Source: Corynebacterium accolens
GTDB lineage: Bacteria > Actinomycetota > Actinomycetes > Mycobacteriales > Mycobacteriaceae
Assembly: GCF_023520795.1 (NCBI RefSeq)
Contig: NZ_CP046605.1
Location: 1,843,438 to 1,907,437 of the forward strand
Reading direction: 5' to 3'
Length of the DNA stretch: 64,000 nucleotides
Both the position numbers and the translations under genes were made by a program. How positions within the stretch are numbered: the first letter of the stretch is position 1; every line of letters starts with the position of its first letter. The notes beneath the pieces are model-generated. The model was not told where the DNA came from. It ran no database searches and was given only the letters and a program-made list of their open reading frames with translations. Below, one piece after another: positions 1 through 64,000 of the stretch.

Positions 1-1
1 C

Positions 2-139
2 AATGAACAGCTCGTCGTCGTGGGCAAGGCGGATAAGGACAAGGCCGTGTGGATCCTTACCTGGGATGACATCATGGGCCAGCTGTGGCCGCAGATTACC
101 GAGCAGCTGGACAAGGTCACCCCTCCCCCAGCGGTATAA
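2..139 (+). CDS. C-terminal end of an unidentified protein (5' truncated)
   Basis: An open frame enters from the left edge and stops with TAA at 137-139, giving the last 45 residues of a protein. The tail is mixed hydrophilic (VVGKADKDKAVWIL, then WDDIMGQLWPQI) and ends in a proline-rich VTPPPAV. A strong hairpin lies directly after the stop, which supports this as a real gene end. The family cannot be recognised from so short a piece. Confidence 0.6.
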   Translation, partial: NEQLVVVGKADKDKAVWILTWDDIMGQLWPQITEQLDKVTPPPAV

Positions 140-145
140 CTGTCT

Positions 146-188
146 CGCCGAACCAACCAACCCCTTGGTTCGGCGCCTAGTAGTTTTA
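146..188 (+). terminator. Rho-independent terminator after the truncated first gene
   Basis: A perfect 11-bp stem, CGCCGAACCAA at 146-156 pairing with TTGGTTCGGCG at 165-175, has an 8-nt loop. It is followed by CCTAGTAGTTTTAT, which gives a weak T tract. Confidence 0.75.
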
Positions 189-233
189 TAAACAAAATTC
201 AAAAGATAAACAAGCGTACACAAGCGCGGTGTT

Positions 234-239
234 TACACT
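234..239 (+). promoter_or_regulatory. Possible -10 element, leaderless ATPase transcript
   Basis: TACACT lies only 6 nt before the ATG at 246, and no Shine-Dalgarno sequence is present. This fits a leaderless mRNA, which is common in corynebacteria. No convincing -35 element is seen. Confidence 0.35.
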
Positions 240-245
240 AAGGCT

Positions 246-1400
246 ATGACCAACCGGAAGAATCCGTTTACCGCTACGCTTGGGGCCACGCCTCCCTACC
301 TGGCTGGCCGTAAAGACTCCATCGAGGAGTTTGCTTATGCTTTGGACGATGGCCCCGGATCCCATGAACGCATTTCCCTCGTCGTGGGTCCGCGCGGTAT
401 CGGCAAGACGGTATTGCTCAATGCCTTCAAAAACACCGCGTCAGATCGCGGGTGGCGCATCCTTAATGACACGGCATCTGCCGGTTTTGCGGAACGGCTC
501 CGTGCTGAAATTATTAATACCCTTCACCTCAACTGGACAGCGCTAAAAGGTTTCAACCTGCACCTTTTCCAATTGGACATCGGCATGGAATGGGATCCAA
601 GAACACTATCCGCGGAAACCTACCCCTTAAGAAGGGCCTTGAAAGACCTCCTCCATGCGCAGCGGGAACTAGACCGCATTTCCCACAGCGATCCCACCGG
701 GATGCTCATTACTTTGGATGAAATGCACCACCAGCGCAGCAATGAAGTAATTGATTTTGGCGCTACCATCCAGCACCTCGTGCGAGAAGGGGAAAATATC
801 GCCGTAGCCATGGCGGGGAATCCCTCCTCGATCAAAACACTTTTGGCCAGCCAAGATGGCTCTAACCCTGTCACTTTTCTTCGCCGTGCGAACCGCATTG
901 AATTGGACCGAGTGCCGGATACGGACGTGCGGAAGGCACTCAATGCTCCCGTAGAAGAAACAGAGGTTAATTGGGACTCGGACGCGCTGAATTCTGCCGT
1001 AACCGCTTGCCAGGGATACCCCTTTATGATTCAGCTTGTCGGCCTATGGGCTTTCCGCCACCGAACAAACAATACGATTTCGGTGGAAGCTGCGCAGGAA
1101 GGCATTTCCAAAGCGCGACGAAAGCTAGGGCAGCTCGTCCATGAGCCCGCCCTAGCGGAGCTTTCCCCCATCGATCGGACATTCCTGCTCCATATGGCTC
1201 AAGACAATGGCCCCTCATCCATGAGTGATATCACGGCCCGCCTAGGAAAAAGCTCGCAATATGCATCCAACTACCGGCGCCGCTTGCTTGACTCGGAACT
1301 AATCGAAATACCAGCCAGTGGCCAAGTAGACTTTGCCTTGCCCTACCTTCGAGACTACTTGCGCGAGCATGCAGCTAGCTTGGTCATCGATTCGTACTAA
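246..1400 (+). CDS. AAA-type ATPase with C-terminal winged helix
   Basis: A 384-residue cytosolic protein. Walker A is GPRGIGKT at residues 48-55 and Walker B is LITLDE at 154-159, as in the Orc1/Cdc6-like or STAND-type archaeal-ATPase group. The last 80 residues (from SPIDRTFLLHMAQ) look like a winged-helix DNA-binding domain followed by a YLRDYLREH tail. Such ATP-binding proteins are common in actinobacteria, often as lone genes, and usually have no assigned role. There is no antitoxin, nuclease or transposase in the same operon. The next gene is a DUF559-like protein 150 bp downstream, so the pair may be accessory. Codon use looks less G+C-biased than the neighbours. Function is not assigned; DNA binding is an inference. 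Confidence 0.85.
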   Translation: MTNRKNPFTATLGATPPYLAGRKDSIEEFAYALDDGPGSHERISLVVGPRGIGKTVLLNAFKNTASDRGWRILNDTASAGFAERLRAEIINTLHLNWTALKGFNLHLFQLDIGMEWDPRTLSAETYPLRRALKDLLHAQRELDRISHSDPTGMLITLDEMHHQRSNEVIDFGATIQHLVREGENIAVAMAGNPSSIKTLLASQDGSNPVTFLRRANRIELDRVPDTDVRKALNAPVEETEVNWDSDALNSAVTACQGYPFMIQLVGLWAFRHRTNNTISVEAAQEGISKARRKLGQLVHEPALAELSPIDRTFLLHMAQDNGPSSMSDITARLGKSSQYASNYRRRLLDSELIEIPASGQVDFALPYLRDYLREHAASLVIDSY

Positions 1401-1435
1401 TCGAGTTCAGTCACGCAACCCATCCTTAGCGCGGG

Positions 1436-1444
1436 TGTGGATAA
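1436..1444 (-). promoter_or_regulatory. Perfect DnaA box (single)
   Basis: TGTGGATAA, the complement of the consensus TTATCCACA, lies in the 152-bp gap between the ATPase gene and the DUF559-like gene. It is a single copy here, unlike the two pairs at 24909-24970 and 41280-41337. Confidence 0.45.
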
Positions 1445-1552
1445 CTTAAGCTCGTGGCGCCACTGGGGCATCATGATTCACACTTAGTGAAGATTCAACA
1501 AGAACTCCACAGTCGGCACGCGTTTCGGTAGCGGGCATCGTGCTCCTCGTAT

Positions 1553-2515
1553 GTGCTCGAAGGCATGAACCAAGCACTAACTAATATTCCGTCCATCCGG
1601 AACAACCATCCCACCTTCTGGCACGACCTCAATAACGGCACCTATCTTAAACTCGCACCCCGCATCGCGGTGCACCGTGATCATTACCGCAGCCTACCCC
1701 TACCTGCCCAGCTGCGTCTGCGTGCCATTGCCGCCGCCCGCAGTGCTTATACCGCAGTACTCATTTCCAAATCCGCCGCCCGCCTCCACGGGCTATGGGT
1801 GCTTGCCTCCGCCGAAGAAAAGGTGGAAATGGCCCTTCCCCATAACTCTTTGCCTCATAAGGACCGGCGCCATCCAGAACGCATGTACCGCAAAACGAAA
1901 TTACCCGAGCCATTGCTGGTACACGGCGCCCGCACCGTTTCTCCGGCCCGGGCGGTGATCGATATTGCCCGGTTCCACGGTTTTCGCGAAGGTCTCATTG
2001 CTGCTGACTCCGCCCTGCGCGCAGGAATTACGAAGAAAGCTCTTAGGCAGGAATTCGCCCAGATGGGCAGGGTGCGCAATAGCGCCATCGTGCGAGAAGT
2101 TATCCACCACAGCTGCGCCGCCTCCCCTTCCCCCTATGCTTCCTTTGCCCGTGCCCTCCTCATCCAGGCGGATTTTCCCTGGCCGATGTTTTTCGAGGTC
2201 CACTACACCGCCCTGCCCGGCATCACCGCGCAGCTGTGCATCAATAAGACCTACGTCATCGACATCACCGAACCGGGCAATGACACTACCACCTCCATAC
2301 AGCCGCTTGCCGATGCCCCATCCACCGCGGCACCAACGAAGCCGCGGGACCACGCTGAGCGGTCCCGCGACAAGCGCCTGCGCGATGCCGGCTTTACCGT
2401 CATACGGTGCTGCCCGCCGCAGTTAGTTCAGCACCCGGAGCGCTTTATTTCTGAGGTCACGGCCACTATCTCCGCGCGCCAGAACGCTATACGCTCCCAG
2501 CAGTCCCACAACTGA
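1553..2515 (+). CDS. DUF559-like / AbiEi-type conserved actinobacterial protein
   Basis: A 320-residue protein of the type often annotated in Corynebacterium and Mycobacterium as DUF559-domain or type IV TA antitoxin-like. The N-terminal half (residues about 30-140, including ISKSAARLHGLWVL) resembles the AbiEi winged-helix plus domain-4 region. The C-terminal end has the Vsr-like pattern RSRDKRLRDAGFTVIR. I do not see the complete catalytic acidic set of Vsr nucleases, so activity is uncertain. The GTG at 1553 has no ribosome site; an ATG at 1565 (MNQAL) preceded by GAAGG is an equally good start. No partner AbiEii nucleotidyltransferase gene follows, so it is not a standard AbiE pair. Confidence 0.75.
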   Translation: MLEGMNQALTNIPSIRNNHPTFWHDLNNGTYLKLAPRIAVHRDHYRSLPLPAQLRLRAIAAARSAYTAVLISKSAARLHGLWVLASAEEKVEMALPHNSLPHKDRRHPERMYRKTKLPEPLLVHGARTVSPARAVIDIARFHGFREGLIAADSALRAGITKKALRQEFAQMGRVRNSAIVREVIHHSCAASPSPYASFARALLIQADFPWPMFFEVHYTALPGITAQLCINKTYVIDITEPGNDTTTSIQPLADAPSTAAPTKPRDHAERSRDKRLRDAGFTVIRCCPPQLVQHPERFISEVTATISARQNAIRSQQSHN

Positions 2516-2584
2516 GCCATCCAACGCTAAAGATGAACCCACGCAAGGTTCTAGTCCACGCAGGGTGGCCATCTAAAAATGCGA

Positions 2585-2615
2585 CGGCCACCGAGAGAGG
2601 GAATCTCGGTGGCCG
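2585..2615. terminator. Strong hairpin between convergent genes
   Basis: A perfect 12-bp stem, CGGCCACCGAGA at 2585-2596 with TCTCGGTGGCCG at 2604-2615, has a 7-nt loop. It lies between the plus-strand DUF559 gene and the minus-strand 226-residue gene, so it can act on both transcripts. There is no long T tract. Confidence 0.65.
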
Positions 2616-2624
2616 CTAAAATTC

Positions 2625-2641
2625 CCTTGCTTTAAGCAAGG
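2625..2641. terminator. Second palindrome CCTTGCTT-T-AAGCAAGG
   Basis: A perfect 8-bp inverted repeat around a single T lies just before the stop codon of the minus-strand gene at 2655. It probably contributes to termination together with the hairpin at 2585-2615. Confidence 0.4.
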
Positions 2642-2654
2642 AAGTCTAAAGGAT

Positions 2655-3335
2655 CTATGCAGTTGTGGCCCGGCGGGCTGCCTCGCGCTTGGCGCGGACT
2701 TTTTCTACGACCGCGGCAATGCGGGCGCGTTCTTCTAGGAATTGCGGCGGATTATGGCCGCGCATGGAGCGCACGTACGCCGGGTGCGTATCGAGCACGG
2801 TGTGCTTCCACGCCTGCACGGCGATGAGCGCGGATTCCCCTGTGCACTTATACAGGTGCGGCAGGGAGACCATGTCGAGGTTGCGGGCGACGGCATCGGT
2901 TTGCGCCAGCACGTAGTCCACGACTTCACGCAGGTAATCTGCTACCGCCTGCGTGCGTTGGCGCAGTGCTTCTGCCAATTCATGCACGACGATGGGCTTG
3001 GCAATGGGATAGCGCTCATCTAACAGGCGCGGGGTGAGCTGCTCCGGCTCCTCCGCATCATTTGCTCCAGAAGGAGCGGCAGAAATGGTTCCCGAACGCA
3101 CGCCGGATACTAGCGCTTGGCGAAGCCCAATTAGCTCACCCACGCAGCGCCCCGAGTCCACGCGGGCATCGTCGACGATATCGCCGAGTTCTGCCAGGCA
3201 ATCCATGGACAGTTCCTCATCCCAATCCTCGATTGCTTCGATGAGGTGCTCGAGGTATTCCGCGACTTCGTCGCCGATATTGTAAATCTCCTGGGTGAGC
3301 TCGCGGTGACGCAGCTCGGCGGCGATCTTCTGCAT
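2655..3335 (-). CDS. Hypothetical 226-residue cytosolic protein
   Basis: Not recognised. The protein is acidic in its first third (IGDEVAEYLEHLIEAIEDW) and has a long, probably helical middle. It ends in a basic, alanine-rich segment (KVRAKREAARRATTA). It has no signal peptide, membrane span or obvious catalytic motif. The start ATG follows AAGGAG by 13 nt, rather far; no better start is visible. The gene is monocistronic: a hairpin pair lies downstream, and a perfect 17-bp palindrome lies about 40 bp upstream of the start, where an operator would be expected. A helical, scaffold-like or nucleoid-associated protein is possible, but this is speculation. Confidence 0.7.
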   Translation of the reverse strand: MQKIAAELRHRELTQEIYNIGDEVAEYLEHLIEAIEDWDEELSMDCLAELGDIVDDARVDSGRCVGELIGLRQALVSGVRSGTISAAPSGANDAEEPEQLTPRLLDERYPIAKPIVVHELAEALRQRTQAVADYLREVVDYVLAQTDAVARNLDMVSLPHLYKCTGESALIAVQAWKHTVLDTHPAYVRSMRGHNPPQFLEERARIAAVVEKVRAKREAARRATTA

Positions 3336-3372
3336 AGGCTTCGAGCCACTCCTTCCGCGGTTTTCATTTTCT

Positions 3373-3389
3373 AACCTCTAGTAGAGGTT
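3373..3389. promoter_or_regulatory. 17-bp palindrome, candidate operator
   Basis: AACCTCTAGTAGAGGTT has 8-bp arms around a single G and lies upstream of the 226-residue gene on the minus strand. A partial extra half-site (GAGGTT) follows at 3391-3396. The size and symmetry fit a homodimeric repressor site; the regulator is unknown. Confidence 0.45.
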
Positions 3390-3514
3390 GAGGTTTTCGG
3401 CGACGACTCATGACTCTATGCCAGATCGTCTACCGCGAGAGTGCGACACTCCGAAGCGTTTCACAGGTTTATGGCAGGTTCGCGCTTGCGCCATTGTGAC
3501 CTGCAAGAAACTAA

Positions 3515-3545
3515 ACACCCGAGGAATAAAATCCCCGGGTGTACC
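3515..3545 (-). terminator. Rho-independent terminator of the acyl-CoA ligase gene
   Basis: ACACCCG at 3515-3521 pairs with CGGGTGT at 3536-3542. Read on the minus strand the stem is followed by TTTAGTTT. It lies directly after the stop codon at 3560. Confidence 0.75.
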
Positions 3546-3559
3546 CGTTTCGCCGTTTT

Positions 3560-5392
3560 CTAGCGCTTGTAGATGTGCTCGATGGCGCTGGCATAGCGCT
3601 GCGCCACCACGTTGCGCTTGACCTTCATCGTTGGCGTGAGCTCATTTTCATCCTCGGTGAGGTCGCTTTCTAGGATGTAGAACTTCTTAATGCCCTCCGC
3701 GTGGGACACCGTGGAGTTGACCTTGTTGACGGCGTCTTGCACCTCGGCGCGCAAGGTGGCATCGGTAGCGATATCGTCCATGGAGCGGTTTTCTGGGATA
3801 TTGTGGTCCAGCTTCCACCGCTTGAGGATGTCCGGGTCCAGGGTGATAAGCGCTCCCACGAACGGCTTGCCATCGCCTACGACCATGGCCTGCGAAATCA
3901 GCGGGTGGCCGCGCAGGATGTCCTCCATCGGGCCTGGCGAGACATTCTTGCCACCCGCGGTAACAATCAGGTCCTTCTTGCGGCCGGTGATCGTGAGCTT
4001 GCCATCATCGTCGATTTCGCCCAAGTCACCGGTGTTGTACCAGCCGTCTTCAAAGGCTTCCTCCGTGGCCTCGGGGTCATTCCAGTACCCTTCGAAGACC
4101 ATGCCTCCCTTGATGCAGACTTCGCCGTCATCGTTGATGCGCAGGGTAACCCCGCCAAGAGGCGGGCCGACGGTACCAATAGATTGGTCCACGTAGTCCA
4201 CGGCAGCGGCCGCGGCGGTCTCAGTCAGGCCGTAGCCTTCATAGATGGGCACGCCGATGCCGCGGAACCAGTGCAACAGATCGTGGCCCATCGCGGAGCC
4301 GCCGGTAATGCAGTACCGAACATTGCCGCCCACGCCCTGGCGAATGGTGGAATACACCAGCTTGTCAAAGAGCTTGTGCTTAATTTTCAGCAGGCGGTCT
4401 GGGCCGTCCGGCGTATCGAGTGCCTTGGAGTATTCGATGGCGATCTTTTCGGATTGCTCAAAAAGGAAGCTCTTGATGCCAGAATCCGCCGCCTTCGAGG
4501 CCGCGGAGTTGCGGACCTTTTCAAATACGCGCGGCACGCCCAAAATGACGTTGGGTCGAGAGCGGGCGAACTCGATGGAGATGGTGGAAAAATCGGACCA
4601 GTGGTTCTGCGAGGCACCGCGAAGGGCCACGGCAATCGATACGGCGCGGGAAAAGACGTGGGCCAAGGGCAAAAATGTCAGCGTATGGCTGCCCGGCACG
4701 GCGAAGACACCGATAGGGTTGGTGGTCAGCGCCCTAGCTTCCGAGAGCCAGTTCCGGTGCGTCAGGATGCAGCCCTTCGGGCGGCCGGTGGTGCCGGAGG
4801 TATAAACCAAGGAGGCCAGGTCATCGGTATTGGTGGCGGCGATGCGGGCAGACACCTCGTCGGTGCCAACGCTGCGGCCTTCGAATTTCAAGGTATCGAT
4901 GGCGGAGGAATTAATCTCTAATACGCGCCGCAGCTGCGATGGTGAGCCCTTCAAATTCGGTTCCCCATCGTCTTGCAGGACCAAGTTTTCTACTAATTCG
5001 GAGTGCTCACGGGTTTCGGTAATCGCCAGCACCGCCCCGGAATCCTCGATAATCCAGCGCACCTGGGAGGCAGACGAGGAAGGATAAACCGGAACCGATG
5101 CCGCACCGGCGGCCCAGATGGCATAGTCCAGCAGGGACCATTCGTAACGGGTAGCAGAAATCAGGGCGATGCGATCTCCCTGCTCCACGCCTAGCGCGAT
5201 TAAGCCTTGGGCTACTTCAAAGACCTCATCGATAAACTCTTTACCGGTGACATTGACCCACTCATAATTAGCTGGGCGGGTAAACATGACGCCGTGCGGG
5301 CGCTTCTTCGCGGTATCCATCAGGGCGGTGAGGCAGGTCTCCCCCGGCTCAATGGTAAATTCCGCCGGGGTGTGCACTTGTTGCAGGGTCAC
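3560..5392 (-). CDS. fadD15: Long-chain fatty-acid-CoA ligase (FadD15-like)
   Basis: A 610-residue AMP-forming acyl-CoA synthetase. It activates fatty acids to acyl-AMP and then acyl-CoA in the cytosol or at the membrane. The P-loop-like motif YTSGTTGRPKG is near residue 195, YEGYGLTETAAAA near 385, and the hinge/aspartate block GWYNTGDLGEID...GRKKD near 455-480. Length and motif set match the FadD15 group of mycolate-forming actinobacteria. The gene stands alone, with its own terminator and a perfect 14-bp palindrome about 45 bp upstream of the start. A TetR-type control is therefore likely. Substrate chain length cannot be told from sequence. Confidence 0.93.
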   Translation of the reverse strand: MTLQQVHTPAEFTIEPGETCLTALMDTAKKRPHGVMFTRPANYEWVNVTGKEFIDEVFEVAQGLIALGVEQGDRIALISATRYEWSLLDYAIWAAGAASVPVYPSSSASQVRWIIEDSGAVLAITETREHSELVENLVLQDDGEPNLKGSPSQLRRVLEINSSAIDTLKFEGRSVGTDEVSARIAATNTDDLASLVYTSGTTGRPKGCILTHRNWLSEARALTTNPIGVFAVPGSHTLTFLPLAHVFSRAVSIAVALRGASQNHWSDFSTISIEFARSRPNVILGVPRVFEKVRNSAASKAADSGIKSFLFEQSEKIAIEYSKALDTPDGPDRLLKIKHKLFDKLVYSTIRQGVGGNVRYCITGGSAMGHDLLHWFRGIGVPIYEGYGLTETAAAAAVDYVDQSIGTVGPPLGGVTLRINDDGEVCIKGGMVFEGYWNDPEATEEAFEDGWYNTGDLGEIDDDGKLTITGRKKDLIVTAGGKNVSPGPMEDILRGHPLISQAMVVGDGKPFVGALITLDPDILKRWKLDHNIPENRSMDDIATDATLRAEVQDAVNKVNSTVSHAEGIKKFYILESDLTEDENELTPTMKVKRNVVAQRYASAIEHIYKR

Positions 5393-5435
5393 GCGATATC
5401 CTTTCGCACAGCTAATAATAATCTCTGCCTACTGT

Positions 5436-5449
5436 ACCAACCGGTTGGT
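5436..5449. promoter_or_regulatory. Palindrome ACCAACCGGTTGGT upstream of fadD
   Basis: A perfect 14-bp palindrome, extending imperfectly to TACCAACCGGTTGGTGTA, lies 44 bp before the ligase start. It resembles the CCGG-centred operators of TetR-family fatty-acid regulators. The regulator is not identified. Confidence 0.55.
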
Positions 5450-5543
5450 GTATCAACGCGTTTTACCCACGATCGAAGCTGTAATTGTTCAGGGTTTATA
5501 ACACCACAGTGCCCCATTTATTGGAGCAAACCACCAATCCGCA

Positions 5544-5819
5544 CTAGGGCCACAGGCTGCCGATGAGCGCAACGATGAGAACTAGCGCAATCATGGACCA
5601 CAGCGTGAGCGAGACCCGGGATTTGGGCAGGGCGCGCTTGCGGCGAACGGGCTGAGAGGCGCCGACAACCGGCGGGTTTGCAGCGCGCTCATCCTTTTTG
5701 CGCTCTGGATCCCACAGGCCTTCGCGGGGATCGACCGGCTGGATCCTATCCGAGCTGGCGCTGGGCACGTCGCCGCTCGCTGCGTTATCGCCCGCGCCCT
5801 CCGAATGTTGTTCAGCCAT
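5544..5819 (-). CDS. Small membrane protein with C-terminal anchor
   Basis: A 91-residue protein. The first 65 residues are hydrophilic and disordered-looking (acidic, then a basic patch VRRKRALPKSR). One transmembrane helix at the very end (LTLWSMIALVLIVALIGSLWP) gives a tail anchor with the N-terminus probably inside. It overlaps the upstream 67-residue gene by 8 nt, so the two are translationally coupled. The function is unknown. Confidence 0.7.
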   Translation of the reverse strand: MAEQHSEGAGDNAASGDVPSASSDRIQPVDPREGLWDPERKKDERAANPPVVGASQPVRRKRALPKSRVSLTLWSMIALVLIVALIGSLWP

Positions 5820-6015
5820 GGTCTTTTACTGTAGTGCCGCGATTGCGAAACTGGGAAATTAGGACGGCACTGCGGTCCACGGCCCACATCAGGCACCAGG
5901 CCAGGCCAATCATGATGGGAACCACGATGATGACCACGATGATCATCTGTACCCACACGGGCGCCTGCACCAGGAACTGCGAAAATGCGCTGCTCACGTC
6001 AGTCAACCACTCCAT
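5812..6015 (-). CDS. Small one-span membrane protein
   Basis: A 67-residue protein. A strongly hydrophobic helix (VQMIIVVIIVVPIMIGLAWCLMW, residues about 22-44) is followed by a short polar tail. This is typical of conserved actinobacterial small membrane proteins. The first gene of a two-gene unit, it is divergent from the esterase gene with only 38 bp between the starts. The function is unknown. Confidence 0.65.
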   Translation of the reverse strand: MEWLTDVSSAFSQFLVQAPVWVQMIIVVIIVVPIMIGLAWCLMWAVDRSAVLISQFRNRGTTVKDHG

Positions 6016-6053
6016 GGGTCCTTATATTACTGCCCCACGGTAATCTGGCAGGT

Positions 6054-7316
6054 ATGTCGAGCGCACAGATACCCGTCACCATTGCCACCCCATCTGGACG
6101 CATCACCGGCTTTAGCCGCGATGGCCTCTCCTACTTTCATTCGCTGCGCTTTTGCGAAATCCCTAGCCGCTTTTCCCCGGCGCGGCCGCTGGATGAGCCC
6201 CTCGACCAGGATGCGCGCACACCAAAACCGGATGAGGTAGCGCTCAGCATCACTGCCCCGGAAAACGCGGCGGATTGCCCCGTGGTGGTCTATATCCATG
6301 GTGGAAGCTTTGAAGGCGGCTCGCATGAGGACGAGCGGGTGCCAGGCACGGTAACGGCCCGCAAGGGCATCATCCAGGTCCAGGTGGGCTACCGCGTGGG
6401 CCTGGCCGGGTTCGCCCGCTTTGCCGACGATGAAGCGGACCGCTACCGCGGCATCGATGACTGCGTGCTGGCTTTGGAATGGTTGCAGGACAATATCGAG
6501 TCCTTTGGCGGGGATAAAACGAATATCACCCTGGTGGGCCAATCCGCCGGTGCAGCGATAAGCCTGTGGCTTGCCCGGCGCGATCACTACCGCGGCGCTT
6601 TCCGGCGCGTCCTCGCCCTATCGCCTGCCTATCCGCGCGATACCTTTGAGCAGCGCGTGGCGGGATTGCACAGGTACCTCTCAGTGCCCATCGAACAAAG
6701 CGCTTTGGAATCGCTCTCGCCCGAGGCATTGGAAAAGGGCTATAAAAAGTTCCGCAAGAAGCACCGCTATGACTTGGCCCTCGGCCCGGCGCCGATGCAG
6801 GCATCCGAATTGGCGGATATCCCCATCGTGGTGAGCTCCACCCGGGATGAATTTTACGATCTCCCGGCCGGCAAGCGCATCGATAATATGGCCCTGGGCA
6901 AGTTCATTTGTAACTACCTGTCCCAGCGCTTCGGCTTCCCGCACGGGCGCTACACGCAATGGCGCCAGCTCGCGCAGTACGTGGACCCGGACCGCCTCAT
7001 GGGCCGGATGATCGGCGATTCCCTCGTTCGCCGCTGGACGGCGCAGGTGGCCTCTGGCGCACCGGGGCCGACCTGGATGATGGAATTTACGAGGAAGCTT
7101 AAGCCGGCGCTGCACTGCGATGAGCTCTACCCGCTCTTCGGTACAGACTGCGAGCTGAACGAGTGGCTCTGCCACTTCGCCACCACAGGCGAGCCGGGTT
7201 TCCCCAACTATGGCAGCGACCACCGCGTGCTCGAATTTGATTTGGATACCGGGGATCGGCGCATCGCCTATGCCACCTTGGATTACGTGGCGGCGGCGTT
7301 TTATGAGGAGGACTAA
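6054..7316 (+). CDS. Type-B carboxylesterase family protein
   Basis: A 420-residue alpha/beta hydrolase. The oxyanion-hole motif HGG is at residues 82-84 and the nucleophile elbow GQSAGA puts the serine at 164, as in para-nitrobenzyl esterases. It is shorter than the usual 500 residues and has no signal peptide, so it is a cytosolic esterase of unknown substrate. The start is the ATG at 6054 rather than the upstream in-frame ATG at 5985. The 5985 reading would run through the divergent promoter region, and 6054 begins the conserved N-terminus (MSSAQIPVTIATPSG). It is convergent with idi, with 3 bp between the stops. Confidence 0.85.
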   Translation: MSSAQIPVTIATPSGRITGFSRDGLSYFHSLRFCEIPSRFSPARPLDEPLDQDARTPKPDEVALSITAPENAADCPVVVYIHGGSFEGGSHEDERVPGTVTARKGIIQVQVGYRVGLAGFARFADDEADRYRGIDDCVLALEWLQDNIESFGGDKTNITLVGQSAGAAISLWLARRDHYRGAFRRVLALSPAYPRDTFEQRVAGLHRYLSVPIEQSALESLSPEALEKGYKKFRKKHRYDLALGPAPMQASELADIPIVVSSTRDEFYDLPAGKRIDNMALGKFICNYLSQRFGFPHGRYTQWRQLAQYVDPDRLMGRMIGDSLVRRWTAQVASGAPGPTWMMEFTRKLKPALHCDELYPLFGTDCELNEWLCHFATTGEPGFPNYGSDHRVLEFDLDTGDRRIAYATLDYVAAAFYEED

Positions 7317-7319
7317 TTG

Positions 7320-7871
7320 CTACTGCGCTAAAGACTGAAGCGCCGTGCGCAATTCGGCTTCCGCCAGTTCCTCGCACATCCACGGGCTAAATACCGCTGG
7401 CACGGCATCGGCCGCGGCGATAAGTTGGGCGGGATCGACCCATTCCCAGGAGTCGACCTCGTCCGGGTTCGGCTGCCACTGCGCTTGGGAGTCGAGCTCT
7501 ACGCAGTAGACGGGGCAGATTTCGTTTTCCACCAAGCCGGAAGAATCCACCGCACGGTAGGAAAAGTTCGGCAGCACCACGCGCAAGTTGGATAACGCAT
7601 CCGCGGGAATGCCTAGCTCGAATTCGGCGCGGCGCATAACGGCATCGGCAGTCGCCTCCCCCGGACCAGGATGCCCGCAGAAGGAATTGGTCCACACGCC
7701 AGGCCAGGTTTGCTTGCCCAGCGCCCGGCGGGTGATGAGCACCTTTCCTTGGCAGGTAACCCACGCGGAAAAGGCGAAGTGCAAGGCGGTGTCGGTAGTA
7801 TGCACCTCGGATTTGAGGGCAGTACCAATGGCCTTTCCATCGGCACCCGCCAGGACTACCCGTTCCGTCAT
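7320..7871 (-). CDS. idi: Isopentenyl-diphosphate delta-isomerase, type I
   Basis: A 183-residue Nudix-fold enzyme that interconverts IPP and DMAPP for polyprenol, menaquinone and carotenoid synthesis. Catalytic Cys65 sits in NSFCGHP. Metal ligands His24, His31 and His67 and the acidic pair Glu115/Glu117 (ENEIC) are all in place, with spacing as in E. coli Idi. The ATG overlaps the stop of the upstream lipoprotein gene (ATGA), so the two are one transcript. All active-site residues are present, so it should be functional. Confidence 0.95.
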   Translation of the reverse strand: MTERVVLAGADGKAIGTALKSEVHTTDTALHFAFSAWVTCQGKVLITRRALGKQTWPGVWTNSFCGHPGPGEATADAVMRRAEFELGIPADALSNLRVVLPNFSYRAVDSSGLVENEICPVYCVELDSQAQWQPNPDEVDSWEWVDPAQLIAAADAVPAVFSPWMCEELAEAELRTALQSLAQ

Positions 7872-8416
7872 AGGTTTAGATCCCCCACCCAGGTGACGTT
7901 TCCAATGTGCAGGCGGGCATTCCAGAGGTTGCCCGGCGCGACATCGTAGCGGTATTGCAGGTTAACCGAGGCGCCCGCACCCAGCGGGTGATCCAGCCCC
8001 GGTGGTTCTACGCCGGGCGCGGAGTTTTCGTCATAGGGCAGGGCTTGCACCTTAGACCAGCCGCCATTGCCGTCGGCGCGCTCGAGGACGGGGTCGTCGA
8101 AGGCATCGGTAGGCAGGGCCATTTCGTTTTCATTCTTGAGCAAGATGGTCACCACGGAGCCGCCGGAATTACTATCCGTATACACTCCCTGCAGCTCCCA
8201 GCTAACACCGAGGCCGGCATCCTTGACAGGGCTCGCCAGGTTGGAAGTAACTTCCTTATCGTCGGTGTCTTCTGCCTGATAAGGCTTTTCTTCCGAGCTG
8301 GAGACGGTGATATTGTCCCCCAAACCGGTCTCTTCCGGCTGGAGAATGCTGCATCCGGCCAGGGTCACGGCGAGAAGGCTGACCACGCCTGCGCCTAAAG
8401 TGTGAGAAATTTTCAC
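7868..8416 (-). CDS. Secreted lipoprotein, DUF4352-like
   Basis: A 182-residue exported lipoprotein. The signal peptide ends in lipobox LAGC with the modified cysteine at residue 22. The mature part begins with an acidic linker and then a beta-rich domain (LGVSWELQGVYTDSNSGGSVVTILLKN) of the immunoglobulin-like type seen in DUF4352 proteins. It is the first gene of a two-gene unit with idi (4-nt overlap), although no shared pathway is apparent. The function is unknown. Confidence 0.8.
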   Translation of the reverse strand: MKISHTLGAGVVSLLAVTLAGCSILQPEETGLGDNITVSSSEEKPYQAEDTDDKEVTSNLASPVKDAGLGVSWELQGVYTDSNSGGSVVTILLKNENEMALPTDAFDDPVLERADGNGGWSKVQALPYDENSAPGVEPPGLDHPLGAGASVNLQYRYDVAPGNLWNARLHIGNVTWVGDLNL

Positions 8417-8583
8417 CGTGGATGGATCCTTTGCACGCGAAGATAACTTTATTTCTGCACAGATACCTTAGCCGAAAGCCCGCCCAAGGTATGCATCTGG
8501 GCTGCGCGCCGTGGCGTGTGGCATACTGGACTGTCTCTTTTAGGTACTCTCCCTCCACGCGTCTTTGAATTGAGCAACCCTCT

Positions 8584-10470
8584 ATGAAATCCCTCGTACG
8601 CATTACCCGCAGCGCTTCTGCCCTGTGGCCCTATTATCTCGGCGTGTTGCTCGCAGCGACGGTCACCGCCGTCCTTGCGTTGATTTCACCCTTTTTCACC
8701 AGGGAAGCCACCGACATCATCGTTGAGGCGCTCCAAACAAGCGAGCCGCTTGGCGATGCCCTGCGTGCCGTCCTCTTCCTCACCCTCGCCCTCTTCCTTG
8801 CCGATGCCGCCAATGCCTTATTCCGCAATGTCGGCAGCTACATCGGCGATGTCATGGTCTCGCGCTTGCGCCAGATTTTATCCAACCGCTACTTTGCCAA
8901 GCTCTTGGCGCTGCCGCAGGGCTATTACGATAATCAGGTCACCGGCACCATCATCGCCCGGCTGGATCGCTCCATTGCGAATATCACGCAGTTTATCCAG
9001 TCCTTTGCCAATAACTTCTTCACGATGATCATCCAGACCATCGCGGTATTGGCCATTACCGCCTGGTACTACTGGCCGCTGACCATCTTATTGGCGCTGC
9101 TTTTCCCCATTTATATGTGGCTAACCGCGCTGACCTCGAAGCGCTGGCAAAAATTTGAGGCCATTAAAAACGAAAACATCGACCAAGCCAATGGCCGGTT
9201 TGCTGAGGTCATAGGCCAGGTCAAGGTCACCAAGTCCTTCGTCGCCGAATCCCGCGAGTTGGACCATTTTGCCCAGCGCTATGACACCGTGGTCGATACC
9301 ACGCGGCCGCAGTCGCGCTGGTGGCACATGATGGATACCTTCCGCGGCATCGCCATGGCCATAATCTTTTTGGGCATCTACGCGGTCATTTTCTGGCGCA
9401 CCCTCGAAGGCCACTTTTCCATCGGCGATATGGTCATGCTCTTGCAAATGGTCACCATGGCCAAACAGCCCGTATTCATGATGAGCTGGATGATCGATAC
9501 GGCCCAGCGCGCTATCGCCGGCTCGCGCGACTACTTCAAGGTCATGGAAGAAGACCTAGAGCCCACCGCCTCGCGCGAGCTGGTCGCCGCCATCACGGAC
9601 TCCGGCACCCCCGAGCTCAACCTCACCCCTATTACCCCATTGGAGCCCACGCCCGGCGCGCCGGTCTTTGCCTTTGATGATGTTTCCTTTGCCTATGAAG
9701 AAGGAAAGCCCGTCGTTACAAATATCTCCTTTAGCGCGCACGAGGGCCAGAAGGTCGCGCTCGTGGGTGAATCGGGCGGCGGTAAATCCACCCTGGTCAA
9801 CCTGCTGCTGGGCCTGTATCACCCCTCGGCTGGTCACCTCGATGTGTTGGGCCACCGCGTCGATGACCTCACTGCGTCTCGCTTGCGCGCCTCTGTTGGC
9901 GTGGTTTTCCAAGAGTCTTACCTCTTTTCGGGCACCATCCGCGACAATATTGCCTATGGCAAGCCTGGGGCCACGGAGGAAGAAATCGTAGACGTCGCCA
10001 AGCGCGCCAATGCCCATGACTTCATTGAGGCCTTCCCGGATGGTTATGACACGGTCATCGGTGAGCGCGGGCTAAAACTTTCCGGCGGGCAGAAACAGCG
10101 CGTATCCGTCGCGCGCGCCATGTTGAAAGATGCCCCTATCTTAGTGCTCGATGAAGCCACCTCCGCGCTTGATACCAAGGCCGAGCGCGCCGTCCAAGCC
10201 GGCCTGGATGAGCTGATGAAGGATCGGACCACGCTGATTATCGCGCACCGCCTATCCACCATCGCGGATGTCGATACCATCATCACCCTCGAGGCAGGAA
10301 GGATTGATGAAATGGGCTCGCCCGCTGAGCTCGCGCAATCCGGCGGTATCTATGCCGAGCTACTCAAGCTCACCCAATCCAGCTCCGCGGCGGACCGCCG
10401 CCGGCTGAAAAAGTACGGCTTTGTCACCGGGGCCAATTCCCGCAGCGAGCACGGCGAAGAAAGTGAATAA
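8584..10470 (+). CDS. ABC exporter, fused permease and ATPase (MsbA/MDR-like)
   Basis: A 628-residue half-transporter. Residues 1-330 hold six transmembrane helices and the rest is the nucleotide-binding domain. Walker A GESGGGKS is at 395-402, the signature LSGGQKQR starts at 499, and Walker B ILVLDEATSALD follows about 20 residues later, with the H-loop in IAHRLST. It should work as a homodimer exporting lipids, peptides or drugs; the substrate is unknown. The ATG at 8584 begins the first span directly. The next gene, aecD, follows after about 40 bp, so co-transcription is possible. Confidence 0.93.
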   Translation: MKSLVRITRSASALWPYYLGVLLAATVTAVLALISPFFTREATDIIVEALQTSEPLGDALRAVLFLTLALFLADAANALFRNVGSYIGDVMVSRLRQILSNRYFAKLLALPQGYYDNQVTGTIIARLDRSIANITQFIQSFANNFFTMIIQTIAVLAITAWYYWPLTILLALLFPIYMWLTALTSKRWQKFEAIKNENIDQANGRFAEVIGQVKVTKSFVAESRELDHFAQRYDTVVDTTRPQSRWWHMMDTFRGIAMAIIFLGIYAVIFWRTLEGHFSIGDMVMLLQMVTMAKQPVFMMSWMIDTAQRAIAGSRDYFKVMEEDLEPTASRELVAAITDSGTPELNLTPITPLEPTPGAPVFAFDDVSFAYEEGKPVVTNISFSAHEGQKVALVGESGGGKSTLVNLLLGLYHPSAGHLDVLGHRVDDLTASRLRASVGVVFQESYLFSGTIRDNIAYGKPGATEEEIVDVAKRANAHDFIEAFPDGYDTVIGERGLKLSGGQKQRVSVARAMLKDAPILVLDEATSALDTKAERAVQAGLDELMKDRTTLIIAHRLSTIADVDTIITLEAGRIDEMGSPAELAQSGGIYAELLKLTQSSSAADRRRLKKYGFVTGANSRSEHGEESE

Positions 10471-10512
10471 ATCCACTGGGACTGCTGCGCTTAAAGCGTT
10501 AAGCTTGTGTGC

Positions 10513-11643
10513 ATGCAGTTTCCTAGCCTAGAAGAGTTGCAAGCCCGCGGAACCCGCAAGTGGACCGTCTTCGATGAAGACGTCCTCCCGCTGTGGATCG
10601 CGGAGTCCGATTTCCCCACCGCCCCCGCCGTCAAGAAGGCGCTGCAGGAGATGGTGGATAATGAAACCTTCGGCTATACCCCCTCCCCCAAGGCCTCGGG
10701 GCTGCGCGAGGCCGTCGCGGATTTCTATGCGGAGCGCTACGACTGGCGCCCCAATGCCGATCACATCTTCTGGATAGGCGATGTCGTCCGCGGCCTCTTG
10801 CTCGGCGTGCAGTACTTTACCCGCGATGATTCCCCCGTCATCGTGCCCGTGCCCTCCTACCCACCGCTGCTGGAACTTCCCCGCACGGCTGGGCGCGAAA
10901 AGATCGAAACCAGCCTCGAGCTAGAGGAAATCGAGCAGGCCTTCAAGGACGGTGCCGGTTCTATTCTCTTGGCCAACCCCTATAACCCGCACGGCCACGT
11001 CTTGTCGGAGGACTACCTCCGCGGGCTGGTGGAGTTGGCGGAGAAATACGATGCCCGCATCTTGGCCGATGAAATCCATGCCCCGCTGGTCTATGAAGGA
11101 AAGCATATCCCGGTGGCATCGCTAAGCGAGGAAGCAGCGCAGCGCACCATCACCGTCACCGCCACCTCCAAGGCCTTTAATACCGCGGGACTTAAGTGCG
11201 CGCAGATCATCTTTTCCAATGCCGCCGATGCCCAAAAGTGGAACGGGCTGACCGGTGTGGCCAAAGACGGTACCGGCACCTTAGGTGTGCTTGCAGCCGA
11301 GGCCGCCTACCGCCACGGTGGGGACTTCCTGGACGAGGAAATTGAATACCTACGCGAGACCCGCGACTGGCTGGTAGAAGAACTGCCGCAGCGCATCCCC
11401 GGGCTGAAGACCTCGCAGCCGCAGGCCACCTACCTGTTGTGGCTGGACTTTTCCGATACCGCTATCGCCGGCAATCCCCAGCCTGCTAAGTGGCTCCGCG
11501 AGAATGCCCGCGTCGCGCTCAACGAGGGCGATACCTTCGGCACCGGCGGCCCCGGCCACGCGCGGTTGAACTTCGCTACCTCCCGCGAAATCTTGGGCGA
11601 GGCACTCGACCGCATGGAAAAAACCTTCGCCGAGCTCGACTAG
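10513..11643 (+). CDS. aecD: Cystathionine beta-lyase / C-S lyase (MalY-PatB type)
   Basis: A 376-residue PLP enzyme of aminotransferase class I/II that splits C-S bonds of cystathionine and cysteine conjugates to pyruvate, ammonia and a thiol. The PLP lysine is Lys220 in TATSKAFN. The substrate-side motifs NPYNPHG and ADEIHAPL match the MalY/PatB/AecD group. The start is ATG 10513 (MQFPSLEEL) instead of the GTG two codons upstream; neither has a clear ribosome site. In C. glutamicum aecD is followed by brnQ, as here. Homologues in axillary corynebacteria release odorous thiols, which is a family fact rather than evidence for this strain. Confidence 0.9.
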   Translation: MQFPSLEELQARGTRKWTVFDEDVLPLWIAESDFPTAPAVKKALQEMVDNETFGYTPSPKASGLREAVADFYAERYDWRPNADHIFWIGDVVRGLLLGVQYFTRDDSPVIVPVPSYPPLLELPRTAGREKIETSLELEEIEQAFKDGAGSILLANPYNPHGHVLSEDYLRGLVELAEKYDARILADEIHAPLVYEGKHIPVASLSEEAAQRTITVTATSKAFNTAGLKCAQIIFSNAADAQKWNGLTGVAKDGTGTLGVLAAEAAYRHGGDFLDEEIEYLRETRDWLVEELPQRIPGLKTSQPQATYLLWLDFSDTAIAGNPQPAKWLRENARVALNEGDTFGTGGPGHARLNFATSREILGEALDRMEKTFAELD

Positions 11644-11662
11644 TTCTTACCTTTCTCCCCCG

Positions 11663-11692
11663 CCCCATCGCACCCGCGATGGGGCTTTTATT
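11663..11692 (+). terminator. Rho-independent terminator after aecD
   Basis: CCCCATCGC at 11663-11671 pairs perfectly with GCGATGGGG at 11676-11684 across a 4-nt loop and is followed by CTTTTATT. It separates aecD from brnQ, so read-through would be needed for co-transcription. Confidence 0.9.
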
Positions 11693-11750
11693 GCATTTTC
11701 ACCATGCTTTGATTTCTCAACAGGTGGGCAGTAATATCTCATTACACGAA

Positions 11751-11767
11751 TAGCCCCTATAGGGCTA
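11751..11767. promoter_or_regulatory. Inverted repeat TAGCCC-N5-GGGCTA upstream of brnQ
   Basis: Two 6-bp arms around CTATA lie 87 bp before the brnQ start, in an A+T-richer stretch following the aecD terminator. It could be an operator or part of a leader hairpin; the regulator is unknown. Confidence 0.35.
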
Positions 11768-11853
11768 CAGAATTCGCATTCTCGTTCGCGTCGCCTGCCA
11801 CCACGGCTCTCGGCGCGGCTGATGGTTTTAGTACGCAATGTTAAGGAGCCAGG

Positions 11854-13281
11854 ATGGCTACCACCACTGCCTCAGGCACCCCCAAGAGCAAGGCCACCGT
11901 TGTCATTGCCTCGCTCATGCTCTTTTCGATGTTCTTCGGCGCCGGCAACCTCATTTTCCCGCCCATGGTGGGCGTATCCGCCGGTACCAACTTCTGGCCC
12001 GCCGTGCTGGGCTTCCTCGCCGCCGGCGTACTCTTGCCCGTCCTGGCCATCATCGCGGTCGCGATTTCCGGCCGCTCCGTGCGCGACCTGGGCGCGAATG
12101 GCGGCGCTATCTTCGGCGTCGTCTTTTCCGCCATGGCCTACCTGTCTATCGGCGCTTTCTACGCGCTCCCGCGCACCGGCGCGGTCTCCATGGAAACGGC
12201 GATTACTCCCCTGTTGGGTTGGGAAGGCACCCTGGCCAGCGGTTTATTCAATACTGTCTTCTTCCTCATCGCGTTAGGCCTTGCGTGGAAGCCCAATTCC
12301 ATCATCGATACGCTGGGCAAATTCCTCACCCCGGCCCTGGTTGCGCTGCTGGTCATCCTCATTACCTTGGCCGCGCTGAATCACCCGCGCGATCCCCAGA
12401 TGCCGACCGACGATTACGTTTCTTCCCCCATGGTCACCGGCCTTTTCGAGGGCTATAACACCATGGACGCGATTGCCGGCCTGGCCTTTTCCATCGTCAT
12501 CGTGGGTTCCCTGCGCTCTAAGGGCTTTAAGACCCAAAAGTCCCTGGTGAAGGGCACCATCACCGCGGCGCTTGTCGCCGGCGCCCTGCTTGCCGCCATC
12601 TACTTGGGGTTGGCCTGGGTGGGCCAGACCCTGCCCGATGGCCAGTCCTATGATTCAGGTGCGCCGCTGCTTGCCGAGGCCGCCAATCTCACCATGGGTA
12701 CCTTCGGCCAGGCCCTCTTCTCCGCCATCGTCGTCCTCGCCTGCCTGACCACCGCGGTGGGCCTTATCACCGCGACCTCCGCGTTCTTCGAGATGCTGGT
12801 GCCTAAGACGACCTACCACCTGTGGGCCTGCATCTTTACCGCGATGTCCATCCTCTTCGCCTTCCAGGGCCTCGACACCGTGTTGTCCATTGCGGTGCCG
12901 TTTATCACCTTCCTGTACCCACCGGCTATCTCCCTTATCCTGCTCACGCTTATCCAGCCGGCGGTCAAGAATTCCGTCGTGTTCTACTGGACCTACCGCC
13001 TTGCCCTGTGGGTATCGGTCATCTGGTCCGCCCTGACCGTCATTTCCGCGCAGGGTTGGGGCACTGCCGCCTTGGATCCCATCTTGTCTTTGGCGCCTGG
13101 CCAAGCGGTGGATCTGGGCTGGATTATGCCCACCGTCATCGCGGCCGTCATTGGCCTGATTGTGGATATCTCCACCAAGGCCGGCGAGAAGCACTCCAAC
13201 TCCGTGACCGCGGCTGCCGATGCCGATGGCGATGCCGTCGTTGACTCGCCGCTCGATGCAGCGGCATCGCCAAAGAGCTAA
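11854..13281 (+). CDS. brnQ: Branched-chain amino acid importer BrnQ (LIVCS family)
   Basis: A 475-residue membrane protein with about 12 spans that imports Leu, Ile and Val with Na+ or H+. The N-terminal block SLMLFSMFFGAGNLIFPP is the diagnostic LIVCS motif. AAGGAG at 11843-11848 lies 5 nt before the ATG. Gene order aecD-brnQ-monooxygenase matches C. glutamicum. The polar C-terminal 30 residues (from KAGEKHSNS) are likely cytosolic. A terminator follows. Confidence 0.94.
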   Translation: MATTTASGTPKSKATVVIASLMLFSMFFGAGNLIFPPMVGVSAGTNFWPAVLGFLAAGVLLPVLAIIAVAISGRSVRDLGANGGAIFGVVFSAMAYLSIGAFYALPRTGAVSMETAITPLLGWEGTLASGLFNTVFFLIALGLAWKPNSIIDTLGKFLTPALVALLVILITLAALNHPRDPQMPTDDYVSSPMVTGLFEGYNTMDAIAGLAFSIVIVGSLRSKGFKTQKSLVKGTITAALVAGALLAAIYLGLAWVGQTLPDGQSYDSGAPLLAEAANLTMGTFGQALFSAIVVLACLTTAVGLITATSAFFEMLVPKTTYHLWACIFTAMSILFAFQGLDTVLSIAVPFITFLYPPAISLILLTLIQPAVKNSVVFYWTYRLALWVSVIWSALTVISAQGWGTAALDPILSLAPGQAVDLGWIMPTVIAAVIGLIVDISTKAGEKHSNSVTAAADADGDAVVDSPLDAAASPKS

Positions 13282-13301
13282 GCTCCCTCCCTCCTTCTCT
13301 G

Positions 13302-13346
13302 CCCCGCCGTTGGCCCGCATTCCTCGGGTTCTGCGGCGGGGTTTCT
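13302..13346 (+). terminator. Rho-independent terminator after brnQ
   Basis: CCCCGCCG at 13302-13309 pairs with CGGCGGGG at 13334-13341 and is followed by TTTCTGTCT. The loop is about 24 nt and contains further partial pairing. Confidence 0.75.
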
Positions 13347-13447
13347 GTCTGCGGGCGTACTCCACGCGCAAGAAGCACGGAATAGCGCTGCCCCGCGTAC
13401 CGTTGCACTATAGGTACTATTCCCGCGAGAAAAAGGATTATTTTCCC

Positions 13448-14467
13448 ATGACTGATCACGCGCCGCTTTCCGTATTGGACTTTTGCACCATCTATGACGG
13501 TGAAACCCCCGCCCAATCCATTAACCGGTCGGTGGAATTGGCCCAAGAAGCCGAAAAGCTGGGGTATTCCCGCATGTGGTACACCGAACACCACAATATG
13601 AAGTCCATTATGTCCTCCGCGCCCGCCGTCCTCATCGCGCACATCGGCGCGAAGACGGAGCGCATCCGGTTGGGCTCTGGCGGCGTGATGCTGCCCAACC
13701 ACTCGCCGTACGTCATCGCCGAGCAATTCGGCACCCTAGAGGAGATGTACCCGGAGCGCATCGACTTGGGCGTCGGCCGCGCCCCCGGCACGGACATGAA
13801 TACCTTGGGCCGTGCGCTGCGCCGCGATGGTCAATCCGCCGAGCGTTTTCCAGAAGACGTCAAAGAGCTCAACGCTTATCTGGAGGGCAAGGCCTATATT
13901 CCTGGGGTCAGCGCGGTTCCCGGTGCCAATACGAACGTTCCTATCTATATTCTGGGCTCGTCCATGTTCGGCGCTTCGCTCGCGGCAAAGCTCGGCCTGC
14001 CCTACGCCTTTGCCTCCCACTTCGCCCCGCAGCACCTCGAGGAAGCAACGACCTACTACCGGGAGAACTTCCAGCCTTCCGAGCGGTTTAGCAAGCCCTA
14101 CGTCATCGCCGGTGTCAACGTCACCGCCGCCGATACTATGCAAGAGGCAGAAGCTGAGTACGAGCGCGTGTGCTTTAACCGCGTGAAGTCTTTCGCCGGC
14201 CGCGGCAAGTACTTGACCGACCAGCAGGTAGAGCAGATCATCGAGTCTTACCAAGGCCAGCAAATCCTGGACATGCTGCGCTACTCCGCGGTTGGCACCA
14301 CCAAGGAAGTCACCGAATACCTGGAGAAGTTCCAAGAGCACGCCAAGGCCGATGAGCTCATGATTTCCCTGCAGTCCAGCTCACACGAGAATGTTATTAA
14401 GAACATGCACGTGCTTGCCGAGGGCTGGCAGCTCGATCCAGCCAACGTGGCGGGCACCCCGCGCTAA
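13448..14467 (+). CDS. LLM-class flavin-dependent oxidoreductase (luciferase-like)
   Basis: A 339-residue TIM-barrel protein of the bacterial luciferase-like group that uses FMNH2 or F420-type flavins. Typical blocks are present: MWYTEHHNM near residues 43-51, RLGSGGVMLPNHSP near 77-90, and ERIDLGVGRAPGTD near 105-118. This is the subgroup annotated as alkanal monooxygenase-like. The start is ATG 13448, with AAAGGA about 11 nt upstream; the longer frame from 13220 would run through the brnQ end and terminator. It is isolated by a terminator on its left. The substrate is unknown. Confidence 0.9.
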   Translation: MTDHAPLSVLDFCTIYDGETPAQSINRSVELAQEAEKLGYSRMWYTEHHNMKSIMSSAPAVLIAHIGAKTERIRLGSGGVMLPNHSPYVIAEQFGTLEEMYPERIDLGVGRAPGTDMNTLGRALRRDGQSAERFPEDVKELNAYLEGKAYIPGVSAVPGANTNVPIYILGSSMFGASLAAKLGLPYAFASHFAPQHLEEATTYYRENFQPSERFSKPYVIAGVNVTAADTMQEAEAEYERVCFNRVKSFAGRGKYLTDQQVEQIIESYQGQQILDMLRYSAVGTTKEVTEYLEKFQEHAKADELMISLQSSSHENVIKNMHVLAEGWQLDPANVAGTPR

Positions 14468-14667
14468 GCCCCCGCCTCGCTGCGCTAAACGGCGCCGGGC
14501 TGCACCGAGCGGGGCAGCCCTCAGCCGCACCATTCTGGCTGCTCAGCACCACCGGATTCGCCGCACAACAGCCGCTGAGATTGCCCTAATTAATGGTAAA
14601 ATAAGCCCACCCCCGAATGGTTTTAGGGAGTTTATGTGTTGCATAACGCACACGTTATTCTTCATCC

Positions 14668-16188
14668 ATGAAAGTATTACGTGCGCGCTCAGCGCTTGGC
14701 TGTCTCGCGATGGCGACAGCGCTGGGTACAGTAACAGCTTGTTCAGCGGGCCATACGGCGGTGGTAGATACCTCCGGCAACGAAGCCGCCCTAACGGTGG
14801 CGTCTAGTTCGGGGGCCACCTCGCTCGACTTCACCACTACCAGTGGGGCCGCCGCGCCCTCGGTGCTGATGGATAACGTCTATGAGACCCTGGTGCGCAT
14901 CGATGAAGACGGGTCCATCACCCCAGGCTTGGCCAAGGACTGGGACATCAGTGAAGATTCGAAGACCTATACTTTCCACCTGCGCAATGACGTAACTTTT
15001 TCCAACGGCGATCCCTTCACCGCACAGACCGCCGCCTTTTCCATTAATTACGTCAAAAATGACTGGGCCAACGGCATTTCCTCCGCCATGGATCCCGTCG
15101 ATAGCGCCACCGCGGTAGATGACCACACCCTCAAGGTGCGGCTGGACAAGCCGTCGAACCGCTGGCTGTGGTCCATGGGCACCACCATCGGTGCGATGAT
15201 GTCACCTAAGAGTATGGACGACCTCGCAGCCCAACCTATCGGCACCGGCCCCTATGAGGTGGCGGGATTTTCCCCCTCGGAATTCGTCTCCTTGCACAAG
15301 CGCGATGATTACTGGGGCACACCGTCTGAACACGATGTCACGGTGCGCTACTTCCCCGATGCCATTTCCTCGGTCACCGCGCTGCGCTCGGGCGGCGTGG
15401 ACGTCGTCTGGGGCGTGGGCAACCCCGAAATCCTCGATTCCCTAGATGATTCCATCGATACCAACGTTGGCACCACCAATGGTGAGGTCTTGCTATCGAT
15501 GAATAATGACCGCGCCCCCTTCGACGATCCGCGGGTGCGCCAGGCCGTTTCTTACGCCGTCGACCGTCAAGCGGCCAATGACATCGTGTGGTCTGGCATG
15601 GCCACCGATACCGGCGGCGCGCCCATGGCGCCCACCGATCCTTGGTTCGAGGGCAAGAACTATTACGACTTCAACCCGGATAAGGCCCGCTCGCTGCTTG
15701 CCGATGCCGACGCTGAGGGCACCCCACTCACCATCACCGTGCCTACGCTCTACTATGCCCAGGCCATCTCCGAGCTGCTGTACTCGCAGCTTTCCGATGT
15801 CGGCTTCGACGTCACCCTCGAAACCGCCGAGTTCCCCGCCGTGTGGCTGGGCCAGGTTCACGGCGCCAAGGACTACCAGATGTCGATTATCTCCCACGTG
15901 GAGGCCCGCGATATTCCGGCGCTTTTTGGCAACCCGGATTACTACCTGAATTACGATTCCGCCCGCACGCGCGAGCTGCTCGAAAAGGCCGATACCGCAG
16001 CACCTGAAGACTATCCCCGCCGCATGACGCAGGTCGTGGACCAAATCATGGCCGATGCCGGCGCGCTTACCGTGATGAATATGCCGAATGTCGTTCTAAC
16101 GCGCCACGGCATCAGCGGCTTGCACACCAATCAGGTCACCGACGCCATCGTGTTGCGCGATCTCACCGACGACAAGGAGGACCAATGA
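14668..16188 (+). CDS. Peptide/nickel ABC transporter substrate-binding lipoprotein
   Basis: A 506-residue exported lipoprotein of the SBP_bac_5 (DppA/OppA/NikA) family. The signal peptide ends in lipobox VTAC around residue 25. Family blocks include VYETLVRIDEDGSITPGLA, the DDYWG block and the FDDPRVRQAVSYAVDR stretch. It captures peptides, nickel-chelate or similar ligands outside the membrane. It is the first gene of a four-gene importer operon whose members overlap by ATGA. The 200-bp upstream gap holds the promoter, but I see no clear operator. The ligand cannot be assigned. Confidence 0.92.
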   Translation: MKVLRARSALGCLAMATALGTVTACSAGHTAVVDTSGNEAALTVASSSGATSLDFTTTSGAAAPSVLMDNVYETLVRIDEDGSITPGLAKDWDISEDSKTYTFHLRNDVTFSNGDPFTAQTAAFSINYVKNDWANGISSAMDPVDSATAVDDHTLKVRLDKPSNRWLWSMGTTIGAMMSPKSMDDLAAQPIGTGPYEVAGFSPSEFVSLHKRDDYWGTPSEHDVTVRYFPDAISSVTALRSGGVDVVWGVGNPEILDSLDDSIDTNVGTTNGEVLLSMNNDRAPFDDPRVRQAVSYAVDRQAANDIVWSGMATDTGGAPMAPTDPWFEGKNYYDFNPDKARSLLADADAEGTPLTITVPTLYYAQAISELLYSQLSDVGFDVTLETAEFPAVWLGQVHGAKDYQMSIISHVEARDIPALFGNPDYYLNYDSARTRELLEKADTAAPEDYPRRMTQVVDQIMADAGALTVMNMPNVVLTRHGISGLHTNQVTDAIVLRDLTDDKEDQ

Positions 16189-17150
16189 GTACCTCTCGGG
16201 CACAGGCCATAATCCGGCCGCTGCTACGCTTCGTTCTCACGCTTTTTATCGCCTCCCTCATCATCTTCGCGCTCATGCGCGCCGTGCCCGGCAACCCGGC
16301 GCGCGTCGCGTTGGGCGTTAATGCCACTGAGGACGCCATCGCCGAGCTCAGCGCAGATCTCGGCCTCGACCGGCCGCTCATCGCGCAATACGGCGAGTGG
16401 ATGAAGGGCCTTGCCACCGGCGATTTTGGCAAGTCGCTGTCCTCGCAACAGGACATCACCCCGCTGGTTGTGGACCGCCTGCAGGTCACGCTCATCCTCA
16501 TCGTCCTAGCCATGGCCTTGGCGCTGGCCTGCGCGATTCCCATCGGCATGTGGCTGGCGCATAACCGCAATTCGCGGGTTGCCGGCCTGGTCTCCGCGGG
16601 AACGCAGTTGGGCATCGCCGTGCCAAGCTTCTTGGTCGGCATCATCTTGGTGGCCATCTTTGCAGTCCACCTGGGCTGGCTACCGGCCAATGGTTGGGTT
16701 CCGCCGAATCGCGGCGTGGGCGATTTCCTGCGCCACCTGATCCTGCCGGTCATCGCCTTGGCCCTGGTCCAGGGCGCCATGCTCACGCGCTATATGCGCT
16801 CCTCGGTGATCGACGTTATGGACCAGGACTATATCCGCACCGCCCGCGCCCTGGGCGATTCCCCGCGGGAGGCCCTGCACCGCCACGGACTGCGCAATGC
16901 CGCCCTGCCGGTGCTCACGGTCTCTGGCCTGCAATTGACCTCGATGGTGGTAGGCGCCGTGGTCATTGAATCCGTCTTCGTCATCCCCGGCGTGGGATCC
17001 ATGCTGCTCGATGCGGTCTCCGTGCGCGATCTGACCACGGTGCAGACCCTCGTCATGCTGCTGGTCACCTTCGCGCTGGCAGTAAACATGCTTACCGATG
17101 TCGCCTACCGCCTCATCGACCCCCGAATCAAGGCAGGTGACGCGCGATGA
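16185..17150 (+). CDS. ABC transporter permease, DppB/OppB type
   Basis: A 321-residue inner-membrane permease with six spans. It carries the EAA-type coupling loop (DYIRTARALGDSPREALHRHGLRNA) that docks on the ATPase. The ATG overlaps the stop of the binding protein gene by 4 nt. The N-terminal block ALMRAVPGNPARVALG is typical of the B-type subunit. It pairs with the following C-type permease. Confidence 0.93.
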   Translation: MSTSRAQAIIRPLLRFVLTLFIASLIIFALMRAVPGNPARVALGVNATEDAIAELSADLGLDRPLIAQYGEWMKGLATGDFGKSLSSQQDITPLVVDRLQVTLILIVLAMALALACAIPIGMWLAHNRNSRVAGLVSAGTQLGIAVPSFLVGIILVAIFAVHLGWLPANGWVPPNRGVGDFLRHLILPVIALALVQGAMLTRYMRSSVIDVMDQDYIRTARALGDSPREALHRHGLRNAALPVLTVSGLQLTSMVVGAVVIESVFVIPGVGSMLLDAVSVRDLTTVQTLVMLLVTFALAVNMLTDVAYRLIDPRIKAGDAR

Positions 17151-17968
17151 AAATGCGTTTTTCTGGTTGGCTAGGTGCCGTGCTCGTCGGCGCGGTCGTC
17201 GTAATCGCCCTCGTATCGCTGGTGTGGACGCCGTACGATCCCACCCTCGCCCAGCCGGGTAGCCGGCTATCCGGCCCCACCGCGGATCATATCCTGGGCA
17301 CGGACCGCTTCGGGCGCGATACCGCCTCGCGCATCATGGCGGGCGCGAAAATCACCGTCTTCGTGGGGCTCATCGCCGTCGGCATCGCAGGTCTTATCGG
17401 CATCCCGCTGGGAATTCTCGCGGGCATGCGCCGCGGCACCTGGGTAGAAGCGGTGGTCATGCGCGGCGCCGACGTCGTCATCGCCTTCCCGGCGCTCTTG
17501 CTCGCCATCATCGCCGGCGCGGTCTGGGGCCCATCGACGTTGACTGCCATGATTGCCATCGGTATTTCCGGCATCCCGTCCTTTGCCCGAGTGGCGCGCT
17601 CTGGCACGCTGCAGGTGGTCACGCAGGACTATATCGCCTCCGCCCGCATCTCCGCTGTGCCGGGATGGAAGGTTGCGGTGCGCCACGTGCTGCCGAATAT
17701 CGCGGGCCTTATCATCGTCCAGGCTTCGGTGTATTTTGCCCTCGCCATCCTCGCGGAGGCGGGCCTGTCCTACCTCGGTTTGGGCACCCCTCCCCCTGCT
17801 GCCTCGTGGGGCCGCATGCTGCAGGATGCCCAGTCGCTGCTGAGCACCGATCCCCTCCAGGCCCTGTGGCCGGGCCTCGCCATCGCCGCCACGGTCTTGG
17901 GCTTTAACCTGCTTGGCGATGCCCTCCGTGACGCCCTCGACCCCCGTATGAAAGGAGCCACGCGATGA
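17147..17968 (+). CDS. ABC transporter permease, DppC/OppC type
   Basis: A 273-residue permease. The N-terminal LGTDRFGRDTASRIMAGA is the standard OppC signature, and the coupling loop DYIASARISAVPGWKVAVRH follows around residue 160. It overlaps the upstream permease and the downstream ATPase genes by 4 nt each. It forms the translocation pore with the B subunit. Confidence 0.93.
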   Translation: MKMRFSGWLGAVLVGAVVVIALVSLVWTPYDPTLAQPGSRLSGPTADHILGTDRFGRDTASRIMAGAKITVFVGLIAVGIAGLIGIPLGILAGMRRGTWVEAVVMRGADVVIAFPALLLAIIAGAVWGPSTLTAMIAIGISGIPSFARVARSGTLQVVTQDYIASARISAVPGWKVAVRHVLPNIAGLIIVQASVYFALAILAEAGLSYLGLGTPPPAASWGRMLQDAQSLLSTDPLQALWPGLAIAATVLGFNLLGDALRDALDPRMKGATR

Positions 17969-19413
17969 GCCTTTTAAGCGTGCGCGATCTCAGCCTCAGC
18001 GCCTCCGAATCCTCCCTCGTCGGCCCGCTTAGCTTCGATCTCGAGGCTGGCGAAAAACTCGGGATCATCGGCGAATCCGGCTCCGGTAAATCACTGACCG
18101 CGCTATCCATCATGGGCCTGCTGCCCACGGGGATTTCCGCCACCGGCGAGGTCACCGTGGCCGATCATCAGATCATCGGCGCGCGGGATTCCGCCATCCG
18201 CCCACTGCGGGGAAAGACCATGGCCATGGTCTTTCAAGAACCCATGAGCGCGCTGGATCCCTTGATGCGCATTAGCGCCCAGCTCACCCACGCCGGTGCG
18301 CACGATATCGCCGCGGCCCTAGAAGAGGTCGACCTCGACGCCAACCTCGCCTCCCGCTTTCCCCACCAGCTCTCCGGCGGGCAGCGCCAGCGCGTGCTCT
18401 TAGCCATGGCGATGGCAGGCAGCCCCGACGTGCTCATCTGCGACGAGCCCACCACCGCCCTCGATGCCACCACGCAGGACGGGGTCCTCCGCGTCATCGA
18501 GCGCGTGACCGAACAACGCGGCACCGCCCTGCTTTTTATCACCCACGACCTCAACGTCATCCAGCGCATGTGCCCGCGGGTGCTGGTCATGCGCGATGGT
18601 TACATCGTGGAGGAAGGCCGCACCGAGCGCGTGCTCACTCAGCCGCGCCACGCCTATACCCAAGAACTGGTTTCGGCCTCGCAGCCGCCAGACTTCGCCC
18701 TCACCCCGGCGGGTGGGGAGAAGGAAGTGGTGGTGCTGGAGGGCATCGGCAAGCAGCATAGCTCCCAGGCCGCGCTGGCGGGAATCGATCTCCGCGTGCG
18801 CCGCGGCGAGCGGCTCGGCATCGTCGGTGGCTCCGGTTCCGGCAAAACCAGCCTGCTGAAGATCGTGGCGGGGCTAGATGCCCCCACCTCTGGAACTAGC
18901 ACCGTGGACGGGCGCGTGCAAATGGTCTTCCAAGACCCGCAAGGTTCGCTGAACCCGCGGCTGAAGATATGGAAATCCATCGCCGAGGCCATGCCCGGGC
19001 GCCTGCCCAAGTCCGAGCAGCGCGAGCGCGCCGCCGCCGCGTTGGAAGAGGTGGGCATGTCCGGCAAGGCGCTCGACCGCTTTCCCCACGAGTTTTCCGG
19101 CGGGCAGCGCCAACGCATCTCCATCGCCCGCGCGCTGTGCGGCGAGCCGGATATCCTGCTTGCCGATGAAGCCGTCTCCGCCCTCGACATGTCCGTGCAA
19201 GCCCAGGTGCTGGAATTGCTCGCCCGCCTCATCGAGGACCGCGGGCTGACCCTGCTTTTTGTCACCCACGACCTCTCCGTGGTGCGCGGGCTCTGCGATA
19301 GGGTCGCCGTGCTCAACCGCGGCGAGCTCGTCGAACACGGGCCCACCGAGCGCGTGTGGTCGAAGCCCAAGAGCGACTACACCCGCCGGCTCATCGCCGC
19401 CGCTGGGCAATAA
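17965..19413 (+). CDS. Fused double ATPase of the peptide/nickel ABC importer
   Basis: A 482-residue protein with two nucleotide-binding domains in one chain, equivalent to DppD plus DppF. The first Walker A is GESGSGKS at 36-43 with signature LSGGQRQR near 135. The second Walker A is GGSGSGKT near 289 with signature FSGGQRQR near 378. Each half keeps its Walker B (ICDEPTTALD, LADEAVSALD). Both halves are short (about 240 residues) and lack the C-terminal oligopeptide-HTP extension and its cysteines. The fusion completes the importer, so no other ATPase is needed. Confidence 0.93.
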   Translation: MSLLSVRDLSLSASESSLVGPLSFDLEAGEKLGIIGESGSGKSLTALSIMGLLPTGISATGEVTVADHQIIGARDSAIRPLRGKTMAMVFQEPMSALDPLMRISAQLTHAGAHDIAAALEEVDLDANLASRFPHQLSGGQRQRVLLAMAMAGSPDVLICDEPTTALDATTQDGVLRVIERVTEQRGTALLFITHDLNVIQRMCPRVLVMRDGYIVEEGRTERVLTQPRHAYTQELVSASQPPDFALTPAGGEKEVVVLEGIGKQHSSQAALAGIDLRVRRGERLGIVGGSGSGKTSLLKIVAGLDAPTSGTSTVDGRVQMVFQDPQGSLNPRLKIWKSIAEAMPGRLPKSEQRERAAAALEEVGMSGKALDRFPHEFSGGQRQRISIARALCGEPDILLADEAVSALDMSVQAQVLELLARLIEDRGLTLLFVTHDLSVVRGLCDRVAVLNRGELVEHGPTERVWSKPKSDYTRRLIAAAGQ

Positions 19414-19473
19414 GCTCGCGCAGCGTAGGGTGGTTGCGGTAGAAGTTTCTAACGAAAGGAGTCCCGCAGGCTC

Positions 19474-21165
19474 GTGAGCACCGACCACCCTATCCCGCAA
19501 CGCCCCAGCACCACCCAGTTGCTGACCGCTTTTAATACCGCCTCCGTGCGCTGGCCCGGTGCCCTGCGCGCGGCCTTGGCGCTGCTGCTTCCCGGCGCCT
19601 TCGCCCTGCTCACCGGCCACGACTACGCCATCCTGCTGCTGGCCACCGGCGCCTTTGCCGTGATTTTCGGCGAGGGCCACCCCTTTCGCACCCGGCCCCG
19701 CGTCATCCTCACCGCGGGCCTGGCCCTGACCACCGTGGCGACCGTGGGCGTGCTGGTCGGCCACCTCATTTTCGTCCCCGGGCACGGGCACTGGTGGCTG
19801 CTGCTCGCCGGATTCTATTCCCTCTTGCTCGCCGCGCTCTGCGGCTTTACCCAGAACGCGCTGCGCCTGCCGCCGCCGGGCGCCTTCTTCCTCGTCTTGG
19901 TCGGCGGCGGTTCGGTGATGCTGGCGCGGACGGATACGAGCGTCGGCCAGCTGTTCTTCTGGTCCCTAACGGGCGTGCTGGCCAGCCTGATTCTGGGCAT
20001 GGCGCCCGCGCTCATTGATGTGCACGGCCCCGAGCGCCGCGCCGTCGCCGGCTTGGAAAAGGCCACCGCGGCGTTTGTCTCCGGCGAGGACGATTCCCTC
20101 GCGCGCCACCACCAGGCCCAAACGGCGCTGTCGACGGCCTGGCAAGCGCTTGCCGATGCCGGCATTATCCGCGGTGGCCGCATCATCAACTCCGCCGCCG
20201 CGGGCCTGGTGGATCGCACCTTGCAGGCCCAAAGGCGCATCGTCGCGCATAACCGCGCGCTGGATTTGGGATCTTCTTCGGATCTGCTGACCGATTACGC
20301 CACCGATGTGGATCCGCACCGCACCGCCATCCCGCACACCCGCCCCACCGGGCGCTACCGCATCTACCGCGCCGCGGTGCGGGATTCGCATGCCATGGTG
20401 ACCACGCAGAAGATTGTGGTCTCCGCCGCTATCACCACGGTGGTCAGCCTGTCTTTAGGTTTTGACCGCCCCGACTGGGGCGTGGTCTCCGCCTTCCTCA
20501 TGCTGCAGTGGGGACCAGACCACGTTGCCGGCACCGTCCGCGGCATCCACCGCATGGCCGGTTCCATCGTCGGCGTCATGCTGTTTTCTATCTTCCACTA
20601 CTTCGGCGTGTCCGGGTGGAGCCTGCTGCTAGCCCTCGCCGCCTGCCAATTCTGCGCGGAGATTTTCGTGGCCAAGAACTACGCCATCTGCGTCATCTTC
20701 TCCACCCCGCTCGCGCTCCTGATGGGCAATTCCGCGCAGCGCCCCCTCTGGCCCACTATCCAGGCGCGCATCAGCGAGGTCCTAATCTCCATCATCGTGG
20801 CCACCATCGTGCTGTGGCTCTGGCAGCGCTCCGCGCCCGTCCGGAACCAGCACCGCCTGCAAACCCGCGCCATGGAATCCATGTCCACCCTGCTCGGGTT
20901 GCTGTTTATCAATACCCCCGAAGAGGTCCTAACCAGCCGCCGCGACCTGCAATACGAGTTGTTATCCGAGCGCCGCGCCATCCAATCCCTCGCCGCCGAT
21001 AACCCCGCCACCGCGCGAGAATTGTGGCCGCGGCACATCGCCATCCAGCACGCGGGGTATTTCTTACTCGACTATTGCTCCACGCACCCGTTCAGGATGG
21101 CAAGCAGGGAGGAGCTAGATGGCATCGTCAAGCAGATTCACGCCGCGCATGCCCAACCGCGCTAG
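19474..21165 (+). CDS. FUSC-family membrane protein (YccS/aromatic-acid exporter-like)
   Basis: A 563-residue protein with two hydrophobic blocks of about six helices each (residues about 30-180 and 310-450). They are separated by a soluble region and followed by a cytosolic tail, the layout of FUSC proteins. RPDWGVVSAFLMLQWGPD in the second block is the typical FUSC_2 motif. The start is GTG 19474, with AAAGGAG about 14 nt upstream. It may follow the importer operon transcript (60-bp gap) but has no evident functional tie. A role in export of aromatic or other small acids is a family-based guess. Confidence 0.82.
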   Translation: MSTDHPIPQRPSTTQLLTAFNTASVRWPGALRAALALLLPGAFALLTGHDYAILLLATGAFAVIFGEGHPFRTRPRVILTAGLALTTVATVGVLVGHLIFVPGHGHWWLLLAGFYSLLLAALCGFTQNALRLPPPGAFFLVLVGGGSVMLARTDTSVGQLFFWSLTGVLASLILGMAPALIDVHGPERRAVAGLEKATAAFVSGEDDSLARHHQAQTALSTAWQALADAGIIRGGRIINSAAAGLVDRTLQAQRRIVAHNRALDLGSSSDLLTDYATDVDPHRTAIPHTRPTGRYRIYRAAVRDSHAMVTTQKIVVSAAITTVVSLSLGFDRPDWGVVSAFLMLQWGPDHVAGTVRGIHRMAGSIVGVMLFSIFHYFGVSGWSLLLALAACQFCAEIFVAKNYAICVIFSTPLALLMGNSAQRPLWPTIQARISEVLISIIVATIVLWLWQRSAPVRNQHRLQTRAMESMSTLLGLLFINTPEEVLTSRRDLQYELLSERRAIQSLAADNPATARELWPRHIAIQHAGYFLLDYCSTHPFRMASREELDGIVKQIHAAHAQPR

Positions 21166-21225
21166 CTTGTGGAATGCGCTGTGGTGCTGAACAATTAGGT
21201 CGGACCCCGCCGATCTAAGGACACC

Positions 21226-23107
21226 GTGACTTCTTCCTCCCGCGCCTACAAGCGCTCCCTCGAACCGCACGATAAGGGCAGCGCCGTCGGGCTCTACCCG
21301 CACAATATGCACCCCGGGCTGGTGCCTGGCATCAGCGTTGAGGACCAACGCAACCGCTTCGGCCTGGATAAATCGTTATTTTCCATCACCGCCTTCCTCA
21401 TCGTGGCCTTCATTATGTGGGGCATTACCATGCCCGATAACCTGGCCGCCGCCTCCTCCACTGCCTTTAACTGGGCCATCACCAATACCGGATGGTTGCT
21501 CAATATCACGATGCTGCTAGCCACCGTGACCATGGCCTATATCGGGTTCTCCCGCCTCGGCCGCATCAAGCTTGGCACGGATACGGAAACGCCCGAATTC
21601 AGCTACTTCAGCTGGGTAGCGATGATGTTTGGCGCCGGCATCGGCGTCGGCATCTTCTTCTACGGCCCATCCGAGCCGCTATCGCACTACCTCAGCCCTC
21701 CCCCGCACACCGTGGATAATGGCAGCTCCGTCGAGGCACTGCACCAGGCAATGGCCCAGTCGCACTTCCACTGGGGCATTTCCCCATGGGCGGCCTACGC
21801 CTTAGTCGGCGCGGCCATTGCCTATTCCTCCTACCGGCGCGGGCGCGTTCCCCTCATTTCTTCCATCTTCCAGCCGCTCTTCGGCTCCCGTGCCACGGAC
21901 GGCCCGCTGGGCAAGCTTATCGATGTCATGGCGCTTATCGCCACCCTCTTCGGCACCGCCGCTACCTTGGGGCTTTCTGCTATTCAAATCGGCCAGGGTG
22001 TCAGTATCATTCGCGGCGCGGGCCCCATGACCAATTCCGCGCTCATCATCGTCATCGCCGTGTTAGGCTGCGCGTTTATTATCTCCGCGGTCTCCGGCGT
22101 CGCGCGTGGCGTGCGCTACCTGTCCAATATCAATATCACCTTGACCTTGGGGCTTGTAGCCTTCGTCTTCTTGGTCGGGCCCACCCTATTGCTGCTGAAC
22201 CTGATTCCTTCGGGCATCGTGACCTATATCGATCAATTCCTGCCCATGATGGCCAAGGGGCTATCCTGGGGCGATGAGACCATTGAATTCCAGTCTTACT
22301 GGACGGCGTTTTACTGGGCCTGGTGGATTGCGTGGACGCCGTTTGTGGGCATGTTCGTCGCCCGCGTCTCCCGCGGCCGCACCATTCGCGAATTCGCCGC
22401 CGTGACCATCTTCGCCCCCCACCGCCATCTTGGCGCTGGCCTTTACCATCTTTGGCGGCACCGCCATCACCTTTAACCAAGACGGCGTAGAGGGCATCGA
22501 CGGTGAATCCTCCAATGAACAGGTGCTCTTTTCGATGTTCCAGGATCTTCCCCTTGGCACCATCACCCCCTTTATCCTTTTGGTCATCCTCGCGGTCTTC
22601 TTTGTCACCTCGGCTGACTCCGCATCCGTGGTCATGGGCACCATGTCCTCCAAGGGCGATCCAACCCCGAATAAGCTCATCGTCATCTTTTGGGGCCTGT
22701 GCATGATGGGAATTGCCATCGTCATGCTGTTGACCGGCGGCGAAGACGTGCTCACGGGCCTGCAAAACCTCACCATCCTAGCCGCCTTGCCCTTCTGCCT
22801 CGTGCTGCTAACCATGATGGTGGCGTTCATCAAGGATCTGCGGTCTGATCCAATGTTTATCCGCCGCACCTATGCCCGTTCGGCAATGGACAATGCGGTC
22901 ATGCGCGGCATCGCAGAGCATGGCGATGAGTTCGAGTTCTCCGTCCAGCACGCCGAAGACGGCCGCGGGGCCGGCCATGACTTCGATTCCGCCGCAGACC
23001 GCTACACTGAGTGGTACCAGCGCACGGACGAAGAAGGTCGAAACGTCGATTATGACTTCGAAACCGGCGAATGGTCCGATGGCTACGACCCAGAGGAGGA
23101 GAAGTAA
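21226..23107 (+). pseudogene. BCCT-family osmolyte transporter, frameshifted
   Basis: The frame from GTG 21226 carries the BCCT N-terminal half, including FSYFSWVAMMFGAGIGVGIFFYG, through the 8-helix core. It then leaves the family sequence after AVTIFAP and stops at 22476. The family sequence resumes at about 22424 in another frame (LALAFTIFGGTAI) and continues to TAA at 23105-23107. The cause is visible: six Cs at 22415-22420 where five would keep the frame. Corrected, the protein is 626 residues with an acidic C-terminal tail, close to corynebacterial EctP/LcoP/BetP size. Either a real inactivating or switchable insertion, or a read error in a homopolymer. Confidence 0.88.
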
Positions 23108-23487
23108 TGGGTCTTCCCAGCGACGTCGTCCTCGACGGCTACACCCTCATAGAGCAGCACGAGATTGACCACGAATTCTTATTGCGCGGCTCGCCGCTTA
23201 GCACCAACACTCCCCTGCTCTTCGCACTCACCATCGCCGGCATCGTACTCGTGGCCTCCAGCATATTTCTACGCGGGCGCGGGCGGGTCATCGCCGGTGT
23301 ACTGGGCGCGGTGCTCACGGTCAGCAAGCTATGGTGGATGCCCTTCGCCTTGGCGCGGCGCTTCGATGACGGCCAGGTCTTCGGCTATACGCTCAAGTAC
23401 TTCCCGCAGTACTGGCCGGTAGCCTCCATCATTGTCGGCGCCATCGCGCTCATCGGCCTCGGCTCTGCCGTTATCCGCCGACATTAA
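23107..23487 (+). CDS. Small three-span membrane protein coupled to the BCCT gene
   Basis: A 126-residue protein whose ATG overlaps the BCCT stop (TAATG) behind the strong site GAGGAGGAG. A polar start of about 35 residues is followed by three hydrophobic helices (LLFALTIAGIVLVASSIFL, IAGVLGAVLTVSKLWW, YWPVASIIVGAIALIGLG). The tight coupling suggests a partner or regulator of the transporter, but no family is recognised. If the BCCT frameshift is real, terminated ribosomes would not reach this start and its translation would fall. Confidence 0.75.
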   Translation: MGLPSDVVLDGYTLIEQHEIDHEFLLRGSPLSTNTPLLFALTIAGIVLVASSIFLRGRGRVIAGVLGAVLTVSKLWWMPFALARRFDDGQVFGYTLKYFPQYWPVASIIVGAIALIGLGSAVIRRH

Positions 23488-23489
23488 CA

Positions 23490-24866
23490 TTATTTCTGCA
23501 CGCCGGCGGCCTCGCGCATGGCCTTGGTCTGCGCGGAAGGGTGCTCGTTTTCGGTGGCCAGTCGCTCGAAAGCCACGGCGGCGAGCGCCGCCGCTTGCAT
23601 GCCGAGCACGGAGTCATCAAAACGCATCATCGGCGAGTGATTCCACTCGCGCTGGTTTTCGGGCGTCGAAGGGTTGGCCGTGCCCATCCACATAAACGTG
23701 CCCGGCACTTGGGAAAGGACATAGCCGAAGTCCTCGGACGCCATCATAGGGGCCTCGAAGGGCTGCATGTTTTCCGCGCCAAACATCTGCCCCCACAGCG
23801 TGGCAGCGAATTGGTTCTCCCGCGGGTTCGTCTTGGTCGTGGGATACAACACCTCGAAATCCACCTGCGCGGTGCACCGGTGTGAGGCAGCCACCGAGCT
23901 AGAGACCTCGGTGATCATTTGGCGGACGGCGTCGATCTTTTCATCGCGAAGCACGCGCACCGTCGCCCCCAGCGCCGCGCGATCCGGAATGGCGTTATAC
24001 GCACCATTGCCCGCCCATAGGTTGGTCACGGTGATCACGATGGGCTCCAGCGCGTCGAAGCGGCGCGTCAGCGCGGTCTGCAGTGCCATCTGGATTTCCG
24101 CCAGCGCCGCGACGGGGTCGATGGCATCGTGCGGGCGGGACCCGTGCCCGCCCTTGCCCAGCACCGTAATGGTCAGGTTGGACGAGCTTGCCATCATCGG
24201 CCCGGGAACATAGTGGAACGTACCCCGGTCCTGCGGGCCCACGTGCAGGCCGTAGGCGGCGATTGGGCGTCGGCCAGCGGCATCGAGCACGCCCTCTTCG
24301 ATCATCGGCTGCGCACCGCCCGGGCCTTCCTCGCCGGGCTGGAACATAAAGGTGACATCGCCATGCAGCTCCTCGCGGTGCTCACAGAGCATGCGCGCGG
24401 CCCCAATCAGCCCCGCCGTATGCAGGTCGTGGCCGCAGGCGTGCATGTATTCATTGATCGACGCAAAGGGGCTGCCGGTCTGCTCATGCACCTCCAACGC
24501 GTCCATGTCCGCGCGCAACAGCACCGAAACCGGCCGCTCGCCGCGCTTGCCGCCGCGCAGCACCGCCACCACGGAGCTAAGGTCCTGCCCCACATGAATC
24601 TCGAGCGGCAGTCCCTCGAGCGCCTCGAGGACCTTTTGCTGTGTACGCGGCAGGTGCAGCCCGATTTCCGGGTGGCGGTGCAAATCGCGCCGAATGTCCT
24701 GCAGGTCCTCCACCATGTTTTCGCCCATGTCCTGAAAAATCTCCGTCGCCGGCTGCTTGCCGATGCGCGCCCTTGTCACCGGCAGCGGCGGCAACTCCTG
24801 CGCCTGGCGCGGGACGGACTTACGGCCGGGGTGGTTGGGGCGGACAATTTTCGTGGGATCAGTCAT
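23490..24866 (-). CDS. M20-family amidohydrolase (aminoacylase/hippurate-hydrolase type)
   Basis: A 458-residue zinc-dependent amidohydrolase. The N-terminal tail (about 45 residues, basic and proline-rich) precedes the catalytic domain. LLRADMDALEV and MHACGHDLHTA carry metal ligands; the dimerisation (lid) domain spans about residues 240-350. ATG 24866 is chosen over the upstream ATG at 24899 because AAAGGAG lies 7 nt before it. Relatives remove acyl groups from amino acids; in axillary corynebacteria a related enzyme frees odorous acids from glutamine conjugates. The substrate here is not known. Confidence 0.9.
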   Translation of the reverse strand: MTDPTKIVRPNHPGRKSVPRQAQELPPLPVTRARIGKQPATEIFQDMGENMVEDLQDIRRDLHRHPEIGLHLPRTQQKVLEALEGLPLEIHVGQDLSSVVAVLRGGKRGERPVSVLLRADMDALEVHEQTGSPFASINEYMHACGHDLHTAGLIGAARMLCEHREELHGDVTFMFQPGEEGPGGAQPMIEEGVLDAAGRRPIAAYGLHVGPQDRGTFHYVPGPMMASSSNLTITVLGKGGHGSRPHDAIDPVAALAEIQMALQTALTRRFDALEPIVITVTNLWAGNGAYNAIPDRAALGATVRVLRDEKIDAVRQMITEVSSSVAASHRCTAQVDFEVLYPTTKTNPRENQFAATLWGQMFGAENMQPFEAPMMASEDFGYVLSQVPGTFMWMGTANPSTPENQREWNHSPMMRFDDSVLGMQAAALAAVAFERLATENEHPSAQTKAMREAAGVQK

Positions 24867-24908
24867 GTGGGCTCCTTTACTCGCTGTCGTATTCGACAAT
24901 ACCGCAGG

Positions 24909-24917
24909 TTATCCACA
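24909..24917 (+). promoter_or_regulatory. Perfect DnaA box, first of a pair
   Basis: TTATCCACA lies in the 157-bp gap between the divergent M20 and HNH genes. A second copy in the same orientation starts 53 bp downstream. Confidence 0.55.
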
Positions 24918-24961
24918 GGGTGAATGGGCGTCGAGGCGTCAGGTGTGACGCGTGGGGCGAG

Positions 24962-24970
24962 TTATCCACA
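24962..24970 (+). promoter_or_regulatory. Perfect DnaA box, second of a pair
   Basis: TTATCCACA, same orientation as the box at 24909-24917 and 53 bp after it, 54 bp before the HNH start. Confidence 0.55.
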
Positions 24971-25023
24971 GGCGGGGCGACGCAGGCTTTCCCGCGGGTG
25001 GACGGTGGCTTAACCTCGCAGGC

Positions 25024-26013
25024 ATGACCCGCTTGCAAGACTACGCCCGCCAATTAACCTCGCCGATGGAGCTTCTCGGCGAGGTCTTCGGCCTTGCCGA
25101 GGCGGACCTGCGGCGGCTTGGCATTTCCCGGCAGGAATCGCGCGAATTGCTGCTGCTTGCCGATGCCTACTTCGGCCCCACCTCCTTTACCCGCCGCCAG
25201 CGCACGTGCCGGGCGACGAAGCACTGCTTAACCACGCTCAAGTTGATTGAAAAATACGTCTCCCGCACCAAGACGAAGCGGGATGCGTGGGCGCTGCGGG
25301 CAGAGTTGTGTGGAACTTCGGGGGACATCGACAAGCTGGCGCGCACTCGGCTCAAGGAAATGTATCCTCCCCGCCAGCCCCAGCGCGGGGTGCGCATGAC
25401 CCGGCGCAAAGGCGGGCCCTCCACGCTGTCTATTACTGGAGATTCCGATTTCATCGCCGACCTGCACTCCACCATTGGGGAGGATTCCCCGCTCGAGGCC
25501 GTCGACCGCATCTTCTTCCGCGGTGGTGCCACGCGCCCGGTGGCTAGCACCAATATCGTCATCCACCTCGATGAGCTGGATGAGATATTAAATGGTGGCG
25601 GCGAAGAGGTCACGCTGCAGATGACCAACGGTGCCGAAATTTCCGGGGCCAAGTTGGTGGAGAAAAAGCTTGCCGAGGTTGGACTTGTCACCCTCATCCA
25701 TCCCTTCGAGGGCCCGGTCAACCTCTATAGGACCTCGCGGTTCGCCTCTGAAAAGCAGCGGCTGATGGCCGCTGCCGAAAACCCCTCCTGCCCGTGGGCG
25801 GAGTGCAATTATCCGGCCGATAAATGCCAAGTCCACCATCTCCAGGCGTGGAAGCACGGCGGCGAGACGAATATGGACAACCTGACCATTGCTTGCCCCT
25901 ATCACAACGGCGTCAACGACGATGACCCGCACGCCCCGCCGGTGCGCGGCCGCCTGCATCGACACCGCGGCCGCATCGAATGGCTTCCGCCCTGGGCCTC
26001 GCCGCCCGGCTAG
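25024..26013 (+). CDS. HNH-endonuclease-domain protein
   Basis: A 329-residue protein of the corynebacterial HNH/DUF222-like type. The C-terminal HNH zinc finger is seen in CNYPADKCQVHHLQAWKHGG and IACPYHNGVNDDD (residues about 262-300). The N-terminal 240 residues are helical and of unknown role. ATG 25024 (MTRLQDYARQL) is taken as start; the longer frame from 24952 would run over a DnaA box and encode an unlikely leader. Such genes are repeated in corynebacterial and mycobacterial genomes, sometimes as 13E12-type elements. Substrate DNA is unknown. Confidence 0.82.
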   Translation: MTRLQDYARQLTSPMELLGEVFGLAEADLRRLGISRQESRELLLLADAYFGPTSFTRRQRTCRATKHCLTTLKLIEKYVSRTKTKRDAWALRAELCGTSGDIDKLARTRLKEMYPPRQPQRGVRMTRRKGGPSTLSITGDSDFIADLHSTIGEDSPLEAVDRIFFRGGATRPVASTNIVIHLDELDEILNGGGEEVTLQMTNGAEISGAKLVEKKLAEVGLVTLIHPFEGPVNLYRTSRFASEKQRLMAAAENPSCPWAECNYPADKCQVHHLQAWKHGGETNMDNLTIACPYHNGVNDDDPHAPPVRGRLHRHRGRIEWLPPWASPPG

Positions 26014-26116
26014 GTGCCGCCTTTACTTGATTCGAATGAGCCGGCCCCGAGCAGTTCTGGGGTTCCTAAGTAAGTGGCGCCTTTTCCTACCGTTGCTCTT
26101 CTCATTGCCGCCGATA

Positions 26117-26139
26117 GCAACCGCTGGTTTAGCGGTTGC
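26117..26139. terminator. Hairpin GCAACCGCT-GGTTT-AGCGGTTGC
   Basis: A perfect 9-bp stem with a 5-nt loop lies about 100 bp after the HNH stop. The following CGGTTTGG is only weakly T-rich, so this may be a terminator or a repeat element. Confidence 0.45.
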
Positions 26140-26174
26140 CGGTTTGGCATGCCATAAGCCATCTACCCTGCGGC

Positions 26175-26317
26175 CCGTATGCTGTGAGACCCGTGCGCCG
26201 TAAGGCTCGTGCGTCGTGGGAACCGTGTGCCAGAAGACAGGGCGCCCTGGGATCCGGGCGCCGTGGGATCTTTGTGCCGGGAGAACGGTGCACCGGGAGA
26301 CCCTGTGCCGACGGTGC
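26175..26317. repeat. Degenerate 16-bp tandem repeat, about nine units
   Basis: Units of 16 bp (one of 15) run head to tail. Units at 26191 (CCGTGCGCCGTAAGGC), 26254 (CCGGGCGCCGTGGGAT) and 26286 (CGGTGCACCGGGAGAC) show the pattern. The rough consensus is CCGTGCGCCGTGGGAC. The period is not a multiple of three and the array is non-coding. Confidence 0.65.
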
Positions 26318-26411
26318 GTTGTGGTGTGCCTCCATCGCTGGGTGCTAAGTCAGGGCCTTGGCGCGGTGATAGATGTTCACGAGCGACCAGTGGCTAGCTG
26401 GGTAGGAGGTT

Positions 26412-27638
26412 TTAGGCTTCGAGGAGGCTGCGGCCGAAATAATCGGATTCATCGGTGATGCCGGGAAGCGCATAGAAGTAGCCGCCGCCGTAGGGGCGGA
26501 TATAATCAGCCAGCGGTTCGCCTTCGAGGCGTTTTTGCACCGTAACGAATTGTCGTTCCAGGTCCTGCTGGAAGGAGATGAAGACCAGCCCCACGTCGAG
26601 GGTGCCATTATCGCGCACGCCGTTGTCGTAATTATAAGCGCGGCGCAGCATAAGTTGGTCAGCGGTTTCTGGGGTGCGGGGGTTGGCCAGGCGGATGTGG
26701 GCATCGGTGGGAATGACATCGCCGGTGGCATCATCGAGGTAATCTGGTTCGGCGTGTTCATCGCCGCCCGATAGCGGGCCGCCGGTTACGCGGTCGCGGC
26801 CGAAGATTTGCTCCTGCTCGGCGATGGAAATGCGGTCCCAAAACTCGGTGTACATGGCAATAAGCCGCACCGCCATATAGCTACCGCCCGCGGCCCAGGC
26901 AGGCTCATCCGAACCGGCCCATACGAGCGAATCGTAGTCATCGGGGCCAGGATTGACGATGCCATCCTTAAACCCCAGGTGATTGCGCTGCGTGCCCGAT
27001 GGCCGCGGGGAATTCATATAACCATTTTGCCGCCAGCGCACCGCCACATCGCCGCGCGTATGTCGCAAGATATCGCGCAGCGCGTGGAGAACGGTATCGC
27101 GTTCATCGGCGCAAATCTGCAAGGCTAAGTCACCGTGGCACATTTCTTCTTGCAGGGAGTCATCGGCAAATGCTTCCATCGCGCGCAGGTGGGCGGGCTT
27201 GTGGGCGGCAAGGCCGAAGCGGTCATCGAAAAGCGAATCGCCCACTGCGAGGGTGATGGATAAGTGATCGGCCGGCAGCTCTGGGCCCAGCTCGCCCGAA
27301 TCCATCGCCGGGTAAGCAATGCCATCGGGCGCGGGCGTGCCACCAGCGGTTAAGATGCGCGCCCTTTCACTTAGTGTGCGCAGGAGCTTGTCCAAACGGG
27401 CTTTTGTCTTCACCTGCACGTCCAGCGCCACTATTTCCGAGTACTTCTGCGGGGGATTGATGATGCCTTGCTGGTGTTCGCCGTGAAAATCCAGCGCGCC
27501 CGGGCGATCCAGTGAATCGGTGGATTCCAGCGGAAGCGAGGTGGGCTCGGCTCCTGCTCCCGGGGCTGCGCCGACGGCCGCGGAGGCGGCGAGGCCAGAC
27601 AAAAAGGAGCGGCGGGAAAAGTTAAACGGGCACGGCAC
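26412..27638 (-). CDS. efeB: DyP-type heme peroxidase / deferrochelatase EfeB
   Basis: A 408-residue Tat-exported peroxidase. The twin-arginine signal SRRSFLSGLA is near residue 8. The DyP GxxDG motif appears as GFKDG. The proximal histidine is in DAHIRLANPRT and the conserved arginine in RRAYNYDNG, matching the EfeB subgroup. It binds heme outside the membrane and takes part in iron or heme uptake or peroxide removal. GTG 27638 overlaps the EfeO stop (TAGTG), so it is the third gene of the operon. No EfeU permease gene is present in the window. Confidence 0.92.
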   Translation of the reverse strand: MPCPFNFSRRSFLSGLAASAAVGAAPGAGAEPTSLPLESTDSLDRPGALDFHGEHQQGIINPPQKYSEIVALDVQVKTKARLDKLLRTLSERARILTAGGTPAPDGIAYPAMDSGELGPELPADHLSITLAVGDSLFDDRFGLAAHKPAHLRAMEAFADDSLQEEMCHGDLALQICADERDTVLHALRDILRHTRGDVAVRWRQNGYMNSPRPSGTQRNHLGFKDGIVNPGPDDYDSLVWAGSDEPAWAAGGSYMAVRLIAMYTEFWDRISIAEQEQIFGRDRVTGGPLSGGDEHAEPDYLDDATGDVIPTDAHIRLANPRTPETADQLMLRRAYNYDNGVRDNGTLDVGLVFISFQQDLERQFVTVQKRLEGEPLADYIRPYGGGYFYALPGITDESDYFGRSLLEA

Positions 27639-28759
27639 TAGTTCATCCTCCGGATAACGGTCATGGTGGCAACCGGGGCGAGCAGCTCATTCGCCTTGGC
27701 GACGCCCGCCTGCAAGCGCAAGCGGTCCTCCTGCGGCCAGTCCGCAAAAGCGACGCTAGACGCACCACCGTATTTATCGTCGAATTCCTCAGCAAGGGAG
27801 TCCAAATCCGCGAGCTGATCATAGATGGGAGCGGTGTCTAAACCGCGATCCTCGACCAAGGAGCGCACGGGATCCAACGTCACCCGCGTCGATGTAATAA
27901 CCCCGCGCAGGGCGGCAGGCAGGGCATGGGCGCCGAAATCGCGCTCGCCGCGCAGGTCAAAGCGCTCGAACTCCTCCATCACCTCATGCGCGCGCAGCCC
28001 ATAATCCGGGGCGGGGATGGCGAAATGGGCGGTATCGAGGGCGTGGGCGGTTTTGTCGGTGGCATCGGCAAGCGCGGTGGCGGGCAGGGCGGCATCGCTA
28101 GGCGGGCGATTGGACCACAGGATGCGCTCGATGTCTTCGTAACCCTCCAAATCCGGGCCCGGCCACTCCGCGCTGGAATCGTCGAAGGAACGGTAATACT
28201 CCAGGTAGTCGAGGTAGGCGGCTTTGGCGGCGGAGCGGGAGGAGGAGGTGGCATCGGCAAGCGCATGCGCGCGCTTTTGCAGCTCCGGCACGCGCTCTTT
28301 CTGGTTTTCTGCCTGCTTGATGGACACCGCGGCAACCTCGTGATCCGTAATGGGAACCATCTTGGGCGCGTTGCTCACCGTGGACCCCGTTACCGTGAAG
28401 GCGTCCGACTCCACGGCGGAGTCGTTGTGAAATACGCAGGTCAGGTGGTAGGTTCCGTCCTCCAGCTGCGGGTTCCACTCGCGCACGGCAGGGGTGCCGA
28501 TGCGCTCGAGAACCTGGTAGGCATTGCCCTTGTCATCGGAAACGTAGACCGTGAGGGCAAGCCCGGTGGTGTTATTGATCTTCCATTTCGCCTCACCCTG
28601 CACGTCCTCAGGCGCCGGGCAGGAATACACATCGCGCACGGCGAGCTCGCGCGTGGGTTGCTCGTCGCTGTGCCCGGCGAGCCTCGCCTGGGCAGCCGTT
28701 TGCGGGATGGAAAGCCCAACGGCGAGCGCGAATGCAGTGGCGAAACGGGAAATCTTCAT
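27638..28759 (-). CDS. efeO: EfeO-like iron-uptake protein (imelysin/M75 domain)
   Basis: A 373-residue secreted protein with a Sec signal (residues 1-25). Residues about 45-140 form a beta-rich cupredoxin-like N-domain with two cysteines (YSCPAP, HLTCVFH). The imelysin helical domain follows, where GYEDIERILW and HEVMEEFERF correspond to the GFHRIEKALW- and HEILED-type motifs of EfeO. It is a periplasmic or surface iron-binding partner of EfeB and normally of EfeU. It starts 3 bp after the phosphoesterase stop with no ribosome site, so it is probably coupled. The sequence is divergent, so function by homology is likely but not certain. Confidence 0.82.
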   Translation of the reverse strand: MKISRFATAFALAVGLSIPQTAAQARLAGHSDEQPTRELAVRDVYSCPAPEDVQGEAKWKINNTTGLALTVYVSDDKGNAYQVLERIGTPAVREWNPQLEDGTYHLTCVFHNDSAVESDAFTVTGSTVSNAPKMVPITDHEVAAVSIKQAENQKERVPELQKRAHALADATSSSRSAAKAAYLDYLEYYRSFDDSSAEWPGPDLEGYEDIERILWSNRPPSDAALPATALADATDKTAHALDTAHFAIPAPDYGLRAHEVMEEFERFDLRGERDFGAHALPAALRGVITSTRVTLDPVRSLVEDRGLDTAPIYDQLADLDSLAEEFDDKYGGASSVAFADWPQEDRLRLQAGVAKANELLAPVATMTVIRRMN

Positions 28760-28762
28760 AAA

Positions 28763-30664
28763 TTAGAATGGCAGGTTCTTCAAATCAAGGCCGGGGTGGC
28801 CGCTCATGAACCAGCCGATGATACCGGCGGCGATGCCCAGTGCGGCGAGGATGCCGATGATGCCTGCCTTGGAGGAACCGGATGCGGCGTGGTTGGTGTC
28901 CGGCTGCTGGGCTTTATCCAGCGTGGTCACGGCGGGAACGCCCTGCTCGGTAACCTTGGTGTCATTCATACCATCGACAACCGGCTTCAGGTTGGTGCCA
29001 GCGCGCGAGGTGTCGTCGACGCGCTCGACGGAGCTGTAATCCTCCGCCACCGTGCCATCGGTTTCGTTGAGGAAGAGCTTCGGGGCTTTCTCCGCGGCGG
29101 CGAAGTCGAACATGCCGGTGAGTTCACCCGCGCGGTCATCGAAGGCATCCCCGCCCAAGCGGCCGAGGCCCCAGTTGTCCTGGATGAACTTGGTCACCGA
29201 GGTCTGCTCGGTATAGGTGGAATCGATGTGGTTGGTCTTGGCGTAGGGGGATACAACTAGCAGCGGCTGGCGGGTGCCGGGGCCGCACTGGCCGTTCTTA
29301 TCGCCCTTGATGCCTACCTTTGCGGCAGCGGCGGTGCAGATTTCTTTATCTTGGTGCGGGTCGGCGGAACCATTAAGGATTTCCGGCGCCTTGTGGTCGT
29401 ACCAGCCATCGGAATCGTCGTAGGCGATGACGACTGCGGTGGAATCCCACTCCGGGGAGTTCTGCAGCTCGTTGATGTAGTGGGTGATAAACGCCTGCTC
29501 ATCCAGCGGGTTGGAGTAACCGGCGTGGCCATCCTGGTAGTTGGCGGCCTTGAGGAAGGACACGGAGGGCAGGTTGCCCTGCTCGATGGCGGTATCGAAG
29601 TCCGCGAGGTCGTACTGGTGGTTTGCCTGGTCGGTCTTGCCAATCATGTCATCGCTGGACGGGGCCAGGTGGTGCGGGTTGGCGGTAGAGGCGTAGTACT
29701 GGAACGGCTCGTGGTGCGGGTTGTAATCCGTCTGGTTCTGGCCGGTCAGCGTGGTGTGCGAAGAACCGCAGCGGGCGCGGGAGTCCTTCGTCGCCTCATC
29801 GGTGGGGCGGAATCCGCCTTGGAACCAGCCCCAGGTGACGTCCTTATCGTTGAGCTGGTCACCGATGTTCTTGGAGTGCATCGCGGTGACTTGGTTGGTA
29901 CCGGCGGAGGACTTATTGGAGCAGTCATCGAAAAGCGGGTCTGGGTCGCCCACGACGGTGGCGGTGCTGCCGTCCTCGGATACGCCGGCCAGGGCGTGGT
30001 TCTTGCCATCCTCGATTTTCTGCTGGTCGCCCGTGGCTGGGTCGTGCATGGTGGCATCCGCGACGGTGCCGGAAATCAGGTTCAGCGCGCCCGGGGTGGA
30101 GGGTCCGAAGATAGTGGAAAAGCTGTTGTCATTCAGCGCGAAGTTCTGCGCGTAGTTCCACAGGCCGGTCACGGTATTGCCGTCGTAGTATCCCATGGTC
30201 ATGCCGGGGGTGGCGTACGAGCCTTCGCCATACTTATCGATGTCCGTGGACACCGTCTCCGGGAACTTGTCCATCTTGCCGCCGTTGTAGGCTTCCTGCT
30301 CATCGGCGTAATGGTGGTTCTGGTCCGTGGTCACGGCGTGTTCGGGAGCGATGCGGAAGGGCTTGATGGAGTTGGGGTTCTTCTCCCCCAGCAGGTCAGT
30401 ATTTTCGAGGTTTTCTGCCCGCGGGGTATCGTCCTTGGCGGTGAATTTGGGGGCGGGCTTCTCGCTGCCCTGGAGTTTCTCGTCGTCGTTATTTGCGGCG
30501 TGTGGGTAGGTGCCAAAGTAGTGGTCGAAGGAAATGTTTTCGGAGTAAATGACCACGACGTGATCGATGGGGGTCTTGGTTTCGGCCTGCGCGATGCCGG
30601 GAACCAGAGAGGTTGTAGCAGCAGCTGCGGCGCACACTGCCACAGCGCGAGAGCGAAGCTTCAT
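28763..30664 (-). CDS. Secreted, membrane-anchored phosphoesterase (phospholipase C / AcpA family)
   Basis: A 633-residue exported protein. The signal peptide ends near AQA (about residue 27). The metal-site motif IYSENISFDHYFGTYP follows at once, and AYDDSDGWYDH near residue 430 gives further ligands, as in non-haemolytic phospholipase C and acid phosphatase AcpA. A C-terminal hydrophobic helix (GIIGILAALGIAAGIIGWFM) and short tail anchor it, which is unusual for this family. It is the first gene of an operon with EfeO and EfeB. Substrates may be phospholipids or phosphate monoesters; no haemolysis claim can be made. Confidence 0.88.
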   Translation of the reverse strand: MKLRSRAVAVCAAAAATTSLVPGIAQAETKTPIDHVVVIYSENISFDHYFGTYPHAANNDDEKLQGSEKPAPKFTAKDDTPRAENLENTDLLGEKNPNSIKPFRIAPEHAVTTDQNHHYADEQEAYNGGKMDKFPETVSTDIDKYGEGSYATPGMTMGYYDGNTVTGLWNYAQNFALNDNSFSTIFGPSTPGALNLISGTVADATMHDPATGDQQKIEDGKNHALAGVSEDGSTATVVGDPDPLFDDCSNKSSAGTNQVTAMHSKNIGDQLNDKDVTWGWFQGGFRPTDEATKDSRARCGSSHTTLTGQNQTDYNPHHEPFQYYASTANPHHLAPSSDDMIGKTDQANHQYDLADFDTAIEQGNLPSVSFLKAANYQDGHAGYSNPLDEQAFITHYINELQNSPEWDSTAVVIAYDDSDGWYDHKAPEILNGSADPHQDKEICTAAAAKVGIKGDKNGQCGPGTRQPLLVVSPYAKTNHIDSTYTEQTSVTKFIQDNWGLGRLGGDAFDDRAGELTGMFDFAAAEKAPKLFLNETDGTVAEDYSSVERVDDTSRAGTNLKPVVDGMNDTKVTEQGVPAVTTLDKAQQPDTNHAASGSSKAGIIGILAALGIAAGIIGWFMSGHPGLDLKNLPF

Positions 30665-30784
30665 CTTATTTTCCGCCTTAAGTCGAGTGAAACAAAGAGG
30701 GAGAAAGTGGCTGTGGCTCGCCGAAGAGTCATCGGTCGCTTTCGAATCGAAATTAAACGCCGCCCACCTATAAACCGCAAATAC

Positions 30785-30818
30785 TCAAAAAGGGCATTCC
30801 TGGTCTCAGGAATGCCCT
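30785..30818 (-). terminator. Rho-independent terminator of lepA
   Basis: An 11-bp perfect stem (AGGGCATTCCT at 30791-30801 with AGGAATGCCCT at 30808-30818) has a 6-nt loop. On the minus strand it is followed by TTTTTGAG. It lies about 90 bp after the lepA stop and insulates lepA from the phosphoesterase operon. Confidence 0.9.
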
Positions 30819-30867
30819 ATAGGTGCAGCTCAACCTCGCTTTTAGGCGGCGGCCACCGCGGAGATTG

Positions 30868-30882
30868 TTAACTGAAAGTTAA
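30868..30882. promoter_or_regulatory. Palindrome TTAACT-GAA-AGTTAA
   Basis: A perfect 6-bp inverted repeat sits between the lepA stop and the lepA terminator, so it would be inside the lepA 3' end. It may be RNA structure or a protein site; no role can be given. Confidence 0.25.
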
Positions 30883-30910
30883 GGTACTATTACGCTGCAC
30901 TTTCCAGTGC

Positions 30911-32761
30911 CTAGTCGTCCCCATCGGTCGACAGCGCCGCCACGAAGGCCTCCTGCGGCACCGACACGGAGCCCAAGGTCTTCATGCGCTTTTTACCCGC
31001 CTTCTGCTTTTCCAGCAGCTTGCGCTTACGCGAGATATCGCCGCCGTAGCACTTGGCCAGCACGTCCTTGCGCATGGCGCGGATGTTTTCGCGGGCGATG
31101 ACTTTGGTACCAATGGCCGCCTGGACGGGGACCTCGAATTGCTGGCGTGGAATCAATTCCTTTAGCTTCTTGGTCATCTTATTGCCGTACCACTGGGCGG
31201 AATCGCGGTGGATAATAGCGGAGAAGGCATCGACCGGGTCGCCGTTGAGGAGGATATCCACCTTGACGAGGTCCGATTGTTGCTCGCCGGCCTCCTCGTA
31301 GTTGAGCGAGGCGTAACCCTTGGTGCGGGATTTCAACATGTCGAAGAAGTCGAAGATGATCTCACCCAAGGGCATGGTGTAGCGCAGCTCCACGCGGTCT
31401 TCGGACAGGTAATCCATCCCACCCATCTGGCCGCGCTTGGATTGGCATAGCTCCATGGTCGGGCCGACGAACTGCTCGGGCACGATGACGGTCATGGAAA
31501 CAATGGGCTCGTAGACCTCATTGAGCTTGCCTTCCGGCCAGTCCGAAGGGTTGTGAACCCAGCTTTCCTCGCCATCTTCTGCCACCACGCGGTAGGTCAC
31601 GGACGGGGCGGTAGAAATCAGGTCGAGACCGAACTCGCGCTCCAGACGGTCGCGGGTGATTTCCATGTGCAGCAGGCCCAAGAAACCACAGCGGAAGCCG
31701 AAGCCAAGGGCGACGGAGGTCTCGGGCTCGAAGGTCAAGGAGGCATCGTTAAGCTGCAGCTTTTCCAGCGCATCACGCAGGTCGGGGAAATCGGCCTGGG
31801 AGATGGGGAAAAGCCCGGAATAGACCATCGGTTCAGGGTCCTTGTAGCCCTTGAGCGGGGTTTCGGCGCCGCCATGGGACCAGGTAACGGTATCGCCCAC
31901 CTTAGTCTCGCGCACGTCCTTCACGCCAGTAATGAGGTAGCCCACCTCGCCGGGGCCCAGGCCATCGCACTTTTGCATCGTGGGCGAGACGATGCCGATT
32001 TCCAGCAGCTCGTGGTTGACGTTGGTGGACATCATCGTCACCTTCTGGCGCGGAGTGAGTTTGCCGTCCACCATGCGGATATAGGTCACCACGCCGCGGT
32101 AAGTGTCATAGACGGAGTCAAAAATCATCGCGCGCGCGGGCGCATCGGGCTCGTACTCCGAGGACGGCGGCGGCACCAACTCGCAGACCTTATCGAGCAG
32201 CTCAACCACGCCTTCACCGGTCTTGCCCGATACCTTCAGCACTTCCTCGGGCTCGCAGCCGATGATATTGGCGATTTCCAGCGCGTACTTATCTGGGTCC
32301 GCCGCGGGCAGGTCGATCTTATTGAGCACCGGGATGATTTCCAGGTCATTTTCCATCGCCAAGTACAGGTTGGCGAGGGTTTGGGCTTCGATGCCCTGGG
32401 CGGCATCGACAAGCAGGATGGCTCCCTCACACGCCTCGAGCGCGCGGGAGACCTCGTAGGTAAAGTCCACGTGGCCGGGCGTATCGATCATCTGCATGAC
32501 AATCTGCTCGCCTGCCGATGCCCCCGATTGCGGCACCCACGGCAGGCGCACGTTCTGCGCCTTAATAGTAATGCCGCGTTCACGCTCGATATCCATATTA
32601 TCGAGGAACTGGTCACGCATATCGCGCTCCGCAACCACCTTAGATAGCTGCAGGATGCGGTCTGCCAGCGTCGACTTTCCGTGGTCGATGTGAGCAATAA
32701 TGCAGAAGTTACGGATCCGGGAGGGATCCGTAAACGTCGTGGCCGCAAAGTTTTCAGACAT
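30911..32761 (-). CDS. lepA: Elongation factor 4 (LepA), ribosomal back-translocase GTPase
   Basis: A 616-residue translational GTPase. G1 is AHIDHGKST (about residues 19-27), G3 DTPGHVD and G4 NKID. EF-G-like domains and the LepA-specific C-terminal domain follow (ending [16 protein letters not shown]). It acts on stalled or mistranslocated ribosomes. Length is normal. The start at 32761 is divergent from the PemK-like gene with 18 bp between. The minus-strand TATTGT just before ATG suggests a leaderless message. Confidence 0.97.
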
Positions 32762-32766
32762 ACGTC

Positions 32767-32772
32767 TACAAT
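32767..32772 (+). promoter_or_regulatory. -10 element TACAAT of the PemK-like gene, overlapping the lepA promoter
   Basis: TACAAT lies 7 nt before the ATG at 32780 with no Shine-Dalgarno sequence, fitting a leaderless start. Its complement contributes to TATTGTA before lepA, so the two promoters share these bases. Confidence 0.5.
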
Positions 32773-32779
32773 AGTCGAC

Positions 32780-33316
32780 ATGAATTCCGGCATGCTCACC
32801 CGTCTGCGCGAGGCGCTCGGAATCAGCGAGCGCGAGCCCGTGGACTCCGGCCTCAACCGCATCAACTCCCAGTTAGGGCTGGACAGGTCCACCCACAGCC
32901 ACGAGCCGCGCAAGGCCGCCTCCATCCAGGTCGAGGCCACCGCGGCGCACCCCCGTTCCATCTTCTTCTCCCCCGATATGGATGGCCAGGCCGATTCCGG
33001 CGAGGTGGTGTGGGTGTGGACGCCTTCGGAAGGCAAGCAGTCCCCTCCCCGCGAGCGCGCCATCTTGGTGGTCGGGCGCACCCGCACCACGGTGACGGGC
33101 CTGCTCATTTCCGCCAACCCGGAGCATGCGCTTGACGATGCCTGGCTCGAAATCGGCTGCGGCGAGTGGGACGCCTCTGGGCGCAATTGCTGGGTGCGCT
33201 TGGACCGTTTATTGGAGGTTTCCGAGGAGCAGGTGCGCCGCCAGGGCATCCTTTTCCCAGAACGCAGGTTCGAAAGGATTGCCAACCGCTTGCGCTCGCG
33301 CTATCACTGGGCGTAG
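32780..33316 (+). CDS. PemK/MazF-like growth-inhibitor family protein, no antitoxin
   Basis: A 178-residue protein. GEVVWVWTP and RAILVVGRT match the beta-strand core of the CcdB/MazF fold, and [17 protein letters not shown] matches the usual end of PemK/MazF. An N-terminal extension of about 65 residues is unlike classical 110-residue MazF toxins. No antitoxin gene precedes it; lepA is divergent 18 bp away. This solitary gene next to lepA recurs in corynebacteria and mycobacteria, which suggests a conserved housekeeping role rather than a mobile toxin. RNase activity is unproven. Confidence 0.8.
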
Positions 33317-33340
33317 TTCTGCGGCGCGGCGCCCGCAGAC

Positions 33341-33370
33341 TTGGCTGGTGCGCGGTTGCGCTGCTACTAT
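33341..33370 (+). promoter_or_regulatory. Promoter of rpsT
   Basis: TTGGCT at 33341-33346 and TACTAT at 33365-33370 are separated by 18 bp. The resulting leader is about 165 nt and contains a small hairpin (CCTCG at 33456-33460 with CGAGG at 33468-33472). S20 leaders are autoregulated in some bacteria; here that is only an inference. Confidence 0.5.
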
Positions 33371-33541
33371 GTGCAAGTTACTTACTTTCCGGGCGCGTTG
33401 GTCGGGGCGGGCAGGACCTTGGGTTCGCTCTTCGAATACCAGCGCCGAGCGCTCTCCTCGTTCTTAGCGAGGGGATTCGCGGGACACGTCCGGCGGGTTT
33501 GTTTCTGAATCAATCATCTTCGATTATCAAGAGGTATTTTC

Positions 33542-33805
33542 ATGGCTAATATCAAGTCCAAGCAGAAGCGCGTTCTGACCAACGAGAAGTCTCGTCAACG
33601 CAACAAGAGCGTGCGTTCCGCGGTTCGCACCGAGATCCGCAAGTTCCGTGCGGCCGTAGAGGCGGGCGACAAGGCTGCAGCAGAAAAGCAGCTGCGCGTT
33701 GCTTCCCGTGCACTGGATAAGTCCGTTTCCAAGGGCGTCTTCCACCGCAACGCTGCTGCTAACAAGAAGTCCGGTTTGGCCACCGCCTTCAACAAGATGG
33801 ACTAG
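33542..33805 (+). CDS. rpsT: 30S ribosomal protein S20
   Basis: An 87-residue basic, helical protein of the small subunit that binds 16S r[24 protein letters not shown] is a classic S20 N-terminus, and the length is standard. GAGG lies 7 nt before the ATG. It is monocistronic, with its own promoter and a terminator immediately downstream. Confidence 0.98.
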
Positions 33806-33823
33806 TAACTAGCCTTCTTGTCT

Positions 33824-33875
33824 CCCCCGAGCAAAGCGCTGCCTGTGTGCAGCGGCTTGTTTGGGGGATTTTTAT
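33824..33875 (+). terminator. Rho-independent terminator after rpsT
   Basis: CCCCC at 33824-33828 and GGGGG at 33863-33867 close an extended, slightly imperfect hairpin (inner arms GCGCTGC and GCAGCGG). It is followed by ATTTTTATT. Confidence 0.9.
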
Positions 33876-33903
33876 TGCGCCGGTTTTGTTGCGTCGGATG
33901 GAC

Positions 33904-34482
33904 CTAGGCTAGGTCATCGTCGAAGTAGGCCTCGAAGATCTTGCCCGCATCCGCGTAGGCCACCGATAAGGATGTCCGGCCATGGGTTTCCACGAAAGTC
34001 TGGATGGCGGTTTGAAACTGCGTGTGGATGATATTGACCGTCGGAATGAGCCTCGGATCCGAGGCCTTCCACCCTTCGCGCGCTTGCAATGCCCGGCGGA
34101 TGTGCATCATGACGCGCTCGTTTCGGCGCCAATACATGGACAACAACTTCCCGTCTTGGGAAAGCGCCTGGGCGGTCAATTGGGAAATCTCCGGGAAATG
34201 ATCGTTGCCCACGGCGTGATCAAATTCCGCATTCGCCATGATCGCAGAATCCTCCCGCAGGCTACCCGTGGGCAGGCCAGCGGCGAAGTTCTGCAATTGC
34301 TGGTCGAACTTTTCCGAAACCTCCGGGCCCAGAACCGCCGATTCCTTATCCTTGACGTAGTTAAAAAGGGTGCGCCGCGATATCCCTACGTCTTGTGCAA
34401 GCGTTTCCATGGTGAACCCGTCATACCCGTGGTCAATGACGAGCCGCAGTGCTGCGACGCGGATTTCTGAAATGCGCGGCAT
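33904..34482 (-). CDS. TetR-family transcriptional regulator
   Basis: A 192-residue repressor. The N-terminal helix-turn-helix spans residues about 8-55, with FTMETLAQDVGISRRTLFNYVKDKESAV typical of TetR/AcrR. The C-terminal ligand domain is not recognised. ATG 34482 (MPRISEIRV) is preceded by AGGGGAGAG at proper spacing; the in-frame TTG at 34530 is less likely. No transporter is divergent from it: the next gene on the right is the DNA methylase 430 bp away, so the target is not obvious. Confidence 0.88.
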   Translation of the reverse strand: MPRISEIRVAALRLVIDHGYDGFTMETLAQDVGISRRTLFNYVKDKESAVLGPEVSEKFDQQLQNFAAGLPTGSLREDSAIMANAEFDHAVGNDHFPEISQLTAQALSQDGKLLSMYWRRNERVMMHIRRALQAREGWKASDPRLIPTVNIIHTQFQTAIQTFVETHGRTSLSVAYADAGKIFEAYFDDDLA

Positions 34483-34910
34483 ACTCTCTCCCCTCTTTCC
34501 CACGACCCCGTGGGAAACCCAACTATTCAATCCCCTTAAACATGAGATTTTTCTTCACCTTATAGTCTTTCTCCCCGCCAAGAAAAACCGACCCTTGCTA
34601 GGCTTCCCTAACCACCACAAAGCGCTGAGGTTCCCGCATGTCAACGCGGAATTCTCGGCCCGTAGACAGTCAACCGCGGGGATATTTTGCGCCGGAGCGC
34701 CGGTACATGTGAGCACGCAGGACGCGCGGCACAGGAAGGCAGGGGCGCTGGGCTTCTCCCGCGCGGGTGCTAGCGCCGGAAGCAGGGCCCAGGCAGCTCT
34801 CCCCATGCAGGCCGATACTCTTCAGCACGCCGAATTGCACCTTTATGGGCTAATATGTTCGAAAGGGCGATGGTGTTCGTGTCTGCGGGGGCGGCTAAGA
34901 TAAGTCACCA
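34483..34910. other. 428-bp gap between tetR and the restriction-modification genes
   Basis: No gene is supported. Base composition is uneven: A+T-rich near the tetR start, G+C-rich in the middle. The only site I can point to is TAAGAT at 34896-34901, 9 nt before the methylase ATG, a possible leaderless -10. Length and position fit a spacer carrying tetR control sites. Confidence 0.5.
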
Positions 34911-35753
34911 ATGAACAACGTCAAGCCTCTGGTGAAATGGGCCGGCGGGAAACGCCAGCTCTTGCCGCATATTCACGCCGCCCTGCCCGCTGGGACGCCG
35001 CGGCGTTATTATGAACCCTTCATCGGCGGCGGCGCGGTTTTATTTTCGCTCACCCCGGCCTCTGCGCGGGTCAATGACCTCAACTCGGAGCTGATTAATT
35101 TATATGAGGTAGTGCGCGAAGGCGTCGACGAGCTCATCAGCCTGGTTTCGACGTATCCGAACGACGCGGACTTTTTCTACCAGCTGCGCGCGGTGGACCG
35201 GGATGCGGAACGGTTCGCGGCGCTTTCTGCCACCGAGCGCGCCGCGCGGACGCTGTATCTGAATAAGACCTGCTATAACGGCCTGTACCGGGTAAATTCC
35301 GCGGGGCAATTCAATGCGCCTTTTGGCCGTTATAAGAACCCCACAATTTGTGATGCGGATACGCTGCGCGGGGTCCACGAGTATTTTCGGGACAATGACG
35401 TTACCTTCACGCAGGGCGATTTCACCACGGCGGTGGCAGGTGCTGGTGAAGGAGACTTTGTCTATTTCGATCCGCCCTATGACCCGGTCAACGTCACCAG
35501 TTCCTTTACCGGTTATCAAAAAGGCGGTTTTGACCGCGCGGAGCAAGAGCGCTTGAAGGCGGTGTGCGATGATCTCGATGCCCGCGGGGTGAAGTTCCTC
35601 CTGTCCAATTCCGCCACGGAGTTCATCCGCGAGCTCTACGCGGATTTTTCCATCGACACCGTGGCGGCCACCCGCGCCATCAATTCCGTGGGATCGCGCC
35701 GCGGCAAAGTAGATGAAGTGCTCGTGCGCAACTACGAGGTGGGCCATGAGTAA
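34911..35753 (+). CDS. Dam-type (D12 class) DNA adenine N6-methyltransferase
   Basis: A 280-residue alpha-class methyltransferase. Motif I is KWAGGKRQLLP (residues about 8-18) plus FIGGGAV, and catalytic motif IV is DPPYDPV (residues about 186-192). This is the family of DpnM, M.MboI and M.EcoRV. It methylates adenine to protect host sites. The last 8 bp overlap the restriction gene. Recognition could be GATC-like, but GATC is frequent in this window, so the site is not fixed by sequence. No Shine-Dalgarno is seen; it is probably leaderless. Confidence 0.9.
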   Translation: MNNVKPLVKWAGGKRQLLPHIHAALPAGTPRRYYEPFIGGGAVLFSLTPASARVNDLNSELINLYEVVREGVDELISLVSTYPNDADFFYQLRAVDRDAERFAALSATERAARTLYLNKTCYNGLYRVNSAGQFNAPFGRYKNPTICDADTLRGVHEYFRDNDVTFTQGDFTTAVAGAGEGDFVYFDPPYDPVNVTSSFTGYQKGGFDRAEQERLKAVCDDLDARGVKFLLSNSATEFIRELYADFSIDTVAATRAINSVGSRRGKVDEVLVRNYEVGHE

Positions 35754-37107
35754 AGCACCGAGCGCACAGGAACAGCGGGAGCTTCGCGCGCTGTTCGGTG
35801 TCCCTGAGGGCGAAAAGCTTGGCCTCGATGATTGGGGATGGCTGCGCATTCTAGCCTCGGGGTGTGGCGAGCAGCTGGAAGAAAAAGGGTACTTCTACCT
35901 CACGGCCAAAGAGCTAAAGGAGCTTTCCGGCCGGGAGCCGCGGCTGATGGCCAAGCACGACTTTTCTACCTCGCGGCCGTGGATTTTCAAGGAATTGGGG
36001 CTTGGGATCCTTCCGGTTAGCCGCAGCGAATACTTCGTTGGGCCGTTGGACCTGTACGAACGGTTCCCGGACCCGACCCACGCCGGGCCGAGTTCTGTGC
36101 GCACGTTGGACATGCCCGCGGGCCTTGACACCCTCGATATCGAAAGCGTGAACTCGGAATCGATGGCGTTGAATGTGGCATCGGCAAGCGGCATGCTCGA
36201 GCACTTCTTGGGATGCGAACCATTGCAGGCCACCGTCGCCGGGCGCATGTCGTCGCTGGAAATGACGATTCCAGTGCCGGATCTGGGGCTGACAGTCAAG
36301 GTCGACCGCGCGCAAATGGAAATCGACGGCGGCTTCGAATCGCTCGAGCATTTGGTGCTGGTGGAGGCGAAAAATCACATCTCCGAAGATTTCAATATCC
36401 GGCAATTGTATTTTCCGTACCGGCGCTTCCAGCAGTGGCTATCTAAAGCCGTGGTGCCCGTGTTTTTGGTCTACTCGAATGGCATCTTCCACCTGTATCG
36501 GTACGATTTCAGTGATCCCGCGGATTTTCGCAGCATCGCGCTGGTAGACCACGCCCGCTACGCCTTGAGCGCTTCGCACCTCAGCGTGGAGGATGCGCTG
36601 GGCATCATTGCCTCCGTCGATACCGAACCGGAACCGGTGGGGATTCCTTTCCCGCAAGCCAATAGTTTTGAGCGCGTGGTCAACCTGGTGGAACTCATTG
36701 CGCAACAGCCGATGAGCAAGGAGGAAATCGCTGAGGTATACGACTTCCATCTGCGCCAGGCAGACTATTACGCCAATGCGGCGTGCTACCTCGGGCTGCT
36801 GGAGCTTGCCGATGCCCACTATCAGCTCACCCCTCGCGGCGAAAAGGCTATCGCGCAGCCGCGACGCGATGGGCGCAACGCTGCCCTGCTGCGCGCGTTG
36901 GCGGCGCGGCAAGTATTCCGGCAGGCGCTGGAAATGAGCCTGCAGCGCGGGACGGTGGCCGAGACGCACGAAATTGCGGCGGCGATAGAAGGGCTCGGCC
37001 TGGGCGCTGCCACGGCGAGGCGGCGGGCCTCGACGGTGGCGCGATGGATACAGTGGGCACTGGATGTGGTGGCAGAGGGCGATCCGGAAACCCTGCCGGG
37101 GCTTTAA
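35746..37107 (+). CDS. Type II restriction endonuclease partner of the Dam-type methylase
   Basis: A 453-residue protein starting inside the methylase stop (ATGAGTAA). A PD-(D/E)XK nuclease core is visible: Asp in LTVKVDRAQMEID and, 20-25 residues later, LVLVEAKNHI (E-A-K). A C-terminal helical or winged-helix part (residues about 315-440) probably reads the DNA. Size is above the usual 200-350 residues of type II enzymes. Tight coupling with the methylase fixes the role; the cleavage site is unknown. It meets the LysE gene tail to tail with a 4-bp overlap. Confidence 0.85.
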   Translation: MSKAPSAQEQRELRALFGVPEGEKLGLDDWGWLRILASGCGEQLEEKGYFYLTAKELKELSGREPRLMAKHDFSTSRPWIFKELGLGILPVSRSEYFVGPLDLYERFPDPTHAGPSSVRTLDMPAGLDTLDIESVNSESMALNVASASGMLEHFLGCEPLQATVAGRMSSLEMTIPVPDLGLTVKVDRAQMEIDGGFESLEHLVLVEAKNHISEDFNIRQLYFPYRRFQQWLSKAVVPVFLVYSNGIFHLYRYDFSDPADFRSIALVDHARYALSASHLSVEDALGIIASVDTEPEPVGIPFPQANSFERVVNLVELIAQQPMSKEEIAEVYDFHLRQADYYANAACYLGLLELADAHYQLTPRGEKAIAQPRRDGRNAALLRALAARQVFRQALEMSLQRGTVAETHEIAAAIEGLGLGAATARRRASTVARWIQWALDVVAEGDPETLPGL

Positions 37108-37751
37108 GCCACGAGTTGCTGGACGCCGGCGACCACGAGCGCGAGGCCGGCAACGATGAAGAACAGGCCCGATCCGATATCGATCCACGGGCCCGCGGCG
37201 ATGAGCTTGCGGCGCACCGCATTCGTGGAAATCACCGTGGCCACCACCAGGAAGAAGGCGAAAGCCGATAATGCCAACGCCAGGGTCAGCGCGATGGCCA
37301 GCCACAACGGTGGAGATGCCGGCAGCTGCGGGGCAATCATAGCGGCGAGGAAAAGCACGATCTTCGGGTTAGACAGGTTCGTTGCCAGCCCCATTTTGAA
37401 CGAGTGGCGCAGCCGGCCTAGCTTGGCCTCGGCGTCCTCCAGATCAACGGGTGGGTTGGTGCGCTGTTCGAGGCCACTGCGCAGCGCCCGCCACCCCATG
37501 AAAACGAGGAAGCTGCCGCCGATGGCCTGGACCGCGCCTAAAATTCCGGGGAAGGCGGTCAGGAGGGCGGCTGCGCCAAAGACCGTAGCACCGCACCAAA
37601 ACAACACGCCGATTTGAATGCCCGCGGCCGCAGCGATGGCATGGCGGCGCGACTTGGTGGCGTAGCGAGTGACCAGAATGATATCTGGGCCTGGGGAGGC
37701 TACGCCCACCAGGTTCATCAGAAGGATAGTGAAAAAAGAAGTCCAGCTCAC
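37104..37751 (-). CDS. LysE/RhtB-family amino-acid exporter
   Basis: A 215-residue membrane protein with six spans. VGVASPGPDIILVTRYATKS in the first helix region is the LysE/RhtB family signature. It exports amino acids or similar solutes; the substrate is unknown. Its ATG overlaps the ankyrin gene stop by 4 nt, so it follows that gene in one transcript. It converges with the restriction endonuclease gene. Confidence 0.9.
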   Translation of the reverse strand: MSWTSFFTILLMNLVGVASPGPDIILVTRYATKSRRHAIAAAAGIQIGVLFWCGATVFGAAALLTAFPGILGAVQAIGGSFLVFMGWRALRSGLEQRTNPPVDLEDAEAKLGRLRHSFKMGLATNLSNPKIVLFLAAMIAPQLPASPPLWLAIALTLALALSAFAFFLVVATVISTNAVRRKLIAAGPWIDIGSGLFFIVAGLALVVAGVQQLVA

Positions 37752-38137
37752 TGCGCGGACTCGCCTTCCAAGCGCCCGAGGAGATCCTCGCGGCCAAACA
37801 TGCGGGCTGAATCGATGGCGGTTGGTTGCCCGGCGGTAGCGGAGGCGCCGGCGTTTAGGAGGGCATCAATAACCGCGTCTTCTTTTTTGAAGATCGCACC
37901 TGCCAGGGGCGATTGGCCGCGATCATTGAGCAAGTTTACGTCGGCACCGGCCTCTGCTAGCGCGGCAACGAGATCTGCGTGGCCGTGGTAGGCGGCAAGC
38001 ATGAGAAAAGACTGGCCGTCTTGGTTGACCAGATTGATATTGACGCCTTGATTAATATAGTCCAGCAGATCCGGGTTTCCCTCCCGCGCCATGTCAAAGA
38101 GCCGACCGGCGAATTCTTGCACTTGTTCCTCAGACAT
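37748..38137 (-). CDS. Ankyrin-repeat protein
   Basis: A 129-residue cytosolic protein with about three ankyrin repeats; DGQSFLMLAAYHGHADLVAAL and the next unit AGADVNLLNDRGQSPLAGAI show the pattern. Such repeats mediate protein-protein contacts. The gene lies 10 bp after holA and is coupled to the exporter gene. Its partner is unknown. Confidence 0.88.
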   Translation of the reverse strand: MSEEQVQEFAGRLFDMAREGNPDLLDYINQGVNINLVNQDGQSFLMLAAYHGHADLVAALAEAGADVNLLNDRGQSPLAGAIFKKEDAVIDALLNAGASATAGQPTAIDSARMFGREDLLGRLEGESAQ

Positions 38138-38147
38138 GGACTCTAGC

Positions 38148-39116
38148 TTAACGTGCCAATTCCGCGACTCGTTTTACGGCCGCCTCAACGGCGAATTCGG
38201 GCTCACCACCTTGGCCTTTAACGGCGGCGTCCAGTTCGGAGACGAGGATGACGGCGGCGGTGATGGCATCAGCTGTCCAGCGCCTAGCCACCGGCTGGGT
38301 CATTTTCACCACATACGGGGCAAGCCCTGTTTGGCTGGAAAGTGTGTACTGGTCCCCGCGGGCGGAATACAGGCGCGCGACGGCCCCGACCTTATTGGCC
38401 AAAGCCGCAGCGATGGCCACGGGGCTGGCTCCGAGCTGGAGGGCGCGCCGACAGGTGGAAACGGCAGCCTCGACGCGGCCGGCGACGGCGGCATCGGCAA
38501 TGTCCCAGTTGGCTACCTCGGCCACGCCGACATAATAATTGCGCACCGCTTCCTGCGTGACATTGCCACCCGTATCGGCCACGAGCTGGGAAATGGCGGA
38601 GGCAAGTTCGCGGAGGTCGGAGCCGACGCCGTCGAGAACAGCGTGCACGACGTCCGGAGTGGGGCGAACACCGTGGGAAGCAAACTCGCGGGTGGCCCAT
38701 TGGCCCAACTCATTGGGGTAGAGCGAAAAGACCTCGTGCACCTCCGCAATCTTGCGGAGTTTCGCCACCAGCTCCGGCGCCTTCTTCTTTTTCTTCAGAG
38801 TCTTTGCGGCCACGGAATAGACCACCACCATGGTCATGCCCGGCGCGGGATTGGCGCAGGCGCGCAAGATGATATCGACCACCTCTTTCCCGGCGCGTTC
38901 ACAGTCCGTGATGACGATGACGCGGTTATCGCCAAACAGCGACGGGCTGGTGGCCTCTAAGATTTCGCCCTCGGATACCTCGGAAGCCTTGAGAGTCATC
39001 AATTCGGGGCGATTGCCTTCGCCTTCGGTCGCGGCCTTGTGGATAGTGTGGCGGGCGCGTTCGGTGAGGAATTCATCGTCGCCGAGAATGAGGTGTACGG
39101 GAGGCATGTCCATCAT
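38148..39116 (-). CDS. holA: DNA polymerase III subunit delta
   Basis: A 322-residue clamp-loader subunit that opens the beta clamp. VHLILGDDEFLTERA opens the N-terminal domain, and the PolIII-delta fold extends to the end (AAVILVSELDAAVKG). ATG 39116 is used; the open frame extends to 39134 through a TTG that would overlap comEC. Position after comEA-comEC is standard in actinobacteria. Confidence 0.92.
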   Translation of the reverse strand: MMDMPPVHLILGDDEFLTERARHTIHKAATEGEGNRPELMTLKASEVSEGEILEATSPSLFGDNRVIVITDCERAGKEVVDIILRACANPAPGMTMVVVYSVAAKTLKKKKKAPELVAKLRKIAEVHEVFSLYPNELGQWATREFASHGVRPTPDVVHAVLDGVGSDLRELASAISQLVADTGGNVTQEAVRNYYVGVAEVANWDIADAAVAGRVEAAVSTCRRALQLGASPVAIAAALANKVGAVARLYSARGDQYTLSSQTGLAPYVVKMTQPVARRWTADAITAAVILVSELDAAVKGQGGEPEFAVEAAVKRVAELAR

Positions 39117-39123
39117 TTTAGCG

Positions 39124-40527
39124 CTAGGCGGCAAGCAGACCCAGACAAGCGATAACCCCCGCCAAGGTCAGCCATGGCCGGTGATAGAGCAGCCCGGCGA
39201 TGACCCATCCATATGCGAGAAGCGTAAATAGCGGGTGGGCGGTGATGGTGACCACGGGCAGGCTGGCCACGCCGTGGGCGATGGTATTGATCCACCACGC
39301 TGCGGGTTCGATGAGTTTTAATAATCCCGCGGCGATAATGCTCAAGGGGCCTAGCTGCGCGGCGATGGCCGCGAGCAGCCCTACCACGGTAATGGGTGCG
39401 GTGGCGGGCGCTACTAGGACATTGGCGAGGACCGAGACGACGGATACCTCGCCGGACATGAGGGCGATAAGCGGCAGAGTGAGGATATCGGCGGCAATCG
39501 CCACCGCGATAGCGCGCAGAAAGATGGCGGGCCAGCCGGTGACCGCTAGATGGGAATAAATAAGCGGGCTTAGCATGACGATGCCGAAGGTCGCCGCGCA
39601 CGATAGCGCGAAGCCAAAATGCACCGCGAGGTCCGAATCCACGAAAAGGAGGGTGAGGATGCCGAGGCTGAGCGCGTGGATGGGTTCCATGGTGGAAGAG
39701 TGCAGCACCGCGAGCAGGCCTACTACCCCGGCGACGGCTGCGCGCTGCACCGACGGTTCAAGTCCCACCAAGATGACATAGGTGGCTAGCGCGGCCAAGG
39801 ACACCGCCACCCTAGTGCGCGGTCCGGCGGCACACGCGGCGCAAACGATGGCGGCGAAGGAACAGACGATGGCCACATTGGCACCAGACACTGCGCTGAG
39901 GTGCGATAGCCCGGTATCGATGTAGAGTTCGCGCTCGGCGGGGCTTTGCAGGGAGGTATCGCCAAGCACCATGCCTGGGATGAGCCCCTGGCTACTCGGG
40001 CCTACCGCCTCTAGTACGACCGCGCGGAAGTTATCAGCCACCTGGGCGGCCCAGCCGGCCAAGCCCGAAGGGGGCGCGTCGATACGCAGATGGGAGGCGT
40101 TGGCTATCACGGTTCCCACTCCGGGTTGGTCGGACTCGGAAAGCTGTACCGCGGCCGTGACCTGCGTTCCTGCGGGTGCGCTAAGCGGCTCGGGGCTAAA
40201 GACCGGAAGCTGCGCGGGGTAGCCTGGGACATCGAGCCGGATGAACCAACCGCCGGTGCTCGTTTGGGTCGGCGCGGTGACCACGCGGCCGGTAATCTCG
40301 CGGCCGAAATCGAAGGCGGCCGCTCGCGCCTGCCGCACGGCGGCTACGAAGGCGGCGGCGCTGGCGAGCACGCCGCAAAAAATAGCTTGGCCCCAGTGCC
40401 GAGCGAGCAGGCATATTCCTACGACACTGCCGATGCACGCCACGGCCCACCCCTGCCCGAAAACCAGCACCGCGATGACCGCCACCCATGCGGTCAGGGC
40501 GCCGGGCAGCAGACGGAGTTCTTTCAT
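39124..40527 (-). CDS. comEC: ComEC/Rec2-type DNA-uptake channel, short form
   Basis: A 467-residue polytopic protein. SHLSAVSGANVAIV is the conserved ComEC block. The N-terminal part holds spans and an external beta domain (GRVVTAPTQTSTGGW). The C-terminal metallo-beta-lactamase nuclease-like domain of Bacillus ComEC (about 770 residues) is absent, as is usual for corynebacterial forms. It would carry single-stranded DNA across the membrane if competence exists. It lies 20 bp downstream of comEA. Confidence 0.88.
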   Translation of the reverse strand: MKELRLLPGALTAWVAVIAVLVFGQGWAVACIGSVVGICLLARHWGQAIFCGVLASAAAFVAAVRQARAAAFDFGREITGRVVTAPTQTSTGGWFIRLDVPGYPAQLPVFSPEPLSAPAGTQVTAAVQLSESDQPGVGTVIANASHLRIDAPPSGLAGWAAQVADNFRAVVLEAVGPSSQGLIPGMVLGDTSLQSPAERELYIDTGLSHLSAVSGANVAIVCSFAAIVCAACAAGPRTRVAVSLAALATYVILVGLEPSVQRAAVAGVVGLLAVLHSSTMEPIHALSLGILTLLFVDSDLAVHFGFALSCAATFGIVMLSPLIYSHLAVTGWPAIFLRAIAVAIAADILTLPLIALMSGEVSVVSVLANVLVAPATAPITVVGLLAAIAAQLGPLSIIAAGLLKLIEPAAWWINTIAHGVASLPVVTITAHPLFTLLAYGWVIAGLLYHRPWLTLAGVIACLGLLAA

Positions 40528-40547
40528 CGCGGCGTGGCCTCTTCTGC

Positions 40548-41225
40548 CTACAGCTGCACGTCATCTTTGAGCTTGGCAAACTTGGCAGGCCCAATCCCGC
40601 TGACCTCGAGGAGTTCCTCGACGTCCTTAAATCCCCCGCGCTCTTCGCGGAAGGAGACGATGGCTTCCGCGGTGACCTCCCCTACCCCGCTGAGATCCGT
40701 GAGTTCGGCGGCCGTGGCGGAATTCAGGCTGACTTTATCGCCGCCGGAGGGTGCTGCGCTGGGGGCATCGGCAAGCGCGGGGTCGGGCGGGGCGCCTTGG
40801 GGCAGGACGTGGAGCTGCTGGCCATCGGCAAGCCGCTGCGCTTGGTTGAGCGTCATGGTCTCCGCCTCCGGCAGGGGTGTGGCTGCGGCGAGGGCATCGG
40901 CGACGCGGGCGCCGGGCTCGAGGGTCTTCAGGCCGGGCGCTGCAACCTCGCCGACGACGGATACGACGATTTCGCTCGCCTCCGCGCTGGGCTCGGCGGT
41001 GGTACTGCCCATCGCTGCGGGCTCGGGCATGCCGGACTCATCCGAATTACGGGAGCTCAGGCCCAGCCAAATAATGACGCCCACCACCACCATGATGGCT
41101 ACCGCGCACGCCTGCCAGCGGCTGATGCGCACGCGCGGGCGCGGGTAATCGACGCGGAGGAGTTCTTCCTCGCCGGTGGGTTGGGTAAATTCGCGGAGTC
41201 GTTCGCTGATTTTGGGAGACGCCAT
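40548..41225 (-). CDS. comEA: ComEA-type DNA-binding protein (SLBB plus helix-hairpin-helix)
   Basis: A 225-residue membrane-anchored protein. One span at residues about 38-58 (ACAVAIMVVVGVIIWLGL), an SLBB-like domain (VVSVVGEVAAPGLKTLEPG), and two helix-hairpin-helix motifs at the end (LTDLSGVGEVTAEAIVSFRE, LLEVSGIGPAKFAKL). It binds double-stranded DNA outside the cell and hands it to ComEC. Two DnaA boxes lie in its 158-bp upstream gap, an unusual arrangement for a competence gene. Confidence 0.9.
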   Translation of the reverse strand: MASPKISERLREFTQPTGEEELLRVDYPRPRVRISRWQACAVAIMVVVGVIIWLGLSSRNSDESGMPEPAAMGSTTAEPSAEASEIVVSVVGEVAAPGLKTLEPGARVADALAAATPLPEAETMTLNQAQRLADGQQLHVLPQGAPPDPALADAPSAAPSGGDKVSLNSATAAELTDLSGVGEVTAEAIVSFREERGGFKDVEELLEVSGIGPAKFAKLKDDVQL

Positions 41226-41279
41226 AGCTCACAGGCTAGGAAGCCCCCGCGTGCGGTGCGGGGATGTGGGCGGAGGCGC

Positions 41280-41288
41280 TGTGGATAA
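41280..41288 (-). promoter_or_regulatory. Perfect DnaA box upstream of comEA
   Basis: TGTGGATAA (reverse of TTATCCACA), 55 bp before the comEA start. It faces a second box at 41329-41337. Confidence 0.55.
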
Positions 41289-41328
41289 GTCGTTGCGGGA
41301 CGCAACCAAACGGGCTGAGGCGGGGCGG

Positions 41329-41337
41329 TTATCCACA
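41329..41337 (+). promoter_or_regulatory. Perfect DnaA box, inverted partner
   Basis: TTATCCACA, 49 bp from the box at 41280-41288 and in opposite orientation, in the comEA-degV gap. Confidence 0.55.
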
Positions 41338-41383
41338 ATCAGGGGCCCACAGGCCGGCCAGCTTCGCGCGTGCGTGCGAGGGC

Positions 41384-42181
41384 CTAGGAGCTAAATACGG
41401 CAGATACCCCAATGGCGGAGGGGCCGGCGTGCACAGCGAGCACCTCAGTTAGGGGCGTGGTGATAAAGGACGTGCCTTCTGGCAGGGCATCGCGCAAGAG
41501 GCCCTGCAGCTTGTCCGCCGCCTCGCCAGCCTGGTTGTACTGAATGGCGATGAAGGCGGGCTCCCCGGTAGCGCGGGCGGCGATGATCTCTACCACCTTG
41601 GTGAAAGCCTTGGTTTGCGTGCGGGTTTTTCCCACCAGCTCCAGCTTGCCGTCCACGATGGACATAATCGGCTTGGTGGCTAAAAGCGCGGTGGACAGCA
41701 TGGCGGTGGCCGCGGACATGCGGCCCGAGCGACGCATGTCCTCCGTGGAATGCAGGTACACCCAGGTAGCCGCGCGCTCGATGCTATCTAGCGCCGCCGC
41801 GTGGCATTCTTCCAGCGCTGCGCCGTGTGCCGCCTTGGTGGCAGCCGCCATCGCCGCCGCACCCATGACCATGCCGGCCGAGCCGGAATCGATAACGCGC
41901 ACCGTATCAGGAAAAACCCCTGCCGCAGCCACCGCCGCCGACCACGTAGATGAAAGCTCCTTGGACAGGTGGATGGCGATCACGCCATCATCCTGTGCCT
42001 TTTCCATTTCCCGGCCGTAGGCCGCGGCCAATTCGAGGGAGGACAGACCCGAGGTGGTGCGCAGTTTTCCGCCCTTGTCCTCGCTATCCATCACGTGCAG
42101 GTCAATGACGGTGATATCGAGTTCTGCAGCAATCTCTGGGGGCAGGCTGGCCGCGGAGTCAGTAATGACGCGAACGGTCAC
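41384..42181 (-). CDS. DegV-family fatty-acid-binding protein
   Basis: A 265-residue DegV-fold protein (MTVRVITDSAASLPPE start, TTSGLSSLELAAAYG and the DSGSAGMVMG segment). Family members bind fatty acids and deliver them to fatty-acid kinase. The ATG overlaps the gpgP stop by 1 bp (TAGTG region). In the M. tuberculosis order a DegV gene sits at the same place. Confidence 0.9.
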   Translation of the reverse strand: MTVRVITDSAASLPPEIAAELDITVIDLHVMDSEDKGGKLRTTSGLSSLELAAAYGREMEKAQDDGVIAIHLSKELSSTWSAAVAAAGVFPDTVRVIDSGSAGMVMGAAAMAAATKAAHGAALEECHAAALDSIERAATWVYLHSTEDMRRSGRMSAATAMLSTALLATKPIMSIVDGKLELVGKTRTQTKAFTKVVEIIAARATGEPAFIAIQYNQAGEAADKLQGLLRDALPEGTSFITTPLTEVLAVHAGPSAIGVSAVFSS

Positions 42182-42879
42182 TAGGTATCTGCCCCTCCAT
42201 CACCGGTGACCTCGCCCCCCATATTCCACCCGTCGAAGTACCACTGCGCGCTCGCCACCGTCTCTGGCGTGAATTCCAGGGAGGTCACGGGGGTTTCCGG
42301 GTTGAAATCCGGGCGGGCGGTCAGCTGCGACCAGTGGGTATTTTTCAGGCCGGATAAAATGCCGTACTGGCCGTGATCCAAGCCCAACAGGTGGCACGTG
42401 AGCGCGGAGATTGCACCACCGTGGGCGACGATGAGCACGGCGCCGTCATCCCAGCCGGAAAATTCCTGCATGAGCTCGTCGATGACCGGACGAGCCCGCC
42501 GCGCCACATCTACGCGGGACTCGCCCTCCGGCGGGGCCCAAGTGGGATCGTGGCGCCAGATGGCGCGGGCGCCGGGAAATTCCGCATCCACTTCGGCCGA
42601 GCTCTTGCCCTGCCACTGCCCCAGATTGGTCTCGCGCAGGCGAGGGTCCGTAGAAAAGTCTAAGCCGAGCGATTCTGCCACCACCCGCGCGGTTTCTCGC
42701 GCGCGCTGCAAATCGGAGGCGACGATTTTTACCACGCCCTGATCCCGGAGCAGGCGCGCGGCGGCGCGGGCCTGTTCATAGCCGACATCGGAAAGCTCAG
42801 TATCCAAGTGGCCCTGCATGCGGCCGGAGGCATTGTAGGTGGTTTGTCCGTGGCGGATCAGAATCAGGCGGCGGCTCAT
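42181..42879 (-). CDS. gpgP: Histidine-phosphatase, glucosyl-3-phosphoglycerate phosphatase-like
   Basis: A 232-residue phosphoglycerate-mutase-like enzyme. Catalytic histidine in IRHGQTTYN (about residue 8), the ETNLGQWQG block, and the second histidine in IVAHGGAI. The M. tuberculosis orthologue at this position (Rv2419c, GpgP) removes phosphate from glucosyl-3-phosphoglycerate in methylglucose lipopolysaccharide synthesis; activity here is inferred from synteny. ATG 42879 begins the conserved fold, and the longer frame upstream overlaps rsfS and is not real. Confidence 0.88.
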   Translation of the reverse strand: MSRRLILIRHGQTTYNASGRMQGHLDTELSDVGYEQARAAARLLRDQGVVKIVASDLQRARETARVVAESLGLDFSTDPRLRETNLGQWQGKSSAEVDAEFPGARAIWRHDPTWAPPEGESRVDVARRARPVIDELMQEFSGWDDGAVLIVAHGGAISALTCHLLGLDHGQYGILSGLKNTHWSQLTARPDFNPETPVTSLEFTPETVASAQWYFDGWNMGGEVTGDGGADT

Positions 42880-42886
42880 GGTGGGG

Positions 42887-43357
42887 TTAAAGCTCCTCGT
42901 CCTCGCCAGGGGCCTTTTGCGCCAATGGCAGCTCATCAATGGAATCCACGGTGCGCGGATTGACGCCATTGGTCCAATCGCCGGGGCGCTCGGGCGGCTC
43001 AATGCCCTCGATCTCCACCAAGGGGCAATCGTGGTAGAGGCGGTCGAGCCCATAGTGCTCGCGCTGGTCCGTGCGCTGCACGTGGATGACGATATTGCCA
43101 TAATCCAGAAGCACCCAGCGGTTTTCGCGGTTGCCCTCGCGGCGCTGCGGCTCGAAGCCCTGGGCCGTCATCTGGTCCTCCACCTCATCCACGATGGAGC
43201 CGACCTGGCGCTCATTATCGGCAGAAGCCAGCACGAAAACCTCGGTGATGGCAAGGACATCGGAGACATCAATTGCCGCGATATTGCTTGCTAGCTTGTC
43301 CTGTGCGGCGTGCGCCGCGGTTGCCGCCATGCGGCGGGCGAGATCAGAAATAGACAA
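42887..43357 (-). CDS. rsfS: Ribosomal silencing factor RsfS
   Basis: A 156-residue protein. DVLAITEVFVLASADNERQV and NRWVLLDYGNIVIHVQ are diagnostic for RsfS (DUF143). It binds L14 and blocks subunit joining in starvation. The C-terminal 35 residues (PRTVDSIDELPLAQ...) are an acidic tail. It lies 7 bp upstream of gpgP. Confidence 0.95.
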   Translation of the reverse strand: MSISDLARRMAATAAHAAQDKLASNIAAIDVSDVLAITEVFVLASADNERQVGSIVDEVEDQMTAQGFEPQRREGNRENRWVLLDYGNIVIHVQRTDQREHYGLDRLYHDCPLVEIEGIEPPERPGDWTNGVNPRTVDSIDELPLAQKAPGEDEEL

Positions 43358-43447
43358 TGTATAAAAATTCCCTTTTCGCGTCTGGTGAGGAAGTGTCTTT
43401 TAGCTGTCTATTCTTGCACGTTCGGCGCGATTGTGCCCAAACTTGAA

Positions 43448-44065
43448 CTATAAAGGTTTATCCGGCTGCGCAGAGTACAGGTTATTTTTGGTGATGTATT
43501 GCACCACCCCATCCGGAACCAGGTACCACACCGGGCGGTTTTGGGCGGCGCGCTCGCGGCAATCCGTAGAAGAAATGGCCATAGCAGGGATATCGATGAG
43601 GTTGATATCTTCCCGCGAGCCGGCCGGCAGCATATCCGTGCTCAGCTCGTAGCCCGGGCGTGTAACGCCCACGAAGTGCGCCATGTCCAGCATCTCTTCC
43701 CAATTATGCCAGCTCATGATGGATTGTAGGGAATCCGCACCGGTGATGAAGTAGAACTCGGCGCCCGGGAAAAGCTCGCGCAGATCGCGCAGGGTATCGA
43801 TGGTATAGGTAGGGCCCTTGCGGTCGATGTCCACGCGGGAGACGGTAAAACGCGGGTTGGAGGCCGTTGCCACCATGGTCATCAAATACCGATGCTCCGC
43901 GGCCGTGACCTCGCGGGAGGCCTTCTGCCACGGCTGGCCGGTGGGAACAAAGACTACGGTATCGAGGGCAAAGCGGTGCGCCGCCTCGCTGGCGGCGACC
44001 AAGTGGCCATTGTGGATTGGATCAAAGGTGCCGCCCATGATCCCAATGCGCTGGGAATTGGTCAT
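43448..44065 (-). CDS. nadD: Nicotinate-nucleotide adenylyltransferase
   Basis: A 205-residue nucleotidyltransferase. [12 protein letters not shown] near residues 11-22 carries the HxGH-type site and ISSTDCRER near residue 172 the second motif. It makes deamido-NAD from nicotinate mononucleotide and ATP. It is the upstream gene of the nadD-rsfS-gpgP group; 90 bp separate it from rsfS. The length is normal. Confidence 0.96.
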
Positions 44066-44083
44066 GGCTGGAGAGTATAGCCG

Positions 44084-45010
44084 CTACCCTGCTGGGGCGT
44101 TAAGCCAGCCAGCCACGGTATCGGCCACGCGGGCATTGTCCTGTTCCACTGCCGCATCGCCCTCGCTATCGCGGAAATACGAAGCGTGGTGGGCGGCCTT
44201 TGTGGCCAAGGCGTCTTTGGCATTGCGCAGGCTGAGATCGCAGACGAAATCGCCGGCGAGGCAGTAATCGATGCGGCGATCGGCTGGCAGTGCGGCGCTG
44301 TGGGGCACGAGGATCCGCGGAATCGGCCCGGCCATGCCGCCTGGACGCCGCAGGGGATTGCCCAGGTAGATCGCCCCGGCGAGCTTGTCCTGGGACGCGA
44401 GGTAGCGCTCCGCGCTGGTGGCGATGATGGCCCCTTGCGAATAGCCGGCGGTGATATAGCGCGGGCTGCATCCCGTTTCTTCTTCGTACTTCTCCACCAC
44501 GCGCGGCGCGTTGTTCATGCCGCTGCGCAGGCTCTGCACAAACCCGACGGTGACCTGATAGACCAGCTCGTGCAAGGGGTGTTCCAGCAACACCCCACCA
44601 AGGCGGCGCATCAGCTGCAGCGGGCGCAGGTTTTCGCCTTCTTGAGCCAGCGGTGGCAGGTTCATCGAGGCTGGATACGCATCCGCATCCAGCGCCAGCA
44701 CGTAGGCATTATCCATCGCACCGGGGTGGCGTTGTTCTACCAAGTGGAAAAGCGCGGCAAGGTTGGGGCCTTCATAGCCATTGGATTCCGCGCCCTGTTC
44801 CGAGTAGCGCTGCGGTCCGAAGTACTCGCCGTGCTCCTCGTTTTGGTCCGAGCCGCGCGCGGCAAGGAAGACGTAATCGGGGCAGGTCTCGGCCTGCGGG
44901 TGGTTCTCCCCCGCCGCCGCAACAGGGGTGATCATAGACGCGCCAAGCGCCGCCGTGGCGGCAATGGTGACGACACCAGCGGCGGCGCGAAAGCGAGTTA
45001 AAAGGCGCAC
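44084..45010 (-). CDS. Secreted cutinase-family esterase
   Basis: A 308-residue exported protein with a Sec signal (residues 1-33, ending VAAAG). The alpha/beta-hydrolase nucleophile is in TAGYSQGAII. Cysteines in AETCPDY, ETGCSPRY, DYCLAG and FVCDLS resemble the disulfide pattern of cutinases, and HHASYF near the end could carry the catalytic histidine. Such enzymes act on lipid or mycolate esters in mycolic-acid bacteria. The gene lies 4 bp after proA, with GTG start, between proA and nadD where M. tuberculosis has other genes. Confidence 0.88.
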   Translation of the reverse strand: MRLLTRFRAAAGVVTIAATAALGASMITPVAAAGENHPQAETCPDYVFLAARGSDQNEEHGEYFGPQRYSEQGAESNGYEGPNLAALFHLVEQRHPGAMDNAYVLALDADAYPASMNLPPLAQEGENLRPLQLMRRLGGVLLEHPLHELVYQVTVGFVQSLRSGMNNAPRVVEKYEEETGCSPRYITAGYSQGAIIATSAERYLASQDKLAGAIYLGNPLRRPGGMAGPIPRILVPHSAALPADRRIDYCLAGDFVCDLSLRNAKDALATKAAHHASYFRDSEGDAAVEQDNARVADTVAGWLNAPAG

Positions 45011-45014
45011 GTTC

Positions 45015-46283
45015 TTATGGGCGCACGTGGCCGGTGCCTTGGAGGACCCACTTGGAAGAGGTCAGCTCCGGCAGGGCCATTGGGCCGCGGGCGTGCAGCT
45101 TCTGGGTGGAAATGCCGATCTCTGCACCCATGCCGTAGACCTCACCATCGGTAAAGGCGGTGGAGGCGTTCAACATCACGGCTGCGGCATCAACCTCGTT
45201 GCCGAACTTGACCAATACGTCCGCATCCTGGGCCGCGATGCCCTCGGTGTGGCCGGTGGTAAATTCCGCGATGTGCGCGATGGCGCCGTCAACGCCATCG
45301 ACTACCTTGGCGCAGATATCCATGGACAGCGACTCTTCGCGCCAGTCCTCCTCGGTGGCCTGGACGACGTCCGTGGCGCCGAAGCCCTCGAGCTCGTCTA
45401 CATCACCGTGGACGGTGACGTCTGCATCCTGAAGGGCGCGGACGATGCGCAGCTTGGTGGCATCATCAAGCGCGGCATCGATAAGCACGCACTCCGTAGA
45501 GTTGCAGACCGAGGTGCGGCGGGTCTTGCCGTTGACGACCATATCGATGGCCTTGTCCATGTCGGCCGAAGCGTCGATGTAGAAGTGGCAGTTGCCGGTA
45601 CCGGTCTCAATAGCCGGAACGGTAGCGCCGGTAACCACGGCCTCGATGAGCTTGGCACCACCGCGCGGGATGACCAGATCCACCAGGCCACGGGCGGTAA
45701 TCAAGTCCTGGACGGAATCGTGGGTCTCGCACGGCAGGAGCTGGACTACCTCGCGCGGCAAGTCGAACTCCGCGAGGGTATCCTGCAGGAGCTCCACCAG
45801 CTTGGTATTGGAGTTGCGCGCGGACTTGGAACCGCGCAGCAGCGGCACATTGCCGGACTTCAGCGCCAGGCCAAAGGCATCGACGGTGACGTTCGGGCGG
45901 GCCTCGTAGACCATGCCCATCACGCCGAGCGGGACGCGCACCTGCTTCATCTGGATGCCGTTATCCATGGTGCGGCCCTGCAGGATCTCGCCTACCGGGT
46001 CCTGCAGGCCAGCGACCTGGCGCAGGCCATCGGCAATGCCCTCAACGCGGGCGGCGTCCAAGGTCAGGCGGTCAATCAGGGAATCGGACATGCCGCGCTC
46101 GCGGCCGGCCTCAATATCCTGCTGGTTAGCATCAAGGATGTCATCGGTGTGGGCAATGAGATTTTCGGCTGCGCGCTGCAAGATTTCATTCTTGCGCGGC
46201 GTGGACAGCTGCGCCACGACGGGCGCAACGTCCTTTGCAGCACGGGCTTTGGACAGAACTTCTTCGCGTTCAGTGTTGCTCAT
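45015..46283 (-). CDS. proA: Glutamate-5-semialdehyde dehydrogenase
   Basis: A 422-residue aldehyde-dehydrogenase-fold enzyme that reduces glutamyl-5-phosphate in proline synthesis. The catalytic cysteine is in SVCNSTECVLID. Length is standard. It is separated from proB (51756-52988) by the metal transporter region. An unrelated divergent metal-importer operon starts 225 bp away. Confidence 0.97.
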   Translation of the reverse strand: MSNTEREEVLSKARAAKDVAPVVAQLSTPRKNEILQRAAENLIAHTDDILDANQQDIEAGRERGMSDSLIDRLTLDAARVEGIADGLRQVAGLQDPVGEILQGRTMDNGIQMKQVRVPLGVMGMVYEARPNVTVDAFGLALKSGNVPLLRGSKSARNSNTKLVELLQDTLAEFDLPREVVQLLPCETHDSVQDLITARGLVDLVIPRGGAKLIEAVVTGATVPAIETGTGNCHFYIDASADMDKAIDMVVNGKTRRTSVCNSTECVLIDAALDDATKLRIVRALQDADVTVHGDVDELEGFGATDVVQATEEDWREESLSMDICAKVVDGVDGAIAHIAEFTTGHTEGIAAQDADVLVKFGNEVDAAAVMLNASTAFTDGEVYGMGAEIGISTQKLHARGPMALPELTSSKWVLQGTGHVRP

Positions 46284-46344
46284 GTCATACCAGAGTAACG
46301 TACCCGCCCGAGTTTTTCAGCCGCCCGCCGTATACCTCACGCTT

Positions 46345-46359
46345 TGCCTAAATTAGGCA
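46345..46359. promoter_or_regulatory. Palindrome TGCCTA-AAT-TAGGCA
   Basis: A perfect 6-bp inverted repeat in the gap between the proA start and the metal-importer start. Its symmetry suggests a repressor site; it is not the MntR-type sequence found 73 bp further on. Confidence 0.4.
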
Positions 46360-46431
46360 GGCCACGCAGAGAAAACCACCCCCTCTACCCGCACCCGAGA
46401 GTGCGGTAAAGCTCACAACTGCAAATCCAAT

Positions 46432-46449
46432 TGTTCAATTCCTTGAAAT
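46432..46449. promoter_or_regulatory. MntR-type operator before the metal-importer operon
   Basis: TGTTCAATTCCTTGAAAT matches 14 of 18 positions of the palindrome TGTTCAATGCGTTGAACA that I recall for C. glutamicum MntR, with the same arm spacing. It overlaps a -35-like TTGAAA. Repression by the linked regulator in high manganese is expected. Confidence 0.65.
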
Positions 46450-46508
46450 AGTTACTTGGGTATGTTTATTCTTTGCTTGATAGGTTTCACTGCAAAAAAG
46501 GAGCACTC

Positions 46509-47588
46509 ATGAAAAAGAACGTGGCCAAGCTGGGCCTGATGCTGACCCTGAGCGGGGTCGCCCTCGCCGCCTGCAGCACGAATGACGGCGGCAACGGTTC
46601 CGACGCGGGCTCCGGTTCGGGCGACGATCAGACCATCAAGGCCGTTGCCACCACCACGCAGATCTGCGATTACCTCACCCAGATTGCCCAGGGTGGCATG
46701 ACGCTGCACAAGGTGGATTCCAGCGGCAAGGAAACCACCGAGGGCGATGGCGAGACCACGCTCGATCTCACCTGCCTGTTGGCACCGAATGCCAGCGCTC
46801 ACGAGCACGAGATGACCCCGCAGCAGATGAGTGCCATGGCGGATGCGGACTTCCTCTTTAAAAACGGCGTCGACCTCGAGCACTTCCTCGATAACGCCGT
46901 AGAGTCCTCCGGTTTTGACGGCGAGACCATCGTCACCGCCGGCGATGACAACTCCAAGCACAAGGTAGACCTGCGCGAGTGGCCGTTCCCCGGCGAGGAC
47001 GGCGAGGAACCAGAATTCACCCACGATCCGCACGTGTGGACCTCCCCCAAGAACGCCAAGATCCAGGTAGAAAACATCGTGGATGCCTTGGCCGATAAGG
47101 AGCCATCCGTGAAGGAAGTCGGCGAAAAGTACACCAAGCAGCTCGACGAGCTGGATAAGTGGGTCACCGAGTCCCTAGAGACCGTCCCTGAGCAGGATCG
47201 CGCGCTGTTTACCTCGCACGATGCCTTTGGCTACTTCTCCAACGACTATGACGTGAAGTTCATCGGCTCCGCGCTCACGGACTTCAATAACCAGCAGGAC
47301 GCCACCTCCTCGCACATCGAGGATGCCGCCAAGGAGGTCCGCGATTCCGGCGCCAAGGCCATCTTCGCGGAAAACTCCAATAACTCTAAGTCCATCGAGG
47401 CCATCGCCCGCGCCGCAGGCGTCAAGGCCATTATGGATGATGACGCCCTGTACGGCGACTCCTTGGGCGTGCCGAATAGCGACGGCGCCACCTACATCGG
47501 CTCCATCATCCACAACGTCACCACCCTGGTAGAAGCCTGGGACGGTGAAGCAGCCGATCTGCCCGAAAGCCTGGATAACGCACGATGA
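46509..47588 (+). CDS. mntA: Manganese/zinc ABC transporter substrate-binding lipoprotein
   Basis: A 359-residue cluster A-I binding protein. The signal peptide ends in lipobox LAAC (cysteine about residue 23). Metal ligands expected in the family are visible: His in ASAHEHEMTP, HDPHVWTSP, FTSHDAFGYF, and an aspartate in DDDALYGDSLG. AAGGAG at 46498-46503 lies 5 nt before ATG 46509. Mn rather than Zn is preferred because an MntR-type box precedes the operon. First gene of four. Confidence 0.92.
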   Translation: MKKNVAKLGLMLTLSGVALAACSTNDGGNGSDAGSGSGDDQTIKAVATTTQICDYLTQIAQGGMTLHKVDSSGKETTEGDGETTLDLTCLLAPNASAHEHEMTPQQMSAMADADFLFKNGVDLEHFLDNAVESSGFDGETIVTAGDDNSKHKVDLREWPFPGEDGEEPEFTHDPHVWTSPKNAKIQVENIVDALADKEPSVKEVGEKYTKQLDELDKWVTESLETVPEQDRALFTSHDAFGYFSNDYDVKFIGSALTDFNNQQDATSSHIEDAAKEVRDSGAKAIFAENSNNSKSIEAIARAAGVKAIMDDDALYGDSLGVPNSDGATYIGSIIHNVTTLVEAWDGEAADLPESLDNAR

Positions 47589-48283
47589 GTACACCGCTTC
47601 TAAAGCTTTCCCATGCCTCCTGTGGCTATGGCACCACCACCATCGTGGACGATGTCTCCTTGACCATCCACGAAGGTGAGGCCATCGCGCTGCTGGGGGC
47701 TAATGGCGCTGGTAAATCCACGCTTTTAAAGGCCATCGCGGGCCTTGCTACGCTGCGCGGCGAGCATCAGCGCACGGCGACGCTGGGGTATGTTCCCCAG
47801 CACCACACCTGCGATCCCACCTTTCCCGTCACCGCCGGCCGGGTCGTGGAAATGGGCCTGCTCAATAAGGCCTCGTGGTGGGAGCGCATGGGCAGCATGC
47901 GCCGCCTGCGCCCGCAGATCGACCAAGCGCTAGAGCTCGTCGGCATGGCGGATAAGGCGAAGACCCGCTGGGATAAGCTATCGGGTGGGCAGCGCCAGCG
48001 CATCTTTATCGCCCGCGCACTCGCTGCCCACCCGGACCTGGTGCTCATGGACGAGCCCTTCAATGGCCTGGACCAAGATAGCAGGCAGGTGCTTTTAGGG
48101 ATCATCGCCAAGCTCAAGGAAAGCGGGGTTGCCCTGCTCATTTCCACCCACGATCCCATTTTGGCGCAGCGCGCCTGCGATGCCGGAATGCTCATCGTGG
48201 ACGGCCACAGCGAGGTCCTTGATACCGAGGATGCAGTCGAGCGCTACCTGGAGGCCACGTCGGTATTGCAGGGGGACATGTGA
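47585..48283 (+). CDS. mntB: Metal ABC transporter ATP-binding protein
   Basis: A 232-residue ATPase. Walker A LLGANGAGKST (residues about 33-43), signature LSGGQRQRIF near 133, Walker B LVLMDEPFNGLD near 154. The ATG overlaps the binding-protein stop by 4 nt. It energises the two permeases that follow. Confidence 0.95.
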   Translation: MSTPLLKLSHASCGYGTTTIVDDVSLTIHEGEAIALLGANGAGKSTLLKAIAGLATLRGEHQRTATLGYVPQHHTCDPTFPVTAGRVVEMGLLNKASWWERMGSMRRLRPQIDQALELVGMADKAKTRWDKLSGGQRQRIFIARALAAHPDLVLMDEPFNGLDQDSRQVLLGIIAKLKESGVALLISTHDPILAQRACDAGMLIVDGHSEVLDTEDAVERYLEATSVLQGDM

Positions 48284-49104
48284 CGCTTCTGCTTACTGCT
48301 CCCTATATGCAGCGCGCCGCCCTGTTCTTGTTGTGCGTGGCCTTGACCGGCGCAGTGGTCAGCGTGATGGTTAACCTGCGCCGCATGGAATTTAGCGTCG
48401 AGGCGCTGGTCCACTCGGTATTCCCGGGCATCGTCATCGGCCTGGCCGTGGCGGGCTTTCCCGGCATCTTGCCCGGTGCCGCCGTCGCCGCGGGTGTCGC
48501 CGTGCTCATTTTGGCGCGCCTGAATTCCGGCAGCGATGGCCACGATCATGAATCCGGTACCGCGGTGGTACTGACCTTGATGTATGGCATCGGCGTGGTC
48601 ATCAGCCTCGCCGTGGGGGATCGCTCCGGCCAGCTGGAGGCCCTTATGTTTGGCCGCTTGCTCGATATCACCACTGACCGCATGATCCCCTCGATCATCT
48701 TGTGCGTGGTTGCCGCCCTGCTCATCCTGGCCACCTGGCGCTCGCAAGTAGCCGTCGCCTTTGACCGCGAATCCGCGCGCGCCACCGGCATCCGCGTGGG
48801 GGTAATCGATGTCACTGCCAACGTAGCGGTGGGCCTAATCGTAGTCGCCGCGAGCTCCGCCATTGGTGTATTGCTCGTTCTGGGTTTCGTGGTGGTACCT
48901 GGCCTGGTCGGGCGCGTCCTGGCTAGCACCCCACTGCAGATGCTCCTGTGGGCGCTGGTGGGCGCGGTAGTCGCCGTATGCGTGGGCCTGTGGCTCATGC
49001 TTTCGGTGACCTCCCACCAGATTTCCCCGCAGGCCATCGTCGCGCTGTCGCTGTCCCTGACCGTTCCGCTCGCACTTTTAGGCAGGCGCATATGGGTGTC
49101 TTAA
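48280..49104 (+). CDS. mntC: Metal ABC transporter permease (first)
   Basis: A 274-residue permease of the ABC-3 family with about eight spans. LRRMEFSVEALVHSVFPGI and RATGIRVGVID are conserved blocks. It carries a short histidine-containing cytosolic loop (DGHDHESG) that may sense metal. It overlaps the ATPase gene by 4 nt and the next permease by 13 nt. Confidence 0.92.
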   Translation: MTLLLTAPYMQRAALFLLCVALTGAVVSVMVNLRRMEFSVEALVHSVFPGIVIGLAVAGFPGILPGAAVAAGVAVLILARLNSGSDGHDHESGTAVVLTLMYGIGVVISLAVGDRSGQLEALMFGRLLDITTDRMIPSIILCVVAALLILATWRSQVAVAFDRESARATGIRVGVIDVTANVAVGLIVVAASSAIGVLLVLGFVVVPGLVGRVLASTPLQMLLWALVGAVVAVCVGLWLMLSVTSHQISPQAIVALSLSLTVPLALLGRRIWVS

Positions 49105-49889
49105 CATTGCCATTCCTCGAGGCCATCGCGGTGGGCTGCCTCTCCGGGCTGGTGGGCACGCTCATGGTGCTGGGCAACCGCGTCTTTTTTGCTGAGAGCC
49201 TCTCCCACGGCACCTTTCCCGGCGCAGTCCTCGGCGTCGTCGTGGCCAATGCGCTGGGCGCCAACTTGAGCGATGGACTCATGCTCGGCTCCGTGGCGGT
49301 CTGCATTCCGCTGGCGGTTTTCATGCATTACCTGGGCAAGGTGCACGGCGTATCCTCCACCGCCGCGGCGGGCACCACGCTCACCCTAGGCTTTGCGCTG
49401 GGCATCTTGCTGCTGCGCTGGTTCCAGCCGCTGCCGCTGCACGTCGATAGCTTCCTGGTGGGCTCGCTCACCACGGTCAACCACCGCGATGTCGCCGTCG
49501 CGGCCGGCTTGGTCATTATCTGCCTGCTGGCGGTACTAGCCTGCCGGCGCCGCCTCTTCCAGGCGTATTTCGACCCCACCACGTCCCCGCATAGCGGGCT
49601 TTACGATGCCCTGACGCTCGGCCTTATCTGCTTGACGATGGCCGCCGTCATCCCCGCCGTCGGCACCATCTTGTCCATCGCCTTGCTCGTGGCCCCGGCC
49701 GCGGGTCTGCGCCCGTGGGTATCGCGCCCGGAGGCGCTGCTTATCGGGGCGGGCATCATTGGCATCACCATCGCGGTTGCCGGGCTTTTTATCGCCGCAC
49801 ACTTGAGCCTTTCGGCCGGCGGCACCATCGCCATTGTGGCCGGCGTGTTCTACCTAGCCAGCATGACGGCCTATAAGGCGGTCTCCTAA
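49092..49889 (+). CDS. mntD: Metal ABC transporter permease (second)
   Basis: A 265-residue ABC-3 permease with about eight spans; FFAESLSHGTFPGAVLG is the conserved loop. ATG 49092 (MGVLTLPFLE) lies inside the preceding permease end; the longer open frame from 48948 overlaps it and is not used. A heterodimer of this and the first permease is typical of Mn/Zn importers. Confidence 0.92.
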   Translation: MGVLTLPFLEAIAVGCLSGLVGTLMVLGNRVFFAESLSHGTFPGAVLGVVVANALGANLSDGLMLGSVAVCIPLAVFMHYLGKVHGVSSTAAAGTTLTLGFALGILLLRWFQPLPLHVDSFLVGSLTTVNHRDVAVAAGLVIICLLAVLACRRRLFQAYFDPTTSPHSGLYDALTLGLICLTMAAVIPAVGTILSIALLVAPAAGLRPWVSRPEALLIGAGIIGITIAVAGLFIAAHLSLSAGGTIAIVAGVFYLASMTAYKAVS

Positions 49890-49893
49890 CGTG

Positions 49894-49955
49894 CGGCGCA
49901 GCATGGCGCTGCATGGCACCGCACGCTGCCGCGCGGCAACACAGCGCTGCGCCGC
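49894..49955. terminator. Long G+C-rich inverted repeat between convergent mntD and mntR
   Basis: GCGGCGCAGC at 49894-49903 pairs with GCTGCGCCGC at 49946-49955. The 42-nt inner part pairs further. GTTATTTAG follows on the plus strand. It probably acts as a two-way terminator. Confidence 0.55.
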
Positions 49956-49956
49956 G

Positions 49957-50646
49957 TTATTTAGTCGAGGCGAGGCGGACTGTGATCTCGCGGGCGGCCA
50001 CCTCCGCTAGCGACATCTCGCCGCCTTGGGTCTGCACCGTCAATAAGCCGGCCACGCTATCGCTTACGCGCAGCTCGTTGCCCAGCTCTACCCCAAAGCG
50101 GTCGAGGTAGCGCAGCAGGCCTGGATCCTCATCGCAAACGCGCTCCACGGTCACGGGCGCATCGAGCGGTGCGCTGGCGAGCGTGAGCGTGCCAAGATCC
50201 TCGATCCCCCCGCCGACATCGGGAATGGGATCGCCGTGTGGATCGCGGTCGGGGGATCCCAGCAGCGCATCGATGCGGCCGATAAAGCGATCGGAGCAGG
50301 CGTGCTCGAGGCGATCAGCGTCCTCGTGCACCTCGTCCCAGGAATAGTCCAGGGTCTCTACCAAGAAGGTTTCTAATAGGCGGTGGCGGCGCACCATCTG
50401 CATCGCCAGCTTACGGCCCGCAGGGCTCAATGAGACGCCCTGATAGCGCTCGTGTTCCACGAGCCCTTGGGCCGCGAGCTTTTTAATCGCCTCGGAGGCG
50501 GTAGGCACCTTTTGCTCCAGGCGCCCTGCCACATCCTTCAGCGCTACCGGGGTGCCACCGGAGTGTTCCGATAAGTCCCACAGAACCTTGAGGTAATCCT
50601 GGCTGCGGGTAGGCAGTTCTTCTAGGTGCATATCCACCATCTTCAT
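49957..50646 (-). CDS. mntR: DtxR/MntR-family metal-dependent repressor
   Basis: A 229-residue regulator. The N-terminal winged helix (residues about 10-70, TASEAIKKLAAQGLVEHERY) is followed by the metal-binding/dimerisation domain (MVRRHRLLETFLVETL...DADRLEHACSD) and a C-terminal FeoA/SH3-like domain (LGNELRVSDSVAG). Length fits DtxR-type proteins with three domains. An 18-bp MntR-type palindrome lies 44 bp upstream of the start, so autoregulation is likely. A start at ATG 50631 is an alternative. Confidence 0.92.
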   Translation of the reverse strand: MKMVDMHLEELPTRSQDYLKVLWDLSEHSGGTPVALKDVAGRLEQKVPTASEAIKKLAAQGLVEHERYQGVSLSPAGRKLAMQMVRRHRLLETFLVETLDYSWDEVHEDADRLEHACSDRFIGRIDALLGSPDRDPHGDPIPDVGGGIEDLGTLTLASAPLDAPVTVERVCDEDPGLLRYLDRFGVELGNELRVSDSVAGLLTVQTQGGEMSLAEVAAREITVRLASTK

Positions 50647-50689
50647 AATCGTGCTTGCGTCGTCCTTGGATAAGTGTTAGTTTAGCAGT

Positions 50690-50707
50690 AGTTCAACGAG
50701 TTGAACT
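50690..50707. promoter_or_regulatory. MntR-type operator upstream of mntR
   Basis: AGTTCAACGAGTTGAACT has perfect 7-bp arms around 4 nt and matches the remembered C. glutamicum MntR motif in arms and spacing. It would mediate autoregulation. Confidence 0.7.
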
Positions 50708-50802
50708 TTTATTTTCACTTGCCACGGGCAGTGGGCGGTACGTCCTTTCTTCGGTACACACACGACGCACCCAGCCATCGCTGTCCGTGGCTTTTGATCT
50801 TT

Positions 50803-51732
50803 CTAGTATCCCGCCTCCGGATCCACCTGGGTGGGCATGGGCTCGCCCTTCTCCCACGCGGCGGCATTCGCATTGAAAATATCGCCCATGTGGTACTGCG
50901 CCACGTGCTTTGTCGCCCCGATGTGCGGGGTCATGGTGCAATTGGGCAGGGAGAGCAGCGGGTGGTCATCGGGAAGCGGCTCTGGGTCCACGACCTCCAA
51001 GCCCGCACCTGCAATCTCGCCCTCGCGCAGGGCATCCACCAAGTCATCAGTAACCACGGTGCTGCCACGCCCGACGTTGATAAACAGAGCGGACGACTTC
51101 ATGGCGCGGAACTTTCCGGCATCGATTAGCCCCTCCGTTTCCTGCGTGGCGGGCAGGATGCAGAAAATGACATCGGCCTCGCCCCACACGTGTGCGGCAT
51201 CAGCCATGGCCACTACCTCGTCCGCACCCTCCACTGGACGGCCGGAGCGATTCACGGCGGTAATGTGCACCCCAAAGGGCTTGAGCAGGGTAATGAGCTG
51301 CTTGCCGATGCCCCCAGCACCCAAAATCGCCACCTTTTTCGGCCCCTGCTGGTCATAAATCCACTCCTGTGCCTCATCCAGCTCCTTGGCCACCGACCAC
51401 GTGCCGGCCTGCGCAAAGGCCTTGTGCTGGTGCGCCTGGGAGAGCAGCAGGCCCAGGGCGCATTCGGCCACAGGCTTAGCAAAGGCGCCGGCGGAATTGC
51501 ACCACGGCAATCCCTCAGGGGTAATCAATCCGGCATCGATGAGTTGGTTGACGCCGGTAAAACAATGCTGCACCCAGCCGATATTGTCCGGCATCTCTGG
51601 GATGCGGCGCGGGCTGGGTGTGGTATTGACATAGACCTCTGCGTCTTCGAGGTTCTCTACGCGCTCGTGGCCGGCAGCGCTCAAATCATCGACCGTCGGC
51701 TGCCAGGTTTCTGGTCCCATAAAATACTTCAT
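50803..51732 (-). CDS. D-isomer-specific 2-hydroxyacid dehydrogenase
   Basis: A 309-residue NAD(P)-dependent dehydrogenase. The Rossmann motif LGAGGIGKQL is near residue 137. Active-site arginine is in INVGRGSTV and the histidine in TPHIGATKHV. Substrate is unknown (lactate-, hydroxypyruvate- or phosphoglycerate-like). It lies 23 bp after proB and is probably in the same transcript. Confidence 0.92.
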   Translation of the reverse strand: MKYFMGPETWQPTVDDLSAAGHERVENLEDAEVYVNTTPSPRRIPEMPDNIGWVQHCFTGVNQLIDAGLITPEGLPWCNSAGAFAKPVAECALGLLLSQAHQHKAFAQAGTWSVAKELDEAQEWIYDQQGPKKVAILGAGGIGKQLITLLKPFGVHITAVNRSGRPVEGADEVVAMADAAHVWGEADVIFCILPATQETEGLIDAGKFRAMKSSALFINVGRGSTVVTDDLVDALREGEIAGAGLEVVDPEPLPDDHPLLSLPNCTMTPHIGATKHVAQYHMGDIFNANAAAWEKGEPMPTQVDPEAGY

Positions 51733-51755
51733 GGGAACCAGCGTACGGCACGCGG

Positions 51756-52988
51756 CTAGATGCGCGAGGCGAAGTTAGACAGGTAATCCGCGTGCACGAC
51801 CGAGCGGCGCTTATCTTCTGGCAGCTCGCTCATCTGCATGCCCTTGATGGCGTTCAATTCCTCAGAATCGAAGCGGACCTCGCCGCGGCCGATAACCTCG
51901 CCCTTCGGGCCCAAGATATCGATGATTTCGCCCTTGTTGAATTCACCGCGGACATCGGTAATACCCACCGCGAGCAAGGAGGTGCCGCCCTTGGTCACTG
52001 CTTCCTTGGCGCCCTCGTCCAAGCGGACGGCTCCGCCGGTATCGGCGCAGTAGAGTGCCCAGAACTTCCAGGCCGAAAGCTGGCGTTCCTCGCGGGTGTG
52101 GAAGACGGTGCCCACGGAGGCATCGGAAAGCGCGGGCCCAATATTATCGGTAGAGGTGAGCAGCACTGGAATGCCGCCGCGGGTAGCCAGGCGGGCGGCG
52201 GAGACCTTCGTGGCCATGCCGCCGGTGCCGACCTTGCCGCCATCGCCGGCAACAACGCCCTTGAGATCCTTACCGGTGCGCACCTCATCGATGAACTTCG
52301 CATCCGGCTCGGCCGGGTTCTTGTCATAGAGGCCATCGACGTCAGAGAACAAGAAGAGCGCGTCCGCGCCCACCAAGTTGGCGACCAAGGCCGACAGGCG
52401 GTCGTTATCGCCAAAGTGCATCTCAGAGGTAGCCACGGCGTCGTTTTCGTTCACGATGGGAATGGTGCGCAGCTGGCGCAGGCGATCAATGGTGCGCTGC
52501 GCGTTGCGGGCGCGGTCGCGGTGCCCGGCATCGGAAGCCGTGAGCAGCACCTGACCGATGGTGCGCTGGTAACGCGCAAAGGAGCGGCCCCACTCATAGG
52601 CCAGGTGCACCTGGCCCACAGACGCCGAGGCCTGCTTGGTAGCCAGGTCGGTGGGGCGCTGGTGCAGGCCGAGCGGGCCCATGCCGGCGGCAACCGCACC
52701 GGAGGAAACGATGATGACATCGGAGCGCCCCATGCGCGCGTGGACGGCATCCACGATGTGATCGATCTTTTCCTGCGAGACGCGGAAGTTATCATCCGTG
52801 AGCGACGAGGAACCAATCTTGACAACGACGCGCTTGGCCTCAGCGATGGAGTTGCGCAATTCGGATTCAAACCCGGAGGCTATCGGGTTTTCATCAAGGG
52901 CTTCAGGGAACGGGGTATCAGCGGTAGGGCCATCAAAAGGCTCTACGGGGAGCGGAAGAATGGGCTCTTTCTGTTGATCAGAAGACAT
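51756..52988 (-). CDS. proB: Glutamate 5-kinase with PUA domain
   Basis: A 410-residue enzyme that phosphorylates glutamate, the first step of proline synthesis. [14 protein letters not shown] marks the kinase start (about residue 52) and a PUA domain ends the chain ([19 protein letters not shown]). About 45 residues precede the kinase fold compared with standard ProB; that part is acidic and proline-rich. A shorter start is possible but no ribosome site marks one. It lies 137 bp after obgE. Confidence 0.94.
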
Positions 52989-53125
52989 AACTCAATAGTG
53001 TACAAAGCTTCCGGCACGAGTCCCCTTCATTGGGGCGTATTTCCCCCATGTGCGCAGCACATTATGCCCGGGGTGGGGGCACTCGCCCCAGCGGACGAGG
53101 CCCCACTTCCCCACTCGCGCGGTGG

Positions 53126-54658
53126 CTAACCCTGCCAGCGGTCGCGGTTGGCGCCCTCGCGGGTGACCTCTTCCTCGTCTCCGTAGTCGAATTCATCGAC
53201 CAAGCCACGCCGGGCCTGGGAGGCGCGCTTGCGCTCCGCCGCGGAGACGCGGTTGGTGCCCTTCAGGCGGGCATCCTCGCCGCGGCTGGCCATGGTGGGA
53301 TCGCCGCCGGTCATCGGCTCCCACTCGAAGGTAATCCCGCCAATGGTCACGGGGCAGCCTTCCACCGCGCCTTGCTTGTGCAGCTCGTCTTCCACGCCGG
53401 CCTTGGCCAGGCGGTCCGCCAGGTAGCCCACGGCTTCATCGTTTTCAAAGTCGGTCTGGGTAATCCAGCGTTCGATCTTTTCGCCTTCCACGATGAATCC
53501 GCCCTGCACCTCTGGATCCGGGCGCACATTAAAGTCCGCGAAGCTGCCGGTGTTTTTCTTATGCGCCTGGGCCTTGGGGTGAATCACGGTATGGGAAGCA
53601 TCCCGCTTGGGCTTGGGCTGTGCCTTGTGGTGCTCGGTGACCATTTCCATAAGCTTGAATTTCAGCGGATCCAAGCCCTTGCGCGCCGCCGCAGAGATGA
53701 TAAACACCGGCCAGCCAAACTTTTCCTTGAGGTCATCCTTGACGAACTCCGCCAGTTCTTCCGCCTCCGGGACATCCGCCTTATTCAGGATGATGACGCG
53801 CGGGCGCTCGCGCAGATCCCCCAAGCCGGTATCGCTTTCTAGCGCCTCCTGATATTTAGCCAGCTCATTTTCCAGCGCCTCAATATCGGATTCCGGATCG
53901 CGGCCCGGCTCGATGGACGCGGTATCAACCACGTGGGCTAGCACCGCCGTGCGCTCGATGTGGCGCAGGAAGTCCAGCCCCAAGCCCTTGCCATCGGCAG
54001 CGCCAGGGATAAGGCCGGGGACATCGGCAATGGTAAAGGAGCTATCGCCCATATCCACCACGCCCAAATTAGGCTGCAGGGTGGTAAACGGGTAATCACC
54101 GATCTTCGGCTTGGCAGCAGAGAGCACCGAAATCAACGAGGACTTGCCCGCCGAAGGGAATCCGACGAGCCCCACATCCGCCATGGATTTCAGCTCGAGT
54201 ACCAAATCATGGGCCTGCCCCGGCTCGCCCTGCAGTGCAAAGCCCGGCGCCTTGCGGTTCTTGGACGCCAGCGCCGCGTTGCCCAGGCCACCGAAACCGC
54301 CCTCAGCCGCGACGAAGCGCGTGCCCGGCACGGTAAGATCCGCTAGGGTCTCGCCCTTTTCCGTGCGCACGACCGTACCCGCGGGAACCTCCAAAATCAG
54401 GTCCTCACCGCGCGCGCCATTGCGCATATCGCCGGCGCCGTTGCCGCCACGCTCGGCCTTAATATGCGGCCGGTAGTGGAAATCCATCAAGGTATGGATC
54501 TGCTCCGAGACCTCCAAGATGATGTCGCCACCGTGGCCGCCATTGCCGCCATCCGGTCCACCCAGAGGCTTGAATTTCTCACGGTGGACAGACACGCAGC
54601 CATGCCCACCGTCGCCAGCCTGCAAGTGCAAGACGACGCGGTCAATAAAACGTGCCAT
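53126..54658 (-). CDS. obgE: Obg-family GTPase
   Basis: A 510-residue ribosome-associated GTPase. The glycine-rich Obg fold is at residues 1-158 ([15 protein letters not shown]). G1 is GFPSAGKSS near 166, G3 DVPGL, G4 LNKAD, then the OCT domain (residues about 370-440) and an extra 70-residue basic tail. ATG 54658 is chosen because AAGGG lies 8 nt upstream. Normally obgE follows rpmA directly; here a 3-kb module separates them. Confidence 0.95.
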
Positions 54659-54730
54659 GGTCAAACCCTTCGTTCGCGCAAACTTTCTCTGCGCCAGTGT
54701 AGTGCGTATCTAAGCCTGGACTCCAACCCA

Positions 54731-55696
54731 TCAGCCTATGGTGGACTCTGGCCAACTAGTTGCTCCATTTCGAGCATCCCAATGCCGCTTTACATCTGCT
54801 GCCGTTAGTGTTGTTGGATATACGGCTGCGAAAGCCATAAACCCTAAAAAGTTGTCATCAAAGCTAGGCTCCGGCCATGCGTAATTACCGCCACTATAAC
54901 CGTAACGGATATAGCCCCTATTACGCGGCATCTGATAAAGCCCAGAGGTAGATGTGGAAAACACCTCTGGTTTGCCATCTAAATAGATTCCCATTTCACG
55001 GGTACGGGAATTCCACGTTGTTACTACTTGATGCCACTGACCATCGTCTACACGGGAGAGACTTGCCAACTGGTCTGTACTTGTATTTGCTGATTGCGAT
55101 TCCCTTACTTGAAAGGCCACAGTTCCATCGTGCAATACTTGGACTCGCCACGACGGATTTGTGGAATTGCCGTGTAGCGAGTCAACGACAATGGTTCCCT
55201 GTGGACGCTGGGTATTTATCCAGGTTTCGGTGGTGAATTGCTGCGGCATGGTGACCGGGTAATTAGCAGTGATCGTGTTCCTTACTGAAGAACCACCACC
55301 AGGGCTATTCCCGCCGGGGAAGTAGGAATGTTTATTTACCCCCACGCACGGCTCACTGCTCGCTTGAACGGTACCGTTGTAGTCCCAATTTCTATTTGGT
55401 TGAATTGCTTGACCATTATCTTGCTTCCACACCCGGTTGTTCAGCGAATCATTGGTGGCTTCAGAATAATCAGTATGAAAGTGGTACAGATACCCACCAT
55501 ATTTTTTGGTGGTTTCTTGCATCTCTGCATAGCAATTAAGCCCGCTCACGCCTTGAGCAGTGCCTACTGTATTGGCTTCATTAGAAATCCTAGCGCTCCA
55601 GCTGCCCATCGTCGGACGCAGACCAAGGGCCAAAACCATAATCATGATCGTTAGTGCTGCGGTCATCAGCACTGGGATTCGCTCTCTTCTAAGCAT
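54731..55696 (-). CDS. Exported LamG/concanavalin-like surface protein with SipW-type signal
   Basis: A 321-residue secreted protein. The hydrophobic signal (residues 7-26) is followed by WSARISNEANTVGTA at 33-47, the same pattern as YSAQITNDGNTAGTG in the small protein encoded upstream (56669-57289). A LamG-like beta-sandwich covers about residues 135-310 (TIVVDSLHGNS, WHQVVTTWNSRTREMGIYLDG). It starts 8 bp inside the signal peptidase gene. LamG domains bind sugars or proteins, so an adhesin or matrix part is likely. Codon use is A+T-richer than flanking genes. Confidence 0.82.
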   Translation of the reverse strand: MLRRERIPVLMTAALTIMIMVLALGLRPTMGSWSARISNEANTVGTAQGVSGLNCYAEMQETTKKYGGYLYHFHTDYSEATNDSLNNRVWKQDNGQAIQPNRNWDYNGTVQASSEPCVGVNKHSYFPGGNSPGGGSSVRNTITANYPVTMPQQFTTETWINTQRPQGTIVVDSLHGNSTNPSWRVQVLHDGTVAFQVRESQSANTSTDQLASLSRVDDGQWHQVVTTWNSRTREMGIYLDGKPEVFSTSTSGLYQMPRNRGYIRYGYSGGNYAWPEPSFDDNFLGFMAFAAVYPTTLTAADVKRHWDARNGATSWPESTIG

Positions 55697-56579
55697 CTCG
55701 ACCCACCGCCGAGAATTCTGTCGTGGTCGAAGTAGAATCTTGCTGAGCTTCTTCTCTTAACGCGCGACGATATTGTAGGTAGAACCAGATAAATGGAGAA
55801 ATAACCAAACCAAGTAGGCCCACAGCCCATGGCCAAGTCAGAACAGGCCGGGGCTGAAAAACAAAGTCACCTTTGTCATTGGGTTCGTAATCTATCGCCG
55901 TTGCATCCGAACCGGTAGGGGTCATTACGTCTGAATCTTCTCCCCCACCATCGCCCAGTGGTACGACCTTGACTGGTAAAAGCCCAGTAGATACAACATG
56001 CGCTTCCGCGTAGGCATCCTCACCGCTGCCATTGATGTGCATGCCGAGCAGGCTAGCTCCGAGCAATGGGCGAATGATGATGATTCCAATGGCTAACCCC
56101 AAAAACACGCCGGTGTGCCTGTAGCGCCTGCGATGCAATTCATCTTCTACGCGTAATGACGCTACGAACATTAGGAGCCAGCCAACGGCCATGATGCCGA
56201 GAATTCGAAGTCCCCAACCCAATGCTGGGCTCGAAAAAATAACCTTACCTTCAAGGTTGTCATCAGTAGCCGCCGCGGCATCTGGCGCACCGTTAAGAAC
56301 GCCTTGCGTTATGGCAGATTGGTCCATCATTTCCACAACATTGTGCGTATGCGTAGTGTCATTAGCGCCCCGGACGGTAACCGTATCGCCCGTTTCCACA
56401 TCACGTATCGGTACCGGTTTGGTCACAGCCAAGGAGCCTACGGGGAGTTCGGTGCCCATCGAGGGGGTTGTTACGAAATGAGCACGGTACCCCGCCAAGA
56501 AAAATCCTGCACCGATTATGGAGAGCACTAAAACGACAACCGCCACAACGGTCGTGAGAATACGGCGGCGTGCCTGCAT
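55689..56579 (-). CDS. SipW-type (Ser-His) signal peptidase I
   Basis: A 296-residue membrane protein. The first span is followed by TTPSMGTELPVGSLAV, where Ser40 fits the S26 nucleophile. The general base is His79 in HNVVE instead of the lysine of ordinary bacterial signal peptidase I, as in SipW and the eukaryotic/archaeal enzyme. Three more spans follow (residues about 125-145, 160-185, 255-275) with an external loop between. ATG 56579 is preceded by GGAG at 8 nt; TTG 56612 is an alternative. It lies between two genes whose products share its expected cleavage motif. Confidence 0.82.
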   Translation of the reverse strand: MQARRRILTTVVAVVVLVLSIIGAGFFLAGYRAHFVTTPSMGTELPVGSLAVTKPVPIRDVETGDTVTVRGANDTTHTHNVVEMMDQSAITQGVLNGAPDAAAATDDNLEGKVIFSSPALGWGLRILGIMAVGWLLMFVASLRVEDELHRRRYRHTGVFLGLAIGIIIIRPLLGASLLGMHINGSGEDAYAEAHVVSTGLLPVKVVPLGDGGGEDSDVMTPTGSDATAIDYEPNDKGDFVFQPRPVLTWPWAVGLLGLVISPFIWFYLQYRRALREEAQQDSTSTTTEFSAVGRDA

Positions 56580-56668
56580 ATCATTAACTCCGGCGTTGTG
56601 GCGATGTTTCAAAATGTATCGTGCGGGGACTATCTCCCTTTACCCTGAATTACAAGAGGTAAATGCTT

Positions 56669-57289
56669 TTAGGCGGACAGCGTCCAGACCAGATTCTGCG
56701 AGATTTGCTGCCCCATAAGCGAAGTGTCCGTAGTCCCCTCTGGCAAGGTCACGGTGATTTCGAAATCCTTGGTCGCATCGACCTTCATAGGGGATTCGAT
56801 ATTTATAGTTTGACCGGACAATGCTGACGGTGACTGCTGGTTGGCCAAAGTCTGATCACCAGAGGTGACAGTCACCTGCAAAGCATCACAAAGCGAATTG
56901 GCGGACTCATTCTTTCCAGTTGCCGTGCAATCACCGAAGTTCAGAGTGAAGGCGGAGGCGTCAACCGAGCCAGTGTTCTTAAACTGTACAGTCGTAGTCT
57001 GAGAATCCCCTGGCACCATCTTCATATTGCCACCGTATTTATTGATGTCTGAAACGGCGATGGTGTTGTTATTTCCGGAGGCAGTATCTTGGGTCTTGGT
57101 GGGTTGACCATCAACGATCTCGGATTCCGACATGGTCAGCTTACCCGTGCCAGCAGTGTTCCCATCGTTTGTAATCTGGGCGGAGTAGGCGCCCAAGGTT
57201 CCAGCGGCAAGAGAGGCGATTAAAGCAACAGAGGCGACGGAGGCGGGAAGGACCCAACCCTTGCGGGTGCGCTTTTGAGATTCAGACAT
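56669..57289 (-). CDS. TasA/camelysin-like exported protein with SipW-type signal
   Basis: A 206-residue exported protein. A basic N-terminus and one hydrophobic stretch (residues 13-34) are followed by YSAQITNDGNTAGTG at 35-49. The rest is beta-rich and asparagine/threonine-rich (VPGDSQTTTVQFKNTGSVDASAF), as in TasA, camelysin and SipW-dependent exported proteins. There are two cysteines (DCTATG, SLCDAL) that could pair. AGGAG lies 7 nt before ATG 57289. First gene of the module; a fibre or matrix subunit is the leading guess. Confidence 0.8.
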   Translation of the reverse strand: MSESQKRTRKGWVLPASVASVALIASLAAGTLGAYSAQITNDGNTAGTGKLTMSESEIVDGQPTKTQDTASGNNNTIAVSDINKYGGNMKMVPGDSQTTTVQFKNTGSVDASAFTLNFGDCTATGKNESANSLCDALQVTVTSGDQTLANQQSPSALSGQTINIESPMKVDATKDFEITVTLPEGTTDTSLMGQQISQNLVWTLSA

Positions 57290-57314
57290 AGGGGTGCTCC
57301 TCATAGGAAAAGTA

Positions 57315-57346
57315 GTGATGCAATAAGGGCTGATTGCCCTGATCAC
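57315..57346 (-). promoter_or_regulatory. Hairpin in the leader of the TasA-like gene
   Basis: GTGAT at 57315-57319 pairs with ATCAC at 57342-57346, and AGGGC at 57326-57330 with GCCCT at 57336-57340 around TGATT. It lies about 15 nt upstream of the ribosome site in a leader of some 140 nt, so translational control is possible. Confidence 0.35.
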
Positions 57347-57434
57347 GAACACGCCTGGTGGCGGCACCCATACCCTTCACGGGCGAGGGAAAATCATGCT
57401 TCGCCTAGCAATACGGCGCGTCGTTGCTTTGTTG

Positions 57435-57464
57435 ATTTTACCGCCAGAATATAAAAGGAGTCAA
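57435..57464 (-). promoter_or_regulatory. Promoter of the SipW/TasA-like module
   Basis: On the minus strand TTGACT (57464-57459) and TAAAAT (57440-57435) are separated by 18 bp. This is close to the sigma-A consensus and gives a leader of about 140 nt. Confidence 0.6.
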
Positions 57465-57850
57465 CATCGTAAACACTGTGCTCAACCCCTCTGACACATA
57501 TTATGCAGTCGAGAAGCATCTAGTTCGCTTAACCTATTAACTAACTGATACGTTCAAAGCCATCAAAAGCCCCCTCTTGCTAGGTCCCACTCCCCCAAAG
57601 TGGGCAATACAGGACTCACAAAGATTGAATATGCAAAAATCTGCCGCATCGCACATTGTTGAGCGGATGAATCACCTGCACTGGAAAGGAAACTATTTTC
57701 TTTAATTTTCTTCTGGTTAAAGGCCTTATTGTCGACCTCAGAAGATTCATTCCCAAGCGTAGGACTGGTAGCACACCATACGCGCGCAACCCCGCCCCAT
57801 TCATCTGGGCCTCTCTACATTGACCCCTCTGAACTCAAGGAGCCCAAGAC

Positions 57851-57902
57851 AAAGAAAAATCCTCGATCCACTCTCACGTTTTGTGACAGTGGCTCGAGGA
57901 TT
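57851..57902 (-). terminator. Rho-independent terminator of rplU-rpmA
   Basis: AATCCTCGA at 57858-57866 pairs with TCGAGGATT at 57894-57902, with inner arms CCACT/AGTGG and TCAC/GTGA. On the minus strand it is followed by TTTCTTTG. It separates rpmA from the following module. Confidence 0.9.
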
Positions 57903-57920
57903 AAGTTCTTTGAGCAGAAG

Positions 57921-58199
57921 TTAAGCAGTAGCTTCTGCTGCAACCTCTTCAGCCGGGATGATGTTGACCATCCGGCGACCGCGCTTGATGCCAAACTTTA
58001 CGGAGCCAGCAGCAAGTGCGAACAAGGTGTCGTCGCCGCCGCGACCAACGTTCTCACCTGGGTGGAACTTGGTGCCGCGCTGACGCACGATGATCTCGCC
58101 GGCGTTAACCTGCTGACCACCGAAGCGCTTGACGCCGAGGCGCTTGGACTCGGAATCGCGACCGTTGCTGGAGCTGGAAGCACCCTTCTTGTGTGCCAT
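57921..58199 (-). CDS. rpmA: 50S ribosomal protein L27
   Basis: A 92-residue ribosomal protein near the peptidyl-transferase centre. [23 protein letters not shown] is the standard N-terminus. It has an alanine-glutamate-rich C-tail ([13 protein letters not shown]). It lies 43 bp after rplU with GGAGGG before the ATG. Confidence 0.98.
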
Positions 58200-58242
58200 G
58201 TCGTTTCCCTCCTTCGGGGATGATTTACAGCCCGGTTAAGGC

Positions 58243-58548
58243 TTACTTGATACCGGTGATCTTCAAGGTGGTCAGAGGCTGGCGGTGACCCAGACGCCTC
58301 TTGTAACCAGTCTTGTTCTTGTACTTCAGGATATCAATCTTTGGACCTTTACCCTGTTCAACGATTTCCGCGGAAACAGAAACCTTCTCCAAGTCGGAAG
58401 CCTTGGACTTCACAGCGGCGCCATCGACGAGCAGAACCGGGGTGAGAGCCACGGCAGAGCCTGGCTCACCCTCGATCTTCTCGACCTTGACGAGGTCACC
58501 TTCAGCAACCTTGTACTGCTTGCCGCCGGTCTTGACGATCGCGTACAT
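58243..58548 (-). CDS. rplU: 50S ribosomal protein L21
   Basis: A 101-residue L21 protein ([34 protein letters not shown]). Normal length. It is first of the rplU-rpmA unit, with a leader of up to about 220 nt between rne and its start that may hold the L21 leader element; I see no clear fold to call. Confidence 0.98.
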
Positions 58549-58772
58549 AGAGGGTTACCCCTTATCTAAACTCGCTCGGACACGGCATCCAGGCCGTCAT
58601 CCGAATGGACACTTACATATTGCGTTCAGACCTCGCGCGAACATGTCCGCAATCACCGGGCGGCAATTGTGGGCTGATCCAGCGCCGAGAGTTCTAAACA
58701 GCGACTGTCAAAGACTACCCCGCCGCGGGTACAAAATACAAACCACGCACTTCGTCCCCGCGTGGCGGTGCG

Positions 58773-61700
58773 CTAGGACGTAGACCGCCGTGCTACGCGG
58801 CGCTGCCGCCGGCCCGCATCCTTAGCTCCAGTCTGCGGGGTCTCCGGCGCGTTTGTAGACGCCTTTTCCCCAGCACGTTCCTGTCGCGCAGCTGCTGCCG
58901 GCGCCCCCGTCTTTTTCACCGCGCGCTTCTTCCCACGGCGAATAACCTTGGTCTCGGTCTGCGGGGCGCTAGCCTTCTGGGAATCCTTCTCCCCTTGAAC
59001 AGGTGTAGCCGAAGGCGTACCCGCGTTGTGCGAGGTGGCTTTATCCCTCGGGTTGGTACGCACCACGCGGCGCTTGCCGCGACGGCCTCCCTGTGCCGGG
59101 GAATTCTTCTTCCCGCCACTGATATTTTCGTGGCGCTGCTCCGCCGTCCGCGAGGAGTCCTCGCCCTTATCGCCGTGCTGCGCCTCCTGGGCGTTGGCCC
59201 GGTGCGAAGCCTGCACGGTAGCCCGGCGAGAGTTCGGCTGGGTGCGAACACTGCGGCGCCGGCCGCGCCCGCGTGCCTTGCCCCGGGACTGCTGCTGCTC
59301 GCCTTCCTGCTGGGCCACATCGTCACCGCGGGCCTTATCGGAGGAACTCGCGGATTCCGCCTGTTGTGGCTGGGCAAAATCCTCTGGGCGCGGGCGATTA
59401 TCGGAACGCGAATTCCCGCGTGTGCGGTGCTTGCGGCGCGGAGAGGCCTCAAACTCGGCTACTGCCTCCTCGTAGGTCTTCTCCGGCGCATCGGCAACTT
59501 CTGCCTTCTTTTCCTCAGCCTTTCCTTCAGCGGCCTGCTGGCGCTTGTTCGGCTGCTCCTGCGCGCGACGGGTCGCAGGCGAGGTCCGCGTTGCCCGGCG
59601 CGGCTTCTTGCCCCGCTGGGTGCGCTTCTTCTCCTTCGCCGGTGCTTCTCGGCCATCGGGCACATAGGAATTAAATTCCTGTACCTCATCGCTTTCGGCG
59701 GCGTTGTCCGCCGCGGCATAGGCGATGGCCTCGATTTCAGAGACCTCAGACTTCTTCTGCGCCCGGCGGCGCTTCTTCTGCTTGCCCTCGCTGCGGCCTC
59801 GGTCGTCGCGGTGTCCGCGGGCGTTATCGGCACGCTTCTGGGAATCCTTCTGCTCGGAGTCACCGGTCTCATCGTCTACGACGACATTGGCCACCAGCTC
59901 TTCCAGCGACGGTGACTGCTCGTCCTCGTTGCCGTAGAGCGGGGCGTCCGTCTTCTGGTACTTCTGCGGCTGGGACGTGGCATTCCTGCGGCCCTTGCGT
60001 CCCTTCTGCCCCTTCTTCTCCGCGCGCTCGTCCTCATCGTCGTGCTCGTGCATGACCACGGCAGCCGGATGCTGCTGGGGATCGTGCTCAGGCTTCTTGT
60101 GAGCCTTGGAGGAACCGTGCGAGTGGTGGCCGGAGTGGTTGTCTTCTGCTTCATCGACCGGGTACTCGTGGATGATGATGCCGCGGCCATGGCAGTGCTC
60201 GCATTCGGTGGAAAAGGTCTCTACCAGGCCGGTGCCCAAACGCTTGCGCGTCATTTGCACCAAGCCCAGGGAAGTAACCTCGGACACCTGGTGGCGCGTG
60301 CGGTCACGGCCCAAGGCCTCCTTCAGGCGCCGCAAAACCAGATCCTGGTTTTCCGGCAGCACCATGTCAATAAAGTCCACCACAATCATGCCGCCCAGAT
60401 CGCGCAGGCGCATTTGGCGCACGATTTCCTCGGCAGCCTCCAGGTTATTGCGGGTCACGGTCTCTTCCAGGTTGCCGCCGGAGCCGGTGAACTTGCCGGT
60501 GTTGACGTCGATGACGGTCATGGCCTCGGTGCGGTCGATGACCAAGGTGCCGCCAGAGGGCAGCCACACCTTGCGCGAGAGCGCCTTATGCAGCTGCTCA
60601 TCAATGCGGTAGGCGGCAAAGGCGTCTTGGCCGCCGTGGTCCTTCGGCTTATAGCGCACCACGCGGTCCGCAAGATCCGGGGCCATGGATTCCACGTAGG
60701 CATTGACCGTATTAAAGGACCGCTTCCCGTCCACGATCAGGCGGTGGAAATCTTCGTTGAAGAGGTCACGGACAACCTTGATGAGCATATTCGGCTCTTC
60801 ATAAAGCGTGACCGGTTTAGCGCCCTTAGAGGATTTTTCCTTCTTGGCCTGGGCGGAAATATCTTCCCACCGGTTATGCAGGCGCTGCACGTCGGTTGCG
60901 ATGGCCTCTTCGGGAACGTTTTCGGCAGCGGTGCGGATGATGGCGCCGCCATCGCCTGGCACCACGCGGCCCAAGATGTCTTTCAGGCGCTTGCGCTCCG
61001 GTGCCGGCAGCTTGCGTGAGATTCCGGCGCTGCGCCCGCCTGGAACGTAGACGAGGTAGCGCCCGGCCAAGGAAATCCGGGTGGTCAGTCGCGCACCCTT
61101 GTGGCCAATCGGATCCTTTGCCACCTGCACCAAAATCTGGTCGCCGGATTTCAGGGTATTTTCTACCTTCCGGGAGCGCCCGTGCAATTTGGTCTTGCGC
61201 CAGTCAATCTCGCCGGCATAGAGCACACCATTGCGGCCTTGGCCGATGTCCACAAATGCCGCCTCCATAGACGGCAAGACGTTTTGCACGCGGCCTAAGT
61301 AAATATTGCCAATGAGGGAGGCCTGGGACTCGGTGGTAACGAAGTGCTCGACCAAGAGGTCATCTTCAAGCACGCCAACCTGCGTGACGACGCCCGCGCC
61401 GTCCTCGCGCTGCTTATCGCGCACCACCATGGTGCGCTCCACGGCCTCGCGCCGCGCCAAAAATTCCGCCTGGGAGACGATGTGCTGGCGCTCGCGGCCC
61501 TTCTCGCGCAATTCTGCGCGGCGGCGCTTCTGTGCCTCGATGCGGGTGGAGCCACGGATAGCCTTGGGCTCATCGATAAGCTCCGGCTCCTTATCCGCCG
61601 CCTCCTTCTTGGAGCTCTCGTTCCCGCCGCGCCCGCGGGAGGTACCGCGGCGGCCGCGGCGGCGCTTGTCAGAACCCCCGCGCGCTGCCTTATTGCCTGC

Positions 61701-62630
61701 CTCGGCCTCGTCGGGTTCGGCGTCGTCGCTAGGCTCCGCCACATCAGCGGCTTCAGCGATCGCCGCCATGTCCGCGGCATCGTCCTCGCCAAGCTCGGCG
61801 GCATCCTGCTGTTGCGGCGGCATAAACAGCGGCGCGAAGTCATATGCGGCGGAATCGTCGTCCGTCTCCGCGCGCGGGACTATGCGCGGTGCATAGTAAT
61901 CATCGTCGAAGTCTTCGCCAGCCTCTGCCAGCACCTCATGCAGCTTCGCTGGATCCACGGTCCCGGTCGCTTCGCTCGCACCAGCAGCATCAGCGTCGGC
62001 AGGGGCATCATCTTCAGCGCGCGCGGGCGCGTTCGCCGGCTCAGGATCCGGCAGACGGTCCGGCGCCTGCTTTACATCCGGCAATGCGCTTTTTACCAGC
62101 GATGCATCGACCTTTTCCTCAATCTGGGAGATTTCATTGTCCACGTTCTTTCGCACGCGGTAGCGCAGGTTCTTTTCCTCTTCCGCATCGGCTGCGGTGT
62201 TGTCAGCCGGGGCGCTATCTGCCTCCGCGGCATCTGCCTGCGCTGGTTTTTTCTTTGCCGCGGGCGCGGACTTCTTCGTGGCCTTGCGGGTGCGCCGAGC
62301 CCGCTTGGTGGTCTTGGTCTTGCTCTCAGGCTTTGCTTCTGCCGGGCTCTCGTCCGCGATTGCAGGCTGCTCCGCATCCGAGCCCCCTTCATGGCGGGCT
62401 AGAGCAGCAAAAAGGTCGCCTGCTTCCGCGCGGGTAATGGAGCTCTGCGCGGTCTTGTTCAGGCCCATGTCCTTAAGCTGGGCCACCAGCTGGCGTGACG
62501 ATAAGCCGAGCTTTTTGGCCAAGGCATACACGCGGGTTTTATCTTTGAGCTCGCTCGGGTCTATGCGCTGGGCCAAAGCCGCGGCTGCCTGGAGGTTTTC
62601 AGTTGTTTCTTGAGAGTTCTGTGCCGCCAT
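58773..62630 (-). CDS. rne: Ribonuclease E/G with N-terminal IF-2N-like domain
   Basis: A 1285-residue endoribonuclease of RNA turnover and rRNA maturation. Residues about 32-80 (RVYALAKKLGLSSRQLVAQL) look like the N-terminal domain of IF-2. A long acidic/basic disordered part follows to about 380. The S1 domain is near 440-480 (LPSMEAAFVDIGQGRNGVL). DVNTGKF near 710 and the catalytic DFIDM near 750 complete the nuclease, with the zinc-link CEHC near 810. A 450-residue basic, disordered tail is a likely degradosome/RNA-binding arm. A tandem IF-2N plus RNase E layout is typical for corynebacteria. Confidence 0.95.
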   Translation of the reverse strand: MAAQNSQETTENLQAAAALAQRIDPSELKDKTRVYALAKKLGLSSRQLVAQLKDMGLNKTAQSSITRAEAGDLFAALARHEGGSDAEQPAIADESPAEAKPESKTKTTKRARRTRKATKKSAPAAKKKPAQADAAEADSAPADNTAADAEEEKNLRYRVRKNVDNEISQIEEKVDASLVKSALPDVKQAPDRLPDPEPANAPARAEDDAPADADAAGASEATGTVDPAKLHEVLAEAGEDFDDDYYAPRIVPRAETDDDSAAYDFAPLFMPPQQQDAAELGEDDAADMAAIAEAADVAEPSDDAEPDEAEAGNKAARGGSDKRRRGRRGTSRGRGGNESSKKEAADKEPELIDEPKAIRGSTRIEAQKRRRAELREKGRERQHIVSQAEFLARREAVERTMVVRDKQREDGAGVVTQVGVLEDDLLVEHFVTTESQASLIGNIYLGRVQNVLPSMEAAFVDIGQGRNGVLYAGEIDWRKTKLHGRSRKVENTLKSGDQILVQVAKDPIGHKGARLTTRISLAGRYLVYVPGGRSAGISRKLPAPERKRLKDILGRVVPGDGGAIIRTAAENVPEEAIATDVQRLHNRWEDISAQAKKEKSSKGAKPVTLYEEPNMLIKVVRDLFNEDFHRLIVDGKRSFNTVNAYVESMAPDLADRVVRYKPKDHGGQDAFAAYRIDEQLHKALSRKVWLPSGGTLVIDRTEAMTVIDVNTGKFTGSGGNLEETVTRNNLEAAEEIVRQMRLRDLGGMIVVDFIDMVLPENQDLVLRRLKEALGRDRTRHQVSEVTSLGLVQMTRKRLGTGLVETFSTECEHCHGRGIIIHEYPVDEAEDNHSGHHSHGSSKAHKKPEHDPQQHPAAVVMHEHDDEDERAEKKGQKGRKGRRNATSQPQKYQKTDAPLYGNEDEQSPSLEELVANVVVDDETGDSEQKDSQKRADNARGHRDDRGRSEGKQKKRRRAQKKSEVSEIEAIAYAAADNAAESDEVQEFNSYVPDGREAPAKEKKRTQRGKKPRRATRTSPATRRAQEQPNKRQQAAEGKAEEKKAEVADAPEKTYEEAVAEFEASPRRKHRTRGNSRSDNRPRPEDFAQPQQAESASSSDKARGDDVAQQEGEQQQSRGKARGRGRRRSVRTQPNSRRATVQASHRANAQEAQHGDKGEDSSRTAEQRHENISGGKKNSPAQGGRRGKRRVVRTNPRDKATSHNAGTPSATPVQGEKDSQKASAPQTETKVIRRGKKRAVKKTGAPAAAARQERAGEKASTNAPETPQTGAKDAGRRQRRVARRSTS

Positions 62631-62830
62631 TAGTTGGGCTTACTCCTGTACTTCGATTGTATGGTGCGTCGGCCACTCGGGCGCAGGCACAGCCCCAAAA
62701 AGGACCGCGCCGCTGCCGCACGAATAGCCACGATAAACGCACTGCGTTAAAGCTTGTAGGATTATGAAATTATGCGCGCGCTGCGCGTGAGTTCCATTGT
62801 GTCACAGAATCTTGGCGGGGCGAGCAGGCT

Positions 62831-63622
62831 GTGGGCGATGATACGTTTGAACTTATGGCAGAACTGGCACCACGTCCCGCCCGAACATTATCGCAGTACC
62901 GGCAGCGCAATGAGATTACGCCGAAAGAGGCGTGCTTATGCGGCGTTCCGGCCGGCTTTGCCCTCGGTTTTGCTCAAACGGGGGCCAGCTACATGCTGAT
63001 AGGCGCCGCCGTTTTTGCGGTCTTTGCAGTCATCGGATTAGTGCCCCTCATCCGCCACTATCCCCGCTCCATTGGGGCTAGCCAGGATATCTACCTCGAG
63101 GGCGATTACCCCGCCATTGCTTATTGGGCGCCAGTAATTCCAATTGCTCTACCGCTAGCCATGGCCCCGCTATCCGCGGCTGGCTGGTTGCCGGACATTT
63201 CCCTGGCCCCACCCGTGGAAGGTATCTTAACCGGCGCGGTGTCGGCGTTCGCACTCCCGCTGGGCTTGTGGGCCATGTTTTCCCAGTCCTTCCGCATTGG
63301 CCGCCGCCGCATGCAGCGCATCGTGGCTGAAGATCCCTTAGAAGGGGTCACGGATAGTGCCATGCAGCTTGCCGATGCCCACCTCGATATCCTCACCGCC
63401 CTCGTCACCGCCGGGGCCGTCCAGGGCAATACGACCACCACTAAGGCTTTGTCCCGCCTGATGCAGGTGGAGCTAGATCCCCTGTCCGATGCGCTCCAGG
63501 AACTAAAAAAGCATGGGCTAGTGAAGGTAGAAAATATTGGCCTGCGCTCGAAAATAGAAAGCTGGCGCATCACCCTCACCCCTACTGGAGTGCGGTGCCT
63601 GTATCAACTTGGCAGACGCTAA
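62831..63622 (+). CDS. Membrane protein with C-terminal winged-helix domain
   Basis: A 263-residue protein. Two hydrophobic blocks (residues about 45-75 and 95-155) give some four spans. The last 100 residues (ADAHLDILTALVTAGAVQGN...LSRLMQVELDPLSDALQELKKHGL) look like a winged-helix/MarR-like DNA-binding fold. A GTG at 62831 is used; ATG 62855 is an alternative. A membrane-bound transcription regulator is possible; the target is unknown. It is divergent from rne. Confidence 0.72.
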   Translation: MGDDTFELMAELAPRPARTLSQYRQRNEITPKEACLCGVPAGFALGFAQTGASYMLIGAAVFAVFAVIGLVPLIRHYPRSIGASQDIYLEGDYPAIAYWAPVIPIALPLAMAPLSAAGWLPDISLAPPVEGILTGAVSAFALPLGLWAMFSQSFRIGRRRMQRIVAEDPLEGVTDSAMQLADAHLDILTALVTAGAVQGNTTTTKALSRLMQVELDPLSDALQELKKHGLVKVENIGLRSKIESWRITLTPTGVRCLYQLGRR

Positions 63623-64000
63623 TTCGGCAGACTCGGGTCTCCTGGAAATAACTTGGGACCAATCCAGAGCATTACGTATACCAAGCCAACCAAAACCGGA
63701 ATTTCAACAAGAGGCCCAATGGTACCGGCTAACGCTTGAGCAGAGGTGGCACCAAAGGTACCGATGGACACCGCGATGGCTAACTCAAAATTATTTCCCG
63801 CTGCGGTAAAGGCCACTGAGGCAGACTGTGCATAATTCATTCCGGCAGCTTTAGCTACGCCCAAAGCCAGAAAGAACATCCCGACAAAGTACAGCATCAG
63901 AGGCACCGCTACCCTAACCACCGCTATCGGCTGCTCCACGAGCTGTTCTCCCTGCAGGGAGAACAGTAAGACGATTGTGTACAACAAACCGATCATTGCT
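63619..64000 (-). CDS. ACR3-family arsenite transporter, C-terminal part (gene runs off the window)
   Basis: The last 125 residues of an ACR3/ArsB-type arsenite exporter. AGNNFELAIAVSIGTFG and GTIGPLVEIPVLVGLVYV are signature blocks of ACR3. Four spans are visible. Its stop overlaps the end of the preceding gene by 4 bp, tail to tail. The start lies beyond 64000, so completeness and any ars operon cannot be judged. Confidence 0.9.
   Translation of the reverse strand, partial: AMIGLLYTIVLLFSLQGEQLVEQPIAVVRVAVPLMLYFVGMFFLALGVAKAAGMNYAQSASVAFTAAGNNFELAIAVSIGTFGATSAQALAGTIGPLVEIPVLVGLVYVMLWIGPKLFPGDPSLPN

Follow-up and report, generated by a model that had tools for sequence, protein, structure and literature searches.

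Three genes placed between rpmA and obgE of Corynebacterium accolens encode a TasA-like exported protein, a SipW-type signal peptidase and an exported protein with a LamG domain. We consider it likely, at a probability of roughly 0.6, that they make up a TasA/SipW-type system that is self-contained and builds surface fibres independently of sortase, with the LamG protein as an end subunit. The analysed stretch of DNA, referred to as the window, spans 64,000 nucleotides of contig NZ_CP046605.1, and the host genome consists of one 2.47-Mb contig with the peptidase gene in single copy. A SipW/TasA interpretation had been put forward in a sequence-only reading of this DNA and is supported here by HMM comparison, structure search, an interface residue and a substrate signal common to the two exported proteins.

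Open reading frames read from the window gave the order of transcription on the minus strand as rplU, rpmA, the TasA-like gene (57289-56669, 206 aa), the peptidase gene (55689..56579, 296 aa from the ATG at 56579), the LamG gene (54731..55696, 321 aa) and obgE. The three co-directional frames noted earlier between rpmA and obgE are present, all on the minus strand. A gap of 89 bp separates the TasA-like gene from the peptidase ATG, an alternative TTG start at 56612 would add 11 residues to the peptidase, and the last 8 bp of the peptidase gene also belong to the start of the LamG gene. Reliance on the mechanical lists of open reading frames was limited to the genes named, because such lists contain erroneous frames where G+C is high. 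The A+T-rich composition was likewise borne out, with a G+C content of 51.1% for the module vs 60.9% for the window; only 5 of 308 equal-size sliding windows were as low, and all five overlap the module. While the three-gene core, its composition and the catalytic residues of the peptidase stood, the good promoter and long leader of the sequence-only reading did not. A promoter scan yielded three sites vs 3.4 expected in shuffles, and the promoter-like match upstream of the TasA-like gene (57435..57464, minus strand), agreeing at 10 of 12 positions, is not above chance. The 631-bp upstream region is not conserved with the C. tuberculostearicum copy, the only similarities being the inverted repeat that follows rpmA and, close to the start codon, a 14-bp match without significance. 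In C. tuberculostearicum an additional 146-aa membrane-protein-like frame lies between rpmA and the TasA-like gene (L031:9964-10404, minus strand). A riboswitch in the upstream region was rejected, as no Rfam family matched within 53000-59500 up to E 1.

In the HMM check proposed for the second gene, SipW-type models were matched, though below cut-off, and gave no sign that the S26 fold is missing. The N-terminal half of the peptidase matched TIGR02228 (archaeal/SipW signal peptidase; E 3.2e-11, 43.3 vs 51.85 bits) and the SipW model NF046067 (E 6e-6, 26 vs 190 bits), and judged from these profiles the protein is a relative of SipW and not an equivalog. The Ser40-His79 pair was found as claimed and is completed by Asp100 (numbered from ATG 56579). 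None of the three residues varies among the 13 peptidases aligned, which come from 7 Corynebacterium genomes including that of the window, 5 other actinobacterial genomes and one Leifsonia plasmid. Ser-His with Asp replaces Ser-Lys, as in peptidases of the ER type. Outside the reach of the SipW models, the C-terminal region was modelled at low confidence (mean pLDDT 63.8) as helices followed by an ectodomain (about residues 176-245) and a last helix. The ectodomain carries a motif V-x-T-G-x-x-P in which V196, T198 and G199 are conserved in at least 12 of the 13 sequences and P202 in all of them. This weak model had no match in the PDB at E 0.001, an absence that is no evidence in itself. SipW-like peptidases were found in 109 of 394 genomes of the class, the host's own included, and among the matches listed at least five genomes besides that of the window reach into the C-terminal region. 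As the host genome has two ordinary S26 peptidases (PF10502) at other places, the module peptidase is additional.

The first protein of the module was found by structure search to have the TasA fold. Its matches include the bundling pili of Pyrobaculum calidifontis (7ueg) at rank 5, and secondary matches are weakened by a note that VIA-align itself gives. TasA entries were also its best sequence matches in the PDB, at a weak E of 0.03. Pfam gave no match up to E 1, and the only curated family near the protein was TIGR04089 (exp_by_SipW_III), at E 0.006 and 16.7 bits, below the 60-bit cut-off. The donor-strand interface of TasA involves its start, A28/F29, and P62. In the TasA-like protein A34/Y35 take the corresponding position after the predicted cut and Pro93, which all 13 aligned sequences share, faces TasA P62. 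Cys121 and Cys134 are likewise kept in every one of the 13 actinobacterial TasA-like proteins, and the aromatic residue after the predicted cut is Met in one of the 7 Corynebacterium members.

The third protein had been called LamG-type, and Laminin_G_3 (PF13385) does match it well above the gathering cut-off (E 1.9e-15, 57.7 vs 27.6 bits, residues 147-303) and all 7 Corynebacterium members match it with E values of 0.001 or lower. When the LamG profile is compared to the PDB, chains of neurexin, pentraxin and laminin come first. Weak matches to lectin-like chains, some of them of clostridial toxin complexes (E 0.013-0.077), are taken as reflecting the common jelly-roll fold. A weak match of the signal region to a flagellin-like protein (8rey, E 0.015) is probably one between hydrophobic segments.

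In both exported proteins the signal region ends in Thr-x-Gly, after which come a small residue and an aromatic one. All 14 sequences of the two families in the 7 carriers have the Thr and the Gly; two positions past the cut, 13 of them have an aromatic residue and one has Met. By likeness to TasA, cleavage is predicted after Gly33 of the TasA-like protein (mature N-terminus A34-Y35) and after Gly31 of the LamG protein (mature N-terminus S32-W33). An aromatic residue at such a position is poorly handled by the Escherichia coli peptidase LepB, and TasA, which carries one there, is processed by SipW, according to the portion of PMC10269814 drawn upon. Motif and profile comparison placed the SipW-type signal and a donor-strand-like segment at 57122..57259 in the TasA-like gene and at 55535..55672 in the LamG gene, both on the minus strand. 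The likeness extends beyond the cut, as LamG segments, scored against the TasA-like profile over two ranges of columns outside the anchor motif, had means of 6.3 and 9.8 and 0 of 5000 shuffles reached the value. The LamG protein resembles a fibre subunit in its N-terminal segment as TapA does; its folded part is Laminin_G_3 and not an Ig-like TapA domain. It is accordingly not a TapA, and its N-terminus may work in a TapA-like manner. A strict form of the motif occurs twice in the six frames of the window, in these two genes. With the segment profile, every one of the 7 carriers gave two genes and no more (14 of 14, E at most 3.4e-17; next best E 0.33), and 5 non-carrier genomes gave nothing significant (best 0.37). 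As the profile was built on these 14 segments and the motif derives from the same sequences, recovery of these is expected and the informative part of the search is that no third gene appeared and none in non-carriers. As far as these profiles tell, the substrate segment is confined to the TasA-like and LamG proteins.

We infer the following mechanism. The ER-type (Ser-His-Asp) peptidase would cut both of its dedicated precursors at one unusual kind of site, between Gly and a small residue that precedes an aromatic one, and this cut would release an N-terminal beta-strand. The TasA-like protein would then polymerise through donor-strand exchange like TasA. The LamG protein, which would present the same kind of strand on a lectin domain of the ConA/laminin-G type, could occupy one end of the fibre, as proposed for TapA, and act as its adhesive terminal subunit. 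The peptidase ectodomain may keep subunits at the membrane. Confidence in the fibre reading is tempered by the VIA-align note, which weakens the secondary matches, and by the derivation of motif and profile from the proteins found.

The distribution of the module was surveyed in 201 Corynebacterium genomes drawn from a larger group. The peptidase was matched over most of its length in 7 of the 201, and the TasA-like protein was present in the same 7. LamG was found in all 7 carriers, in 6 by search and in the seventh (G047) by reading the DNA, where Laminin_G_3 was confirmed; a weak, stop-ridden LamG match in another genome (G007) was left uncounted. Named carriers are C. tuberculostearicum FDAARGOS_993, with the same arrangement, and C. 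falsenii (G157), where LamG lies about 22 kb from the other two genes on one contig. Among other carriers the module lies before dnaX in G044 and, by eye, in G090. A scan of named genomes with one narrow peptide pattern returned 2 relatives and says little on distribution. Outside the genus, the TasA-like gene was found in the same stretch as the extended peptidase in 6 of 6 loci and a LamG gene in 3 of the 6, with Laminin_G_3 confirmed in all three. In one locus outside the genus (L070:8046-9779, minus strand) peptidase and LamG form a single open frame, 578 residues long when counted from stop to stop, in which a SipW-type signal separates the two, an arrangement that suggests a precursor which its own peptidase could cut. 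Viral origin was rejected, as 52 pattern matches in viral contigs included no relative of the TasA-like set. Plasmid carriage was likewise rejected; a partial match was found in 2 of 72,556 plasmid records, one of them (Leifsonia) with a TasA-like neighbour.

The fusion bears on which end of a fibre the LamG protein would hold. It may serve as a membrane-proximal anchor or nucleator in the strict role of TapA rather than as an exposed adhesin, which would leave the fibre itself as described and which we hold to be rather unlikely. LamG/ConA-type domains typically bind ligands, and the LamG protein is the fastest-changing of the three, with 60% identity to its C. tuberculostearicum counterpart compared to 79% and 74% for the others, as expected of an exposed adhesin. 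These observations speak against an anchor but are not decisive. The TapA-like N-terminus fits an anchor as well, a peptidase-LamG fusion would keep LamG at the membrane before cleavage, and the LamG start overlaps the peptidase stop, as reported for tapA and sipW of Bacillus subtilis in the part of PMC10151520 drawn upon.

A further alternative, in our judgement unlikely, is a dedicated secretion pair without fibres, in which the peptidase exports a camelysin-like protein and a lectin that stand alone and do not polymerise. Seven further Corynebacterium genomes have partial SipW-like matches only, and in two of three loci, read by eye, a two-gene unit was seen that pairs a peptidase of about 200 aa with a different exported protein (L075:5998-7341 in G043 and L076:6742-8243 in G156). 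Such two-gene units, with their short SipW-like peptidase, need not build fibres, and the sole curated family near the TasA-like protein, TIGR04089, is named for its signal type. The module resembles TIGR04089 proteins in this alternate signal type and in the SipW-like partner peptidase; unlike them, its protein falls below the cut-off, and the two units read have a short peptidase and no LamG partner. A decaying insertion without a working system, to which patchy distribution and low G+C might point, is very improbable given three intact frames in both the window and C. tuberculostearicum, invariant catalytic residues and synonymous change far above amino-acid change in the TasA-like and peptidase genes (dN 0.13 and 0.19, dS 1.6 and 1.9, near saturation). 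LamG has a dN of 0.32 with synonymous sites saturated. Because dS is at or near saturation in the three genes, dating by it cannot tell inheritance from transfer for the two closest copies. A mirror-tree test was left unused, as r was 0.84-0.86 yet fell to 0.21-0.34 without the pair of window and C. tuberculostearicum.

The putative fibre system occupies a variable site. rpmA and obgE were located on one contig and strand in 144 Corynebacterium genomes; in five more they lay apart and two lacked one of the two rows. Among the 144, the spacing was below 300 bp in 81, at least 700 bp in 56 and at least 2 kb in 32. Reading 29 of these 32 long intervals gave the module in 3, a sortase-pilus cluster, identified by SpaA and Sortase domains, in 7 and neither in 19, where a pilus unlike the queries would be missed. 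The three genomes with unread intervals had no listed peptidase match. Far from flanking obgE in nearly all members of the genus, the module is thus found there in 3 of 144, namely in the window, C. tuberculostearicum and G083. The interval (window 54665-57920; loci L079-L111) is a variable hotspot for pili, the module and other cargo. In three loci (L089, L090 and L110, of G025, G046 and G135) it holds genes for proteins that look exported, one of them small and two large (546-736 aa), and in one pilus cluster (L087, G142) an IS-type transposase (HTH_21 and a partial rve match) lies around 3739-4224. As unrelated cargo uses the site too, its sharing by pili and module may be coincidence.

Eight of 151 genomes have an ObgE at least 93% identical. 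Two of these carry the module (G000, G005), two a pilus (G051, G108) and three an empty site (G104, G004, G092), and in G073 rpmA and obgE lie on separate contigs. Compared to the empty sites, homology stops at a terminator-like inverted repeat behind rpmA (57856..57904, minus strand), seen by eye, not listed by the scan that gave the promoter sites and kept in module-free relatives, and begins again 2 bp after the LamG stop in the conserved obgE upstream region (54665..54728, minus strand). With these edges the cassette leaves the flanking signals of its neighbours in place. The earlier description of the module as inserted holds insofar as close relatives show an empty site with matching flanks; either gain or loss may underlie the difference. 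A mobile element at the site was rejected, as no tRNA or tmRNA was found in the window and no recombinase family among the matches of the three proteins; exchange via the conserved flanking genes appears likelier. None of the three module proteins matched a sortase or pilin family, and the three sortase matches of the host genome lie elsewhere, one with LPXTG-like neighbours. The host may make both kinds of fibre.

The module has the working parts of known TasA/SipW systems and differs from them by a LamG partner with a fibre-type N-terminus and by an enlarged peptidase. With tapA-sipW-tasA of B. subtilis it has in common the fibre-subunit fold, the interface proline, an ER-type peptidase and two substrates with similar N-terminal segments. 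Unlike that system, it has a LamG lectin domain in place of the TapA domain, an extra C-terminal peptidase region, the Cys121-Cys134 pair and a Corynebacterium host. The TasA/CalY/CapP system of Bacillus cereus likewise makes sortase-independent filaments from TasA-type subunits with SipW, and has two such subunits and CapP where the module has one TasA-like subunit and the LamG protein (PMC13082335, gene order PMC10151520, both drawn on in part). The pilus subunit of P. calidifontis is alike in structure. SpaA-type corynebacterial pili are surface-fibre cargo at the same site in relatives; they differ in covalent sortase assembly and LPXTG proteins, and their genes are unrelated to the module. 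Among the papers searched, none names both SipW and LamG, and those naming SipW, TasA and Corynebacterium together include no title about such a system; the comparison draws on parts of PMC9674648, PMC10151520, PMC10269814 and PMC13082335.

If the fibre reading is true, one protease and two substrates make up a closed and easily tested set, and some corynebacteria, C. tuberculostearicum among them, would have a second, non-covalent surface fibre with an identified adhesin; fibre production and a ligand for LamG are what this reading would predict. Members of Corynebacterium have a mycolic-acid outer layer. We tentatively suggest that the module may represent a class of donor-strand fibres in this setting, with shafts of the TasA type, a LamG lectin cap and the peptidase ectodomain as starting platform, and, as its site is common with sortase pili, that relatives may switch between fibre types.
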